DNA from: Candidatus Terraquivivens tikiterensis | GTDB taxonomy: Archaea > Thermoproteota > Nitrososphaeria_A > Caldarchaeales > Wolframiiraptoraceae | Reading direction: 5' to 3' | Assembly: GCA_003056285.1 (NCBI GenBank) | Contig: NDWU01000011.1 | Coordinates: forward strand, 1-52,561 | Length of the DNA stretch: 52,561 nucleotides | Shown here: piece after piece, positions 1 to 52,561 of the stretch | Numbering within the stretch: position 1 is the stretch's first letter | Layout of the letters: each line of letters opens with the position of its first letter | The notes under the pieces: model-generated | What the model saw: the letters and a program-made list of their open reading frames with translations, nothing else | Told to the model about the DNA's origin: nothing | Databases searched by the model: none | Made by a program: the position numbers and the translations under genes

Positions 1-1131
1 CTATCCGGAGGGGCTTTTTATAACATAAGGGAGTTGAAGCGTCATAATCGGGGAATAAAGCTTGAGACGTTAAGGAAGGTATGTCAGGAAAGCTCCATGG
101 ATTGGGAGAAGGTCTCGGATAGGATAAGGAGCGTAGGCTACAAGGAGAGGATAATCCTTAGAAGGCGGAGACTAACAGCCCAGCACGCATACTTGCTGGG
201 TTTATTGTACTCTACAGGTCGTGTGGATATGAAGAAGAACTCTATAGCTTTTACGAACGCTTCCAGAAAGCTGCTTGGCCATGTAAAAACCGTGTACAAA
301 AAGCTCTTCGAAAATTCGAGGCTGCGTGAATACGTAAGGGGGTTCGGCTTAAGGGTTTGTGGGGGAGAGAAGGAGGTCATCGTCCTCGAGGCATACAACC
401 CAGTAATGAAGAAAATGTACGAGGATTTGGTATTGAACCATTTCGGACTTCCGCTAAATCTTGGATGGCTTAAGAGGAGCATCGTCTCAGGATTTCTCGC
501 GGGCATGCTCGACGGCAACGGCTTCATAAACCTGGGTGGCCGTAGCCCGGAGATGGGATTCGTTCTAAAAAACTTTGAGCATGCTAAGATGATGCTGCTC
601 CTCCTAAGGAATCTAGGGGTGCTCGGCTGGTTGGTCAAAACGAAAGACGGCGGTCCTTTCAGGGTAGTTGTGAGGTCCTATAGAAGCTGTAAGAGCCTGT
701 GCAAGCTCTTGTACCCATATTCTTTTACGAAGCGGAAAAAGCTCAGAATTCTCTTAGAAAAAATAAAAAAGAGGGTAGATAAGGGCATGGGCCTCGACGA
801 GAAGCCCCCATCATTCTTCTACACGTTGCTAAGCAAAATAATGGTAGAGGACAGTCTGCCGAGCTTCGATGCCCATTATCCGATTATGTTAGAAAGATAC
901 GAAATGCTTTCAAGAAACCCTGGCACAGCCCAGGCTCTTAATACCGTGAACGTTTCATCCGGGTGCGCCCAAGGCGATCTTTTGCTTTATGGTCTGAGGG
1001 TGCTATCGGATTGCGAGCTAGTACCAGAAAGCATCCGCGAGATAGAGTATTTAGATTACGATGGCCTCGTCTACGACGTTACGCTGGAGAGGGCCCATAA
1101 CTTCCTGGCCAACGGAATATTGGTTAAGAAC
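1..1131 (+). mobile_element. Intein (C-terminal part) with degenerate LAGLIDADG endonuclease
   Basis: The splicing end is clear: block F reads VYDVTLERAHNFLANGI (with the block F His) and block G reads LVKN followed by Cys, so the junction is after Asn at 1129-1131 and the +1 residue is Cys at 1132. The usual penultimate His is Lys. Two LAGLIDADG-like motifs are visible: LLGLLYSTG at 193-219 and LAGMLDGNG at 496-522. In a working enzyme the eighth position of each is an acid; here they are Thr and Asn. The nuclease is therefore probably inactive while splicing residues persist. The N-terminal splicing Cys/Ser and block B lie left of the window. The intein interrupts a cysteine-rich stretch 37 residues before the cluster motif. 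Confidence 0.88.
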
Positions 1132-1920
1132 TGCTGCGCCGCATGGTTCTGTCCTGCCGGTACAGGCTCTGGGTATCCTAAGTACGCATGCAGGAATGGG
1201 CCCGAGCACGGGTACTACAACTTAGCGATATTCTTCTATGGGTGCAACTTCGATTGCTTGTTCTGCCAAAACTGGAGCCATAAAGAGATAAGCACCTCCC
1301 CGCAAGTTACTGTAGAGGAGCTTGTCAGGGTTACCTTGGGGAACGACAGGATAACCTGCTGGTGCTTCTTCGGGGGTTCCCCAGAACCCCATCTGCCGTT
1401 CGCCATAAACGCTTCAAGGAAAATTCTCGAGTCGTTAAAAGGGAGAAGGGTCATGAGGGTATGCTTCGAGTGGAACGGCTGCGGCAACGAAGGGCTTGTC
1501 AAAAGGTGCGGTGAGCTGGCGTTCGTCAGCGGAGGGAACATAAAGTTTGACCTGAAGGCCTTTGACCCAACGCTTAGCCTAGCCCTAAGCGGCGTCAAGA
1601 ACGATAGGGCATACAGAAACTTCAGCATGCTTTTTAACGAGTTTTACATGGAAAGAAGGGAGTTGCCCGTCATTACCGCCACTACGCTCCTCGTCCCAGG
1701 ATACGTTGACGAGAAGGAGGTCGAGGGCATCGCCAGATTCATATCGGAGCACGACGAAAACATACCCTACAGCCTGCTAATATTCCATCCTGATTACATG
1801 ATGCGCGACCTGACGATAACCCCTGTATCCCAGGTAAAGAAGTGCCTGGCTGCTGCAAAGAAGTACCTGAAAAACGTTAACCTAGGGAACGTGCACCTCC
1901 TAAGCCTCGCGCCACCGTAG
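1..1920 (+). CDS. Intein-split radical SAM enzyme (PflA-activase-like), 5' part missing
   Basis: The reading frame is open from base 1, so the gene enters from the left edge; the TTG at 34 is not a real start. Codons up to base 1131 are intein, and the remaining 262 residues (1132-1920) are the C-extein. The extein shows the radical SAM cluster motif CX3CX2C (GCNFDCLFCQNW, Cys codons at 1243, 1255 and 1264), preceded by further cysteines (CC, FCP, YAC), and a later FDLKAF segment typical of pyruvate-formate-lyase-activase-like enzymes. Members of this group use S-adenosylmethionine and a [4Fe-4S] cluster to make a 5'-deoxyadenosyl radical; the substrate here is unknown. It could be the radical SAM partner of the AmmeMemoRadiSam set, since a MEMO gene lies at 20805, but that is inference. 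The gene ends 5 bases from the convergent radical SAM gene at 1926. Confidence 0.85.
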   Translation, partial: LSGGAFYNIRELKRHNRGIKLETLRKVCQESSMDWEKVSDRIRSVGYKERIILRRRRLTAQHAYLLGLLYSTGRVDMKKNSIAFTNASRKLLGHVKTVYKKLFENSRLREYVRGFGLRVCGGEKEVIVLEAYNPVMKKMYEDLVLNHFGLPLNLGWLKRSIVSGFLAGMLDGNGFINLGGRSPEMGFVLKNFEHAKMMLLLLRNLGVLGWLVKTKDGGPFRVVVRSYRSCKSLCKLLYPYSFTKRKKLRILLEKIKKRVDKGMGLDEKPPSFFYTLLSKIMVEDSLPSFDAHYPIMLERYEMLSRNPGTAQALNTVNVSSGCAQGDLLLYGLRVLSDCELVPESIREIEYLDYDGLVYDVTLERAHNFLANGILVKNCCAAWFCPAGTGSGYPKYACRNGPEHGYYNLAIFFYGCNFDCLFCQNWSHKEISTSPQVTVEELVRVTLGNDRITCWCFFGGSPEPHLPFAINASRKILESLKGRRVMRVCFEWNGCGNEGLVKRCGELAFVSGGNIKFDLKAFDPTLSLALSGVKNDRAYRNFSMLFNEFYMERRELPVITATTLLVPGYVDEKEVEGIARFISEHDENIPYSLLIFHPDYMMRDLTITPVSQVKKCLAAAKKYLKNVNLGNVHLLSLAPP

Positions 1921-1925
1921 CCGTT

Positions 1926-3035
1926 TTAGGAGACTGGTCTGTATAGGATGTTCAGCGAGTCGGCGAATGCGTAGGCCTCCTCCATCTCTTGGATTGTCGG
2001 CCTGCGCGCTATGTCACGGTATTCGTCTGGCCTCTTGGCGACGATGTACTCTGGCCTGTACTGCTCCATTATGTTCACTAAAGCCCTTGGGCAGTTCTCT
2101 GATATCCACTTCAAGACGGGTTTGGTGCAACAGTCAATATGGTTCGGAAGAACTAGGTGCCTGATTATCATGTCGCCAAACTCGTGCGCAATCTTGTGGT
2201 TCCTTGAGACGATTTCAAAGTAGCGCGAAATTTTCGAGAGCCTCATGGCGCAGTCGTCGTTACCGTACTTGAAGTCCGGCAACCATATGTCTATGACGTC
2301 GACCAGGAGCTTCATGCTCTCTAGCGACATATACATGTTGCTATTCCAGAGCATCGGAACGTTCGTCTCGAGGTGCTTCATGCCTTCGAGTATCGTGTGG
2401 ATGTTTGGTGTGGGCTCGCCTCCGACGAAGTTTATGTTTAGGGCACCAGTGGCCCTTAGGTCCTTCATTATGAGCGCCAACCTTCTTCCGTCGACCTCCA
2501 CGCCGTTAAGCGGGTCCTGCGAGATGTCCCAATTCTGACAGAACACGCACCTGAAAGTGCAGCCGGAGAAGAATATCGTTCCTGAGCCTCCATAGCCTAC
2601 CAGGGGAGGTTCTTCCCCAAAGTGGTGGAACCACGTTGAGACCCTAGATTTGCTGTCAACCCTGCAGGCACCAAGCTTTTTTGCCTCGTACCTATCCACC
2701 CTACACCTCCACTCGCAAAAACGGCAACTTTTTAGCATCCTTTTAGCGATCTCAACCTTTAAGTCAAGATAGCTCGTGGTAGGCGGCTTAAGCTCATCCA
2801 ACAGCATCCTATCAGCCTTTATATCTTTCAGGACCTCGTTGAACGCCCTGCTGAGCCTTTCATGCTCTTCCCAAAGCCTTTCATCCGAATCGGACCCTAT
2901 GCTTACTTCGCAAGGAATCCTTTTCGCGATGAGGAACTTTGCGGGCTTCAGGTCGCTCATGACGCTATAGTACCATCTAAGCCTCTCCCTAACCTCACGG
3001 TCCTGCCACAGCGACGTTGCGAACAAGCGCCTCAT
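1926..3035 (-). CDS. Radical SAM protein, PflA-activase-like (COG1313 type)
   Basis: A complete 369-residue protein. The cluster motif CX3CX2C appears as GCTFRCVFCQNW in the middle, with a second cysteine group about 50 residues earlier (CRFCEWRC, then GAC) that in this family can bind an extra cluster or metal. A NFVGGEPTPN segment after the cluster is the SAM-binding GGEP motif. The N-terminal ~100 residues are a helical, charged extension. The family makes a 5'-deoxyadenosyl radical and often activates or modifies a partner protein; the target is unknown. It faces the intein-containing radical SAM gene tail to tail with 5 bases between stops. The ATG at 3035 is the first good start. Confidence 0.8.
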   Translation of the reverse strand: MRRLFATSLWQDREVRERLRWYYSVMSDLKPAKFLIAKRIPCEVSIGSDSDERLWEEHERLSRAFNEVLKDIKADRMLLDELKPPTTSYLDLKVEIAKRMLKSCRFCEWRCRVDRYEAKKLGACRVDSKSRVSTWFHHFGEEPPLVGYGGSGTIFFSGCTFRCVFCQNWDISQDPLNGVEVDGRRLALIMKDLRATGALNINFVGGEPTPNIHTILEGMKHLETNVPMLWNSNMYMSLESMKLLVDVIDIWLPDFKYGNDDCAMRLSKISRYFEIVSRNHKIAHEFGDMIIRHLVLPNHIDCCTKPVLKWISENCPRALVNIMEQYRPEYIVAKRPDEYRDIARRPTIQEMEEAYAFADSLNILYRPVS

Positions 3036-3067
3036 GCGTGCATCCGGATAAATTTGTCCCAGGGTTG

Positions 3068-3679
3068 CTAATAAGTTATAGGCAGACGCTCCCCTAAAGC
3101 ATAAAACCTAACGCCGCTTGCTATGAACTCTATGGCTATCGCCGCTATGAAGACTGCCATCAACCTTGAAATGACGACGGAGCCTGTCTCTCCTAGGAAG
3201 TTGTTTATGGGCTCTATGGCCCTAAGTATCAGCCATGTGATGAACAGCACAACCATCACCGATACCATGGAAACAAGCATACCTACTGTCTGAATGTTCA
3301 CTATGGTTAGGGTTATGGCGCCAGGGCCGACTAGCAAGGGAAAAGCTATGGGCACTGCGCTTATGCTCCTGCTGGACAGATGCTTCTCCTCCCACATGCC
3401 GTGGACGAGTATCTTGATGGATATTATGAGAAGCAGGAGGCCTCCGGCTATCTTGAAGCTGTGGATGGAGATGTTGAATATGGAGAGGATGCTCTGGCCG
3501 GCCAGAGCGAAGAGGTTGAGCAGAACAAAAGATATGATTATAGCCGTCTGGAACGTCCTGCGCCTTTCCTCCCTACTCATGTTGCTGGTCAGGCCAACGA
3601 ATATCGGTAGGTTGCCTATGGGGTCGACTATGATAAATAGCGCGATGATCGACTTTGCTAGCTCCTCTACTATTTCCAT
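3068..3679 (-). CDS. MarC/SnatA-family membrane protein
   Basis: A hydrophobic protein of about 203 residues with six predicted membrane segments. It carries family hallmarks VDPIGNLPIFV near the N-terminus and a PLLVGPGAITLTI segment in the second half, the repeated helix-breaking P-G motifs of the MarC/NAAT family. Some members transport neutral amino acids; the MarC name is historical and no multidrug role is implied. I chose the ATG at 3679 rather than the upstream in-frame TTG at 3703, because an AT-rich TATA-like stretch lies about 25-35 bases upstream and would give a nearly leaderless message. It is a lone gene between two oppositely arranged units. Confidence 0.82.
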   Translation of the reverse strand: MEIVEELAKSIIALFIIVDPIGNLPIFVGLTSNMSREERRRTFQTAIIISFVLLNLFALAGQSILSIFNISIHSFKIAGGLLLLIISIKILVHGMWEEKHLSSRSISAVPIAFPLLVGPGAITLTIVNIQTVGMLVSMVSVMVVLFITWLILRAIEPINNFLGETGSVVISRLMAVFIAAIAIEFIASGVRFYALGERLPITY

Positions 3680-3732
3680 ACGGGGATGCCAATCTGTTTT
3701 CAATTAAAGGTTTACGCATCGGGAGAGCACCC

Positions 3733-4623
3733 TTAAGATAAACCTTTGGTTGGTTTTACCTTAAACTCTATCACGACGTGTTCCCTTGTCGCGGAATAGG
3801 ATTTTACAATCCTTGAGCCCAATAGCGTGCTCGTGTAACCCAAGCGAAAACATAGCTCGCTTATCTCATTCCACAGCTCATCTTTCCCGGTCCCCCTCTT
3901 TACGACCTCGTGAAAATGGATCGTGGCCCCCTCGGGTTTAACAGCACCCAAAGCTGCCGGTAGGGCTTCTATCGTTCCTCCGAAATAACCCATTATGATC
4001 CTGTCAGCTATCCGCCCAAGGGCCGGGGTCAACTCTTTGCAATCCCCGAGCAATGGTTCAACTACACCTTCGACTTTGTTGATCGCTACGTTTACCCTGA
4101 GATACCTGTAAGCTTCCTCGTTGATCTCTATCGCGTAAACCTTAGAGGGCTTTGAGAGGACGGCGCACGGTATCGAGAACTGGCCTATTCCGGCGAACAT
4201 GTCCACGACTGTTTCTCCATGCCTGACGGATCTGGCAGTCCTGAGGCGCTCATAGCTGTTCCCAAGGCACAGCATCAGCTTCGACACGTCAAGCATAAAC
4301 TTATACCCATACTCTTTGTGGATCGTTTCGGTGTTAGGGTCACCGTACATCAACTCCACGACGGGCTCCCTTAACCTGCCGGCAATACCGTGCAACCTTA
4401 AGACAGTCCTCACCCTCGGATAAAATTCTGCAACGGCCTTACCCAGCTCCCCTAAGTCGATCCCCTCGCCTTGAAACCTTACGAGCGCTACGTGTCCTAT
4501 AATCTTCGCCTTCTTGGGTAGGGCAAAGGGATCGACGTTTGGAAATTTTGACTTTAGGAAATCCCGTAGGGAACGCCGCCGTAAGGTGGACACTTCCGAA
4601 TACCCACTATCCAAACGTTGCAA
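3733..4623 (-). CDS. Trm5/Taw2-family tRNA-modifying SAM-dependent transferase
   Basis: A 296-residue class I methyltransferase-fold protein. Motif I is VDMFAGIGQFSIPCA, followed by an acidic motif (YAIEINEEAY) and LLGDCKEL. The place where Trm5 enzymes carry an NPP-type motif reads IMGYFGGT, followed by TIHFHEVV. That IMGY...HFHE pattern fits the Taw2/TYW2 branch better than Trm5. Taw2 transfers the aminocarboxypropyl group of SAM to 4-demethylwyosine at tRNA-Phe position 37 in wyosine synthesis; Trm5 methylates G37. The branch is my inference. The start is a TTG at 4623; a GTG at 4593 is an alternative. Confidence 0.72.
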   Translation of the reverse strand: MQRLDSGYSEVSTLRRRSLRDFLKSKFPNVDPFALPKKAKIIGHVALVRFQGEGIDLGELGKAVAEFYPRVRTVLRLHGIAGRLREPVVELMYGDPNTETIHKEYGYKFMLDVSKLMLCLGNSYERLRTARSVRHGETVVDMFAGIGQFSIPCAVLSKPSKVYAIEINEEAYRYLRVNVAINKVEGVVEPLLGDCKELTPALGRIADRIIMGYFGGTIEALPAALGAVKPEGATIHFHEVVKRGTGKDELWNEISELCFRLGYTSTLLGSRIVKSYSATREHVVIEFKVKPTKGLS

Positions 4624-4726
4624 CCAAGCTAAGCTTAAGCATGCATAAGGGCTTTATGGCCCTATCGGACCCGTACCACCTTTCAAATCTACTTGACTTC
4701 CACCATCTCCGATTTTTATCGTCACG

Positions 4727-4927
4727 TTATTTGACCTTGACTGCGTAGTACCCTTCTTTCTTGATGTTTAAAAGCGCGGCTATCTCCGAAAGCTCCGGCT
4801 TCAAGACGATGAGGAGGCCTTGGTACGTCGGGGCAAGGTTCGTCGATCCGCATAGGTCGCATGCATCGCCCGATACTATCCTTTTGCAGTTCCTGCAGAC
4901 CCTCTCCTTAACTGACCCTTGTTTCAA
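4727..4927 (-). CDS. spt4: Transcription elongation factor Spt4 (RpoE2)
   Basis: A 66-residue protein with a four-cysteine zinc site: CRNC near the N-terminus and CDLC shortly after. The following PTYQGLLIVLKPELSEIA segment is typical of archaeal Spt4, which binds Spt5 on RNA polymerase and aids elongation. Its start lies 20 bases inside the end of rpo7, the standard archaeal arrangement, so the two are co-transcribed and probably translationally coupled. Length is normal for the family. Confidence 0.93.
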   Translation of the reverse strand: MKQGSVKERVCRNCKRIVSGDACDLCGSTNLAPTYQGLLIVLKPELSEIAALLNIKKEGYYAVKVK

Positions 4928-5483
4928 CTTTACTCTCAGACCCCTCCACCTTTCTCGTTTCTTCCTTTATCCACTCGAGCTTGCCGAGGAAGGGTTGCCT
5001 GGTCGTTATGCCGATCTTACCCGAGGCACCGCTCGTTAACGAAACCGCAACTATTCTGGCCCTGACGCTATCGCCCACGACCAGTTTTTTCCCTGTCTTC
5101 TTTCCAGTCAGTATAGAGTGCTTTTCGTCGTAATCCAGATAATCATCCATTATCTGCGATATGTGTAGCAGAGCATCTACGGGCCCTATCCTCACGAAAG
5201 CACCAAAATCAGTAAGCTCGACTATCTCACCCTCCACCACTTCCTGAACCTTTGGCAGATACGTGAGGAGCGTTAGCCTGTATTTGTGGTACGTTGAGCC
5301 GTCCCGTGGTAGAAGATACCCGACCGGTTCGACGTCAACGTCGACTACAGCTATCACGTACCCGAGCTCCTCGTCGACTATTCCCTCGTAAACGTTCCTC
5401 AACTGCTGCATGGCAACCTCCTTTAACGGTTTATGAAACTCTCTTGGAGGGATGCCTATTGCCCCCTCGACCTCGAATAACAT
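4908..5483 (-). CDS. rpo7: DNA-directed RNA polymerase subunit Rpo7 (RpoE1)
   Basis: The N-terminal half is an Rpb7-type tip domain (LFEVEGAIGIPPREF) and the C-terminal half is an S1 RNA-binding domain containing VVEGEIVELTDFGAFVRIGP and LLHISQIMDDY. With Rpo4 it forms the polymerase stalk that binds emerging RNA. I use the ATG at 5483; the frame also has a GTG at 5510, but the family begins close to this Met. A TATA box at 5550-5558 between the PIN gene and rpo7 suggests it has its own promoter in addition to read-through. The last ~20 residues are a Ser/Glu-rich tail that overlaps the spt4 start. Confidence 0.92.
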   Translation of the reverse strand: MLFEVEGAIGIPPREFHKPLKEVAMQQLRNVYEGIVDEELGYVIAVVDVDVEPVGYLLPRDGSTYHKYRLTLLTYLPKVQEVVEGEIVELTDFGAFVRIGPVDALLHISQIMDDYLDYDEKHSILTGKKTGKKLVVGDSVRARIVAVSLTSGASGKIGITTRQPFLGKLEWIKEETRKVEGSESKVETRVS

Positions 5484-5549
5484 GAACAACCCCAAACACC
5501 TTATTACCACTTGTTAAACTAGCTTGTTATGCCGCTTTTTACTTGGCTT

Positions 5550-5558
5550 AATATATAC
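5550..5558 (-). promoter_or_regulatory. TATA box for rpo7-spt4
   Basis: On the minus strand the sequence AGTATATATTAAG lies about 65 bases before the chosen rpo7 ATG and just after the PIN gene stop. Start of transcription would be near 5525, leaving a leader of about 40 bases. Confidence 0.5.
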
Positions 5559-5561
5559 TTT

Positions 5562-5951
5562 TCAGAGGATGATCGCTTCTACCCTTACTTCCCCTTTTTT
5601 GTCGACGTAGATCACGCCTACGCCGGCTCTTCTCAAGCTCCTCCTTAGCTTGCTATCGCACGTTAAGACTGGCAGCCCTAGCTCTTTGGCTCTCCTAAGC
5701 AGTACAAGGTCCACGCCTTCTCCACCCGTAGCCGTATCCAAACGCTCTAGCGTCTCGCAAAGGAGGAGGGCCAAACCAGCCCTCTTTGCCCTAACGTTCT
5801 TACCTTTTGCGAGGGAGGTAAGCTCTTTAACGACCTCGGGTACCACGACTGGTACGATTTTCGTTCCTAATTTATCCTCGACCCTCGCGAGCAAGTCCGT
5901 GCCCAGCTCTACAGCCCTCAATAAAAAGCTCGTATCCACGAGCGCTCTCAA
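5562..5951 (-). CDS. PIN-domain protein (Fcf1/Utp24-like)
   Basis: A 129-residue PIN nuclease-fold protein. Conserved acids are visible: DTSFLL at the N-terminus, PEVVKEL in the second motif and VLTCDSKLRRSL near the end. The VVVPEVVKELTSLAKGK and GLPVLTCDSKL segments match the stand-alone archaeal PIN group related to Fcf1, thought to act on rRNA or other RNA, more than a VapC toxin. No antitoxin lies next to it. It starts 7 bases after aIF2 gamma, a pairing common in archaea, which supports a housekeeping role in translation or ribosome assembly. Confidence 0.78.
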   Translation of the reverse strand: MRALVDTSFLLRAVELGTDLLARVEDKLGTKIVPVVVPEVVKELTSLAKGKNVRAKRAGLALLLCETLERLDTATGGEGVDLVLLRRAKELGLPVLTCDSKLRRSLRRAGVGVIYVDKKGEVRVEAIIL

Positions 5952-5958
5952 GGTCCAG

Positions 5959-7203
5959 CTATCTCACTATCCCGTAACCTATTAACCTCCAACCGGCACC
6001 TATCTTCCTGCTTATGGTCACCCTATCGCCTACGTTGATGCATATCGGCCTTGCGAGCGCAAGCTCTATGGTCGTACCAGTCTTTTTTGTCACGGTACCT
6101 TTCGCTACGGCAGAGTACGCATTTATGACGAGCGGCTCCTTTTCTGTTAGCGGTTTGACCTCAACATTGCCCTCAAGGCCTACAACCTTGTCGAAGAGCT
6201 CGTACTCAAGGCAAAGGTCGTACACAGTCGGGGGCAAAGTTCCCGGCTTACCTGCGATATTTCCGATCAGGCCATCCGACTTTGTTAGCGATGGGTCCAG
6301 CTCAGTCTCTATCCCCGTGAGGCCTCCGCTTACGGCCTCCTCGACGCTCCTTCCGCCCGCGTGTATACTCACAACCCTTGTGTACAAGGGCTCGTAGCCC
6401 TCTTGGGGCCTATCTTGGCTCTTTGGCAAACCTGGCGCTATCTCTATCTCATCGTCTAACCGTACCCTTCCTTGGGTTATAGAGCCTCCTATGACGCCCC
6501 CCTTGATCTCGTCCGCACGCGTTCCTGGAAGGTTCACGTCGAAAGACCTAAGTATCGGCATCCTAAAAGGCAAGCCCAGTTCCCTTTTGGGCGTCGGAAT
6601 GTACTTTTGGATGGCGTAAAGAAGAACGTCTATGCCTAAGTTGTGCTGGCCCGAGACGGGTATTATCGGCGCATTCGCGACCTCTGAATCTTTAATGAAA
6701 TCCTTGATTTCCTCGTAGTTTTTTAACGCCCTTTCTTTTGTTACCAGGTCGATCTTGTTTTGGGAGAATATTAGCTTGTTGATTCCCAATATCCTCACTG
6801 CATGGAAATGCTCGCTATCCTGAAGTTGAGGGAACTTGAACCTTGCGTCGACCACGAACAGGGCACCATCGAATAGGGGAGCGCTAGAGAGCATGGTAAC
6901 CATTAGCGAATGGTGACCGGGACAGTCTATGAAGGAGACTGCCCTTTCGAACTCCGTTTCCGAGCCGCACTTAGGGCATACCTCTTTCGTTGTATAGTTG
7001 TATGGCTCCTCGCACGACGGGCACCTGTAGATCGGGGCATCCGCATAACCTATCCTTATCGTGATTCCCCGCTTGAGCTCTTCGGAGTGTCTCGCGGTCC
7101 AGACACCACTAATGCTTTGCACGATCGTCGTTTTACCGTTGTCGACGTGGCCTAAAGTACCGATGTTTACCTCAGGCTGTTTTGGCAGCGCTTTGCTCAC
7201 CAT
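5959..7203 (-). CDS. eif2g: Translation initiation factor aIF2, gamma subunit
   Basis: A 414-residue GTPase of normal family length. The P-loop is GHVDNGKT (residues 18-25), where the family norm is GHVDHGKT. DCPGH (G3) and NKID (G4) are intact, and a four-cysteine zinc knuckle (CPSC ... CPKC) sits in the switch region as in other aIF2/eIF2 gamma proteins. C-terminal domains 2 and 3 are present. The factor carries Met-tRNAi to the small subunit together with alpha and beta, which are elsewhere. A TATA box 25 bases before the ATG implies an almost leaderless transcript, which continues into the PIN gene. Confidence 0.95.
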   Translation of the reverse strand: MVSKALPKQPEVNIGTLGHVDNGKTTIVQSISGVWTARHSEELKRGITIRIGYADAPIYRCPSCEEPYNYTTKEVCPKCGSETEFERAVSFIDCPGHHSLMVTMLSSAPLFDGALFVVDARFKFPQLQDSEHFHAVRILGINKLIFSQNKIDLVTKERALKNYEEIKDFIKDSEVANAPIIPVSGQHNLGIDVLLYAIQKYIPTPKRELGLPFRMPILRSFDVNLPGTRADEIKGGVIGGSITQGRVRLDDEIEIAPGLPKSQDRPQEGYEPLYTRVVSIHAGGRSVEEAVSGGLTGIETELDPSLTKSDGLIGNIAGKPGTLPPTVYDLCLEYELFDKVVGLEGNVEVKPLTEKEPLVINAYSAVAKGTVTKKTGTTIELALARPICINVGDRVTISRKIGAGWRLIGYGIVR

Positions 7204-7228
7204 ACAAGGGTTTTACTCGTCCATGCTG

Positions 7229-7236
7229 TTTATATA
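7229..7236 (-). promoter_or_regulatory. TATA box for the aIF2 gamma operon
   Basis: The minus strand reads CCTATATAAACAGC with the TATATAAA core 26-33 bases before the ATG at 7203. The core is nearly symmetric, so it could also work toward the structured segment at 7262-7440. Confidence 0.6.
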
Positions 7237-7261
7237 GGTTAAAGTTTGGTTTTACAAAGCC

Positions 7262-7440
7262 CCTATACCCGAGGCCCGTTGACTGTGCCAAAAGGCCGAA
7301 TAAGCCCTTGGCCGAAGACGGAGGCTCTGTAGGCATGGCCCGCCCAGGATTCGGCGTCATCCATGAAGGATGCAGACCATTCGGATGCGAATTGCGTGTG
7401 CATACATAGGGTACGGTTCGCCAGAGGGGCCTCGAAAGAT
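7262..7440. ncRNA. Candidate structured RNA between aIF2 gamma and ndk
   Basis: This 270-base gap holds a long-range perfect 8-base pairing: CGAGGCCC at 7270-7277 and GGGCCTCG at 7427-7434. Inside it are smaller hairpins such as CATCC/GGATG around 7360-7371. A TATA-like AGAAATATACGC on the minus strand (7450-7461) lies about 25 bases before the outer stem, so a minus-strand RNA of about 170 bases is the better guess; the plus-strand TATA at 7229 makes the other direction possible. It has no convincing reading frame. I could not match it to RNase P, SRP or tRNA. Confidence 0.35.
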
Positions 7441-7477
7441 GGAGGGGTTGCGTATATTTCTAACCAATCAGGAAACA

Positions 7478-7900
7478 TCACTCTGATAGCTCTCTCTCGT
7501 CGAAGAATATCCTGACCTCCCTTTCGTAGGATTCTGGACTATCGCATGCATGTATCAGGTTGTCGGTCTTGTCCAAGGCAAGGTCCCCCCTTATAGTCCC
7601 AGGGTTCGCCTCTACTGGGTCCGTGGCGCCTACCATTCTCCTCACGACGTCTATCGCATTCCTACCCTCGACGACCATGAGGACGACCCTATCGCTCGTC
7701 ATGAAATCTACTAACCTTTCGTAGAACGGCTTTCCCGCATGCTGCTGGTAGAGCTCCTCTACCTTTTCCCTCGGAAGCCTCGCAACCTTTAGCTGGACAA
7801 TCCTTAAACCCTTTTTCTCGAACCTCGAGATTATCTCGCCTACTAGGGCCCTCTTTAAACAGCTCGGCTTAAGTATTATGAACGACCTCTCCACATGCAC
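7478..7900 (-). CDS. ndk: Nucleoside diphosphate kinase
   Basis: A 140-residue enzyme of normal length that moves phosphate from ATP to other nucleoside diphosphates through a phosphohistidine. The N-terminal RSFIILKPSC is the ligand-binding start. The active-site segment reads NLIHACDSPESYEREV, so the catalytic His is kept, while the usual G-S of NxxHGSDS is A-C. It ends the L7Ae-S28e-L24e-Ndk cluster, an order seen in many archaea, starting 24 bases after L24e. Confidence 0.93.
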   Translation of the reverse strand: MHVERSFIILKPSCLKRALVGEIISRFEKKGLRIVQLKVARLPREKVEELYQQHAGKPFYERLVDFMTSDRVVLMVVEGRNAIDVVRRMVGATDPVEANPGTIRGDLALDKTDNLIHACDSPESYEREVRIFFDERELSE

Positions 7901-7924
7901 CCCTTCTCACTTCCGCTTTTAGGG

Positions 7925-8116
7925 TTAGGCACGCCTCTCCTTGCCGTAGAACTCCGTCCACTTGATCTTCCTTGGGTCTTTCTTATGCTCGAGCATGTAA
8001 ACCCTGCACCTTCTGGAGCAGAACCAAAAGGTAGAGCCGTCGTTCTTTACAAAAAGTATGCCACTCCCATGCAAAAACTCTCTCCCGCAGAAGGAGCACC
8101 TATGCATGGTCGGCAT
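7925..8116 (-). CDS. rpl24e: Ribosomal protein eL24 (L24e)
   Basis: A 63-residue zinc-ribbon ribosomal protein. The N-terminus MHRCSFCGREFLHGSGILFV and the later FWFCSRRC give the CX2C...CX3C site. This is the full archaeal length. It lies between S28e and ndk in one operon and is a large-subunit component. Confidence 0.94.
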   Translation of the reverse strand: MPTMHRCSFCGREFLHGSGILFVKNDGSTFWFCSRRCRVYMLEHKKDPRKIKWTEFYGKERRA

Positions 8117-8153
8117 GAACCCCTCGTCCCACCACCGTTTAAGCGCTACTACT

Positions 8154-8378
8154 TTACTTTATCTTTTCTGCCTCGCGTTCTGTATCAAGTAAAAGGAGTA
8201 CGTCGCCGACCCTGACGGGCCCCTTAACGTTCCTCGATATCACCCTGCCCTGATACTTACCTTTAAGTATTCGAACCCTAACCTGGGTTACCTCCCCTGT
8301 AACGCCCGTTCTTCCTACGATCTGCTCGACAACGGCAGGCACGGGTTCCTCGACCGGAGGCGGCGCTTTCTCGCCCAT
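8154..8378 (-). CDS. rps28e: Ribosomal protein eS28 (S28e)
   Basis: A 74-residue small-subunit protein with the family core [31 protein letters not shown] and the ending [11 protein letters not shown]. The first dozen residues are a proline-rich extension. It starts 5 bases after L7Ae, so the two are co-translated. Confidence 0.93.
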
Positions 8379-8383
8379 ACCCG

Positions 8384-8776
8384 CTACCTCGGCTTACCGG
8401 ACCTTATCTCTGCCACCTTCTTGGCTATCTCGTCGATGTAACCCTTCGCGTCGCCCGGCTCTACTATAGAAACCGAGCTCGCAGGAACCGATATGCCGGC
8501 AACATCGCCAAGCTCCTTCTTGGATGGGACGAACATGTAGGGTATCTTCTTCTCATCGCACAAAGCTGGTAGGAAAGCAACGATCTCTGGTGGGTCGACG
8601 TCCATCGCGATTACAACGAACTTAGCCTGCCCCCTCTCGATAGACTTTATCACCTCGTTGACGCCCTTACGCGTCTTTCCTGTGAGCCTAGCTATCTTTA
8701 CCGCCTCCAGGGTCGCCTTAATCAACTCCTCGGGAGGGTTGAACGTTACGTAATAAGCACCGGTAGCAGACTTCAT
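8384..8776 (-). CDS. rpl7ae: Ribosomal protein eL8/L7Ae, kink-turn binding
   Basis: A 130-residue protein. Diagnostic segments are [32 protein letters not shown] and [19 protein letters not shown]7Ae binds kink-turns in 23S rRNA, box C/D and H/ACA guide RNAs and RNase P RNA. It leads the operon, with a TATA box at 8831-8839 and a leader of about 40 bases. The hairpin at 8965-8996 upstream carries a kink-turn-like CTGAGATGA, of interest because some archaeal L7Ae messages are self-regulated. Confidence 0.95.
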
Positions 8777-8830
8777 CAGCTCTCCCTCAGCCCGCTTACA
8801 CCATTTCTTACTTTTTGATATTGGGCTTCT

Positions 8831-8839
8831 ATTTATAAC
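8831..8839 (-). promoter_or_regulatory. TATA box for the L7Ae operon
   Basis: The minus strand reads AAAGTTATAAATAG about 60 bases before the L7Ae ATG, with a purine-rich BRE-like base run in front. Transcription would begin near 8812. Confidence 0.55.
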
Positions 8840-8849
8840 TTTGGCACCC

Positions 8850-9000
8850 AGAGAGCACAGAGCCCTAGCTCCTGGATGGCATCCTACTTGGTTTGAATGC
8901 CCGCATAAGCATAGCCCATAGGGTATTTAGCTCCATGGGATGCGAGGCGTGAGCCCAGCGAACCGGTAGACTGAGATGACGAAAAAAACCTACCGTGAAC
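8850..9000. other. Structured gap between L7Ae and gltX
   Basis: No gene fits here. Two hairpins are visible: GCAT-AG-CCCAT (8910-8920) with ATGGGATGC (8936-8944), and CGGTAG (8965-8970) with CTACCG (8991-8996). The second has a 20-base loop holding CTGAGATGACG, which resembles abutting box D' and box C' of a C/D guide RNA. Full C and D boxes are not convincing, so I do not call a guide RNA. Confidence 0.3.
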
Positions 9001-9057
9001 GCTGGAAGCTTCCGACCAACGTCAGATTAATGCTTTTTAGCGTGCCATAAAAGGATA

Positions 9058-10776
9058 ATGTCGATGGAAATCAGGAAGCTGGTTCTTAAGTGGGCACTGA
9101 AGAACGCCGTAGAGCATGACGGCAAAGCCGTAGTAAAAGCCGTCGTTTCGAAAGTCCTCGGCGAGCACCCCGAGCTTAGGAGCATGGTCGCGGAGGTGTT
9201 GAAGGTAGCCGAAGAGGTCGTGGCGAGCGTAAACCGCATGGAAATCGAGCAGCAGACGAAGATGCTGGAGGAGATTGCGCCCGGCTTGCTCGGGAGGCAT
9301 AAACCGGAGGAAAAGAAACTACCACCTTTGCCGAATGCAGAGCCTGGCAAAGTCGTCACGAGGCTACCTCCGGAGCCGAGCGGCTACATGCATATAGGGC
9401 ACGCGATGAGCGGCATCCTGAACTATTTGTACGCCAAGATGTACGACGGCAAGCTTTGGCTTAGGTTTGAGGACACGAACCCGAGGAAGGTCAGGCTAGA
9501 GTATTACGAGAGCTTCAGGAAAGGGTACAGATGGTTTGGGATAGAGTGGGACTACGAGAAGTCTAACTCAGAAGACTTGGATTTGTACTACGATTATGCG
9601 AGAGAGCTGATAAGGATGGGCTTGGCCTACGTATGCTCCTGCAACAAGGAAGAGATGAGCAGGGGAAGGTTCATGATGGTCGAGTGCGCGCACAGGCAGC
9701 AGCCTGTTGAGCTGAACCTTTCCCTTTGGAAAGAGATGCTTTCAGGGGATTTGGAAGAGGGTTCGGCAGTACTTAGGCTTAAGGGTGACATGACGAGCAA
9801 GAACACAGCAATGCGGGACCCTACGCTATTCCGAATAATACATCACCCCCATCCGCTCGTCGGCGATAAGTATACAGTTTGGCCAACCTACGACATCGCC
9901 GCCGCTATAGAAGATGCAGTCTGCGGTATCACGCACGTCCTTAGGAGTAGCGAGTTCGCATTGCGCGACGAGCTGCAGAATTACATAAGGTCTCTACTAG
10001 GCTTGCGGAGCCCAGTCTTTGTCGAGTACTCTAGGTTTGAGTTCAAAGGAACGCCCTTGGCAAAGAGGGAGATAAGGCGTCTGATAGAGCAGGGAATCGT
10101 ATCCGGCTGGGACGACCCGAGGCTGGCGACGGTGGAGGGGATAAGGAGGAGGGGGCTACTGCCGGAGGCGATAAGGGAATTTACAGTATCCCAGACGGGC
10201 CTAACCTACACGAAGAGGGTTTATGCATGGGAACTCTTGTATGCCGTCAACAGACGCATGCTGGACCCTGTCGCGAGGAGGTACTTTTTCGTCCCCGACC
10301 CGATTTTGGTAGAGGTGGAGGGCGCGCCGGAGCTCCGTGCCGAGCTGCCTTACCACCCATCGGAGCCCCTCGGGAAGAGGCTTGTCCAGACTGGTAGCAG
10401 GTTTTACGTACCGAGAAAGGACGTGCAGAAACTCAAGGAGGGCAGCATGCTAAGGCTAAAGCACCTCTTCAACGTTGTGCTGAGGGAGCTTGCCGATGAC
10501 CTAGTAAGGGCAACGTTCGTGTCCAGAGAGGTTGTCGAGGGCGTGCCAATAGTTCAGTGGGTGACTGAGGACCACGTCAGGGTTGAGGTCCTTGTGCCGG
10601 ACGTTATTTACCTGGATGATGGGCAGCTGAACCCTGAGAGCCTAAAGACAGTCCATGGGATTGGCGAGAAAGCGTGTGCTGAAATTAAGCCTGGCGAGAG
10701 GGTTCAGTTCGAGCGCTTCGGCTTCTGCATAAGGGACGATGCGAGCGCTTTAAGTTTCATATTCATACACACTTAA
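9058..10776 (+). CDS. gltX: Glutamyl-tRNA synthetase (archaeal type)
   Basis: A 572-residue class I synthetase with the archaeal GluRS layout: an N-terminal helical extension, a Rossmann fold with HIGH at residues 112-115 (PPEPSGYMHIGHA), then the archaeal/eukaryotic beta-barrel anticodon domain. The KMSKS position reads TPLAKR (residues 332-337), looser than the usual SKR form. It charges tRNA-Glu and, in many archaea, leaves tRNA-Gln to the amidotransferase route. Its 3' end overlaps the convergent IDI2 gene by 14 bases. Confidence 0.94.
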   Translation: MSMEIRKLVLKWALKNAVEHDGKAVVKAVVSKVLGEHPELRSMVAEVLKVAEEVVASVNRMEIEQQTKMLEEIAPGLLGRHKPEEKKLPPLPNAEPGKVVTRLPPEPSGYMHIGHAMSGILNYLYAKMYDGKLWLRFEDTNPRKVRLEYYESFRKGYRWFGIEWDYEKSNSEDLDLYYDYARELIRMGLAYVCSCNKEEMSRGRFMMVECAHRQQPVELNLSLWKEMLSGDLEEGSAVLRLKGDMTSKNTAMRDPTLFRIIHHPHPLVGDKYTVWPTYDIAAAIEDAVCGITHVLRSSEFALRDELQNYIRSLLGLRSPVFVEYSRFEFKGTPLAKREIRRLIEQGIVSGWDDPRLATVEGIRRRGLLPEAIREFTVSQTGLTYTKRVYAWELLYAVNRRMLDPVARRYFFVPDPILVEVEGAPELRAELPYHPSEPLGKRLVQTGSRFYVPRKDVQKLKEGSMLRLKHLFNVVLRELADDLVRATFVSREVVEGVPIVQWVTEDHVRVEVLVPDVIYLDDGQLNPESLKTVHGIGEKACAEIKPGERVQFERFGFCIRDDASALSFIFIHT

Positions 10777-11857
10777 TCTTCGGGTGCCGTATGCCCCTTT
10801 GCTTAACCCACTCAAGCAACCGGCCCGTCACCACAACCTCAGCTCTCTTTAGAGAGTCGACGTCCCGACAACCCGTTAGGAACATGGCGGTCTTCAGCTC
10901 TGAGATAAACTGCCTCAGAACCATTAAGACCCTATCCGGTCCGACAACGGCCTGCTGGAGCAACGGCCGAGCTATGCCGGCCATGCTTGCGCCTATCGCG
11001 ATGGATTTTGCGACGTCCAAACCGCTCCTTATACCGCCAGATGATATGACTGGGATCCTTGTCGACGCGTAGGCCTCTATCGTCGCCGCGGCCGTGGGTA
11101 TTCCCCATTCCATGAACGTCTTCCCTATCGCCGCATTCTCAAGGAAACCCCTCTCTAGGGCCCTTATCCTCTCGATCAACGTCCAGTTCGTACCGCCAGC
11201 ACCGCCGACGTCTACCGCGGCAACGCCGATCTCCTCTAGCCTCCTCGAAAGGCTACCCGATATCCCGCAACCTATCTCCTTCACGATGAGGGGTACAGAT
11301 AACCTTTCCACGACCTTCCTGATGACGTCGAGCATCCCCTTGAAAGACGTCGTCCCATGGGGTTGTACGATTTCGTGAAGCGGGTTGAGGTGTACCGCTA
11401 AAGCGTTAGCATCGACCATGCTGACGACCTCCTCGGCCAGGCTCGGGCCACCTTCGACCAGCTGCACGCCGCCTATGTTGGCGATAAGAAAAACGTCCGG
11501 CGCGACCTCCCTTACAACCTTAAAGCTTTCCGCAAGCTCCGGCTTCTCTACTGCTGCCCTCTGGCTTCCCAGCCCCATGGGTATGTTGAGCTCCGAGGCG
11601 GCCATCGCTAAGTTCCTGTTTATTGCCTCCGAGCCCTTAGCGCCTCCTGTCATGCCTTCTATTAGGATGGGCGCTGAGAATCTCCTGCCGAGGAACTCTG
11701 CCGAGGTATCCACCTCGGAATAGTCCAGCTCCGGTGCGGCAAGGTGTACGAGCTCTACGAACTCGAGCCATGTCGTCTTCTGCTTAAACTCGACGTCCTT
11801 CTCCAAACAAATCCTTATGTGGTCCAGCTTTCTAAACTCTATGCCATTCTCGCTCAT
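10763..11857 (-). CDS. fni: Isopentenyl-diphosphate isomerase, type 2
   Basis: A 364-residue FMN-dependent TIM-barrel enzyme that interconverts IPP and DMAPP. Hallmarks are LIEGMTGGAKGSEAINRNLA, the SQRAAVE segment, AVHLNPLHEIVQPHG and VDVGGAGGTNW. It is unrelated to the type 1 Nudix isomerase. It is the last gene of the mevalonate operon, 45 bases after isopentenyl phosphate kinase. Confidence 0.95.
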   Translation of the reverse strand: MSENGIEFRKLDHIRICLEKDVEFKQKTTWLEFVELVHLAAPELDYSEVDTSAEFLGRRFSAPILIEGMTGGAKGSEAINRNLAMAASELNIPMGLGSQRAAVEKPELAESFKVVREVAPDVFLIANIGGVQLVEGGPSLAEEVVSMVDANALAVHLNPLHEIVQPHGTTSFKGMLDVIRKVVERLSVPLIVKEIGCGISGSLSRRLEEIGVAAVDVGGAGGTNWTLIERIRALERGFLENAAIGKTFMEWGIPTAAATIEAYASTRIPVISSGGIRSGLDVAKSIAIGASMAGIARPLLQQAVVGPDRVLMVLRQFISELKTAMFLTGCRDVDSLKRAEVVVTGRLLEWVKQRGIRHPKIKCV

Positions 11858-11902
11858 GCAAGCCTTAAAGCTTGAGTATTCCCTCCGATAAATACATGAC
11901 TG

Positions 11903-12685
11903 TCAGCCCACCCTAACCCTAGTGCCGATAACCTTTTGCCCCTTGATTACAGCCTCGATCCGGCCAGGCACAAGCCCGTTGATTATATAAACCTCAACGC
12001 CGTGCCTAGCCGCTGAGAGCGCCTCCTCTACCTTGTAGAACATGCCCCCCGTCACATCCCCCTCGGCCTGCTCGTACTTTATGCTCATGTGTACCTTCTC
12101 CGTCAGCTCCTCTATGAGAAAACGCTGAGAAGTATTCCTGTCGAGGCCGTAAACACCGTCCACATCGACGGCGAAGATGAGCTGCTTGGCTTTTAGCTTC
12201 CTAGCTATGTACGAGGCAAGGGCATCCCCGGAGAGTATCGTAAACTTAAGCTTCCTGTCGAAAACGGCATCGCCATGCATCACGGGTATGAGGCCTATAT
12301 CCATAGCCGAGAATATCGGCTCGAAGTTGCAAGTCTCGATTTCGCCGTCGTTCGTGGTTACTGTACAGTACGTCGGTATGCCTATTACTGGGAGGCCGGA
12401 TTCGCCTAGGGTGGAGACCACGAGGTCGTTCAGCCTCCTCATAGCGCTCACGGTCTCCAAAAAACCCCTAAGCTGCTCGGGCCTCTGGTAGCCCTTCTTT
12501 ATACCGTAGGCCTCGGCTACCGGATGGCCGAAGGAGCCGCCACCGTGAACTATGAGGAGGGGCGTAGGCCAGCACGTCCTTAGCTCTTTACCTATTCTTA
12601 GAAGGACGTCCCGGTTGAACGAAAATCGCTGCTGCTTGCTCGTTACAACGGAGCCCCCAAGCTTCAGGACTATTAGCCTTCCCAT
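11903..12685 (-). CDS. ipk: Isopentenyl phosphate kinase
   Basis: A 260-residue amino-acid-kinase-fold enzyme. The glycine-rich LKLGGSVVT opens the protein and VHGGGSFGHP contains the His that marks this family from other kinases of the fold. It phosphorylates isopentenyl phosphate to IPP. Its presence, with no phosphomevalonate kinase or diphosphomevalonate decarboxylase in the operon, points to one of the archaeal alternative mevalonate routes. It lies 32 bases after the DUF35 gene. Confidence 0.93.
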   Translation of the reverse strand: MGRLIVLKLGGSVVTSKQQRFSFNRDVLLRIGKELRTCWPTPLLIVHGGGSFGHPVAEAYGIKKGYQRPEQLRGFLETVSAMRRLNDLVVSTLGESGLPVIGIPTYCTVTTNDGEIETCNFEPIFSAMDIGLIPVMHGDAVFDRKLKFTILSGDALASYIARKLKAKQLIFAVDVDGVYGLDRNTSQRFLIEELTEKVHMSIKYEQAEGDVTGGMFYKVEEALSAARHGVEVYIINGLVPGRIEAVIKGQKVIGTRVRVG

Positions 12686-12717
12686 CTTCTTTAGCCTTGA
12701 AACGTTATAAAAAGCGG

Positions 12718-13143
12718 TTAATTGGTTTTGCGGAAAACCAGAGGCCTGAACTTGTAACCGTAGTATATGATGCCCTCTTCAGATTCTTGCCCTATCACCC
12801 TGAAGGCCAGCTCTACCGGCATGCCTATCTTGACGTCCTCGGGCTCGCAGTCAACGATCTCGGATGTAACTCTAGTCCCATCCTCCAACTCAACGATGGC
12901 CATTATGTACGGACCGTACCTCTCCCTCTCAGCCGGCAACGCATGAACGACCGTGTAGGAATACACGGTGCCCGTAGAGGGGAGCTGGACGGTCTCGACG
13001 TCCTCGGAGCCGCAAGCAGGGCAGACGTTCCTTGGGCCTACGCTGGTTTTTCCACAGGCAGTGCACCTCGAGCCCAGCAACCTATACCTCCTCTCGGCCA
13101 GCTGCCATATCCTTGGCGACTTCGGCATCATGCCATAGCTCAC
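12718..13143 (-). CDS. DUF35-type OB-fold/zinc-ribbon partner of thiolase
   Basis: A 141-residue protein with a rubredoxin-like zinc ribbon (CTACG ... CPACG) and an OB-fold with GTVYSYTVVH. In archaea such proteins join thiolase and HMG-CoA synthase into one complex, passing acetoacetyl-CoA through a shared site. The order HMGS-thiolase-DUF35 here matches that complex. I start it at the GTG at 13143, which overlaps the thiolase TGA as GTGA; an ATG at 13176 would overlap by 37 bases. The N-terminal helix contains PKSPRIWQLAERRYR, typical of the group. Confidence 0.9.
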   Translation of the reverse strand: MSYGMMPKSPRIWQLAERRYRLLGSRCTACGKTSVGPRNVCPACGSEDVETVQLPSTGTVYSYTVVHALPAERERYGPYIMAIVELEDGTRVTSEIVDCEPEDVKIGMPVELAFRVIGQESEEGIIYYGYKFRPLVFRKTN

Positions 13144-14312
13144 CTCTTCCTCCTCCCGAATATGTGGACGGCGCATGTGCTTGCTGTACCGCCCATGCTC
13201 TGCGTCATGCCTATTTCAGCACCCGGTACCTGCCTCCTCCCTGCCTCACCTCTCAATTGCTTTACTATCTCGACTATCTGCGCAGCACCGCTCGCGCCTA
13301 CGGGATGGCCCCTGGCCTTCAGACCGCCGCTTGGGTTGACGGGGATCCTGCCGCCGATCTCCGTCTCGCCCTCCTGGATCATCATACCCCCCTTTCCCTT
13401 CTCGCAGAAACCCAAGTCCTCGTACAGTATTATCTCAGCGATCGTGAAGCTGTCATGCAACTCGGCCACATCAACGTCCTTAGGCTCTATCCCAGCCATC
13501 CTGTATGCCTGCCTCGATGCCTTAACGACGGCACCCAGCGTGGTTATGTCAGGCCTATCGTGTAGAGCCATGCTATCCGATGCCACGCCAAACCCAAGCA
13601 CGTATACCGGGGTATCCGTATACTTCCTCGCTAGCTCTGCCGAGCAGAGGATGACGGCAGCCGCGCCGTCCGTCACTGGGGAGCAGTCCAGGACGTGAAG
13701 CGGGTCAGAAACTATCGGGGATGAGAGCACGCGCTCGACAGTAACTTCGAACTGGAACTGTGCCAGCGGATTCTTCGAACCGTTCCTATGGTTTTTGACG
13801 GAGACCATGGCAAGCTGCTCAGGCTTCGTGCCGTACTGGACAAAGTGCCTTCTGGCGATAAGGGCAAAAGCCGCCGGGAGCGTAAGCCCAAAGAAAGACT
13901 CCCACTCTGCGTCCATCGCCTTCGCGTACACGCTCGTGGCCTCGGGTGCCGATACGTCCGTCATCTTCTCCACACCACCTACCATCACGATGTCGTACGT
14001 ACCGGATGCTACCGCCATGCAGGCTAGGTTAAATGCCATGGCGGAAGAGGCGCACGCGCTCTCGACCCTGAAGGCAGGCTTAGACTTCAAAGAGAGATAG
14101 TCAGACAGAAGCGGGGCCACGTGCTCCTGCCCGACAAAACTACCGGCGGAGAAGTTCCCAACGAAAAGCGCCTGGACCTCATCCCTTCCCATGTTTGCAT
14201 CCTTGAGGGCCTCGTTACCGGCCTCGACGAAAAGGTCCCTAAGCTGCTTATCCCACCTCTCCCCGAACTTCGTCATACCGACGCCTATGACGGCTACATC
14301 GCGCAAACGCAT
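13140..14312 (-). CDS. Acetyl-CoA C-acetyltransferase (archaeal thiolase)
   Basis: A 390-residue thiolase-fold enzyme that condenses two acetyl-CoA to acetoacetyl-CoA, the first mevalonate step. The nucleophilic Cys lies in VESACASSAMAFNLA, the His in ELHDSF and the C-terminal motif is GHPVGASGAAQ. In this SCP-x-like archaeal group, the final Cys-Gly motif of bacterial thiolases is changed. The ATG at 14312 follows the HMGS stop directly; a GTG lies one codon before it. Confidence 0.92.
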   Translation of the reverse strand: MRLRDVAVIGVGMTKFGERWDKQLRDLFVEAGNEALKDANMGRDEVQALFVGNFSAGSFVGQEHVAPLLSDYLSLKSKPAFRVESACASSAMAFNLACMAVASGTYDIVMVGGVEKMTDVSAPEATSVYAKAMDAEWESFFGLTLPAAFALIARRHFVQYGTKPEQLAMVSVKNHRNGSKNPLAQFQFEVTVERVLSSPIVSDPLHVLDCSPVTDGAAAVILCSAELARKYTDTPVYVLGFGVASDSMALHDRPDITTLGAVVKASRQAYRMAGIEPKDVDVAELHDSFTIAEIILYEDLGFCEKGKGGMMIQEGETEIGGRIPVNPSGGLKARGHPVGASGAAQIVEIVKQLRGEAGRRQVPGAEIGMTQSMGGTASTCAVHIFGRRKR

Positions 14313-14316
14313 CACC

Positions 14317-15390
14317 TCAAAAGGCTATCTTTCCCCAGAACCTAGCATAGACGCTGTAGTCGACATACTTTTTCCTTTCGACGTAGTCTTCGACCTTGGG
14401 CGCAAGGTCCCTCTTCCTCTCTATACCATCCGCCACAACTATGCTAAACGCATCCGAGCCCGCGCCAGAGCCGAACGACACCAGGAGTATCCTCTGGCCA
14501 GGCTTAGCCTGGTCGAGTACCCTACAAAGCCCCGTGGGCGATGAGCCGGAGTAGAAGTTCCCAACGATGGGCGATAACAAACCCGGCAGAACCTTGCTCT
14601 CGCTAAACCCTAGCCTTTTGGCAACCTCTACCGGGAACGAGCCGTTGGGCTGGTGCGGGACTATGTAGTCGAAGTCCTCCGGCTTCATGTTGAGCTCCCT
14701 CATCAGGCCGCTCGCAGCAGCCATCACGTGCCTGAAGTAAGCAGGCTCTCCCGTAAACCTTCCGCCGTGTCTAGGGTACTTAATCAGATCCCTCCTCCAG
14801 AAGTCCGGCGTATCCGTCCCTACGGAGTACTGCCCTTCGAAGTACGCTATCGGGTCGCCTGAGCCGTGGCCTATGATGAAGGCAGAGCCTCCTGCCGAGG
14901 CCGTGTACTCCAGCACGTCTCCGGGCAAGGATTGCGAGCAGTCGGCCGCGATGGCAAGCCCGTACTTAATCATGCCTGACCTAGCTTGGGATATGCAACT
15001 TATGATAGCTTCCGTACCGCCCTTACACGCAAACTCGTAATCCGCCAGCCTAACGGACAAAGGCGCTCCTATAGCGGCCGCGACTATCGTCGAGGTCGGC
15101 TTGACAGCATACGGTTTTGACTCTGAGCCGGAGTATATCGCACCTATCTCCTTCGCGCTCACCTCCGGCGCCCTCCTAAGGGCGTTCCTAGCTGCCTCCA
15201 CTGCTATCGTAACCTGGTCCTCATCGCGTCCCTTCACGGAAATCTCCTGGACCCTCAGCCCCCTTAGCATCTCAAGCGGTTCGCCCCACGCATGGGCTAT
15301 GCTCTCTATCTTTATCCTGTAACGAGGTATGTAGGAGCCGTAGCCCACTATCGCCGTCTTTTTATCGTTAAACACGGACACCAGGATCAC
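14317..15390 (-). CDS. hmgS: Hydroxymethylglutaryl-CoA synthase
   Basis: A 357-residue synthase of archaeal length. [14 protein letters not shown] opens the fold, [18 protein letters not shown] and FACKGGTEA hold the catalytic Cys, and [12 protein letters not shown] holds the His. It joins acetyl-CoA and acetoacetyl-CoA to HMG-CoA. The GTG at 15390 lies 7 bases after the HMGR stop; other GTG codons shortly downstream are possible starts. It works with thiolase and DUF35 next to it. Confidence 0.93.
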
Positions 15391-15397
15391 CGCCAGA

Positions 15398-16669
15398 CTA
15401 AGCAGCCTTACCCCTCAATCTCTCCAGGATCTCGACGGCCTTGTCCAACCTTACGACGCCTTCCCTTACCATCAACTCGGCAACCCTATCCACCTCATCG
15501 CCCACAGCGCCAGCCATGATCGCTATGTTCTTTGCATGCAACGACATGTGTCCCCTCTGGATGCCCTCCGCCGCCAATGCCCTTAGAGCGGCAAGGTTCT
15601 GGGCAAGACCCACAGCCCCGACGACCTCTGCTAGCTCTGATGCTGTCTTGACACCGAGTATCTTGAGGCATATCCTTGCAAGGGGGTTCGTCTTAGTAGC
15701 GCCGCCGACGATTCCCAGGGCTAATGGCATCTCTAGCGTGCCGACGAGGTTGCCGTGCTCATCCAGCTCCCACCTCGATAAGGGCTCGTATCTACCGTTC
15801 CTCGCCGCGTAAGCGTGGGCGCCTGCCTCCACCGCCCTCCAATCGTTCCCAGTGGCTATCACTACTGCATCGATGCCGTTCATGATTCCTTTGTTATGCG
15901 TTGCAGCCCTGTAAGGGTCGGCTGCAGCAAAGGCCCATGCATAAACTATGCCTTTAGCCACATCCTCCCCTCCGACCGCGTCCTTCGGCACGACTGTTTT
16001 TGCCCTAACGAGCCTCCTGTCCGCTAGGTTGGATATTATCCTTAGGTAGACCCTGCCGCCCGTTATCTGAGAGATGTAGGGAGCGACGGCCTCTGCCATC
16101 GTGTTGACGGCGTTCGCGCCCATGGCATCCCTGACGTCAACCAGAAGGTGGACTATGAGCATAGGCCCTTCCGGGGAGCTGACCACCCTTGCCTCTAAAT
16201 CCTTGGCACCGCCTCCTAAGCCTACCAAGACCGGGTCCTTCTCGTTAGCTATCTTGAGTATCTCATCCTTTGCCTTCAAAACATCGAACCTTGCACCCTC
16301 GACGTCCTTGATGCCAACAACCTGGACCTGGCCTATCATCACCGGATCCGTGCTTATGGAGAATATCCCACCGCCTTCCCTCGTCATCCTCGCCGCGTTG
16401 GAGGCTGCTGCGACGACGGAGGGCTCCTCTATCACCATCGGTATCAAGTATTCCTTCCCGTTTATCAAGAAGTTTGTCGCTATGCCAAGCGGTAAACCGA
16501 ACGTTCCTATGACGTTCTCGATCATCCTGTTCGCTACAGAAAGGTCTAGTCCGCCGTGTTTCCTAAGCAGCTCGACCTCCTCGGGCGTTAGCCCAGCGAA
16601 CTCTGCCACGTGCTTTAACCTCTCCTCCGGTGAAAGCTGATAGAATCGAGATATTCTGGACGATTTCAT
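15398..16669 (-). CDS. hmgA: Hydroxymethylglutaryl-CoA reductase, class II-like
   Basis: A 423-residue reductase that makes mevalonate from HMG-CoA. The N-terminal [17 protein letters not shown] and [15 protein letters not shown] segments are the class II form, known from bacteria, Archaeoglobales and Thermoplasmatales, while many other archaea carry class [22 protein letters not shown] and the C-terminal GHMSLHAKN (catalytic His) are present. It heads the operon and has its own promoter with an inverted repeat. Confidence 0.93.
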
Positions 16670-16692
16670 GACACAATTTTAAAAAATACAGA

Positions 16693-16704
16693 TAGATAAA
16701 TCTA
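16693..16704. repeat. Inverted repeat TAGAT-AA-ATCTA before HMGR
   Basis: A perfect 5-base inverted repeat with a 2-base spacer, 24-35 bases upstream of the HMGR ATG and downstream of its TATA box. Its place at the expected transcription start would suit a repressor site, but it could be chance in AT-rich DNA. Confidence 0.3.
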
Positions 16705-16725
16705 TATGTTTTACGCTAAAAAGAT

Positions 16726-16733
16726 TTTTTATA
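16726..16733 (-). promoter_or_regulatory. TATA box of the HMGR operon
   Basis: The minus strand reads TTCGTATAAAAAATC; transcription would start near 16703. The shared 13-base motif 16734-16746 abuts it on the upstream side, where the BRE would be. Confidence 0.55.
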
Positions 16734-16746
16734 CGAAATTCGTACT
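16734..16746. promoter_or_regulatory. Operator candidate, copy 1 (HMGR)
   Basis: The minus strand reads AGTACGAATTTCG, an inverted-repeat-like core (ACGAA-N-TTCGT on 16733-16743). The same 13 bases with one change occur at 17886-17898 before mevalonate kinase, on the same strand and 10 bases further from the start codon. Confidence 0.4.
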
Positions 16747-16796
16747 TATGCTTCTACCGTGCCCTTTTATGTGAAACGTTCGCGGGCCGTCTTCCA

Positions 16797-16819
16797 GAGA
16801 AAGCGGACCGTACGTCCGC
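16797..16819 (-). terminator. Hairpin after mevalonate kinase
   Basis: GCGGAC (16803-16808) pairs with GTCCGC (16814-16819) around a 5-base loop, 8 bases after the mevalonate kinase stop, and on the minus strand is followed by TTTCTCT. This fits an end of transcription before the HMGR promoter. Confidence 0.4.
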
Positions 16820-16826
16820 AGAAGCC

Positions 16827-17810
16827 TTAGCTTCTCGTAACCCATACCCTAACGCCAGCGTTGTGCTTCCTAACCAGCATCGGCTGGCCGCCGTTCTCCT
16901 CTATGGCCCTGCAGACCGCAGCCCTCTTGCCCGGCGTCGTGAGGCTTATCATACAGCCGCCTCCTCCGCCGCCCGTTAGCTTGCTACCCAAAGCCCCGGC
17001 CTTCCTCGTAGCCTCTACAAGCCTGTCTAGGGATTCGTGGGAAACGCCGATGACCTTTAACAGCTCGTGGTTCATGTTCATAAGAGCACCAAGCGTTATT
17101 AGGTCCATTTCTTTTAGGGCCTTCAGGGCCAGGTTGGATATCCAGCTCATGACGCCCATCAGCTGGCCTATGCCCTCAACCCTCCTGGCCCTCTTTCTGC
17201 CTACCATTGAAACGAACCTACCGGTCGAGCGCTGTATCCCCGTGTTGCCCACGATGATCTCGATTTCGCGGTTTATCCTCTTCGGCTTGCTGTCGTCCTG
17301 TATTCTCCAAACCAAAAGACCTCCGTAGGTTGAGACGAGGGGGTCTATACCCGAGGGGTTCACGTGGACGTACCTTTCAGCCTGCAACGATAGCCTCCAC
17401 GTCTGCTCCCTATCCAGCTCATGGCCTAAGACTCTGCTGACGGCGGCCACGGTCGCCACGGATATGGCTCCAGAGGAGCCTAAACCAACAGATGATGGGA
17501 TCGTGGAGAAGATGTCGACGTTTAAGCCTTTCTTTTCATCGAAGTGCTCCAGGACTGTTCTTGCGGCTATCCTTACAGGTTCGAGAAAGGATATCGCCTT
17601 CCTGCCGCCCATCAGAGGCTTAACGTCACCATCGGAGTACATGCAGGCAAAGCCCAAGTCTGAGTATAGCCTTAGCGATCCGTCCTCTCTTGGGGATGCG
17701 GAGACCTTAACAAGCCTGTCTATAGCCATGACTATGGCAGGCACGTTGTAGACCACAAAATGCTCGCCGTAAAGGATGACCTTGCCGGGCGCTACGGCCA
17801 CAGCTCTCAA
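16827..17810 (-). CDS. mvk: Mevalonate kinase
   Basis: A 327-residue GHMP kinase. APGKVILYGEHFVVY is motif 1, IPSSVGLGSSGAISVA is the ATP loop, and SKLTGGGGGGCMIS is motif 3. It phosphorylates mevalonate. It lies directly upstream of the HMGR operon on the same strand but appears to have its own promoter and a hairpin end. The start is a TTG at 17810; the frame has no ATG nearby and a stop lies upstream. Confidence 0.93.
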   Translation of the reverse strand: MRAVAVAPGKVILYGEHFVVYNVPAIVMAIDRLVKVSASPREDGSLRLYSDLGFACMYSDGDVKPLMGGRKAISFLEPVRIAARTVLEHFDEKKGLNVDIFSTIPSSVGLGSSGAISVATVAAVSRVLGHELDREQTWRLSLQAERYVHVNPSGIDPLVSTYGGLLVWRIQDDSKPKRINREIEIIVGNTGIQRSTGRFVSMVGRKRARRVEGIGQLMGVMSWISNLALKALKEMDLITLGALMNMNHELLKVIGVSHESLDRLVEATRKAGALGSKLTGGGGGGCMISLTTPGKRAAVCRAIEENGGQPMLVRKHNAGVRVWVTRS

Positions 17811-17885
17811 GGTCTCATGTCCACCTGCTCCGCCATCCTCTACCTCGACGAACGGTTATTTTTGCTTTCGGTTTACCATTATGTT

Positions 17886-17898
17886 CGAAGTTCGTACT
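17886..17898. promoter_or_regulatory. Operator candidate, copy 2 (mevalonate kinase)
   Basis: The minus strand reads AGTACGAACTTCG, identical to the HMGR copy except C for T at one position. It lies about 25 bases upstream of an AT-rich CAAAAATAAC that may be the TATA box of the kinase gene. Confidence 0.4.
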
Positions 17899-17940
17899 CA
17901 GCGTTCCGGGTCAGCCAGCGGTTTCTGAACGTTAACTTTA

Positions 17941-18138
17941 ACATAAAACTTCTCTAGGTGTTCTGTCCAGTTACGATGCGGACGGCGAGGTTATGAAGCT
18001 TCTAGATGCGGCAACGATGGCTCGCCTGCTGAGAAGGATTCCCCACTGGCCTATACGCCGGCAGGCCCAGTCCTCGGGGCGGGAAGACTATTGGGCTACG
18101 GCCGTGGATGGCTCACCCTAGCGCATGGTGTAATTTTC
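17941..18138 (+). ncRNA. Candidate structured RNA gene
   Basis: This 390-base gene-free gap has a TATA-like ACATAAAAC (17941-17950), then a GC-rich folded stretch, then a T-rich GTGTAATTTTCC end near 18138. Folds seen: GGCGAG (17984-17989) with CTCGCC (18021-18026); GCCCA-GTC (18065-18072) with GAC-TAT-TGGGC (18086-18096), enclosing the 13-base loop CTCGGGGCGGGAA. Nearly the same loop occurs at 28121-28133 inside a different stem. No reading frame looks real. The rest of the gap, 17811-17940 and 18139-18197, holds only the kinase promoter and no visible gene. Confidence 0.4.
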
Positions 18139-18197
18139 CTTCGAAGCAGCTTTAAGGGCACACCAAGGATCGATTCCGCTTCCATAACGAACGTTAA

Positions 18198-18620
18198 CTA
18201 CCCGGAAACCTCTGAGAGACCACGGATTATCCGCTTGTAGAAGGACCTCCTGACCCTGTCCACATACCTAAGGAACTCCTCCTTGCTCCTGTACCTGGCT
18301 TTCACGACGCTAAACGTCCTTTTACCCCCTTCCTCTTTTGACAGCACGTACCTGACCGTTCCGCCCGTACCCCTGCTTCTAAAATCCTTCTCGACCTCTA
18401 CCAGCATGTCGTACGTCGTCCTTCCTCCGCCATTCGTCATGACGACGCTTATAGCAAAACCGCACCTTCCAAACTTCTCGTAAATGGCAAGCTCTTCAGC
18501 ATAATGACGGTATGTTATCAAACCTATCACGCGCCTGTCCTCGATCTTTGCGAGTACGTCTTTGATGATGTCCTTTAGACCCGCTCTCACGAGCTTTACC
18601 AAATTCGGCGATGCTGTCAA
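18198..18620 (-). CDS. Unknown 140-residue protein
   Basis: I do not recognise a family. The protein is rich in Arg, Lys and aromatic residues, has no membrane segment, and contains RRVIGLITYRHYAEELAIYEKFG and GGGRTTYDMLVEVEKDFRSRG. Mixed helix and strand with a basic C-terminus would suit a nucleic-acid-binding protein, but that is a guess. Its start is a TTG at 18620. Codon use is like its neighbours. The frame is long and clean, which argues that it is real. Confidence 0.5.
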   Translation of the reverse strand: MTASPNLVKLVRAGLKDIIKDVLAKIEDRRVIGLITYRHYAEELAIYEKFGRCGFAISVVMTNGGGRTTYDMLVEVEKDFRSRGTGGTVRYVLSKEEGGKRTFSVVKARYRSKEEFLRYVDRVRRSFYKRIIRGLSEVSG

Positions 18621-18899
18621 CTTTTACTTAAGCTTTTCTCATCCTTATCGTGAATGCTTTGGATTTCTTAGTTGGCGTTTATCCGGCACGCTCAGCTCTC
18701 ATAAAAGAGGAATATACTTAGAGCAACAATACTAGAGAGACAAGCTCCTTGACGTCGTTTAATCCTGCATAGAGCAGCTAGGAACCAGATCCGCATTAAG
18801 CAGATTTGTAAAGACAAGGCCGAGAATATTTTGACCCGCTCCATAACAATACTTGACTTGACAATATCCGAATTGTGTGTTTTAAAATTTATTGAGGTT

Positions 18900-19050
18900 T
18901 TGAAGGTAGAGGTTTCCAAACACCTTGCTGAGAAGTTTAGGTAGTGGGTTGCAGAGAGATATGGTATGAGGAGGGGCTCTCTCTAAGGCTGTCGAAGACC
19001 TGATTTCAAGAGCTGTTGGCGAGACCGCAGTCGGGGAGTGGATGAGGTAA
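18900..19050 (+). pseudogene. Decayed VapB-like antitoxin
   Basis: The start KVEVSKHLAEKFR is followed by an in-frame TAG (18942-18944), then WVAERYGMRRG, then a frame break in a TC run at 18978-18984, then SLSKAVEDLISRAVGE up to a TAA at 19050. Joined, this is a typical ribbon-helix-helix antitoxin. A TATA-like TTTTAAAATTTA lies just upstream. It sits directly before a broken PIN toxin. 18621-18899 shows nothing else. Confidence 0.6.
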
Positions 19051-19119
19051 TAGGTATTGGGTTAAGCTCTGATCATGGGTGGAAGGGGGAAGACATCTGC
19101 GATGCGTTAAGGGCCAGGC

Positions 19120-19487
19120 ATGTACCTAATCGATGCTAACATCGTTTTGGAGGCTCTCTATAAGCGGGAAGGATGGCAAAATATCCGCATACATGTTACA
19201 CTTCATGATCCACGCAATAGCGGCCATCTTAGGAAAACCGAGCTGGTATCAAGGTTCATTAGAGAGATAACAACGTGGCGAGGCTTGGGAATTATAGAAA
19301 CATCATTGGAGGAGGAGTTTGCCGCGTCGGAAAAAGCAATGCATATAGGCTTGGATTTTGATGATGCCCTTCACTACTATGCCGCAAAGAACTGATAATT
19401 GTAAGCTACGATGAGGGTTTCGACAAAACAGACCTAGCCCGGAGGGAACCTAGGGACGTTTCAAACCACAGCAAAACAACAAGATAA
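19120..19487 (+). pseudogene. Decayed VapC-like PIN toxin
   Basis: The N-terminus MYLIDANIVLEALYKRE gives the first PIN acid, and GLDFDDALHYYAAK gives later ones. Between them the frame shifts: MLHFMIHAIAAILGKP is in a second frame from 19193 and the first frame resumes at ELVSRFIREITTWRG. After AAK the frame breaks again, and IIVSYDEGFDKTDLARREPRDV continues in another. At least three frameshifts and a shortened middle make it a dead gene. Clearly paired with the antitoxin remnant at 18900. Confidence 0.62.
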
Positions 19488-20133
19488 CGTAGTATTCCCT
19501 AAAAACCCTCCCGACCCACACTCCCTCTGCCGTGGAAAGGCCTCTAATTATTGTTGTGCAGTTTCCTCTCATACGTTTTCGTTGTTTTGAGAGCATCTTC
19601 CTTGATATGTTTGAAGCTTTCAGACTTTTTGCAAACCCAGTTTATCTCCTATTCTCTTCAACGCACCTAGAACAACCAAGTGTTCAAACGCCGGCCTGAG
19701 GTGTTGAGAGTCTTTTGGAGCCCAGCTCCTCTTGTGGGCTCATGGCTACCTCTGAGGACGCTCCGTATACGTTGAAGAGGCTGGACTAGAGCACTTCCAC
19801 GAGATAGTTAGGGAACAAGGACAGGATAAAGAGTCTACAGGGAACTTAAGAACAGAACCAATAGGTCCCACAAAACGTAAACACAAACACAGTAGAGGGC
19901 ATAGAGGAGATAACAACGGCAATAGTAATACTACGCAACCAACCCGCACAAAACAAAAAACAAGGAGGTGCATTGCTTGTTGACAGCATCGCTTGTTATG
20001 AGAAGGTTTTTAAACCTGCGAGGGCTAATCCCATGGGGACTGCCTTTGAAGAGGGTTGGGTACCTTAAACCTTTGAGGCTCCTGGTAAAGAAGAGGGTAG
20101 GGTATGTTAGACCGTTGAGGGTAGAGGCTAGGA
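19488..20133. other. Gene-poor AT-rich stretch with coding remnants
   Basis: No intact gene. In one plus-strand frame 19895-20070 reads like the end of a protein (GALLVDSIACYEKVFKP ...) without a credible start, and another frame gives a Lys/Asn/Thr-rich stretch. Base composition is more AT-rich than the rest of the window. This looks like debris of lost or transferred genes. Confidence 0.35.
20051..20122 (+). repeat. Two-unit imperfect direct repeat
   Basis: Units 20051-20080 and 20093-20122 agree at about 24 of 30 bases (GAGGGTNGGGTA ... GTTGAGG pattern), spaced by 42. A weaker third unit may lie at 20001-20026. Too few and too diverged for a CRISPR array. It ends just before the retropepsin-like gene. 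Confidence 0.5.
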
Positions 20134-20550
20134 TTGGGCGTAAGGGTAAGGATTAGGATAATGCTTGGAGAGAACTCCGTCGAAGCTATGGCTCTAGTTA
20201 ACACTGGGTTCGAGAGCGATGTCCCAGAAATACTTATCCCCATCAACCTGGCTGAGAGACTGGGTGTTTGGCCTAACCTTCCAGACGGAACCATTGTAGA
20301 GACATACAGATCTGTCTCAGGACTGATGAGGGTTTATAGGATAAAAGGTGCCAGGGCCTCACTAATCATTGAAGATGCGAAGACACCTTTGGTTGATACG
20401 TATTTAGTCATAGCTGAGGAGGCAGACGAGGTTCTGCTTAACGACCAAATCATAAGCAAGTTTGGAATAGTGATCGAGGATCCAGCAAGAGGAGAGTGGC
20501 GGATTAAAGGAGAGACAAAAATAAGAATTAGTGAAACCAATAGGACTTAA
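20134..20550 (+). CDS. Retropepsin-like protein lacking the catalytic Asp
   Basis: A 138-residue protein with the layout of small archaeal proteins of the retroviral-protease-like fold: VRVRIRIMLGENSVEAMALVNTG opens it, and the motif that would be DTG/DSG reads NTG. Then come PEILIPINLAERLG, VDTYLVIAEEADEVLLND and a C-terminal EDPARGEWRIK. With Asn for Asp it is unlikely to cut peptides in the normal way; it may bind peptides or be a fold relative. The start is a TTG at 20134. It stands intact among broken toxin genes, so selection may be keeping it. Confidence 0.55.
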   Translation: MGVRVRIRIMLGENSVEAMALVNTGFESDVPEILIPINLAERLGVWPNLPDGTIVETYRSVSGLMRVYRIKGARASLIIEDAKTPLVDTYLVIAEEADEVLLNDQIISKFGIVIEDPARGEWRIKGETKIRISETNRT

Positions 20551-20804
20551 AATTCCCCTTGGCTGTCTATCAATGTTACAGTGTTGTTGGGTTTTTGCTT
20601 AGCTTTCAATATACTCTTTGCTGATGTCCATGCTGGACTATCTTGATAATTTTCTGGCTAGGTTTTTGAGGTCTTATAGGTGGTAGGGGTGTGCGTCACT
20701 GCTGGTCTTAATGGTAGGAGGGGCAGGTATGAGGGTGACGGGGATACCAGTCCTAGCCATTGTCTCTAGGGATGGGCATGAGGGCTATATATTACTGAAC
20801 GAAG
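20551..20804. other. Non-coding gap
   Basis: About 250 bases between the retropepsin-like gene and the MEMO gene stop. Short open frames only. I see no hairpin, promoter or repeat worth calling. Confidence 0.4.
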
Positions 20805-21656
20805 CTAACGACCCCCCAACTCCACGATTATGGAGGCGTAGCCGACGACTGCCGACCTATCGCCGGTAACGTCACCGCTCGTAGCGTACTTCAGCAGCCT
20901 CGCATCCGTGGCGCCCGAGAGCTTCGACGCCGTCAGTATGGCGGCAATCGGCCCATAGCCGCACGCTGTAATCCTGTGCTCTGATATTACCCTGTAGAAC
21001 CCTTCGACGTCTAAGGCGCATATACGCTCTATTGCCACCATGTCTTTTTTCTTGGCGGCGGCATCAGGCTCGTAGTGCGTGAAATCCGATGATGCGATGA
21101 GCAACGCATCCTGCCCGCTGACGTTTTCGGCTATCGCCCTACCAAGCTCCTCTGCCGTATCCCTGTCTTGGCTTAGCATCACGATCGGCACGAGCTTGAA
21201 CGTTCCCAGCACGTACTGAAGGAAAGGAAGCTGGACTTCGAGGGAGTGCTCTTCCTCGTGCGAATACTCGTCTAAGCTTATCAAGTCCGAGCTCTTTGAG
21301 ATAAGCTTAGCCAGCTCTGAATCAATCGGCACGCTACCGAGGGGCGTATACCATTCTCCCTCTGGATAGACAGAAACCTCGGAACCTATGCCTGCGTGGT
21401 TGGGACCTACCAGTACCACGACCCTCGGCCTCCTCCTTCCCTCCAGGGATGCGTAGGAGTGCGCCGCTACGGGGCCAGAGTACATGTAGCCCGCGTGGGG
21501 GCATATTAGCGCGGGTATCTTTCCATCGCCCCATACACCTTTCGGCAGCCTTCCCGGCCCGATCGGATGCAAAAATGAATTTTCTATCTGCTCTATTAAG
21601 CGCTCACGCGTACCGGCATAAAAGCTACCGGCAACGACAGGCCTGCGTACGCCCAT
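20805..21656 (-). CDS. MEMO-family protein (AmmeMemoRadiSam B)
   Basis: A 283-residue protein with the MEMO fold, related to non-heme-iron dioxygenases. RRPVVAGSFYAG, CPHAGYMYSGPVAAHSY, LVGPNHAG and the SSDFTHYEP motif hold the conserved histidines and acids. In archaea it often sits at the end of the S2 operon, as here, and the family co-occurs with an AMMECR1 protein and a radical SAM enzyme. Function is unproved. It starts 52 bases after S2. Confidence 0.9.
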   Translation of the reverse strand: MGVRRPVVAGSFYAGTRERLIEQIENSFLHPIGPGRLPKGVWGDGKIPALICPHAGYMYSGPVAAHSYASLEGRRRPRVVVLVGPNHAGIGSEVSVYPEGEWYTPLGSVPIDSELAKLISKSSDLISLDEYSHEEEHSLEVQLPFLQYVLGTFKLVPIVMLSQDRDTAEELGRAIAENVSGQDALLIASSDFTHYEPDAAAKKKDMVAIERICALDVEGFYRVISEHRITACGYGPIAAILTASKLSGATDARLLKYATSGDVTGDRSAVVGYASIIVELGGR

Positions 21657-21708
21657 CCCCGTTCTCTAGATACTTGCCAATGCCAGCTATTAAAACTTCG
21701 CAGGAGGC

Positions 21709-22323
21709 CTATGCGACCGAAGATGGCATAAAGCTTTCGGGCTGTATCCCAGCCTCAACCTCCGGCGTCAGCAAACCCCTCTCCATGAGGACGCGTTTCG
21801 CCAAGTACCAGAACGCATAGGGTAAGGACGACTTCCCCCTGTTGTTTATCGGAACTGCCAGATCTATGTTGGTGAGCATGTTGTCCGTGCTGCAGAACGC
21901 TATCACGGGTATCCTCGCTATGGCAGCTTCGTTTATTGCCTGGGCATCGTAGCGTGGGTCGGAGACGAGCAGCAGCTGGGGCTCTATGTAGTACTTTAAG
22001 ACCCTGTTCGTGAACATTCCCGAACGGATCTTCTGGACGACGGGTATGCAGCCCGTAAGCTCGCAGAACCTCTGGACCGCCCTGATGCCGTAAACGTGCG
22101 TCGATACGACTACGACCTTTTCCGGCGGGAAGAACGAGATGAATTTGGCGGCAACGTTAAGCCTTTCTAGGGTCTTTTTTATATCTATCAGGTAGACGCC
22201 ATCCTGCCTTAGCCTGAATATGAACTTCTCCGTGTGCCTTACCTTAACCTTTGAGCCCACGTGCATCGCGTTCTTCACGAAAAGCTCCATGATCTCCGCT
22301 TCTGCCGACTGCGTCGACTCCAA
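21709..22323 (-). CDS. rps2: Ribosomal protein uS2
   Basis: A 204-residue small-subunit protein of archaeal length. AMHVGSKVKVRHTEKFIF, YLIDIKKTLERL, RFCELTGCIPV, PQLLLVSDPRYDAQAINEA and STDNMLTNIDLAVPINNRG are all diagnostic. The frame begins with TTG at 22323, 3 bases after enolase; the ATG at 22290 is an alternative start. Part of the Rpo3-to-MEMO operon. Confidence 0.94.
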   Translation of the reverse strand: MESTQSAEAEIMELFVKNAMHVGSKVKVRHTEKFIFRLRQDGVYLIDIKKTLERLNVAAKFISFFPPEKVVVVSTHVYGIRAVQRFCELTGCIPVVQKIRSGMFTNRVLKYYIEPQLLLVSDPRYDAQAINEAAIARIPVIAFCSTDNMLTNIDLAVPINNRGKSSLPYAFWYLAKRVLMERGLLTPEVEAGIQPESFMPSSVA

Positions 22324-22326
22324 CTT

Positions 22327-23580
22327 TCATCCCCCCAACGTAGCCATCCTCAACCTGCTACCCAAGCTTTCTCCAATCCTTAACAACTCGTTCGCCTTCG
22401 CAACCCTCTCACCGCCAACTACGCCCGACTTAATTAATCTACACTCGAGCCCGACGGCTATGTGCGCAAGGTGCCCCTCGGGTATATCTCCCGACCTATG
22501 GGATGCTACGGTTACCATGCTTAGATCCTGCGCCGCTTTGCATGCCTTCCGCGTGTCTGTAAGCGTGCCAACTTGGTTGGGCTTGATGATTACTGCGTTT
22601 GCCGCCCCGGATTCCCCGGCCTTCCTGATAAGCATGGCGTTGGTTACGACAAGGTCGTCTGCGCAGACCAGGACGTCTGGTGCGTTCCTTAGTATTTCTT
22701 TAAAGCCTTCAAAGTCGTACTCCTCGACTGGGTCTTCGACATACACCAGATTGAAATCTTCGATGAGCGATAGTATGAAGCTTATGTGCTCTTCTCTCGT
22801 CATGCACTTACCTTCATTCTCATAAACGTAGAGGCCTCTCTTCCCATCCCATAAGCTGGATGCGGCAACGTCTATGCCGACGCCGATCTTTATTCCCGTA
22901 AGCTCCGAGACCTTAGCGGCAGCCTCCACAACGCTGTCCAAGGCATCATACGCATGCATGCTTGGAGCATACGCCCCCTCGTCACCCTTTCCGAGGGGAA
23001 AGCCCGGTAACTTTCTCTGAAGGATTTTCCCTAATTCCTTATGGACCAGAGCGTTCGTCACCACGGCATCGAACGGTGTCTTGGGATTGAGCGGGACCGT
23101 CAGAACCTCCTGTATGTCTGGCGCCCCCCTACCCGCATGCTTACCGCCACCCAGCACGTTACCAAGCGGTAAGGGGACCATCGAGGCCTTAGGGTTTAAA
23201 AACTCGTAAAGCGGTTTTCTGAAGGAATCCGAGGCAGCAACGGCCGCCGCAAACGATACGGCGTAGGCCAGGTTCCCACCGATCCTCTCAAACCTCTCCG
23301 TGCCGTCGACCTCTTTAAGCATAGAATCTACGGATTCTTGCTCGGACGCGTCAAGGCCTATCAAGCGTTGCTTGATAACTTTTTTGAATAAATCCAGGGA
23401 CTCCTTGACTCCGCCCGGAGGATACGGTACGGCCTCCTTCACGCCTCTACTCTTTCCGGCGGGAGCGGCTACCCTTCCAAAGCCCCCTGCTGTCTTAATC
23501 TCAACCTCTACGGTCTCGTCCCCCCTACTATCGAACACGATCCTTGCGTGAGCGTCTACGATTTTTGATGGGCTGCTCAC
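22327..23580 (-). CDS. eno: Enolase
   Basis: A 417-residue glycolytic enzyme that interconverts 2-phosphoglycerate and phosphoenolpyruvate. Metal and catalytic segments: VGIDVAASSLWD, VYVEDPVEEYDF, VCADDLVVTN, AVIIKPNQVGTLTDT and SHRSGDI. The substrate loop reads GGGKHAGRGAPDIQE, with R in place of the common N after HAG. The GTG start at 23580 overlaps the Rpo10 TGA (GTGA), so the two are translationally coupled. This neighbourhood is the usual archaeal one. Confidence 0.95.
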   Translation of the reverse strand: MSSPSKIVDAHARIVFDSRGDETVEVEIKTAGGFGRVAAPAGKSRGVKEAVPYPPGGVKESLDLFKKVIKQRLIGLDASEQESVDSMLKEVDGTERFERIGGNLAYAVSFAAAVAASDSFRKPLYEFLNPKASMVPLPLGNVLGGGKHAGRGAPDIQEVLTVPLNPKTPFDAVVTNALVHKELGKILQRKLPGFPLGKGDEGAYAPSMHAYDALDSVVEAAAKVSELTGIKIGVGIDVAASSLWDGKRGLYVYENEGKCMTREEHISFILSLIEDFNLVYVEDPVEEYDFEGFKEILRNAPDVLVCADDLVVTNAMLIRKAGESGAANAVIIKPNQVGTLTDTRKACKAAQDLSMVTVASHRSGDIPEGHLAHIAVGLECRLIKSGVVGGERVAKANELLRIGESLGSRLRMATLGG

Positions 23581-23801
23581 GCCTTACCTTCTCCCCTCTT
23601 ACCGAACTTTGACCTGAACTCCACGATCTCGTCGAAGTAGTCTTCTGAGGATATGAACATCCTCCTACAGCAGTACCTCTTTATGCCCAGCTCATCAAGA
23701 ACCTTAGCCGGGCTCTCGCCCGACTCAACCCTACTCTTATACTCCTCCCATTTGTCGGCTATGAGGGCTCCGCAGGTGAAGCACCTTATTGGGAACATCA
23801 A
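23577..23801 (-). CDS. rpo10: DNA-directed RNA polymerase subunit Rpo10 (RpoN)
   Basis: A 74-residue zinc-bundle subunit. PIRCFTCGALI at the N-terminus and KRYCCRRMF give the unusual CX2C...CC zinc site. LDELGIKRYCCR is the family signature. Rpo10 helps assemble Rpo3-Rpo11 with the large subunits. It lies between S9 and enolase; the Rpo6/RpoK gene often found here is missing. Confidence 0.95.
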   Translation of the reverse strand: MMFPIRCFTCGALIADKWEEYKSRVESGESPAKVLDELGIKRYCCRRMFISSEDYFDEIVEFRSKFGKRGEGKA

Positions 23802-23826
23802 GCCGCATCATCACCAAACTGGTGCC

Positions 23827-24228
23827 TTACCTGTAGGATTTTTGCTTGAACCTCCTCGCCGACCTCCTGTTCGGCTTTTTGGGCTCTGTTCTTCGCGGGT
23901 CGTCTACGAGCAGCGAACGGTCGTACTGCAGCATAGCTTCCCTTGCCTTTGGGTTATGAGCAGCGACGGCCTTTGCTATAGCGATGGACACAGCATCAGC
24001 GGCAGCAAGGACCCCTCCGCCCGAGACCTTCGCATCAAAAGTATGCGTCTTCCAGAACTTCTCGTCGAAGTACAGCGGGGTCAGTATTTTTTTGATGGCT
24101 ATGTAGTGACCGAGCCTCTCGAGGGGCATGTTGTTTATCAGCACCTCGCCATTCCCATGCCTCACCTTAAGCCTAGCCACGGCTGTCTTCCTCTTCCCAA
24201 CGAAGATCGTATCGATTACCTTGCTCAT
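23827..24228 (-). CDS. rps9: Ribosomal protein uS9
   Basis: A 133-residue protein. FVGKRKTAVARLKVRHGNGEV opens it, KVSGGGVLAAADAVSIAIAKA lies in the middle, and the basic tail ends RRFKQKSYR, the strict uS9 ending that reaches the P-site tRNA. The start overlaps the L13 stop by 4 bases. Confidence 0.95.
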   Translation of the reverse strand: MSKVIDTIFVGKRKTAVARLKVRHGNGEVLINNMPLERLGHYIAIKKILTPLYFDEKFWKTHTFDAKVSGGGVLAAADAVSIAIAKAVAAHNPKAREAMLQYDRSLLVDDPRRTEPKKPNRRSARRFKQKSYR

Positions 24229-24707
24229 TTGAGCCTTCCACCCTTCAATTCCCTAGATATCTGTTCAACCGTCATGTATCTTATAAGCCTACCACTCCTG
24301 CTCCTGCTGCTGGTCAGCTTAGCATCCTCGAAGGTTACAGGCTTTGCATCCTTGTATTTCTCTGGTACGTTCACGTATACCCTGAGCCTGCTCGCGGCCA
24401 TCCTACCTTTAGGCTTCTTCTTAGGGAGCATCCTAACTATCGTATACCAAACAAGCTTATCCGCCGCCCTGGGGTACCAGACACCTGGCCTATGTATCGA
24501 CCTCTTCTGGCTCCTCCCTAAGAGCATAAGGTACCTTTTGAGTATGGCTTTCTTGGTTCCTGTAACGACGGCTTTCTCGGCGTTTATGACGACGACCCTT
24601 TTACCTTGTATCAGGTTCTTCGCCACGTAAGAAGCCATCCTGCCCAGCTTCATGTTCGTGGCATCGACTACTATTTCTTCTTGTGCATAATCCTGGAGGC
24701 TAGCCAA
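24225..24707 (-). CDS. rpl13: Ribosomal protein uL13
   Basis: A 160-residue large-subunit protein. VVDATNMKLGRMASYVAKNL, VVINAEKAVVTG and the HRPGVWYPRAADKLVWYTI region are typical. It overlaps L18e by 8 bases and S9 by 4, showing tight co-translation. Confidence 0.95.
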   Translation of the reverse strand: MASLQDYAQEEIVVDATNMKLGRMASYVAKNLIQGKRVVVINAEKAVVTGTKKAILKRYLMLLGRSQKRSIHRPGVWYPRAADKLVWYTIVRMLPKKKPKGRMAASRLRVYVNVPEKYKDAKPVTFEDAKLTSSRSRSGRLIRYMTVEQISRELKGGRLK

Positions 24708-25023
24708 TTATCTTCACGCCCCTTCCGGTCGGATAAAGCCTCATAAAATCTTCCATAGAGAGAACGCTACCGCCAGCCCTCACAACCTTCTCGTACGCGG
24801 ACTTGGATAAGGAGAAGGCGGAGACCGTGACGGGGTGGTCTATATTTCCGAGGCCCAGCAGCTTTCCTGGGACGAAGACGACGTCGCCCTCTTTCGTATA
24901 CCTGTTCAGCTTGTAAACGTTCACCACCCTTCTGGGCCGGTTGGCTTCCTTAAGGATTGCCCTCCAGAACTTAGATCCCTTTGCCAACCTCCTGAGCGCA
25001 CGGTGCACCGATAGGCTAAGCAT
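24700..25023 (-). CDS. rpl18e: Ribosomal protein eL18 (L18e)
   Basis: A 107-residue protein. FWRAILKEANRPRRVVNVYKL, VFVPGKLLGLGNIDHPVTV and the ending GRGVKIIG identify it. I start it at the ATG at 25023 (MLSLSVHRALRR), which overlaps the Rpo3 end by 8 bases; an earlier frame start at 25053 would lie further inside rpo3. Confidence 0.94.
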   Translation of the reverse strand: MLSLSVHRALRRLAKGSKFWRAILKEANRPRRVVNVYKLNRYTKEGDVVFVPGKLLGLGNIDHPVTVSAFSLSKSAYEKVVRAGGSVLSMEDFMRLYPTGRGVKIIG

Positions 25024-25681
25024 GCTGCTCACCCCCTTTGATGACGTATGCAAGCTCCTTCACCTTCTTGTTCAGTATCTTAATGGCCTCGAGGATCATC
25101 CTCTTCGGCTCCAAGAACCCAAAAGACTCCACGAAGAGTATTCTCTTCTCAGGGCCTTCCTTGGACTCGTAGAGCGTTGCTATGCCTGGCTGCCATTTTG
25201 CGTGCTTCTTCCCCCTCCCTACCCTTACGTAGAGTTCAAGCTCTACCTTCTCGCCAGGTGCTAGCTTGACGATCGGTATGTTCCCGCTGACAGGTACCAC
25301 GGACGTGTTCGGGTCCTCCGGCACCATATCCCTAGAGTACACCGTCAAGGGCTGGTCGCCGGCCTCTGCCTTTAGGACGTACCTGACGACGCATCTCTCG
25401 CAACCTAGCTTGCTTCCGCACGTGCACTCCTCGGGCGGCACGTAGCGGTCGATGTCCGAGACGAAGGGGATCAAGGATATCCTATGGGCGAGTATCTCGT
25501 TCGTCATACCAGAACTATTCTCTATTACGAGCACCTCCTCGACGGCCATCGTTGGTACCTCCGATATTATGAGCCTCCTTATGGCGTTGGCTACCGCTAA
25601 GGGCACGCCCCTTAATTCAACCTTAACTGACTTCCCGTCCGACTCCAAGAGCTCCACGGCAACTTCTTCTCCGCTACTCAT
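25016..25681 (-). CDS. rpo3: DNA-directed RNA polymerase subunit Rpo3 (RpoD)
   Basis: A 221-residue alpha-like subunit. PLAVANAIRRLIISEVPTMAVE is the dimerisation signature. The inserted domain has four cysteines (CTC ... CERC), the form that binds an Fe-S cluster or disulfides in some archaea. It begins the operon here; the S13-S4-S11 genes that precede it in many archaea are absent. It starts at the ATG at 25681. Confidence 0.95.
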   Translation of the reverse strand: MSSGEEVAVELLESDGKSVKVELRGVPLAVANAIRRLIISEVPTMAVEEVLVIENSSGMTNEILAHRISLIPFVSDIDRYVPPEECTCGSKLGCERCVVRYVLKAEAGDQPLTVYSRDMVPEDPNTSVVPVSGNIPIVKLAPGEKVELELYVRVGRGKKHAKWQPGIATLYESKEGPEKRILFVESFGFLEPKRMILEAIKILNKKVKELAYVIKGGEQHA

Positions 25682-26163
25682 ACCTTATCGGTCTCTTTCA
25701 GCCCTTTTATTAGCCGTTAGCTAAATACCTTTTCGTAGGAGGGTTGGCCACTGTAGAAGATCGTGCCAGAAAACCTAGAGCTTTAGCCCTTAGATAGTGG
25801 GCAAAAACATAAATGTAGGTTTTATACTTCTTGGACGTTCCTTGCAGGAAGGTGTTCAAGTGACCGTTGCGGAAAGGGTTCTAGCGTTAAACGGGATCCT
25901 CAATGGATGCTTCAGGCCCTTGACGCCCCACGGCTGTCCAGGTATGGGATGGTTAATGCCCCGAAAAGGAGCACTATACTAGCGTGAGTATTGTGGTTAA
26001 GAATGAGCAGGCAACCGAACGCAAGCATAAACCTATACCTTAAGATGGAGGGTCTTATCCCAAGGCCCTTCGAAGGCTTAGAGAGTTCGCGCTGATAGGG
26101 AAGGAGGCTGATGAATCTCAAGAGCTACACATAAAGACCGCATAGCTCAGAACACACCTAGAT
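25682..26163. other. Gene-free gap between rpo3 and argS
   Basis: 480 bases hold the rpo3 promoter region and no solid gene. One plus-strand frame (25797-25979) reads VAERVLALNGILNG ... GMGWLMPRKGA, which faintly resembles a TnpB tail, and a second frame follows it. I treat it as possible transposon debris only. Confidence 0.3.
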
Positions 26164-28071
26164 TTACATCTCTTGGACGATGGGGACGCCAAGAACCCTT
26201 AGGCAGTTGCCCATGGTTATCAAGTAGGCCTTGACTAGGTTTAACCTGAAGTTCATGGTTTCCTCATCTTCCGTTAACACGGGGCAGCTTTCGTAGAAGT
26301 TGTTAAATGCTGATGCTAGGCCGTAGGCGTAGTTGGCGAGCTTCTTTAGGAGCATCAGCTTCACGGATTCCTCGACCACGAGGGGGAAGAGGGATACCTC
26401 CCTGAGCAGGTCTATTTCCTGCTTTTCCAGGTTCTCCCTTCGCACAACCTTCACCTGCTTTGTCTGTGCCTTCTCTAGGATCCTGCAGGCCCTTGCGTAA
26501 GAGTACTGGAGGTACGGCCCAGTATCGCCCTCGATCTTTAGCGCCTCCTCCCTGTCGAAGATTATTATCTTATCCGCGTCGCCCTTCACAAGCGCGTACA
26601 CGAGCGCTCCGACTGCAACGCTCTCCGCAACCTGCTCCACCTTCTTGGGGTTCCAATCTGGATGCCTCTGAGCAGTCTCGGATATAACCTTCTCCTTTAT
26701 GGAGTCTATGACCGAGTCGACCTTCACGTATATCCCCTCCCTACCCTTCATGTGAACGAATTCGGCATCGCTGACTTTCAGGCCCATCCTCTCCGCCTCC
26801 TTCGCGCTCAACGATACGACCTCGTAAGCAAAGTGTACATACCTTGAGGGGTCGGCGCCAAGCAGGCCGAGCGCGTACCTCACTATTTCCTGCGGCCTCC
26901 TCTGCCTCACGTCCACGACAGCTATCGTCGCATCAACCCTGCCAACTTTAAAATCTACGTCACCGTCAACGTCCGTTATCAGTATGTCGCTCTGATCCGG
27001 GTTCTTGCCGAAGAGCTTGTACTTAAAGTCCTTCTCGACTATACCTAGCTTCCATGCAGCATACGCTATGTCCCTCGCCACGTACGTTGTGGTTCCATCG
27101 CTCTTCACGAGTACCTCATCACCCTCCTTGCTGAGCTTTTTGTGACCGGAGAGGTCGAGCATCCAGCAACCCGCTTTAGGCCCGGAGGTTGCTAGGTAGC
27201 AGGCGTTCTTCTGCTTGAGCCTAGAAAACACCTCTTCCCATAGGCCGAAAGCGACGACGTCGCTCTCCCTGTTCATTATGTCGTACGAGGCGCCGAGCCT
27301 CCAACAGGTCTTAAGCTGTTCCTTCAAAACCATAAGAGCCACCTCTCTGCTGAGCCTGAAGCTTTCGCTCGACCTGTCCTCTATCTCTTTTATCAGGAGG
27401 CGTTTCTTCTCTGATAGCTCTGGCTTCTGTTCCAGCAGCCTATTAACCCCGACGTATATCCTGTCGCCACAGTACTCATCGAACCTCATACCCTCTGGCG
27501 GCTCTTTCGAATACCCCAGATGCTTGATGCCGAGTATGATGTCGGCCATCTGACTCCCGCTGTCGTCTATGTAGTTAGCCACTATTACGTCAAAACCTGC
27601 AAATTCGTACAGCCTAGCCAGAGCGCTGCCTAGGCAAACGTTCCTTGCATGGCCCACGTGCAACGCCTTGTTTGGGTTTACGCTGGTGTGCTCCACGAGG
27701 ATGCGTCGACCCTTTCCCATGTCCGATGCACCGTAAGCCTCGGCTGAGTTCAGAACGTCTTCGATTATCCTCACGGCATACGAAGGCCAGTCAACGCGGA
27801 AGTTGATGAAGCCTGGCTCGACGACCTCTATTGACTTTACGAGGCCCTTTCTCTTCTCAAGCAGGCTCTTGGCCTTCGAGGCCAGATCCTGAGCGACCTC
27901 CATCGGACTTTTGCGTAGCTTCTTGGCTAGCTCAAAAGCGGAGGTGCACGAAGCCTCACCGTGTTCTGGTGATTTGGGTATCTCGAGCTTCGGGTCCGGA
28001 AGCCCGGCTTCCCTTAGAATCTCTGTTAATTCGGCAAGCAGCTTTTTAACTGTCAACGACCTTTTCCCCAC
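26164..28071 (-). CDS. argS: Arginyl-tRNA synthetase
   Basis: A 635-residue class I synthetase. HVGHARN (residues 138-141 for HVGH) is the HIGH motif after SVNPNKAL, GDGTTTYVARDIAYA-like SDGTTTYVARDIAYA follows, and EGDTGPYLQYSYARACRIL opens the DALR anticodon domain. ArgRS commonly lacks a standard KMSKS, as here. The start is a GTG at 28071. A lone gene with the repeat element 28118-28309 just upstream. Confidence 0.95.
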   Translation of the reverse strand: MGKRSLTVKKLLAELTEILREAGLPDPKLEIPKSPEHGEASCTSAFELAKKLRKSPMEVAQDLASKAKSLLEKRKGLVKSIEVVEPGFINFRVDWPSYAVRIIEDVLNSAEAYGASDMGKGRRILVEHTSVNPNKALHVGHARNVCLGSALARLYEFAGFDVIVANYIDDSGSQMADIILGIKHLGYSKEPPEGMRFDEYCGDRIYVGVNRLLEQKPELSEKKRLLIKEIEDRSSESFRLSREVALMVLKEQLKTCWRLGASYDIMNRESDVVAFGLWEEVFSRLKQKNACYLATSGPKAGCWMLDLSGHKKLSKEGDEVLVKSDGTTTYVARDIAYAAWKLGIVEKDFKYKLFGKNPDQSDILITDVDGDVDFKVGRVDATIAVVDVRQRRPQEIVRYALGLLGADPSRYVHFAYEVVSLSAKEAERMGLKVSDAEFVHMKGREGIYVKVDSVIDSIKEKVISETAQRHPDWNPKKVEQVAESVAVGALVYALVKGDADKIIIFDREEALKIEGDTGPYLQYSYARACRILEKAQTKQVKVVRRENLEKQEIDLLREVSLFPLVVEESVKLMLLKKLANYAYGLASAFNNFYESCPVLTEDEETMNFRLNLVKAYLITMGNCLRVLGVPIVQEM

Positions 28072-28107
28072 CTGAGACCTAATGACTACGATAAATCTTT
28101 AATAAGG

Positions 28108-28315
28108 GTCATCATTGGGCTTCCCGCCCCTTGGCCCGCTATGTCCCCAGCCTATCGCCTTCATGGTGCCATGGGCTTTGCGCCGGCTTTCAGGGCTGCT
28201 CCATCCCTCTTCCACGGCTCCTCCAGCTTTACGGGATGCAGGCTCCAGCACTATGCAGCCCGTCACAGGCCTGCGGGCTGAGGTAAAAATATAAGCGTTC
28301 GCTTTCATCCAGCAC
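28108..28315 (-). repeat. Intergenic repeat element, copy A
   Basis: It shares three ordered boxes with copy C. Box 1 (28282-28309) reads GATGAAAGCGA then TATATTTTTACC. Box 2 (28223-28247) reads TGGAGCCTGCAT then CCCGTAAAGCTGG. Box 3 (28118-28140) reads AGCGG GCCAA GGGG CGGGAAGCC. Box 1 is also in copy B. In one frame it reads MKANAYIFTSARRPVTG without a start, which could be the decayed end of a transposase. A hairpin GGGC/GCCC in box 3 encloses the 13-base loop CAAGGGGCGGGAA shared with 18073-18085. Box 1 contains a usable TATA box, so it may also be transcribed. Confidence 0.5.
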
Positions 28316-28339
28316 CAGGGTGCATGTTTCCTGTCCACG

Positions 28340-29506
28340 ATGCCAACGAAATACCGTTGGGCTGTACTCAGCGTGGCCGTGTTTGCGAGCGTGGTTACTG
28401 CCATAAACTACTTCAAGCCTCCACCGATCATGCCAATCTTAATCCAAGCCTTCGGGTTAAGTTACCCGATGGCCAGCCTTCTCATGTCATCCTTCTCCAT
28501 CTCAGCCATCATCGTATCGCTTCCGGCAGGCTCGTTAATAGAGCGTTTCGGCCCTAAAAGTGTCGGGACGCTCATGCTAGTATGCCTTATAATAGGCTCT
28601 GCGGTCGGGAGCTTTGCACCAGATTACGAAACCTTGCTTGCATCGCGCTTCCTTGAGGGGTTTGCTTTTGGCTCCGCGCTCATATTCGCACCGGCTCTGA
28701 TAACTATGTGGTTTCCTCCGAATGAGTTGGGGAAGGCCTTGGGAATCTTTGCGCCCTGCGTTCCCATAGGAATGCTCGTATCCTATGCAGCAGCACCCGC
28801 GCTCGCTACCGCATCATGGCAGAGCGTATGGTGGTTCACGACCCTTCTTTCGATGATCGCATGCGTGCTCTTCGCCGCCTTGATTAAAACGCCACCATAT
28901 GCCCCAACCTATGATCTGGAAAAGAAAGCAGGCAGGATGGGCGCTTTGGGGGCTTACAGGAACGTTAACGTGTGGTTGGTAGCCTTTGGATGGCTTTGCT
29001 TTAACTTCGCTGCCATAGGTTTCTCAACATGGGTACCAACGCATCTTGCTGAAATCGGTTATCCGTTGGCAACGGCATCGCTGGTTGCAACCATCCCGAT
29101 GATCATGTGCATACCAACAGGACCCATGGCTGGAGCAGTAGTCGATAGGATAAAGTCTACGAAAAAACCAATTCTCGCATCTTGCGTTCTTTCCGGTATC
29201 GCGTTTCCGCTTTACACGTACTCTACGGGCAACATATGGACGCTCGTCGTGTATACGGTCATTCTCGGTACGATATGGGGATTTATGCCGACGCCTACTC
29301 TCGCTAGCCCAGGCGCGCTTTTAGGACCCAGATTAGCCAGCGTTGGGTTGGGGATCCTCAACTTCATGAGCAACGTCGGATACCTTATAGGCCCGTTAGT
29401 GCTAGGTGCGGTAATCACGATGGGCTGGTTCATCGCATTCGCAAGCTTAGCTCCCATCTGCCTCGTCGGAGCGATCGCGGTACTCTTCGCCAGGGAGCTG
29501 AATTAA
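28340..29506 (+). CDS. MFS transporter (CynX/NimT-like)
   Basis: A 388-residue membrane protein with about 12 helices in two halves and a charged central loop (residues ~190-205). Loop 2-3 reads GSLIERFGPKSVG, the MFS motif A, with a weaker match in the second half (GAVVDRIKSTKKP). Overall it resembles the cyanate/nitroimidazole and organic-anion branch of the superfamily. Substrate is unknown and there is no operon partner to hint at it. Confidence 0.8.
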   Translation: MPTKYRWAVLSVAVFASVVTAINYFKPPPIMPILIQAFGLSYPMASLLMSSFSISAIIVSLPAGSLIERFGPKSVGTLMLVCLIIGSAVGSFAPDYETLLASRFLEGFAFGSALIFAPALITMWFPPNELGKALGIFAPCVPIGMLVSYAAAPALATASWQSVWWFTTLLSMIACVLFAALIKTPPYAPTYDLEKKAGRMGALGAYRNVNVWLVAFGWLCFNFAAIGFSTWVPTHLAEIGYPLATASLVATIPMIMCIPTGPMAGAVVDRIKSTKKPILASCVLSGIAFPLYTYSTGNIWTLVVYTVILGTIWGFMPTPTLASPGALLGPRLASVGLGILNFMSNVGYLIGPLVLGAVITMGWFIAFASLAPICLVGAIAVLFARELN

Positions 29507-29519
29507 CGCTCTCTGTTGA

Positions 29520-29697
29520 ACGTGAGCTACCCACGGCTTAAGCCTGTGGCTTCCTGCTTCAGCGACAGGACCGATACCTTCATCGCATTCTGCCCCTCAG
29601 GTTACTGAGGTCGCCTCCGCGGGCGTAACTTCGGGCGCCCAGACCTACGCCAAAAGTAGAGGAGGGTGAAAATACGGATGCTCGCTTTCATCCACCT
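29520..29697 (-). mobile_element. IS200/IS605-type tnpB 3' scar (repeat copy B)
   Basis: On the minus strand a TnpB-like tail is visible in two frames: APEVTPAEATS, then after a frameshift GQNAMKVSVLSLKQEATGLSRG and a stop. It is followed by the element end hairpin, whose CCCACGGCTTAAGCCTGTGG form (29530-29549) is typical of IS605-family right ends. Box 1 (29665-29692) reads GATGAAAGCGA, then TATTTTCACC, shared with copies A and C. The rest of tnpB is gone. The gap 29507-29816 holds otherwise only the promoter of the next gene. Confidence 0.62.
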
Positions 29698-29763
29698 ATA
29701 AATTGTGTGGGATTTCCCACGCACGACGTTAAAGGATTGCTATAGATAGGTTGGCTGTTCTTT

Positions 29764-29773
29764 GTATAAAAAG
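29764..29773 (+). promoter_or_regulatory. TATA box for the DRG GTPase
   Basis: TTTGTATAAAAAGAAC lies about 48 bases before the ATG at 29817. It sits inside the first codons of a longer frame that starts at 29751, so it argues for the shorter protein. Confidence 0.5.
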
Positions 29774-29816
29774 AACACAAATAAGAAAGTTTCGCATAGC
29801 ATTAAACTGGCCGACC

Positions 29817-30971
29817 ATGCCGACGAACCTGCCGGCGGAAGCTAAGGCAAAGCTGGCAAAGTACAGGGAGGCTAGGACACACGAGGAGAAGATCAAGGCT
29901 TTGGAGGAGGCAATCTCCTGTATACCCCACCACAAGCACACGGAGAAGATGCTCAGACAGCTGAAGAAGAGGCTTGCCCAGCTAAGGCGCGAGCTCGAGC
30001 AAAGACCTGTAAAGGGCGGAAGGAGGGAGGAGTTTAGCGTCGAGAAGGAGGGCGCTGCCCAAGTCGTCCTGCTCGGTGCAACTAACAGCGGTAAGTCTTC
30101 ACTGCTCGCTGCGATTACGGGAGCAAACCCCGAGATAGCAGAGTATCCAATGACGACGAGAAGGCCCATACCGGGCATGATGGTGTACGAGGATGTTGAG
30201 ATACAGGTCGTGGAGCTTCCAGCCGTGCTGACGGATGGTTTGGAAGAAACCAGCATGGCATACAGGAGCCTTGGCATGGCGAGGAACGCTGACCTCATAG
30301 CCGTCGTCCTTGACGCATCGAACAAGCCGCTTGAGCAGCTCAGGAAGATCGTCGATATGTTAGAGGATGTTGGTGTCATGCTGAAGAAGGAGAGGGCGAA
30401 GGTAATCCTTGAGAAGAAGGATAGCGGCGGAATAAGGCTCGTGACCTTCGGTAAGTTCCATGGTAGCTTGGATGATGTTAAGGAATTGCTCTACGGCGTG
30501 GGCATAAGGAACGCGGTAGTCAAGATAATCGGGGAGGCAACGCTAGAGGACGTTGAGGAGCAGGCGATAAACGAATCCGTTTACAAGAGGGGATTTGTAA
30601 TCCTTAACAAGTTTGACATGAAGACCGACCAGTCTGAAGAGGTCGAGGAGTTGGCTGCACGGCTCGGGATTCCGCTCGTGAAGGTCTCGATAAAGGAGGG
30701 CAAGGGTTTAGAGGAGCTGAAGAGGCTAATATTCGAGAGCTTGGGGCTCATAAGGGTCTACACCCAGAAGGATGGTGTCGTAGCAAGAAAGCCGATAGTC
30801 GTGCCGAGCGGCACAACGGTCGGCCAGCTTGCTTACCTTATCCACAAGGAGCTCGCGGAAGGGTTTAAGTACGCAAAGGTCTGGGGCAGATCGGTCAAGG
30901 TACAGGGGCAAAGGGTTGGTGCCGACCATGTTCTACAAGACAAGGATTTGGTCGAAATATTCGCCCCATAG
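29817..30971 (+). CDS. DRG-family GTPase with TGS domain
   Basis: A 384-residue protein related to eukaryotic DRG and bacterial Obg. An N-terminal helical hairpin (HKHTEKMLRQLKKRLAQLRREL) precedes the G domain: G1 GATNSGKSSLL, G4 NKFD. The G3 site that usually has DxPG reads VVELPAVLTDG. The C-terminal ~80 residues form a TGS domain (IRVYTQKDGVVARKPIVV ... HVLQDKDLVEI). DRG proteins bind translating ribosomes. I use the ATG at 29817 because of the TATA box upstream. Confidence 0.9.
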   Translation: MPTNLPAEAKAKLAKYREARTHEEKIKALEEAISCIPHHKHTEKMLRQLKKRLAQLRRELEQRPVKGGRREEFSVEKEGAAQVVLLGATNSGKSSLLAAITGANPEIAEYPMTTRRPIPGMMVYEDVEIQVVELPAVLTDGLEETSMAYRSLGMARNADLIAVVLDASNKPLEQLRKIVDMLEDVGVMLKKERAKVILEKKDSGGIRLVTFGKFHGSLDDVKELLYGVGIRNAVVKIIGEATLEDVEEQAINESVYKRGFVILNKFDMKTDQSEEVEELAARLGIPLVKVSIKEGKGLEELKRLIFESLGLIRVYTQKDGVVARKPIVVPSGTTVGQLAYLIHKELAEGFKYAKVWGRSVKVQGQRVGADHVLQDKDLVEIFAP

Positions 30972-31056
30972 ATCGTTTGGGCTATGAAAACATAGAGTCC
31001 CGAGTTGAAAGAGGTTTGTGGGGTCTTTCCCCGTTCGCGACCAATCCGATGAACAG

Positions 31057-32112
31057 CTATCTCCATGCCTTGCTCATCAAGGAGAGCGCCGCTACCGCGG
31101 CAAATACGGCCACACCGTAGAGGCCTACGCCAAAGGATAGAATTGGGTGCGTAGGCGTGCAGTAGAGCGCATTGAAGAAAGAGGCGGATTGGTTGTTTAT
31201 GCCGTGTATGTACGACACGAGCCAGACGCTACCCGACTTGATGAAAGCCAGGCCGAGTATCACGGACAGCGTCACGGCGTATGCCGTCATCAGCAGGATA
31301 CCCTCTGCAGGATATCCAGGATAGTTGTGGCCCATCGCTACGAGGGGAGCATGCCAGACCCCCCATATAAGGCCGACGAGAAGGGCTGCCTTCGCCTTGC
31401 CCACGAGGCCCATCAGCTCCTTTTGGAGGTAGGCTCTCCAGCCGTACTCCTCGCCAAACGTTATCGGCAACGTAAGGAACGGCGATACGATCACAGCCTG
31501 GATCCCCATTAAGATAAGGGCGCTCACGATCCCGGACGTCCCCGTTTCTGGGGGAAAATCCAGCAGCTCCCCAAGCCTGACCGGCTTACCCAAGCCGAGG
31601 TTGCAGTTCAGCCATGCCATACCGCCGTAGAGCGCAACAAAAAGCGAGCCAAACAAAAGGTAATGCTTAGGGCTTCCGAAAGATAGACCTGCCCTCCGGA
31701 GGGCATCCTGGCCCAGCATGAACCTGAGAATCAGCAGAAAAATCAGAGCCAGGCTCGTCATGGCAAACGTAATCGTGTCTGCCAGCTCAACGTATTTGGG
31801 CGAAATCCAAGACGCAACGGAGAGCGTTAATAAGATGGCAAAGTAAAGGAGGAAGAAGTAGAAGAACAGCCTAGTTTTTTCTCGGAAGGTCCTGAAGTAT
31901 ATCTCACTCTCCTTTTCTACGAACATCTTGAGGACTATCGCCGAGAAGGCCGGCACGAGCATCATGGTTATCATGGAGGTCCTGGCATCTGCGGGCAGCC
32001 TGAACCCGAATGCCAAACCCGTGCCCAAGTTTAAGCTGTAACTCAGAAGAAAAGTCAAGGCTATGTACCGGATTACCGAAATTCGGCGAGAAGGCCCACA
32101 TCCTTCAGGCAT
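31057..32112 (-). CDS. CPBP-family membrane metalloprotease
   Basis: About 351 residues with eight or so membrane helices. The family motifs are clear: FGEEYGWRAYLQ (EExxxR) and WGVWHAPL (His), plus a later SYIHGINNQS. These place it in the CAAX/bacteriocin-processing (CPBP, Abi) group of intramembrane proteases. Target unknown; some members process prenylated proteins or give bacteriocin immunity. The ATG at 32112 is preferred to the TTG at 32130. Confidence 0.82.
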   Translation of the reverse strand: MPEGCGPSRRISVIRYIALTFLLSYSLNLGTGLAFGFRLPADARTSMITMMLVPAFSAIVLKMFVEKESEIYFRTFREKTRLFFYFFLLYFAILLTLSVASWISPKYVELADTITFAMTSLALIFLLILRFMLGQDALRRAGLSFGSPKHYLLFGSLFVALYGGMAWLNCNLGLGKPVRLGELLDFPPETGTSGIVSALILMGIQAVIVSPFLTLPITFGEEYGWRAYLQKELMGLVGKAKAALLVGLIWGVWHAPLVAMGHNYPGYPAEGILLMTAYAVTLSVILGLAFIKSGSVWLVSYIHGINNQSASFFNALYCTPTHPILSFGVGLYGVAVFAAVAALSLMSKAWR

Positions 32113-32130
32113 GGGATGAGTCGCCGGCAA

Positions 32131-32486
32131 GGGTTAAAATTCGGTTTAGTAATAAATGTTCTGAGCGGGTCACCCGGATGCAGCCTGGATCTCCAAAGGC
32201 CCTAATAGGGCTGGGCCGAAAGGGAAGGGAGGTTCGTGCAAGCGGCCATGGGCTACATGCCCATGGCAGGGCTGATCTGGCACGGCCCAAAACCCGGTAT
32301 GATGGCTCAGACCTGAAGAACCGAGCATCCATAGACTTCAGCCATAGGAATACCAATTTCCTCCGCTTTCCTCTAGCTTCTGAGGCGCACTCCAAAACAA
32401 CATCGCCGGAAGATAAGCCTTAGCGCGTCTCCTCCTGTAGAATAACCTTTATTACTTATGCAGTAGCGTGGTTTTGAGGTGCTCGT
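32131..32486. other. Structured gap between CPBP and nuoJ
   Basis: No gene. The strongest hairpin in the window lies here: GCCATGGGC (32245-32253) pairs with GCCCATGGC (32259-32267) over a TACAT loop, 9 perfect pairs. GCCC-TAATA-GGGC is nearby at about 32200-32212. On the plus strand a TTAGTAATAAATG TATA-like box at 32146-32158 would drive it; on the minus strand the same AT-rich DNA serves the protease gene. A TATA-like TTTATTA near 32449 serves nuoJ. Confidence 0.35.
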
Positions 32487-32732
32487 ATGATATACGAGGT
32501 CGCCTCGTTAGTACTACTATCCCTTTCCGTGGCGTTCTCCATAGTAGCGGTCGAGGCGAATAGCCTCTACAGGTCCGTATTCGGGCTTTTCGGCATGACG
32601 GCCACGATCGGTGTTCTCTTCATGATGATGTCGGCATACTACGTAGGCGTAGCACAGCTTCTCGTTTACGCAGGCGGCCTGATCGCCCTAATGCTAATCG
32701 TCGTTTCCTTGACGGCAGGTAAGGAGAAATGA
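32487..32732 (+). CDS. nuoJ: NADH dehydrogenase subunit J, N-terminal half
   Basis: An 81-residue membrane protein with three helices. YRSVFGLFGMTATIGVLFMMM and YYVGVAQLLVYAGGLIALML match the conserved third helix of NuoJ/ND6, including the pi-bulge region and its Tyr. The rest of NuoJ is a separate gene overlapping by 4 bases (ATGA). It forms part of the proton-pumping membrane arm of complex I. Confidence 0.88.
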   Translation: MIYEVASLVLLSLSVAFSIVAVEANSLYRSVFGLFGMTATIGVLFMMMSAYYVGVAQLLVYAGGLIALMLIVVSLTAGKEK

Positions 32733-32986
32733 GGTACGCAGAAATCTTAGGTTCTATATCGACGCTCGTTCTCGCGATCGTCCTCCTATATAGCTTTTCA
32801 ACAAACCCGCCGGTCTACGAGCATTGGGTCAACGTCGCTGGAAGGCTAGTACCGCCCAGCGCTTTGGAATCCGGCAAGGCCATAAGCATATACGTATGGG
32901 AGGATTTGTTCCCTGCCGTTGTTGCTCTGGCCGTAGCCTTCTTGGCCTTCGTCATGGCGCTTGTGGTCCTGCTTAGGAGGGGTTGA
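32729..32986 (+). CDS. NADH dehydrogenase subunit J, C-terminal half
   Basis: An 85-residue protein with two membrane helices and an outside loop of about 35 residues between them. Position, the 4-base overlap with the first half and the ending helix LAVAFLAFVMALVVLLRRG fit the split-off end of NuoJ, as known in some archaea. On sequence alone the family match is weak, so the call rests on context. Confidence 0.7.
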   Translation: MRYAEILGSISTLVLAIVLLYSFSTNPPVYEHWVNVAGRLVPPSALESGKAISIYVWEDLFPAVVALAVAFLAFVMALVVLLRRG

Positions 32987-32989
32987 GCC

Positions 32990-33307
32990 ATGGCGCTTTA
33001 CGTGCTGTACTACGTCCTAGCCGCCGTTCTCCTCTTCATAATCGGCGTCTACACCCTGACAACGAAGAGGAGCATCATAAAGATGATAATAGGCATCGAG
33101 ATAATGATAAACGCAGCCCACCTGAACTTCATAGCGTTGTCGACAAACTTTCCAGGAGGGGTTGTAGACCCCTTCGCCCAGAGCGTCGTCCTCATCTCGA
33201 TGGCCGTCGGGGCAGCAGTTATAGCGCTGGCGCTCCTGCTCAGCGTCCACGTCTACAGGACTTACAAGACGCTGGACATAACACTCCTGAGAAGGCTGAG
33301 AAGGTAG
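32990..33307 (+). CDS. nuoK: NADH dehydrogenase subunit K
   Basis: A 105-residue three-helix protein. IGVYTLTTKRSIIKMIIGIEIMINAAHLNF carries the two conserved Glu positions partly (GIEIM is kept), and the third helix VVLISMAVGAAVIALALLL holds the usual acidic-to-small pattern. It starts 3 bases after the second NuoJ half. No NuoA-D, H, I, L, M or N lies nearby, so these three genes are cut off from the rest of the complex. Confidence 0.88.
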   Translation: MALYVLYYVLAAVLLFIIGVYTLTTKRSIIKMIIGIEIMINAAHLNFIALSTNFPGGVVDPFAQSVVLISMAVGAAVIALALLLSVHVYRTYKTLDITLLRRLRR

Positions 33308-33364
33308 TCGTTGATGAAAATACATTTAATTTCGGGTAGGTTACATTCCTCTGCCTGAAAACAC

Positions 33365-33586
33365 ATGAGGTTGGGTAAGGCCTTCGGCCTCTTCCTAATG
33401 CTGGCTTCTGTCATACTGACTACGTTCTATGCCGCTTGGTTCTTCGGCCTAATAAGCGGCCTCGACCCCGAGCTCGCCGTTAGGGTCCCGATACTGATCA
33501 TCGTCCTATTCTTCTTCTTCGTCGTAGGATGGACCGGATACGTGATGTACACGACGCCCATGCCAAGGTCAATCAGGAGAGGCTAG
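33365..33586 (+). CDS. Small two-helix membrane protein
   Basis: A 73-residue protein with helices at about residues 8-28 and 40-62 and a basic C-terminus (PRSIRRG). Unknown function. A TACATTTAATTTC promoter-like stretch sits about 35 bases upstream, so it can be transcribed apart from the nuo trio, 57 bases away. Its stop overlaps the convergent PPAT gene by 4 bases. Confidence 0.65.
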   Translation: MRLGKAFGLFLMLASVILTTFYAAWFFGLISGLDPELAVRVPILIIVLFFFFVVGWTGYVMYTTPMPRSIRRG

Positions 33587-34302
33587 CGGCTAACCAGCCT
33601 TCCGTCTGGCGTTATCTCACCCCTTATTATCCTTGAGGAGGATATGGGCTTCCCGTCCTCTGCGAGGACCAACGGACACTCTATCATCTCCAATGGCCTC
33701 ATCAACCTCTCACCCCTTATGACGTTTATCTCAGCGACCCTAAAAGCCGTGAAGGGGCTGACGGCTATCGCATCCAAGGTGGCGTCCGTTATCGACGGGC
33801 CGTAAGGGTCATCCAGCTTGACCACGTTTACGTTCTCCACCCACCTGTACTTCTCCAAAACCTTTCTCAGGTTGCTTACGCGTTCGCTGTAAGGCTTTAT
33901 CCCATGGGATTTTCCCATCTTCTTGGCAAGCTCGTCGCTCGTCACGCCTATCGTTACCCTTTTACCGTTCTTAAAGGCAACCATGAGCAGCGCGACGTGC
34001 CCGTAATGTATAGTGTCAAACGTGCCACCTAAGCATACGTGCGCGTACTTCCGCTCTGCTGGCAAGGGATCCTTGAGCTCCTCCTCCAGGTCTGACGCAT
34101 AGATCCTCAGCTCATCCAGTATTACCATCGCCTCTCCCAACGGCATACCAAGCCTAACGGCTAGCTCCTCCGCGCTTATGGATGGCTCCTTCGGTATTAT
34201 CCTCTCCCTGACGTAGGACTTATGGACGGGGTAGAGGCTCATGCTCCTTACAGTCTCTACAAGGACCCTCCAGAGAGGGTTCTTCGCATAATCCTTCCTC
34301 AA
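33583..34302 (-). CDS. coaD: Archaeal phosphopantetheine adenylyltransferase with N-terminal extension
   Basis: A 239-residue protein. The C-terminal ~155 residues are a nucleotidyltransferase with CLGGTFDTIHYGHVALL and ISSSRIIRGEI (the ISSSxx motif), the archaeal PPAT type that makes dephospho-CoA. The first ~80 residues are extra: a helical region including SAEELAVRLGMPLGEAMVIL that looks like a helix-turn-helix. A TTG at 34302 is the outermost start and an ATG at 34242 would remove 20 residues. The extension may be regulatory. Confidence 0.86.
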   Translation of the reverse strand: MRKDYAKNPLWRVLVETVRSMSLYPVHKSYVRERIIPKEPSISAEELAVRLGMPLGEAMVILDELRIYASDLEEELKDPLPAERKYAHVCLGGTFDTIHYGHVALLMVAFKNGKRVTIGVTSDELAKKMGKSHGIKPYSERVSNLRKVLEKYRWVENVNVVKLDDPYGPSITDATLDAIAVSPFTAFRVAEINVIRGERLMRPLEMIECPLVLAEDGKPISSSRIIRGEITPDGRLVSR

Positions 34303-34342
34303 GGTCAGACGTCCTATTCTTAAGGAGCTAATAAAAATTTGG

Positions 34343-35293
34343 TTAGACCGGGTTCTTTCGGACGGTTGTGTAAGAAAACGACTCTATTATCTTCGATGCG
34401 ACCTCGACGGAGGCCCTCTCCTGCGCCTCCAAAGTCTGCGCACCTATGTGGGGCGTGCATATAACGTTCGGGAGCTCGAGCAATTTTCTGTTGACCGGTG
34501 GCTCCACGGAGTATACGTCCAGGGCGGCACCCCTCAGCCTTCCAGTAACCAAAGCCTCGTAGAGGGCATCCTCGTCTATCACGGCACCCCTCGACGTGTT
34601 TATCAGGAACGCTCCATGCTTTATGAGGCGTATGTTCTCCTTGTTTATCAGATGCCTCGTGGAGGGCGTCAGGGGAACGTGGAGCGTTATGTAGTCCGAT
34701 GCCTTCAAGAGGTCCACGAGCGGCATAACCTTTCCCGATACCTTCTTCAGAAAGTCCCCGGGTATGGGGGCTACGTCGTTCAGCAGGACCTCCATGCCGA
34801 AGGCCCTCGTTAACTCCGCAACCCTCCTACCTATCCTTCCCACGCCTATTATGCCCACTGTCTTGCCCATCAGCTCTACACCCTCGTACTTTCCTTTTGG
34901 CCAGCCACCCTTCTTCACCTCATCGCACAGCGAGCATATGCTACGGGATAGAGCCAGCATGAGGCCTAGGGTTAGCTCGGCCGTTGCGTTCGCGACAGCC
35001 TCACCCGCGCATACTACCTTTATCCCCAACCCGTTGGCCGCATCCATGTCTATGTTATCCGTACCGGCTCCAACCCTCGCGACCACCTTTAGCCTCTTCG
35101 CAGCAAGCATGACATCCCTGTCAACCTTCGTCCTGCTCCTGACCACGATTACATCGTATTCTGGTATTGTCCTTAGCAACTCCTCGTATGAGATCCCCTC
35201 GGCCACAGTAACCTCGAAGCCCGCATCCTTTAGCATCTCTATTCCAGCCCTATGGAGCTTGTCGCAGACCAGGACCCTCGGAGGGTCGTCCAT
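34343..35293 (-). CDS. serA: D-3-phosphoglycerate dehydrogenase, short form
   Basis: A 316-residue D-2-hydroxyacid dehydrogenase. GKTVGIIGVGRIGRRVAE is the NAD-binding loop; catalytic residues lie in NTSRGAVIDE (Arg), SVEPP (Glu) and TPHIGAQT (His). The missing C-terminal ACT domain marks the short form, which is usually not inhibited by serine. GTDNIDMDAANGLGI is typical of SerA. The ATG at 35293 is two codons inside an outer TTG; it begins 7 bases after TrpB2. Confidence 0.87.
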   Translation of the reverse strand: MDDPPRVLVCDKLHRAGIEMLKDAGFEVTVAEGISYEELLRTIPEYDVIVVRSRTKVDRDVMLAAKRLKVVARVGAGTDNIDMDAANGLGIKVVCAGEAVANATAELTLGLMLALSRSICSLCDEVKKGGWPKGKYEGVELMGKTVGIIGVGRIGRRVAELTRAFGMEVLLNDVAPIPGDFLKKVSGKVMPLVDLLKASDYITLHVPLTPSTRHLINKENIRLIKHGAFLINTSRGAVIDEDALYEALVTGRLRGAALDVYSVEPPVNRKLLELPNVICTPHIGAQTLEAQERASVEVASKIIESFSYTTVRKNPV

Positions 35294-35300
35294 CAGCAAG

Positions 35301-36698
35301 CTACCTCAGGTAAGGCAGCTCTTCAATCCACGGATAGAGCCTTTTTAACCTTTCTATAGAATCCTTTATGGCGCTTTCAGGGTACTCCCACCTTGGCAGC
35401 TTCCCCGAGAGGAACTCATCGTAGGCATGCATGTCAAAGTGCCCATGGCCGCAGAGGTTGAAGAGTATCGTCTTCTTCTCGCCAGTCCTCCTGCACCTCA
35501 GGGCCTCGTCTATCACGTACCTTATCGTGTGCGATGGCTCCGGCGCTGGCACGATTCCCTCCGTCCTGGCGAAGGTCGTAGCGGCCTCGAAGACGGAAAC
35601 TTGGTCGTAGGCCACCGCCTTAACATGCCCCTCCTTCGCGAGCAAGCAGAGCGTCGGCGCATCACCGTGGTACCTAAGACCTCCGGCATGTATGGGAGGC
35701 GGGATGAAGTCGGAGCCTACTGTGTACATGGCTAAAAGCGGCGTCAGCCTTGCCACGTCCCCATGGTCATAAGTGTAGATGCCCTTGGTTAAGGTAGGAC
35801 ATGCTGTAGGCTCTGTTGCAACGAACTCAACATCCTTCTCAGCCTTCTTCGTCACCTTGTCGTGGTAGAATGGCCAGAAGAGGCCGGAGAAGCTGCTTCC
35901 GCCTCCGACGCAACCGGCCACGACGTCGGGGTACTCGTCCAGGATCTCCAGCTGCTTCTTCGCCTCGAGGCCTTGGACTGTCTGGTGCATCAGTACATGG
36001 TTGAGCACGCTCCCCAAGCTGTACTTCGTGCCATCATGCGTCACGGCATCCTCGACCGCCTCGCTTATGGCTATTCCCAAGCTTCCCGGATTCTGGGGGT
36101 CTTTCTCAAGAATGCTCCTGCCGGCGTTCGTCCTATCGCTTGGGCTCGGTACAACCTCCGCCCCCCATACCTGCATCATTACCCTCCTGTATGGCTTCTG
36201 GTTGTAGCTTACCTTCACCATGTAAACCGTGCACTTCATGTTGAAAAGCATGCAGCCGAACGCAAGGGCAGAACCCCACTGGCCAGCGCCAGTCTCCGTC
36301 GTCAGCCTTTCCTGCCCCTCCTTCATGTTGTAGTATGCCTGGGCGACTGCTGTGTTCGACTTGTGCGAGCCAGGCGGGCTCACGCCCTCGTACTTGTAGT
36401 ATATCTTAGCTGGCGTCTTCAGGTACCTTTCAAGCCCCACCGCCCTGTATAGCGGCGTCGGCCTCCACAGCGAATACACCTCCCTTACCTCCTCGGGTAT
36501 CGGAATCCACCTATCGGCGCTCATCTCCTGTTTGAGCAGCTCTTTCGCAAAGACCCTCTCGAGCTTCGCCGGCGAGACCGGAGACCTAGTCTCAGGGTCT
36601 ATCGGCGGAGGAAGGGGCCTCGGTAGGTCCGGCAGTATGTTGTACCACTCCCTCGGTATCTCATCTTCGTCGAGGACTATTTTACGCAGCATGCCCAT
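35301..36698 (-). CDS. trpB2: Tryptophan synthase beta chain, TrpB2 type
   Basis: About 465 residues, longer than the standard TrpB1. [18 protein letters not shown] holds the PLP Lys, [15 protein letters not shown] the substrate loop, and [15 protein letters not shown] the phosphate-binding glycines. These are TrpB2 features. Some TrpB2 enzymes use O-phosphoserine rather than serine, and it sits in one operon with SerA, which leads to phosphoserine. No trpA is near. I use the ATG at 36698; an outer ATG at 36773 lies upstream of the likely transcription start. Confidence 0.9.
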
Positions 36699-36773
36699 CT
36701 TTTGGATTCGAAGCTCTAATAAACGTTGTGTGTAAAGGCAAGTGCACCCGAGCTGCTGTATAACGTTGTGCAT

Positions 36774-37135
36774 CCAATATGCGTCAAGATAGCTATAAAA
36801 AATTCCGATGTTCGGAAAACTTACTGTTCAAAACGTATAGAATCCATAACCAATTCTTAGAATGCTTGCGTGCCCAGATGTGCGCATGTACAATACGGAG
36901 CATCCTGTACCGTTGACGCCTGTCCGCGACCCAACCACTGCTTCCAGCCCTAAGGCAGGCTCTGCACCCAACGATTCACTCGCCGGTCTGCGGCTCCTAC
37001 GCACCTTCCCACCCTGACCTCATCAGGAACCTCTCAACATAAAGCCGGTATTCGCAGGGATTTTTCATGCCTACGATTAAATGAGCGCGGTTTCCTTAAA
37101 AAAGTTTAAAGCGTTCAATCTTTTAGCTGTTCCCC
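36774..37135. other. Divergent promoter region with structured middle
   Basis: Between trpB2 and the aminotransferase. TATA boxes are at 36794-36801 (minus, for trpB2) and 37105-37111 (plus, for the aminotransferase). The GC-rich middle, 36880-37060, can fold: GTACA (36888-36892) with TGTAC (36906-36910), and CCTGA/TCAGG around 37014-37028. I see no gene and no tRNA in it; a small RNA is possible. Confidence 0.35.
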
Positions 37136-38275
37136 ATGCTGCTCGTGACGCCCGGTCCTACGGAGCTTCACGACCGCGTAATCGCCGCGATGTCCAGGCA
37201 AGTGATCAGCCACAGAGGGCCTGAACTCCGGAAACTATATGCTTCTTTGGTCGAAAAGTTCAAGTCTTTACTAAAAACGGAAGGCCATGTCTTTGTTCTC
37301 GCATGCTCCGCAACGGGTGGGATAGAGTGCGCCGTATCGAACATAATAGATAAGGGCGATAAGGTTTTATCACCCGTGTTCGGCGTTTTCTCCGAAAGGT
37401 TCGCAGAGGCGGCAAAGTTTTACGGAGCCGAGGTTACGTACCTGAACTTAAAGCCGAAGAGCGCTCCTAGCCCTGAGGCTATCAAAAGAGCGCTCGACGA
37501 GAGGGTGTACGACGTTATGCTGCTGGTTTACAACGAAACCTCGACAGGCACTGCATGCAGACAGTTCCGTGAGATCGTCAGGGCATGCAAAGAGCGCGGC
37601 ATCCTCGTCGCTGTGGATGCTGTTTCTGCCGCTGGAGGTCTGCCCATCGATATAGATGGGTGGGGCATCGATGTTTGCGTTATCGGAAGCCAAAAGTGTT
37701 ACGCCGGCCCACCTGGCCTTTCGATAATAACCGTAAGCGAGGAAGCATGGCATAAAATTAGAAGGTCTAGGAGGCCCTTCTACTTCGACCTAATCAAGTA
37801 CAGGAAATATTATGAGGAGAATCGGGAGACTCCGTTCACGCCAGCAGTCAACCTCATGTACGGGATGGAAGAGGCCTTGAACATCGTCCTAGAGTATGGA
37901 GCGGAGGGGTGGGTAAGGAGGCACATGGACTTTGCCGATTGTATCTATGATGCCCTAGAGAAGGCCAACGTGAGCCTGTTCGCTGAGAAGGAATACAGGT
38001 CGCCCACAGTCATCTCGATCTCGTTACCGAGCGGCGTGACGGATTCCGAGGTCCTCGAGGAGCTCAGGGTCGGGTACGGCGTGGTAGCGGCTGGTGGCAT
38101 GGGAAGCATGAAGGGCTCGCTAATAAGGGTCGCCAACATGGGGAACCTAAGCGTGGAGAAGACCGTTAAGGCATACGACGCCATATTGAACGTCCTATCC
38201 TCCAGGGTTGATGGCATAGACCCCCGAGTCGTCGGAACGTTAGAAGAAAGGCTTCGTAAGATGGGTTACCGATGA
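37136..38275 (+). CDS. Class V aminotransferase (alanine-glyoxylate/serine-pyruvate type)
   Basis: A 379-residue PLP enzyme. TPGPTELHDRVIAAM and SHRGPE open it, VDAVSAAGGLPIDIDGWGID holds the PLP Asp, and GSQKCYAGPPGL holds the PLP Lys. The group includes alanine-glyoxylate, serine-pyruvate and, in some archaea, phosphoserine aminotransferases. Standing divergent to the SerA-TrpB2 unit, it could convert phosphohydroxypyruvate to phosphoserine; that is inference from place. The ATG lies 25 bases after its TATA box. Confidence 0.87.
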   Translation: MLLVTPGPTELHDRVIAAMSRQVISHRGPELRKLYASLVEKFKSLLKTEGHVFVLACSATGGIECAVSNIIDKGDKVLSPVFGVFSERFAEAAKFYGAEVTYLNLKPKSAPSPEAIKRALDERVYDVMLLVYNETSTGTACRQFREIVRACKERGILVAVDAVSAAGGLPIDIDGWGIDVCVIGSQKCYAGPPGLSIITVSEEAWHKIRRSRRPFYFDLIKYRKYYEENRETPFTPAVNLMYGMEEALNIVLEYGAEGWVRRHMDFADCIYDALEKANVSLFAEKEYRSPTVISISLPSGVTDSEVLEELRVGYGVVAAGGMGSMKGSLIRVANMGNLSVEKTVKAYDAILNVLSSRVDGIDPRVVGTLEERLRKMGYR

Positions 38276-38357
38276 GCTTCGGCCCGTAAGCCTGCTCAGT
38301 TCCTTTCTCAAAACATTTATCTCCAAACATCCCCAATATTAAGCAAAGGCTTGGGGT

Positions 38358-39242
38358 GTGATCTGGACGTCTGGCAAGGAGATGCCTTTCTGGGACCACG
38401 TCAGGGAGTTGGCTACGAGGCTTAAGCACATACTCATAACGGTGTTTGCTATAACGATATTCATGATGGTATTTCCCGCTGACCCCGTGTTGCTGTTCAC
38501 AAACCCTATACAGTTCTTGGAACTATACGAACCCATCATAGCGAGGGTTCTCGCGTCGATTAATGAATACATACTTCCTGAGGGCGTAAAGCTCATAGCC
38601 GGTGAAATATCATCGCCCTTCGAGATATGGATCGTCGCCTCGATGCTTTTTGGGCTCCTTCTGAGCATGCCCCTCGTGGGTTACGAAATATACGCCTTCG
38701 TTAACCCTGCACTCTACCCGCATGAGAGGAAGCTAATCTATCCCTTCATGACTGCGTTCGTAACCCTATTCTTCGCTGGTGTAGCATTCGCTTACTTTTT
38801 TGTCCTTCCGTTCATTATGAGGTTCTTGGTCATATTTGCCGTAATGTTTAAGATAGAGGCAATAATTACGGCCGAATCCTTTTACACGATGGTCTTCTTT
38901 ACTGCATTGATCACGGGCATCGTCTTTACCTTTCCCGCAGTGCTCGTCCTCTTAGTAAGGTTCGGCATAGTGGGAACGGCGCCGTTTAAAAAGTACAGGA
39001 GGTACTTTTACATATTCATGTACGTAATCGTGGCAATACTCACGCCGGACGGTGGTATTATAGGTGACTTAATATTGTTAATACCCCTCATTGTAATGTA
39101 TGAGGTTGCGCTCGTTATAGCTAGGAGGTACGAAAAGAGGAGGCTTCTGGAGCTATACGGTGAACTCAAGTGCAAGTTCTGCGGAGCGGACATCTCTCCG
39201 GACGACGTCTTCTGCCCAAAATGCGAAAGATCCTTAAAGTAA
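38358..39242 (+). CDS. tatC: Sec-independent translocase TatC with C-terminal zinc ribbon
   Basis: A 294-residue protein with about six membrane helices. MPFWDHVRELATRLK is the N-terminal signal-peptide contact region with its conserved Glu, and LTPDGGIIGDLILLIPLIVMYE the last-helix signature. After the final helix, ~20 residues form a CX2C...CX2C zinc ribbon (CKFCGADISPDDVFCPKC). Zinc ribbons are not normal for TatC. The start is GTG 38358 or the ATG at 38382. No tatA is adjacent. Confidence 0.9.
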   Translation: MIWTSGKEMPFWDHVRELATRLKHILITVFAITIFMMVFPADPVLLFTNPIQFLELYEPIIARVLASINEYILPEGVKLIAGEISSPFEIWIVASMLFGLLLSMPLVGYEIYAFVNPALYPHERKLIYPFMTAFVTLFFAGVAFAYFFVLPFIMRFLVIFAVMFKIEAIITAESFYTMVFFTALITGIVFTFPAVLVLLVRFGIVGTAPFKKYRRYFYIFMYVIVAILTPDGGIIGDLILLIPLIVMYEVALVIARRYEKRRLLELYGELKCKFCGADISPDDVFCPKCERSLK

Positions 39243-39254
39243 GCGGCAGGCCCG

Positions 39255-39950
39255 CTAAACGTATACAGGAAGGTTATCGTCGTCGAGGACAACTGTACTT
39301 TCCTCCGTTATGTGAACCTTCACGGCCCTGATCTCCACACCGCACATCTTGGCATCCTCCAGAAGCCTTGCGATCACTGGGTCTCCCGATTTGCACGGCT
39401 TGAAACCTTTAGCCGACGGGTGTGCCGCGACGAACGTTATAACGCTCCTGAAGGCCTTCGCCAGCTCTTTCATCAAGAGTATGTGCCTCCTCCCCCTTAC
39501 CGTCGGCGAGTCTGGGTACATGGCATAACCATCCGAGAGGTAAACGGCCGACTTGAGCTCCAGGTAACCCTTCCCTATACCATCCGCGTAGAGCTCGTAG
39601 TCTATCCTGGAGCCGTTTATTTTAACTTCCTTCTTCGCTATCCGGTAAGGCCGGAGCCACGATATCTTACCGAGCTCGCATGCCTTCTCGAAAGCTCTAG
39701 CCTGAAGGTACGTGTCCACGAGGGCGGCACCGTTAACTGCCCTTACGCCGACGATCGAGGCACGGGTTATGCCATTCCGTCGGAGCTGGACGAGTACGTC
39801 AGAGCCCGGGTATATGAGGTCTAGCAGCCTTCCAGTGTTCCTTATGTGGGCCTTCAGCTCCTTACCGCCCAACCATATCAGCACGGTAACCCTCGATAGC
39901 CTCTTTACGACCTTGGCCGGCTGTAGTTCTAGCCTCAAAAGCTCCGTCAA
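39255..39950 (-). CDS. sfsA: SfsA-family DNA-binding/nuclease-like protein
   Basis: A 231-residue protein. GRLLDLIYPGSDVLVQ fits the SfsA OB-like N-terminal part; KISWLRPYRIAKKEVKINGSRIDYEL and GKGYLELKSAVYL carry the PD-(D/E)XK-like acids; TVRGRRHILLMKEL is the family signature. The name comes from E. coli sugar fermentation; the biochemical role is not settled. It converges on tatC with a 12-base gap. Confidence 0.9.
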   Translation of the reverse strand: MTELLRLELQPAKVVKRLSRVTVLIWLGGKELKAHIRNTGRLLDLIYPGSDVLVQLRRNGITRASIVGVRAVNGAALVDTYLQARAFEKACELGKISWLRPYRIAKKEVKINGSRIDYELYADGIGKGYLELKSAVYLSDGYAMYPDSPTVRGRRHILLMKELAKAFRSVITFVAAHPSAKGFKPCKSGDPVIARLLEDAKMCGVEIRAVKVHITEESTVVLDDDNLPVYV

Positions 39951-40283
39951 GCGCCCAATACGCTAATTGGTACCAATGTTTCTTGGTGTTTTTATATCTT
40001 CCCTACGGAATTCCAATACTTCTTTCAGGCAGGGATGGGCTCATAGATCTTCTTAGCAGGATGTATGGTCGGATTATCTATGGGCAGGCAGAGTGCGGAG
40101 AGGGTTCGCACGTGGTTCTAACACATAGCATATCCAAAAGAATGGATCTCATTTTGATAAAGCCATTTTCACGCTCCATCGCTGGTCCATAAGACTATAC
40201 CATGAAGAAAAGCTATATTATACAACCAACCCCATCCGTGCAGGTGAGATGTACCGCCAAATTTAGCTGCCCTTTCAGAAGGG
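39951..40283. other. Gap before ileS
   Basis: 330 bases. The useful signal is a GCTATATTATACAAC TATA box at about 40210-40223, giving a leader of some 40 bases before the ileS ATG, with an AGAAGGG ribosome-binding site. The leader holds a five-codon ATG frame that stops at once. The earlier part reads in one frame like a fragment (LIDLLSRMYGRIIYG) but without support. Confidence 0.4.
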
Positions 40284-43200
40284 ATGGCAACGACAGGGCG
40301 GAGCGTGGTATATTTGTCGCTCTTCCGAGGTAGGTACGATCCCAAGAAAGTTGAGGAAATCGTAGCAAGCTGGTGGCGTGAAAGGGATATCCAGAAGAAG
40401 GTGCTCGAGGCCAACAAGAACGCGCCGATATTCTCCTTCCTCGAGGGGCCGCCGACCGCAAACGGTTTCATGCACGTCGGCCATGCCAGGGGCAGGATAT
40501 ACAAGGACATAGTGCTCAGGTACCAGACGATGAAGGGGCTAAACGTATGGAGGAGGGCCGGTTGGGACTGCTTAGGGTTGCCGACGGAGCTTGAGGTCGA
40601 GAAGAGGCTTGGCTTTACGTCTAAGAAGGACATAGAGGCATTCGGCCTTGAGCGGTTTGTCGAGGAGGCCAACAAGCTCGTTGACTACTACATAGACCAT
40701 TGGAGGAGGGCATCCGAAAGGCTTGGGCTCTGGCTTGACTATGAGAATGCCTACGAGACTAGGAAGGAGAACTACATGGAGCACGTATGGGCCTTGCTCA
40801 AGAAGGCGTACGAAGACGGCAACCTCGTCGAGAGCTTTAAGGTCGTCCACTACTGTCCCTCCTGCGAGACGCCCCTATCTTCGCACGAGGTTTCGCAAGG
40901 TTATGAAGAGGTCGAGGACCCGTCCGTATACGTCAAGTTCCCCCTTAAGCGGGGTAAGGGTGAGTACGTCGTGATATGGACGACGACGCCCTGGACGCTC
41001 CCTGGAAACGAGGCCGTTGCAGTAAACCCGGATGCATGGTACGTTAAGTGTAGGGTTGGAAACGAGATATGGATAGTCGGCGAGGAGGCTCTGGAGAGGG
41101 CGATGGGAGAAATGGGCGTGGATGGGTATAGGGTTGTTCAAAGGATTAAGGGGTCGGAGCTCGTGGGCGAGGCCTACAGGCATCCTCTCGATGAGGAAGT
41201 TCCTTCACACAAAGAGCACAAGAGCCCAGCCCACACGATAGTCGCGGCACCGTTCGTGAAGATGACGGAAGGTACGGGCTGTGTACACATCGCACCAGCG
41301 CACGGTCCGGAGGACTTCGAGCTGGGCAGGTCGCTTGGCATACCGATATTCTGCCCCATAAGGCCTAACGGCACTTTTGCGGAAGAGGGCGGCGTTTACG
41401 CGAACATGTACTTCAAGCAGGCAGGCGAGAGGGTCTTGCAAGACCTGAGGTCAAAGGGCCTGTTGGTAAAGGAGGGGAAGGTTGTTCATGCTTACCCATT
41501 CTGTTGGAGGTGCGGAACGCCCCTCATATATTTGGCAAGCCGGCAGTGGTTCCTTAGGATAGATAGGATCAAGAAGAAGATGCTTGAAGAGAACAGTAAG
41601 GTGAGGTGGCAACCCCAATGGGCAGGGATGGGAAGGTTCGGCGACTGGATAGCGAGCGCCGAGGACTGGTGCATATCGAGGACGAAGGTATGGGGCACGC
41701 CTTTACCGGTTTGGATATGCACCAACTGCGGAGCAAAGAAGGTAATAGGTAGCAGGGCTGAGCTCGAGGGTGCGATAAAGAAGCCCGAGAAGGTCAGGCT
41801 CCTAAGGCCTTGGATAGACGAGTTCGTTTTTAGGTGCGAGAAATGCGGCGGCGAGATGAGGAGAGACCAGTTCGTCCTAGATACTTGGCTGGATTCCGGC
41901 GTAGCCCATTTCGCGAGCGTTGATTATCTAAGGGATAAAAGCTTGTTCACCAAGCTGTTCCCTTACGATTTTATAACGGAGGCAATAGATCAGACTAGGG
42001 GATGGTTCTACACTTTGCTTTTCACTTCAGTACTTTACTTCGGGAAGGCACCATTCACCTCTGTGCTAAACCAAGGGCACGTGCTCGATAGCGAGGGGAA
42101 GAAGATGTCGAAATCCAAGGGGAACGTGGTGTGGGCGATGGATGCCTTCGACAGGTTCGGCGTTGACCCCCTGAGGCTCTACTTGGCCTCGAAGGCTAAA
42201 CCTTGGGATACGATCAACTTCGTTCCGACAGAGGTCGACAGGGTTGCCGAAGACCTGAACATACTTTGGAACGTCTTCGCGTTTGCAAAAACATACTTTG
42301 ACCTGGATAGATTTGACCCTGAAAGGTACCAAATAAGGGCGATGATAAGGTATGCAGACCCTGTTGATAGATGGTTACTATCTAGGATAAACTCGTTAGT
42401 AAAGGTCGTGACGAGCTCGCTCGAGGACCTAGAAATATGCACGGCCGCCAAAGCCCTTAGGAGCTTCGTGGTCGAGGACTTAAGCCGGGTTTACATCAGG
42501 AGCATAAGGCGGAGGATATGGGTGGAGAAGGCAACCGTGGAGAAGCTTACGGCATACTCCGTTCTCTTCTACGTGATGAGAAGGTTGGTGGCCCTGCTGG
42601 CACCGTTCGTGCCTTACTTAGCGGAATACCTGTTCTCCGTCGTAAAGCAAAAGGAAGACCCGGAAAGCGTCCATCTCCTAAGGTGGCCAAAGGCTGACGA
42701 AGAGTTCATAGATCAGGAGCTTGAGGACAGCATGGACATCGTACAGTCTGTGCTGAGCAGCATACTCGCCGCGAGGCAGAAGGCAGGAAGAAAGCTCAGG
42801 TGGCCTGTTAAGTCTGTAACTTTAGTCCCAAAGAGTTTGAGGGCAAAGCAGGCCCTGAGCCTATTCAAGGATTACCTGAGGTCTCAGGCCAACGCTGAGG
42901 ATGTCCTGATAACGGAGGTGGGCGAAAGGCCAAGCTGGCTCCGTAGGAAGGCCAAGCCGGTTCTATCGTCCCTTGGACCTAAGTTTGGTCCGAGGCTCGG
43001 TAGCGTCTTGAGGGCGATCCATTCGATCCCTGCCGAGAAGCTCGAGGACGATATACTGGATGACGGTGTAGCGAGCATAACGCTTCAGGATGGTACGAGG
43101 GTCGAGCTAACGAGCTCCGACGTGAGCTTCTCGGACGATGTCCCGGAACATATAAGCCATGACGAGGGGCGCTTCGCAGACGCCTACGTCGACCTAACAG

Positions 43201-43502
43201 AGACGGAGTCCATCAAGTTGATGTCGTTGGCCAACGAATTGATAAGAAGGATACAGGTTATGCGTAGGGAGATAGATCTTGACGTTGAGGACGTGGTCGA
43301 GTGCGTGCTAGCATCCGATTCTAAGGAATTAGCCGAGGTCGTCGGAAGGATGGGCGATTACATCGAGGAGGAGACTAGGACGAGGCTGAAAATCCACGAC
43401 CCGTCGTTCAAGCCGGGAGAGCAGTTTTACAGGAAGGACTGGAGTATAGGCCAAATCCAGGTGAGCATAGCCTTAAGTAAGGAGCGTAAGGAAAAGAGCT
43501 AA
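40284..43502 (+). CDS. ileS: Isoleucyl-tRNA synthetase
   Basis: A 1072-residue class I synthetase of archaeal/eukaryotic type. HVGH at residues 64-67 (NGFMHVGHARG), the editing domain with IWTTTPWTLPGNEAVAV, KMSKS at 607-611 and an extended helical anticodon domain with a C-terminal tail. The length and the long C-terminal region match the eukaryote-like branch linked to mupirocin resistance. RIO2 begins 4 bases after the stop. Confidence 0.95.
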   Translation: MATTGRSVVYLSLFRGRYDPKKVEEIVASWWRERDIQKKVLEANKNAPIFSFLEGPPTANGFMHVGHARGRIYKDIVLRYQTMKGLNVWRRAGWDCLGLPTELEVEKRLGFTSKKDIEAFGLERFVEEANKLVDYYIDHWRRASERLGLWLDYENAYETRKENYMEHVWALLKKAYEDGNLVESFKVVHYCPSCETPLSSHEVSQGYEEVEDPSVYVKFPLKRGKGEYVVIWTTTPWTLPGNEAVAVNPDAWYVKCRVGNEIWIVGEEALERAMGEMGVDGYRVVQRIKGSELVGEAYRHPLDEEVPSHKEHKSPAHTIVAAPFVKMTEGTGCVHIAPAHGPEDFELGRSLGIPIFCPIRPNGTFAEEGGVYANMYFKQAGERVLQDLRSKGLLVKEGKVVHAYPFCWRCGTPLIYLASRQWFLRIDRIKKKMLEENSKVRWQPQWAGMGRFGDWIASAEDWCISRTKVWGTPLPVWICTNCGAKKVIGSRAELEGAIKKPEKVRLLRPWIDEFVFRCEKCGGEMRRDQFVLDTWLDSGVAHFASVDYLRDKSLFTKLFPYDFITEAIDQTRGWFYTLLFTSVLYFGKAPFTSVLNQGHVLDSEGKKMSKSKGNVVWAMDAFDRFGVDPLRLYLASKAKPWDTINFVPTEVDRVAEDLNILWNVFAFAKTYFDLDRFDPERYQIRAMIRYADPVDRWLLSRINSLVKVVTSSLEDLEICTAAKALRSFVVEDLSRVYIRSIRRRIWVEKATVEKLTAYSVLFYVMRRLVALLAPFVPYLAEYLFSVVKQKEDPESVHLLRWPKADEEFIDQELEDSMDIVQSVLSSILAARQKAGRKLRWPVKSVTLVPKSLRAKQALSLFKDYLRSQANAEDVLITEVGERPSWLRRKAKPVLSSLGPKFGPRLGSVLRAIHSIPAEKLEDDILDDGVASITLQDGTRVELTSSDVSFSDDVPEHISHDEGRFADAYVDLTETESIKLMSLANELIRRIQVMRREIDLDVEDVVECVLASDSKELAEVVGRMGDYIEEETRTRLKIHDPSFKPGEQFYRKDWSIGQIQVSIALSKERKEKS

Positions 43503-43506
43503 GGGG

Positions 43507-44400
43507 ATGTCTTTACAGGACCTTGTTAGAAGGCTTGGCGAGCTCACGGAAGAAGACTATTGCGTACTCTCCATCATGGAGAGGAACCTAAGCAAGTTTC
43601 GTGAGGTCCCTTACGAGCTCATGCTACAGGCGGTCAAGTTCAGCGAGGCAAAGCTGGAGAGAAGCCTGGCTAAGCTTCACTACCTAGGGCTTATTTGGAG
43701 CCCAAAGGGCAAGAAGGTATCATACGTATTGAACTACCTTGGCCTGGATGCGCTTGCCCTGAGAACGCTCTCGTCAAGGGGAATAGTCTCCGGATTGGGC
43801 ATACCGGTAGGTGTTGGGAAGGAGGCCGACGTCTACGACGCGATAAGCCGCGAGGGGAAGAGACTCGCCGTGAAGTTTTTCAGGATCGGAAGGCCAAGCT
43901 TTAAAAAGTATGAAAGGGTTAGAGAGTACCTAACCAAAGCCCACAACTACCTTGAGGCCTCCATCAGGGCCGCGTACATGGAATTTAAGGCCTTGTCAAG
44001 GCTGGCTGGAAGGGTACCGGTTCCAGTGCCGGTCTACAGGACGAGGCACGTCGTCGTGACGGAGCTTTTCGAGGGCGTGGAGCTTGCGTCCCTCTCTAAG
44101 CTGGAGGATGCTGAGGGCACTTTGCTGAAGATACTAGACGCCATCAAATCCGCCTACGATGCTGGCGTTGTTCACAGGGACCTTAGCGCATACAACGTCC
44201 TGGTTAGGCCCGATGGTGAAATAATGCTGATAGATTGGCCCCAGTGGGTGGAGATAGAGCACCCCCAAGCATCCTTCTACTTAAAAAGAGACGTCGAGAA
44301 CATCTTGAGCTTTTTCGCTAGGAAATGGAACGTCCGGAACATACCTACGGAATATGAGAAGATTATTAGCGACCTCGTCAAGAAAAGCATTAATATATAG
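43507..44400 (+). CDS. rio2: RIO2-type atypical protein kinase
   Basis: A 297-residue protein: an N-terminal winged helix (about 1-90) followed by a RIO kinase domain. GVGKEADVYDA is the nucleotide loop, VHRDLSAYNVLV the catalytic loop (Asp and Asn kept) and LIDWPQWVEI the metal loop. RIO2 acts in the late maturation of the small ribosomal subunit. It follows ileS in an apparent operon. Confidence 0.93.
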   Translation: MSLQDLVRRLGELTEEDYCVLSIMERNLSKFREVPYELMLQAVKFSEAKLERSLAKLHYLGLIWSPKGKKVSYVLNYLGLDALALRTLSSRGIVSGLGIPVGVGKEADVYDAISREGKRLAVKFFRIGRPSFKKYERVREYLTKAHNYLEASIRAAYMEFKALSRLAGRVPVPVPVYRTRHVVVTELFEGVELASLSKLEDAEGTLLKILDAIKSAYDAGVVHRDLSAYNVLVRPDGEIMLIDWPQWVEIEHPQASFYLKRDVENILSFFARKWNVRNIPTEYEKIISDLVKKSINI

Positions 44401-44430
44401 AATGCGATAGACGGTTAGGGTCAGGGCGGC

Positions 44431-45111
44431 ATGGGTTTTTCTAAAGCGTCCATAGCGCTGTGCGTCGCGGGCATAGCCGTTGCCCTAGTACCTACGGTTC
44501 TTTACATAGCGTATTCGCAAGAGCTCAGCTTTTTGAAGATGCTGGAGGTCGAGGTGGTGAGCGGCATACCGGTGTACTTGGGGCTTTCGTTCTTGGGGGT
44601 CATATTGACGATCGTAGGGCTGGTAACTTTTGTAAGGGCGATAAGGCGCGAGCAGGGGCCTAGCCTCCCCTATGCCGGGGCAAGGCCCATGCCCACGGCC
44701 GTAAGTAGGCCGACGCAGGTAAGGAGGCCTTCTGCCCAGCAGCAACCTACGACCAAGTCGCTCGATGAGTTGGTCAGTTCTATAGAGAAAGAGTTGGAGG
44801 AGGTCGTGCAGAAGGCCTCCGTCGAGCACCCCTCACCGCAGGTACAACCCCAGAGGCCAGCCACGGCCATAAAGGTCGTCACGATGGGTATGGACGAGGT
44901 GTGCCCATCATGCGGTGCCGTGAACCCTTTGGGGCAGAAGGTATGCGCAGAGTGCGGAGCCGATATCTACGTCGAGGACCCTAACCTTCCGGCTTGCCCG
45001 GTATGCGGTGCGCCGCTAAAAAGCCCACACAAGATATCCGACAAGGTATACGTCTGCAGGGTATGCTTCAGCGAGTTGGAGATACCAAAAGAGGTTTCGA
45101 AAAAGCTTTAA
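44431..45111 (+). CDS. Membrane protein with two zinc ribbons
   Basis: A 226-residue protein with two N-terminal membrane helices (about 7-27 and 47-70), a Pro/Gln-rich linker, an acidic helix (SLDELVSSIEKELEEVVQ), then two zinc ribbons: CPSCG...CAECG and CPVCG...CRVC. The zinc part would face the cytoplasm or the other side by charge. Family unknown. It lies between RIO2 and LSm on the same strand and may be co-expressed. Confidence 0.72.
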   Translation: MGFSKASIALCVAGIAVALVPTVLYIAYSQELSFLKMLEVEVVSGIPVYLGLSFLGVILTIVGLVTFVRAIRREQGPSLPYAGARPMPTAVSRPTQVRRPSAQQQPTTKSLDELVSSIEKELEEVVQKASVEHPSPQVQPQRPATAIKVVTMGMDEVCPSCGAVNPLGQKVCAECGADIYVEDPNLPACPVCGAPLKSPHKISDKVYVCRVCFSELEIPKEVSKKL

Positions 45112-45151
45112 GTATGCTTAAAATCATGTAGGATGGAGTGGCGTGACCTGT

Positions 45152-45394
45152 ATGCCGACTGTTGAGAGACCTTTGACGGTCATCGCCAAGTATCTTAACA
45201 AGCCCGTCAAGGTCGTCTTGAAGAACGACCTAGTCTACGGCGGAATGATGGTAGAGTGCGACAGTTACATGAACCTCGTGATCGACAAGGCCGCCGAGTA
45301 CCAGGGCGATGGCAAGAAGGTACAGTACCAAAAAGTGCTGATACGGGGGAACAACATAATCTACATACAGCTAACTCCCGTTTTAGAGGATTAA
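45152..45394 (+). CDS. Archaeal LSm (Sm-like) RNA-binding protein
   Basis: An 80-residue Sm-fold protein. Sm1 motif includes KPVKVVLKNDLVYGGMMVECDSYMNLVI and the Sm2 motif is VLIRGNNIIYIQL. Such proteins form seven-member rings that bind U-rich RNA. I prefer the ATG at 45152 to the GTG at 45143; a CTTAAAATC promoter-like box lies about 30 bases before it. Confidence 0.93.
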   Translation: MPTVERPLTVIAKYLNKPVKVVLKNDLVYGGMMVECDSYMNLVIDKAAEYQGDGKKVQYQKVLIRGNNIIYIQLTPVLED

Positions 45395-45434
45395 TTGTGG
45401 GCATTAGATTTATACCCTGGATGTCCGCTGAACG

Positions 45435-46679
45435 ATGGCGGGAATTGGCGTGGGCTGCAACATAATCGTCGAACCGCTGAAGCATAAGCCCGTTAGTCAG
45501 CATGCCTGCGAGTTCGTCGAGAGGAAAGGCTTGGGCCACCCAGATTACATAATAGACTCTGCATGCGAGGCCGCGAGCGTAGCGCTATCTAAGTACTACA
45601 TTCAAAATTTTGGGAAGATCCTCCACCATAACGTTGACAAGGGTCTGCTGGTAGGAGGCAGGGCAACCCCGTGGTTCGGCGGCGGTACTGTTGACCTGCC
45701 GATCTACATACTTGTAGCCGGCCGTGCGACGGTCGAGGTGAACAGCCCGACAGGTAAAACGAGGATACCCGTGGAGGAGATAATGATGGAGGCCGTCAAG
45801 GATTTCATCAGGAAAAACTTTAGGTTCCTTGATGCTGAGAAGCATGCTGTTATAGATTTTAAGGTAAGACAAGGCTCGGCCGACCTTAGGTCCATCGTAG
45901 AGGCATCCGATGAGATGCCGCTGGCAAACGACACATCCTTCGGCGTTGGATATGCCCCAATGACCCAGTTGGAGAAGCTCGTTTACGAGTGCGAGAGGAT
46001 GATAAATTCCAAGGATTTTAAAAGGGAGATCCCAGCTAGCGGGGAAGACTGCAAGGTCATGGGCTTACGTATAGGCAAGAAGATACGCTTAACGGTCGCT
46101 GACGGCATAGTGAGCAGCCTTACGCGCAACGTAGACGAATACAAAGCGACGAAGGAGGCTATAAGGGAGAAGGTCCTGGACCTTGCATCGAGGCATGCTA
46201 GCGACTTCGACGTCGAGGTTTACGTAAACACGGCCGACGTGTTTGGCAAGCGTCCAGAAGAGGATGTAGTTTACCTAACGGTCACCGGAACTTCCGCCGA
46301 GGCTGGCGACGACGGCAACACGGGCAGGGGCAACAGGGTCAACGGCCTTATAACCCCGAACAGGCAGATGTCTTTGGAGGCTACAGCCGGGAAGAACCCA
46401 GTGTCGCACGTGGGAAAGATATACAACGTAGCCGCCAAGCTGATGGCGGAGAGGATATACGAGGAGACAAAAGGCGTTGAGGAGGTTTACGTGAAGATGC
46501 TCAGCCAGATAGGTAAACCGATAGACAAGCCGCAGGTAGTCTCGGTCGAATACATACCATCTGGCGGATGTAGCGAGAACAGCCTCAACTACGAGATCAC
46601 GGAGATAGTGAACGAGGGCTTGAGGAACATCAAAGAGATAACAAAGATAGTCTTAGAGGGAAAGACAACGCTCTTCTAA
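45435..46679 (+). CDS. mat: S-adenosylmethionine synthetase, archaeal type
   Basis: A 414-residue enzyme making SAM from ATP and methionine, in the archaeal family distinct from bacterial MetK. FVERKGLGHPDYIIDSACEAAS, HHNVDKGLLVGG and the GDDGNTGRGNRVNGLITP region are diagnostic. A TAGATTTATACC TATA box about 25 bases before the ATG implies a leaderless message. It would supply the many radical SAM enzymes and methyltransferases of the cell. Confidence 0.95.
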   Translation: MAGIGVGCNIIVEPLKHKPVSQHACEFVERKGLGHPDYIIDSACEAASVALSKYYIQNFGKILHHNVDKGLLVGGRATPWFGGGTVDLPIYILVAGRATVEVNSPTGKTRIPVEEIMMEAVKDFIRKNFRFLDAEKHAVIDFKVRQGSADLRSIVEASDEMPLANDTSFGVGYAPMTQLEKLVYECERMINSKDFKREIPASGEDCKVMGLRIGKKIRLTVADGIVSSLTRNVDEYKATKEAIREKVLDLASRHASDFDVEVYVNTADVFGKRPEEDVVYLTVTGTSAEAGDDGNTGRGNRVNGLITPNRQMSLEATAGKNPVSHVGKIYNVAAKLMAERIYEETKGVEEVYVKMLSQIGKPIDKPQVVSVEYIPSGGCSENSLNYEITEIVNEGLRNIKEITKIVLEGKTTLF

Positions 46680-46713
46680 AAGCATACGCATGTACCCTCG
46701 CTCTTGACGGCTT

Positions 46714-48069
46714 TTATGCCGGCAGGTTCAGAAATCTTAGGATTGTTATGTATGCTTCGTTTTTTACCGGAAACCATATGAGGAACCAAACGAGCTGGGC
46801 AGAAACGATCGCCGTCAGCAACGTCGTCATCCATCCGCCCCATTCCTTGAACCTGCCTAAGCCGATTGCGAGGGCCGGTACGGTTGCGTAGAAGTAAAAC
46901 GGAAAGACCCAACGCTTTAGTATGTGCGCAACCGGAAAGTATGGCAAGTAAGTAGACGCCATCCAGCTTAGAAGCAGCGTCTCCCCGAAGATTGGCTGCC
47001 CCCTCTTTAAGTTAAGGAAAAGCCTGTACGCGTATACTGGAACGAGGAGCCACGTTGACCACCATAGAGGGCTGTAAATCCCCCAGTAGGAGACAGGGTG
47101 GTAAACGGCAGAGTCTAGCCTGACGGTCTCTACGTAGTAGGGTGCTGGCTTAAAGGGGCTTATCGGGTTTATCCACGATAACGGCATAGCCACTTCCGAC
47201 GGGTCCGTGTACCTGAGCGCGCTGTGGTAGCTCAGCATGAAGGCGATATGCTCGAGGGGCGTCCTGAAGGCACCGTACGCATAATCGTATGCCCACAACC
47301 CAAGGAGAAAAATAGAAGCCGCCAGCGGAAGAGCTTTACAGAGCCTCTTGAGCGAAAGCAGAAGCCTGTCCCGCCTGCTTACCCCTTCCCTAAGGCTTTG
47401 TGCTATGACGATTACTAAGATCGGGCCAAGCATGTTCAGGAAGCTAAGCTTGCAGAGCAGGGATAGGCCAACGAAAGTACCCGCCAGAGCGTAACTCTTC
47501 CTGAGGGAAAAGTAAACCGCGAGGAGCATGAACGTAAGAGCTGGCGCGTCCAGCATAGCTATCGAGCTCAAGTTGAAGGACATGACGTCCGTGGCAAACA
47601 GCAATGATGCAAAGTGCCCGGCCGACCTTTTATTGGAGAGCTTCTGGGCTATGAGGCCGACCAACATCACCGATAGGGCACCAAAGAACGCTACGAATAC
47701 CCTCCATCCCGCCGCGTTGCCGACACCATCGCCAAGGAGCAGCATGCCCGCCATGATGATGAACTTTGAGAGGGGTGGGTGCTCGTTGTTCGCCGCCTCG
47801 CCCCTCATCAGCTTCCTTACGGCTGGAATGTAGTGGGCCTCGTCGAAGACGAAGTTGCAGCCCTCTCCCCTCATACCCATACATGCCTCTGGTGGTGCAG
47901 AGGGGCTTGGGATGTTCACTATCAGCAGCTTGACCGCTAGCGTTGCGAGCGTCAGCATCAGGATGAAGTGTTTTTGGAGGAAACCGTAAACCCAATTCAG
48001 GTATGCGGTCAACGGAGAAATCTTAGGATGCAGCTTTCTCCAGCTTTCATCCGAGCATTTTTGCCACAT
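46714..48069 (-). CDS. PMT-family (dolichyl-phosphate-mannose-protein mannosyltransferase-like) glycosyltransferase
   Basis: A 451-residue membrane protein with about ten helices. The first outside loop carries FDEAHYIPAVRKLMRGE followed by NEHPPLSKFII, the DE...HPP pattern of GT39/PMT enzymes that take sugars from a lipid carrier. A second conserved Arg/Trp region follows (LKRWVFPFYFYATVPAL). It probably glycosylates surface proteins. Its start overlaps the elp3 end by 23 bases, which suggests coupling though the functions differ. Confidence 0.82.
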   Translation of the reverse strand: MWQKCSDESWRKLHPKISPLTAYLNWVYGFLQKHFILMLTLATLAVKLLIVNIPSPSAPPEACMGMRGEGCNFVFDEAHYIPAVRKLMRGEAANNEHPPLSKFIIMAGMLLLGDGVGNAAGWRVFVAFFGALSVMLVGLIAQKLSNKRSAGHFASLLFATDVMSFNLSSIAMLDAPALTFMLLAVYFSLRKSYALAGTFVGLSLLCKLSFLNMLGPILVIVIAQSLREGVSRRDRLLLSLKRLCKALPLAASIFLLGLWAYDYAYGAFRTPLEHIAFMLSYHSALRYTDPSEVAMPLSWINPISPFKPAPYYVETVRLDSAVYHPVSYWGIYSPLWWSTWLLVPVYAYRLFLNLKRGQPIFGETLLLSWMASTYLPYFPVAHILKRWVFPFYFYATVPALAIGLGRFKEWGGWMTTLLTAIVSAQLVWFLIWFPVKNEAYITILRFLNLPA

Positions 48070-49642
48070 ACGGCCCCTCCTTTACGTACCCGTGCCTATA
48101 ATAGTACTCCCTGACACCAACACCGCTTATGACGACGACCTTTCTGCACCCTTCTCTAACCGCGATCCCCTCTGCCTCAGAGAGTAGCCTTGAGCCAATG
48201 CCCCTATGCTGCCAGCTAGCATCCGACGGCTTACTCCCTACGGGGGTCATCCGCCCGTATACGTGCAACTCCCTTACCAAGGCCGCGCCCTTCAACTCTG
48301 GCCTTAACGGTTCCGACGGTATCCTTAACCTGATGAAACCTAGGATTATGTCTTTCTTCACGTCCTCGTATGAGAGAAAGTACTCCAGACCTCTTGACGC
48401 CTCGTATTCCAGAACCTTTAGCTCTACGCTTTCCATGTCCGGATATATTCCCTCCTTCAGGGCCTTATGCCCAGCCTCCCGGCACCTTATACACCTGCAT
48501 GGCCGGCCTTCGGCCTTCAGCTTTCCCTCGACGATTTCCCTTAAGTTGTATAACCTGTTTCCTGCGACCGCCAGCCGTAACGGTATTTCCCTCTGGACCC
48601 TGAGTATCCTCACGTAAGGAGGCACCATGCTGAACCACTCGCAGAGGAGGTTAACGAGCTCCTCGTCGTCGTAGGGCCTGTACTTACCATCCAGCCACAT
48701 CCTGTAGAGCTCCGTGTCCGGAAGGACAAGCGTCGGGTAGATCTTCAGCATGTCGGGCCTGAAGTCAGGATTCCCGAATATCTCTTTGAACATATCCAGG
48801 TCCTTCTCGTAGCTTGAGCCTGGGAGGTTTGGCATAACGTGGTAGCATACCTTGAACGCCAGATCCTTCAACGTTCTCGTGGACTTGATAACGTCGGCAA
48901 CAGTATGCCCCCTCTTACAAACAGCATAGATTTCGTCATCGAGCGCTTGGACGCCCAGCTCAACCCTCGTGACGCCCATCTCTAGGAGGGCGTTAGCCTG
49001 CTCCAGGGAGACGCAGTCCGGCCTTGTCTCAACGGTAATTCCGGATACCCTCCTACTGCTGGATTCTGCCTTAGCCAAAGCCTCTTCGAGCGTCGCCGCT
49101 TCCAGACCGGCTATGGCTTCTAGGCAACGCTTCAGAAAGCTGCGCTGGAAATCGAGGGGAAAGGCCGTGAATGTACCGCCTATTACTATGAGCTCAACCT
49201 TGTCGACATCGTGGCCCATTGAGCACAAGGTTTCAACCTTCCTCTTTGCCTGGAGGTAGGGATCGTACGAACTCATGCTGGCAAGCTTGACGGCGGCCTC
49301 CTCGCCGGTGTAGCTCTGCGGCGTGCCGCGCTCAATACCACCTGGACAGTAGACGCACCTGCCGTGCGGGCATCTGCTGGGCGGGGTGACGACTGTGATA
49401 ATAGATACTCCGGAGGCTGTCCTGATGGGCTTAACCCTTAGTATGCGGGCAAGCTCCCTCCTCTCGCTTTCCTCAGCAACAGCCCTTAGCATTTCCAAGT
49501 TCGACGGTACATAGCCAAGGTTCAGCTCCTTGGCGAGCGACAGCTTAAGGCTTGAAACGTCGACGCCCATGCTTCCCCGGTACCTTTCCATGAAGGCTTT
49601 TACGAAATCCCTTACCACCTCTTCCTTCGCCTCCGCCTTCAT
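48047..49642 (-). CDS. elp3: Elp3 tRNA wobble-uridine acetyltransferase
   Basis: About 531 residues. A radical SAM domain with CPHGRCVYCPGG is followed by VELGVQALDDEIY and a zinc region (CRCIRCREAGH); the C-terminal part is a GNAT acetyltransferase with WQHRGIGSRLLSEAEGIA. Elp3 forms the 5-carboxymethyl group on U34 of tRNAs from acetyl-CoA and SAM. I use the ATG at 49642 (MKAEAKEEVV); the frame extends to 49678. Confidence 0.95.
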   Translation of the reverse strand: MKAEAKEEVVRDFVKAFMERYRGSMGVDVSSLKLSLAKELNLGYVPSNLEMLRAVAEESERRELARILRVKPIRTASGVSIITVVTPPSRCPHGRCVYCPGGIERGTPQSYTGEEAAVKLASMSSYDPYLQAKRKVETLCSMGHDVDKVELIVIGGTFTAFPLDFQRSFLKRCLEAIAGLEAATLEEALAKAESSSRRVSGITVETRPDCVSLEQANALLEMGVTRVELGVQALDDEIYAVCKRGHTVADVIKSTRTLKDLAFKVCYHVMPNLPGSSYEKDLDMFKEIFGNPDFRPDMLKIYPTLVLPDTELYRMWLDGKYRPYDDEELVNLLCEWFSMVPPYVRILRVQREIPLRLAVAGNRLYNLREIVEGKLKAEGRPCRCIRCREAGHKALKEGIYPDMESVELKVLEYEASRGLEYFLSYEDVKKDIILGFIRLRIPSEPLRPELKGAALVRELHVYGRMTPVGSKPSDASWQHRGIGSRLLSEAEGIAVREGCRKVVVISGVGVREYYYRHGYVKEGPYVAKMLG

Positions 49643-49705
49643 CCCGCTACGACGATGGATGGCGCTCTGATTTAACATTGTGAGCCTGGAATCCCATACC
49701 CTTCA

Positions 49706-49875
49706 GCTCTATGATGGGAGCGAGGGCCTATATTTTTCCCGGCTTTTCCAGCCTGGGCATCGGGGCGGATGGGCACCAACATGGAGGCAGCACCCCGTAA
49801 AGCCGGGGTGCCGCGATGGCAGGGGCGGATAGGAGGGTTGGTATTAGCGGCAGCCAACGAGACGGGAAGCCGACG
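49706..49875 (+). repeat. Intergenic repeat element, copy C
   Basis: It lies opposite to its flanking genes. Box 1 (49713-49740) reads GATGGGAGCGA then CTATATTTTTCCC; box 2 (49782-49806) reads TGGAGGCAGCAC then CCCGTAAAGCCGG; box 3 (49846-49871) reads AGCGG CA GCCAA CGAGA CGGGAAGCC. Order and spacing match copy A. Folds: GCACCCCG (49790-49797) with CGGGGTGC (49804-49811), 8 pairs around TAAAGC; GTTGG/CCAAC; CGAGA/TCTCG. A TATA box in box 1 could make an RNA of about 140 bases. Confidence 0.5.
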
Positions 49876-49890
49876 CTCTCGTAGCCCACC

Positions 49891-50919
49891 TTATCCGTCC
49901 CTCAAAACAGGCGAGACCTCGGATTTCAGCAGTGCCATAGCCTTCTGCGGGTCAGGTCCGATGGGCGGCCCGATGAGTATGTGCTCATAGCCAACGGAGC
50001 GGATACCAAGAAGCCTCTCGGCTACCTGAGCAGGTGTTCCATAAACCGCGAACTTATCAGCATAGCTTTCGATGAGGCGCTTGGCTTCTTGGAAGTCCAT
50101 GCGCACAATAGCCGACCTAATCCTCGACGCCCTCTCCACGCTTACACCCAACCGTTCGAGAACCGCGTCGTTCGAGCCCGCGAGTATGTATGCGGCATAC
50201 GGTAATGCCGCCTTTTTTGCGAGCGAGGGGTCATCGGAGATTGACACTGGGACATGGGCGACCACATCCAAGTCGGAGGGGTTCCTTCCTGCATCTAGGC
50301 TCGTGCGGTATATCAGCATACGAGCGGACCTTAAGGCTTCCTCGTCGGAGAAGTTTACGAGTATCCCGTCGGCAAGGCGTGCCGCCATCCTAAGCATGCC
50401 GTCGCCCTGGGCGCCCACGTATACTGGGAAATTGTCCGGATGTCCAAAGCTTATCTTCGCGCCGACTAGCTTGAACGAGTGGCTGGAGATATCCACGGAC
50501 TCACCCCTCAACAGCTTTTTGATGGCGAGCAAAGCATCCTTTACGACCCTTACGGGGCTCGACCTTTCGATGCCAAGCTGCGCGAGGCTTAGGGCGTCGC
50601 CTGCGCCTATGCCGCAGACGACCCTGCCCTTTGCCAAATCGGCCAAGGTCAGGACGGCTTGGGCTATGTATGCTGGGTGGTGTACGTATGGGTTGAGGAT
50701 CCCTGGTCCTATCCTGGCCCGATTGGTAGCAGAGGCTACAACGGCTAAGGAGACTAGGACGTTTCTGTTCTGGTAGTGGTCGCTTATCCAGATCGTATCG
50801 AAGCCAAGCTCATCTGCAAGCCCGGCCATGCTTTTGAGCGTGAGAACGGGCCACTTCGGCGCGAACTCTACTGAGAGCTTGACAGCCAAGGCGTCCCACC
50901 CTTTACCGACGTTGTCCAA
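49891..50919 (-). CDS. LLM-class F420-dependent oxidoreductase (Mer-like)
   Basis: A 342-residue luciferase-like TIM barrel. ELGFDTIWISDHYQNRN, RARIGPGILNPYVHHPAYIAQA and KGRVVCGIGAGD match the F420-dependent methylenetetrahydromethanopterin reductase branch, used also by non-methanogens for other substrates. HPDNFPVYVGAQGDGMLRMAARLADG is the later cofactor segment. The cell should therefore make F420. The start is a TTG at 50919; a shorter start is possible. Confidence 0.87.
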   Translation of the reverse strand: MDNVGKGWDALAVKLSVEFAPKWPVLTLKSMAGLADELGFDTIWISDHYQNRNVLVSLAVVASATNRARIGPGILNPYVHHPAYIAQAVLTLADLAKGRVVCGIGAGDALSLAQLGIERSSPVRVVKDALLAIKKLLRGESVDISSHSFKLVGAKISFGHPDNFPVYVGAQGDGMLRMAARLADGILVNFSDEEALRSARMLIYRTSLDAGRNPSDLDVVAHVPVSISDDPSLAKKAALPYAAYILAGSNDAVLERLGVSVERASRIRSAIVRMDFQEAKRLIESYADKFAVYGTPAQVAERLLGIRSVGYEHILIGPPIGPDPQKAMALLKSEVSPVLRDG

Positions 50920-51020
50920 CTTGAGGGGAAAAGGATGCCTTTAAAGCTATGTCCAAAAGCGTATTCGACTTCCGGCATCACGATGAAACAGTTATATCTC
51001 TACAGGCTTCCTAGAATCGC

Positions 51021-51734
51021 GTGTTCGTCTCGAAAAGGGCGATCGTGAAAGGATACCTATGCCAAGGATGTCATGTGCTCGGTAGAAGCTACATCGGGGA
51101 TGGTACCTTCATAGACGCCAACGTTACCGTAGGCTACCCATCCAAGGACAAGCTCATGAAGGCGGAGTTCAAAGGTCGCCAGGTGCTGGAAGTTTTGGAC
51201 GAGCTGAGCAACGGTGCCAAGATAGGCGAGAGGTGCATCGTGAGACGCGGCACGATCATCTACGACGATGTAGAGATAGGGACGGGCGTGCAGATGGGCC
51301 ATAACGTTCTCGTGAGGTCAGGCTCGTACATAGGGGATGGTTGCATCATAGGTACTGGAACCCAGCTCGATGGTTCTGTGAGGCTCGGTAAGAACGTCAG
51401 GATAGAATCGATGGTATACTTGCCGCACTTAACAGAAATAGGCGACGACGTATTCCTAGGACCGTGCGTTATGGTGACTAACGATCTGTATCCACCAAGC
51501 AAAAGGCTCATCGGGGTTCATATAGAGGATGGCGCTTCGATAGGCTGCGGGGCGATCCTTCTGGCCGGCATAAGGGTTGGGAGGGGCTCTGTCGTAGCCG
51601 CCGGTGCCGTGGTTACGAGGGACGTACCGCCAGGCGTCGTCGTAAAGGGTGTCCCTGCCAGAATACACGAAAGCAAGGACGAATTTCTGATGAAGAAGTC
51701 GGATTACGAGGCCAAAAAGTCCAAGAGCTTTTAA
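51021..51734 (+). CDS. Hexapeptide-repeat acyltransferase
   Basis: A 237-residue left-handed beta-helix protein with many [LIV]-G-x4 turns (YIGDGTFIDANVTVG, GVQMGHNVLVRSGSYIGDGCIIG, SIGCGAILLAGIRVG) and the closing VVTRDVPPGVVVKGVPAR common to sugar N- or O-acetyltransferases. A loop insert at ~40-65 is charged. It probably acylates a nucleotide sugar for surface glycans, which fits the PMT-like gene nearby. The start is a GTG at 51021. Confidence 0.85.
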   Translation: MFVSKRAIVKGYLCQGCHVLGRSYIGDGTFIDANVTVGYPSKDKLMKAEFKGRQVLEVLDELSNGAKIGERCIVRRGTIIYDDVEIGTGVQMGHNVLVRSGSYIGDGCIIGTGTQLDGSVRLGKNVRIESMVYLPHLTEIGDDVFLGPCVMVTNDLYPPSKRLIGVHIEDGASIGCGAILLAGIRVGRGSVVAAGAVVTRDVPPGVVVKGVPARIHESKDEFLMKKSDYEAKKSKSF

Positions 51735-51817
51735 AAAGTGACTTTACGGTCAAGGATGGGGTTCTGAGCTAAGTTTGTAATCCGCACTTTATTGTATCCT
51801 TAATAAATAAGAAGGTA

Positions 51818-51839
51818 AAACTGCCGTTCTCAGCAGTTT
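51818..51839. repeat. Hairpin AAACTGC/GCAGTTT before the transposon genes
   Basis: A perfect 7-base inverted repeat with an 8-base loop, 84 bases after the acyltransferase stop and 46 bases before the HTH gene. It may be a terminator or lie at the left end of the transposon. Confidence 0.4.
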
Positions 51840-51852
51840 CAAAACAGATAAG

Positions 51853-51864
51853 CTTAAATAAAAC
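51853..51864 (+). promoter_or_regulatory. TATA box for the HTH-TnpB pair
   Basis: AGCTTAAATAAAACTT lies about 27 bases before the ATG at 51885, so the message would be leaderless. Confidence 0.5.
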
Positions 51865-51884
51865 TTATTTCCTATATTACCTTA

Positions 51885-52091
51885 ATGGCTTACGAGGAAC
51901 TCATTACTCCTAAGGAGGCTAGGGCTCTACTAAAGGTGAGCAACAAGACTTTGTGGTCATGGTACAAGAAGGGCTTGATAAGGGCTGTTAGGCTTCCGAG
52001 CGGGAAGCTCCGCTACTACAAGAGCGACATCGAGAAGATTCTGAGGGGTGGCGAGAGTGGAGGCCATCAAGGCGGTAGCGTTCAAGCATAG
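51885..52091 (+). CDS. HTH (MerR-like) protein of an IS607-type element, no recombinase domain
   Basis: A 68-residue protein. ITPKEARALLKVSNKTLWSWYKKG and RAVRLPSGKLRYYKSDIEKIL form the MerR-like winged HTH that, in IS607 TnpA, precedes a serine-recombinase domain. Here the protein stops right after the HTH, with a Gly/Ser-rich tail that overlaps the tnpB start by 35 bases. It could be a truncated TnpA or a stand-alone DNA-binding partner of TnpB. Confidence 0.8.
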   Translation: MAYEELITPKEARALLKVSNKTLWSWYKKGLIRAVRLPSGKLRYYKSDIEKILRGGESGGHQGGSVQA

Positions 52092-52561
52092 CTCCGACAC
52101 CAGGCCTTTGCTCCAAACGTTCAACGATATGGTGAGCGAGTGCATACAGTACGCCATAAATCACAACGTAAGCTCGCCCATGAAGGTCGAGAGAGCCCTA
52201 TACGAGGAGTTCAAGCGGAAATACGGCTTCGCAACCCACTACTGCATCTCGGCCGCTAGGGTCGCCTGCAACGTAATCCGCTCTTGGAGGAGGCTAGTCA
52301 GAAAGGGAAGGGCCGACCCGAATGTCCCGCCGACCTTCAACGCCCTATCCATGAGGCTCCAGAAGGAGCTCATGCGATTCAAAGGAGATAGGATAGTCGT
52401 CACGACGAAGCCGCACCAGCACATCGAAGTACCGCTGACCGTCGGCCTATACCAGAAACGATTCGTTGAAGCATGGAAGAACGGAGAGCTGACCGTCGGC
52501 GAAATAACGCTCCTGCCAGATAGGGCGGTCGTCGTCTTCAAGAAAATGGTCGAGGAAATGG
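52057..52561 (+). CDS. tnpB: TnpB (IS605 OrfB) family nuclease, 3' part missing
   Basis: It starts at a GTG at 52057 and is open to the window end (168 codons visible). The N-terminal domain matches archaeal TnpB: VEAIKAVAFKHSSDTRPLL, QTFNDMVSECIQYAI, YGFATHYCISAARVACNVIRSW and PLTVGLYQKRFVEAW. The RuvC nuclease motifs and zinc ribbon would lie right of the window. TnpB is an RNA-guided nuclease whose guide comes from the element's right end. Confidence 0.88.
   Translation, partial: MEAIKAVAFKHSSDTRPLLQTFNDMVSECIQYAINHNVSSPMKVERALYEEFKRKYGFATHYCISAARVACNVIRSWRRLVRKGRADPNVPPTFNALSMRLQKELMRFKGDRIVVTTKPHQHIEVPLTVGLYQKRFVEAWKNGELTVGEITLLPDRAVVVFKKMVEEM

What the first reader, a model, noticed from the sequence alone, without database searches (positions are those of the whole stretch)
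1..1131. Intein with dead homing motifs in a radical SAM enzyme
Splicing residues are kept (block F His, final Asn, +1 Cys; the penultimate His is Lys), but both LAGLIDADG motifs have lost the catalytic acid (LLGLLYSTG, LAGMLDGNG). This would be an intein that no longer spreads but must still splice for an Fe-S enzyme to form. I know of no intein described at this site, but I cannot search.
Basis: partly seen in the sequence, partly recalled or inferred. Interest (0 to 1): 0.68.

Follow-up and report, generated by a model that had tools for sequence, protein, structure and literature searches.

The report
Homing-dead intein in radical SAM enzyme
A self-splicing protein insert in an archaeal radical SAM enzyme has lost exactly the two amino acids its DNA-cutting part needs to spread, while relatives at the same site in other archaea are intact and have recently moved; it is a clear case of a known stage in the life of these elements.

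Summary
Window 1-1131 encodes the C-terminal 377 residues of an intein; the C-extein (1132-1920) is a radical SAM protein. The window begins at a contig end. The first ~145 intein residues and the N-extein are in no other contig, so blocks A/B cannot be seen in this genome. Two Hecatellales MAGs carry a full 527-residue intein at the same site (DPHVTN|CC) with blocks A and B and both LAGLIDADG aspartates. Tree support for grouping these with the window intein is 97-99%. Those two inteins are 97% identical in DNA (dS 0.08) while their exteins are 72-76% identical (dS 1.1-1.3), so that allele has moved recently. Of 14 positions identical in all ten compared relatives, the window intein departs at two: the catalytic Asp of motif 1 (D to T) and of motif 2 (D to N). 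The penultimate Lys is shared with the intact relatives and is not decay. Five congeners have the empty site; no class member among 43 others has this intein. Best reading: a class 1 intein that still splices but can no longer home. This is a known category (Pho VMA intein) at an apparently undescribed site. Splicing is inferred, not shown.

The parts
1..1131 (+). C-terminal 377 codons of the intein; about 145-150 N-terminal codons lie beyond the contig end
   Evidence: Open frame; Pfam and NCBIfam intein models; alignment to same-site 527-aa inteins, where window residue 1 aligns with L022 intein residue 146
1..138 (+). Remnant of the HTH-like segment between the N-terminal splicing half and the nuclease, cut by the contig end
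   Evidence: Aligned to L022 intein residues 146-195, where Pfam HTH_3 hits 132-188
193..219 (+). Nuclease motif 1 (block C), LLGLLYSTG; catalytic Asp replaced by Thr72 (codon 214-216)
   Evidence: Asp in all 10 compared inteins, Thr only in the window; column aligns with the Asp of YLIADG in active TliVMA 7qss
496..522 (+). Nuclease motif 2 (block E), LAGMLDGNG; catalytic Asp replaced by Asn173 (codon 517-519)
   Evidence: Asp in all 10 compared inteins; column aligns with the Asp of YIVCDG in TliVMA 7qss
1069..1116 (+). Splicing block F, VYDVTLERAHNFLANG, His366 kept
   Evidence: Matches block F of all relatives; Y-D and His identical in all 10
1117..1131 (+). Splicing block G, ILVKN; last residue Asn377, penultimate Lys376
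   Evidence: The two full-length same-site inteins end IIVKN as well
1132..1920 (+). C-extein beginning at Cys+1 (CCAAWFCPAG): radical SAM enzyme with CX3CX2C at 1243-1266
   Evidence: Pfam Radical_SAM; empty-site orthologues DPH(V/I)TN|CC(A/S)AWFCPAG, 87-89% identical in the C-extein, in five congeners

Best explanation
This is a class 1 intein with a nested two-motif LAGLIDADG homing endonuclease, inserted at a conserved site (DPHVTN|CC) between the N-terminal Cys-rich segment and the radical SAM core of an archaeal radical SAM enzyme that resembles, but scores below the cut-offs of, the AmmeMemoRadiSam and glycyl-radical-activase families. The precursor is made as one chain. The intein is expected to excise itself using Cys1 (inferred, off the contig), block F His, Asn377 and Cys+1, joining the N-extein to the radical SAM core. 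The nuclease has lost both metal-binding aspartates (D to T, D to N), so it cannot cut empty alleles and the intein can no longer home by itself. The same insertion in Hecatellales (Bathyarchaeia) still has both acids and has recently moved horizontally. The window copy is therefore a homing-dead but splicing-constrained allele, in the degeneration phase of the homing cycle. Shown by sequence: anatomy, loss of the acids, same-site intact relatives, their recent transfer. Inferred: splicing activity, lack of nuclease activity, and the N-terminal half in this genome.
For: Domain models. Same-site full-length inteins with blocks A/B and both Asp. Window and Hecatellales inteins form one clade with 97-99% support. 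L022 and L023 inteins are 97.2% identical in DNA, exteins 72-76%; intein dS 0.077 against extein dS 1.13-1.27, HEN omega about 0.25. Of 14 columns identical in all 10 other inteins, the window departs at exactly the two catalytic Asp. Profile alignment to TliVMA and PI-PkoII chains. Empty site in five congeners and other relatives. The frame is open throughout, and block F/G is 22/35 identical to L022 against 75/200 in the HEN. Precedent: PhoVMA lacks both Asp and does not cut (PMC8966425).
Against: The first intein residue, block A, block B and the N-extein of this gene are not in the assembly, so the copy could be truncated or split. Apart from the two acids the nuclease domain shows no excess decay: branch lengths are equal, 0.92 and 0.92, and the domain stays basic, pI 10.4. 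The inactivation may be recent, or the fold may be kept for another reason. No expression or splicing data exist. The AlphaFold model was uninformative (pLDDT 38.5).
Confidence: 0.83

Rival explanations
1. The gene is a broken remnant: the N-terminal half is missing or disrupted, so neither splicing nor the enzyme works.
For: No N-extein or intein N-terminus is found in the other 38 contigs of a 97% complete assembly.
Against: The break coincides exactly with a contig end. The frame is open for 639 codons, block F/G residues are kept, and the C-extein is 87-89% identical to intact congeners. All five congeners keep the enzyme.
Confidence: 0.08
2. Split intein: the N-terminal half is encoded elsewhere and the enzyme forms by trans-splicing.
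For: The N-half is absent from this contig.
Against: No N-half is found anywhere in the assembly. Both same-site relatives are contiguous. The break lies in the linker/HTH region at a contig end.
Confidence: 0.02
3. The nuclease is catalytically dead but the domain is retained under selection, for DNA binding or to support splicing or its control.
For: The only two positions changed among those identical in all relatives are the metal-binding acids. The rest of the domain evolves no faster than in the intact lineage and stays strongly basic.
Against: Recent inactivation explains the same pattern. Branch lengths are near saturation, and the experimentally studied dead homologue PhoVMA showed no DNA binding.
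Confidence: 0.06
4. The loss of the acids is a sequencing or assembly error.
For: The genome is a 39-contig assembly and the intein sits at a contig end.
Against: Asp to Asn (AAC) needs at least one base change and Asp to Thr (ACA) at least two, at exactly the two catalytic codons, in an otherwise intact frame. Errors would not target those columns.
Confidence: 0.01

Closest known systems
Same-site inteins of Candidatus Hecatellales MAGs (QMXD01000009.1, NJEB01000077.1; L022, L023)
   Same: Same host gene, same insertion point DPHVTN|CC, same VKN|C ending, about 36% identity over the shared intein region, single clade
   Different: Both nuclease aspartates present, blocks A and B visible, evidence of recent horizontal movement; AT-rich (29% GC) against 48% in the window
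Pyrococcus horikoshii VMA intein (PhoVMA)
   Same: Intein with a nested LAGLIDADG domain that lacks the active-site aspartates in blocks C and E (PMC8966425)
   Different: Different host gene; block E helix truncated and acidic nuclease (pI 5.45 in the paper), whereas the window domain is full length and basic
Inteins in other radical SAM enzymes: P. abyssi MoaA; Tes (NCBIfam NF045703; L045 here)
   Same: Intein interrupting a radical SAM protein
   Different: Different enzymes and insertion sites; the Tes-like intein found here keeps both Asp
HdrA, Cbf5, ATP synthase B and MCM inteins of related archaea (L042-L051)
   Same: Same architecture and length (about 530-555 aa), 23-29% identical to L022
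   Different: Other host genes and sites; catalytic Asp present in all those in A3, although one MCM intein (L051) outside A3 has N at motif 2

Membership tests
Class 1 intein | Block F with conserved His, C-terminal Asn, nucleophile (Cys/Ser/Thr) at +1 | tested here: met
   His366, Asn377, Cys+1 present; TIGR01443 above cut-off
Class 1 intein | Cys/Ser at residue 1 and block B TxxH | tested here: inconclusive
   Beyond the contig end and not found elsewhere; present in same-site relatives as CVVGETKVIL and TPDHEVL
Class 1 intein | Empty site in orthologues exactly at the junctions | tested here: met
   DPH(V/I)TN|CC(A/S)AWFCPAG in congeners; at the C-junction the window reads VKN|CCAAWFCPAG. 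The N-junction is seen only in L022/L023.
Class 1 intein | Protein splicing | not testable with these tools
   Needs expression
LAGLIDADG homing endonuclease (domain) | Two LAGLIDADG motifs in a homologous domain | tested here: met
   Pfam LAGLIDADG_3, two stretches; family profile matches PI-PkoII, TliVMA and I-DmoI chains
Active LAGLIDADG homing endonuclease | Metal-binding acid at the end of each motif | tested here: not met
   T72 and N173 in place of Asp
Mini-intein | Endonuclease domain absent | tested here: not met
   Nuclease domain of about 214 residues still present
AmmeMemoRadiSam radical SAM enzyme (host protein) | TIGR04337 above curated cut-off (220 bits) | tested here: not met
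   47.5 bits for the window frame, 57.5 for the empty congener

The most novel reading that the evidence does not exclude
The nuclease domain lost only its catalytic acids yet is kept intact and basic because it now serves the host, for example as a DNA-binding or redox-sensitive brake on splicing at a Cys-Cys junction of an Fe-S enzyme.
Probability: 0.05. Interest if true: 0.6.

Novelty: new member of a known kind. Interest (0 to 1): 0.32.

Why it matters
It gives a matched pair at one insertion site: a recently mobile, apparently intact allele in Hecatellales and a homing-dead allele in another archaeal class, with empty sites in five congeners of the latter. Such pairs make the degeneration step of the homing cycle directly testable. 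This one also suggests that the nuclease active site can be lost before visible decay of the rest of the domain. The insertion site in this radical SAM family appears undescribed: no paper was found in the held library, which lacks most subscription journals.

Tried and rejected
Looked for the missing N-terminal half elsewhere in the assembly with the L022 protein and a congener N-extein: only other radical SAM genes and other inteins matched. Tried to locate the neighbouring contig through conserved upstream genes: the genes upstream differ even among congeners, so there is no anchor. Searched viral contigs with A1: none. AlphaFold on A1: too shallow, pLDDT 38.5, so no fold search was run; structural correspondence was taken from profile alignment to PDB chains instead. 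Considered penultimate Lys as decay: rejected, because the intact relatives share it. Considered accelerated decay of the nuclease: not seen in branch lengths, although divergence is near saturation. Considered very recent acquisition from the AT-rich Hecatellales copies: composition is closer to the host (GC 48% against 53% for the window; codon score inside the host range at its low end). Searches of other phylum and class sets found related inteins only at other sites. Paper searches for inteins with Bathyarchaeota or tetraether synthase returned nothing.

Full report
What is there. The window starts at base 1 of contig C3 of a 1.54-Mb, 39-contig archaeal genome. From base 1 a 639-codon frame runs to 1920. 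Its first 377 codons are intein and the rest is a radical SAM protein. Block F (VYDVTLERAHNFLANG, 1069-1116), block G (ILVKN, 1117-1131) and Cys+1 (1132-1134) are present. The two nuclease motifs read LLGLLYSTG (193-219) and LAGMLDGNG (496-522).

The missing half. The start of the gene lies off the contig. A search of the whole assembly with the L022 protein, and with the N-extein of a congener, found only other radical SAM genes and other inteins. Cys1 and blocks A and B therefore cannot be verified in this genome.

Same-site relatives. A scan of genome contigs returned two Candidatus Hecatellales MAGs with full-length 527-residue inteins in the same gene. They begin CVVGETKVIL, contain TPDHEVL, LMGLIY(T/A)DG and ISGLIDGDG, and end IIVKN|CCAAWFCPAG. 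Orthologues without intein, including all five congeners, read DPH(V/I)TN|CC(A/S)AWFCPAGTG. No other member of the 44-genome class has the window intein at E <= 1e-8. Among 173 of 398 sampled genomes of the phylum with the C-extein at E <= 1e-60, the listed open frames other than the window's are no longer than 438 aa (the weakest matches were not printed). In the 257 genomes of the Hecatellales class only those two have it; the other matches are in other genes.

The Hecatellales allele is mobile. Its intein DNA is 97.2% identical between the two MAGs while the exteins are 72% and 76%. The dS values are 0.077 for the intein and 1.27 and 1.13 for the exteins, and the nuclease domain has omega of about 0.25. 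That is the signature of recent transfer of the intein alone.

The window allele has lost homing. In an 11-sequence alignment, 14 positions covered by the window are identical in all ten other inteins. The window departs at two, L022 positions 222 and 327, the Asp of each motif. A profile of the alignment finds TliVMA (7qss), PI-PkoII (2cw7), PI-PfuI (1dq3) and I-DmoI, and the printed alignments place the two columns on the Asp of the motif D-G pairs in TliVMA. That these Asp carry the metal in LAGLIDADG enzymes, and that their loss inactivates the nuclease, is established knowledge of the family; the PhoVMA intein, which lacks both, neither cut nor bound its site (PMC8966425).

Tempo. The window and Hecatellales inteins are one clade (support 97-99). 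In the nuclease domain their branches are equal (0.92 each), so the rest of the domain has not visibly decayed, with the caution that such branches are near saturation. The domain is full length and basic (pI 10.4). The Asp to ACA change needs at least two substitutions. Base composition is close to the host and unlike the Hecatellales copies, so the window copy is not a fresh arrival from them.

Splicing. The penultimate Lys is common to the apparently active allele, and other relatives have Ser there, so it does not argue against splicing. The C-extein holds the CX3CX2C cluster and the N-extein of congeners an upstream Cys-rich segment, so the enzyme needs ligation to be whole. This is inference; no splicing was measured.

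Verdict. The finding is a genuine homing-dead intein, a known category, at an insertion site for which I found no description. The informative part is the pairing with mobile same-site relatives.

Noticed in passing
L085 (G000:C1:147500-151500): The same genome has an intein in a gene that looks like NADH dehydrogenase subunit B (by eye), 385 aa, with splicing blocks and an HTH but no LAGLIDADG match; the region between is of odd composition (G+C up to 0.69), as if the nuclease were eroded.
   Followed up: partly
L086 (G000:C38:37500-42500): RtcB intein in the same genome with one recognisable nuclease motif (LLGYFTGDG).
   Followed up: partly
L022 2512-4092 and L023 2512-4092: Inteins 97% identical in DNA inside exteins 72-76% identical: a clean case of recent intein transfer between two Hecatellales MAGs.
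   Followed up: yes
L042, L043, L044, L045, L046, L048: Related inteins in genes that look like HdrA, Cbf5, ATP synthase subunit B and Tes in related archaea, all with the same architecture of about 530-555 aa.
   Followed up: partly
window 1926-3035 (-): A second radical SAM gene lies tail to tail with the intein-bearing one and is conserved there in all five congeners, whereas the genes upstream differ.
   Followed up: no
G025:C2:1819-2610, G229:C6:36123-36899 and others: Several radical SAM homologues are reported with one TAG inside the match; whether this is the gene's end or a read-through codon was not settled.
   Followed up: no
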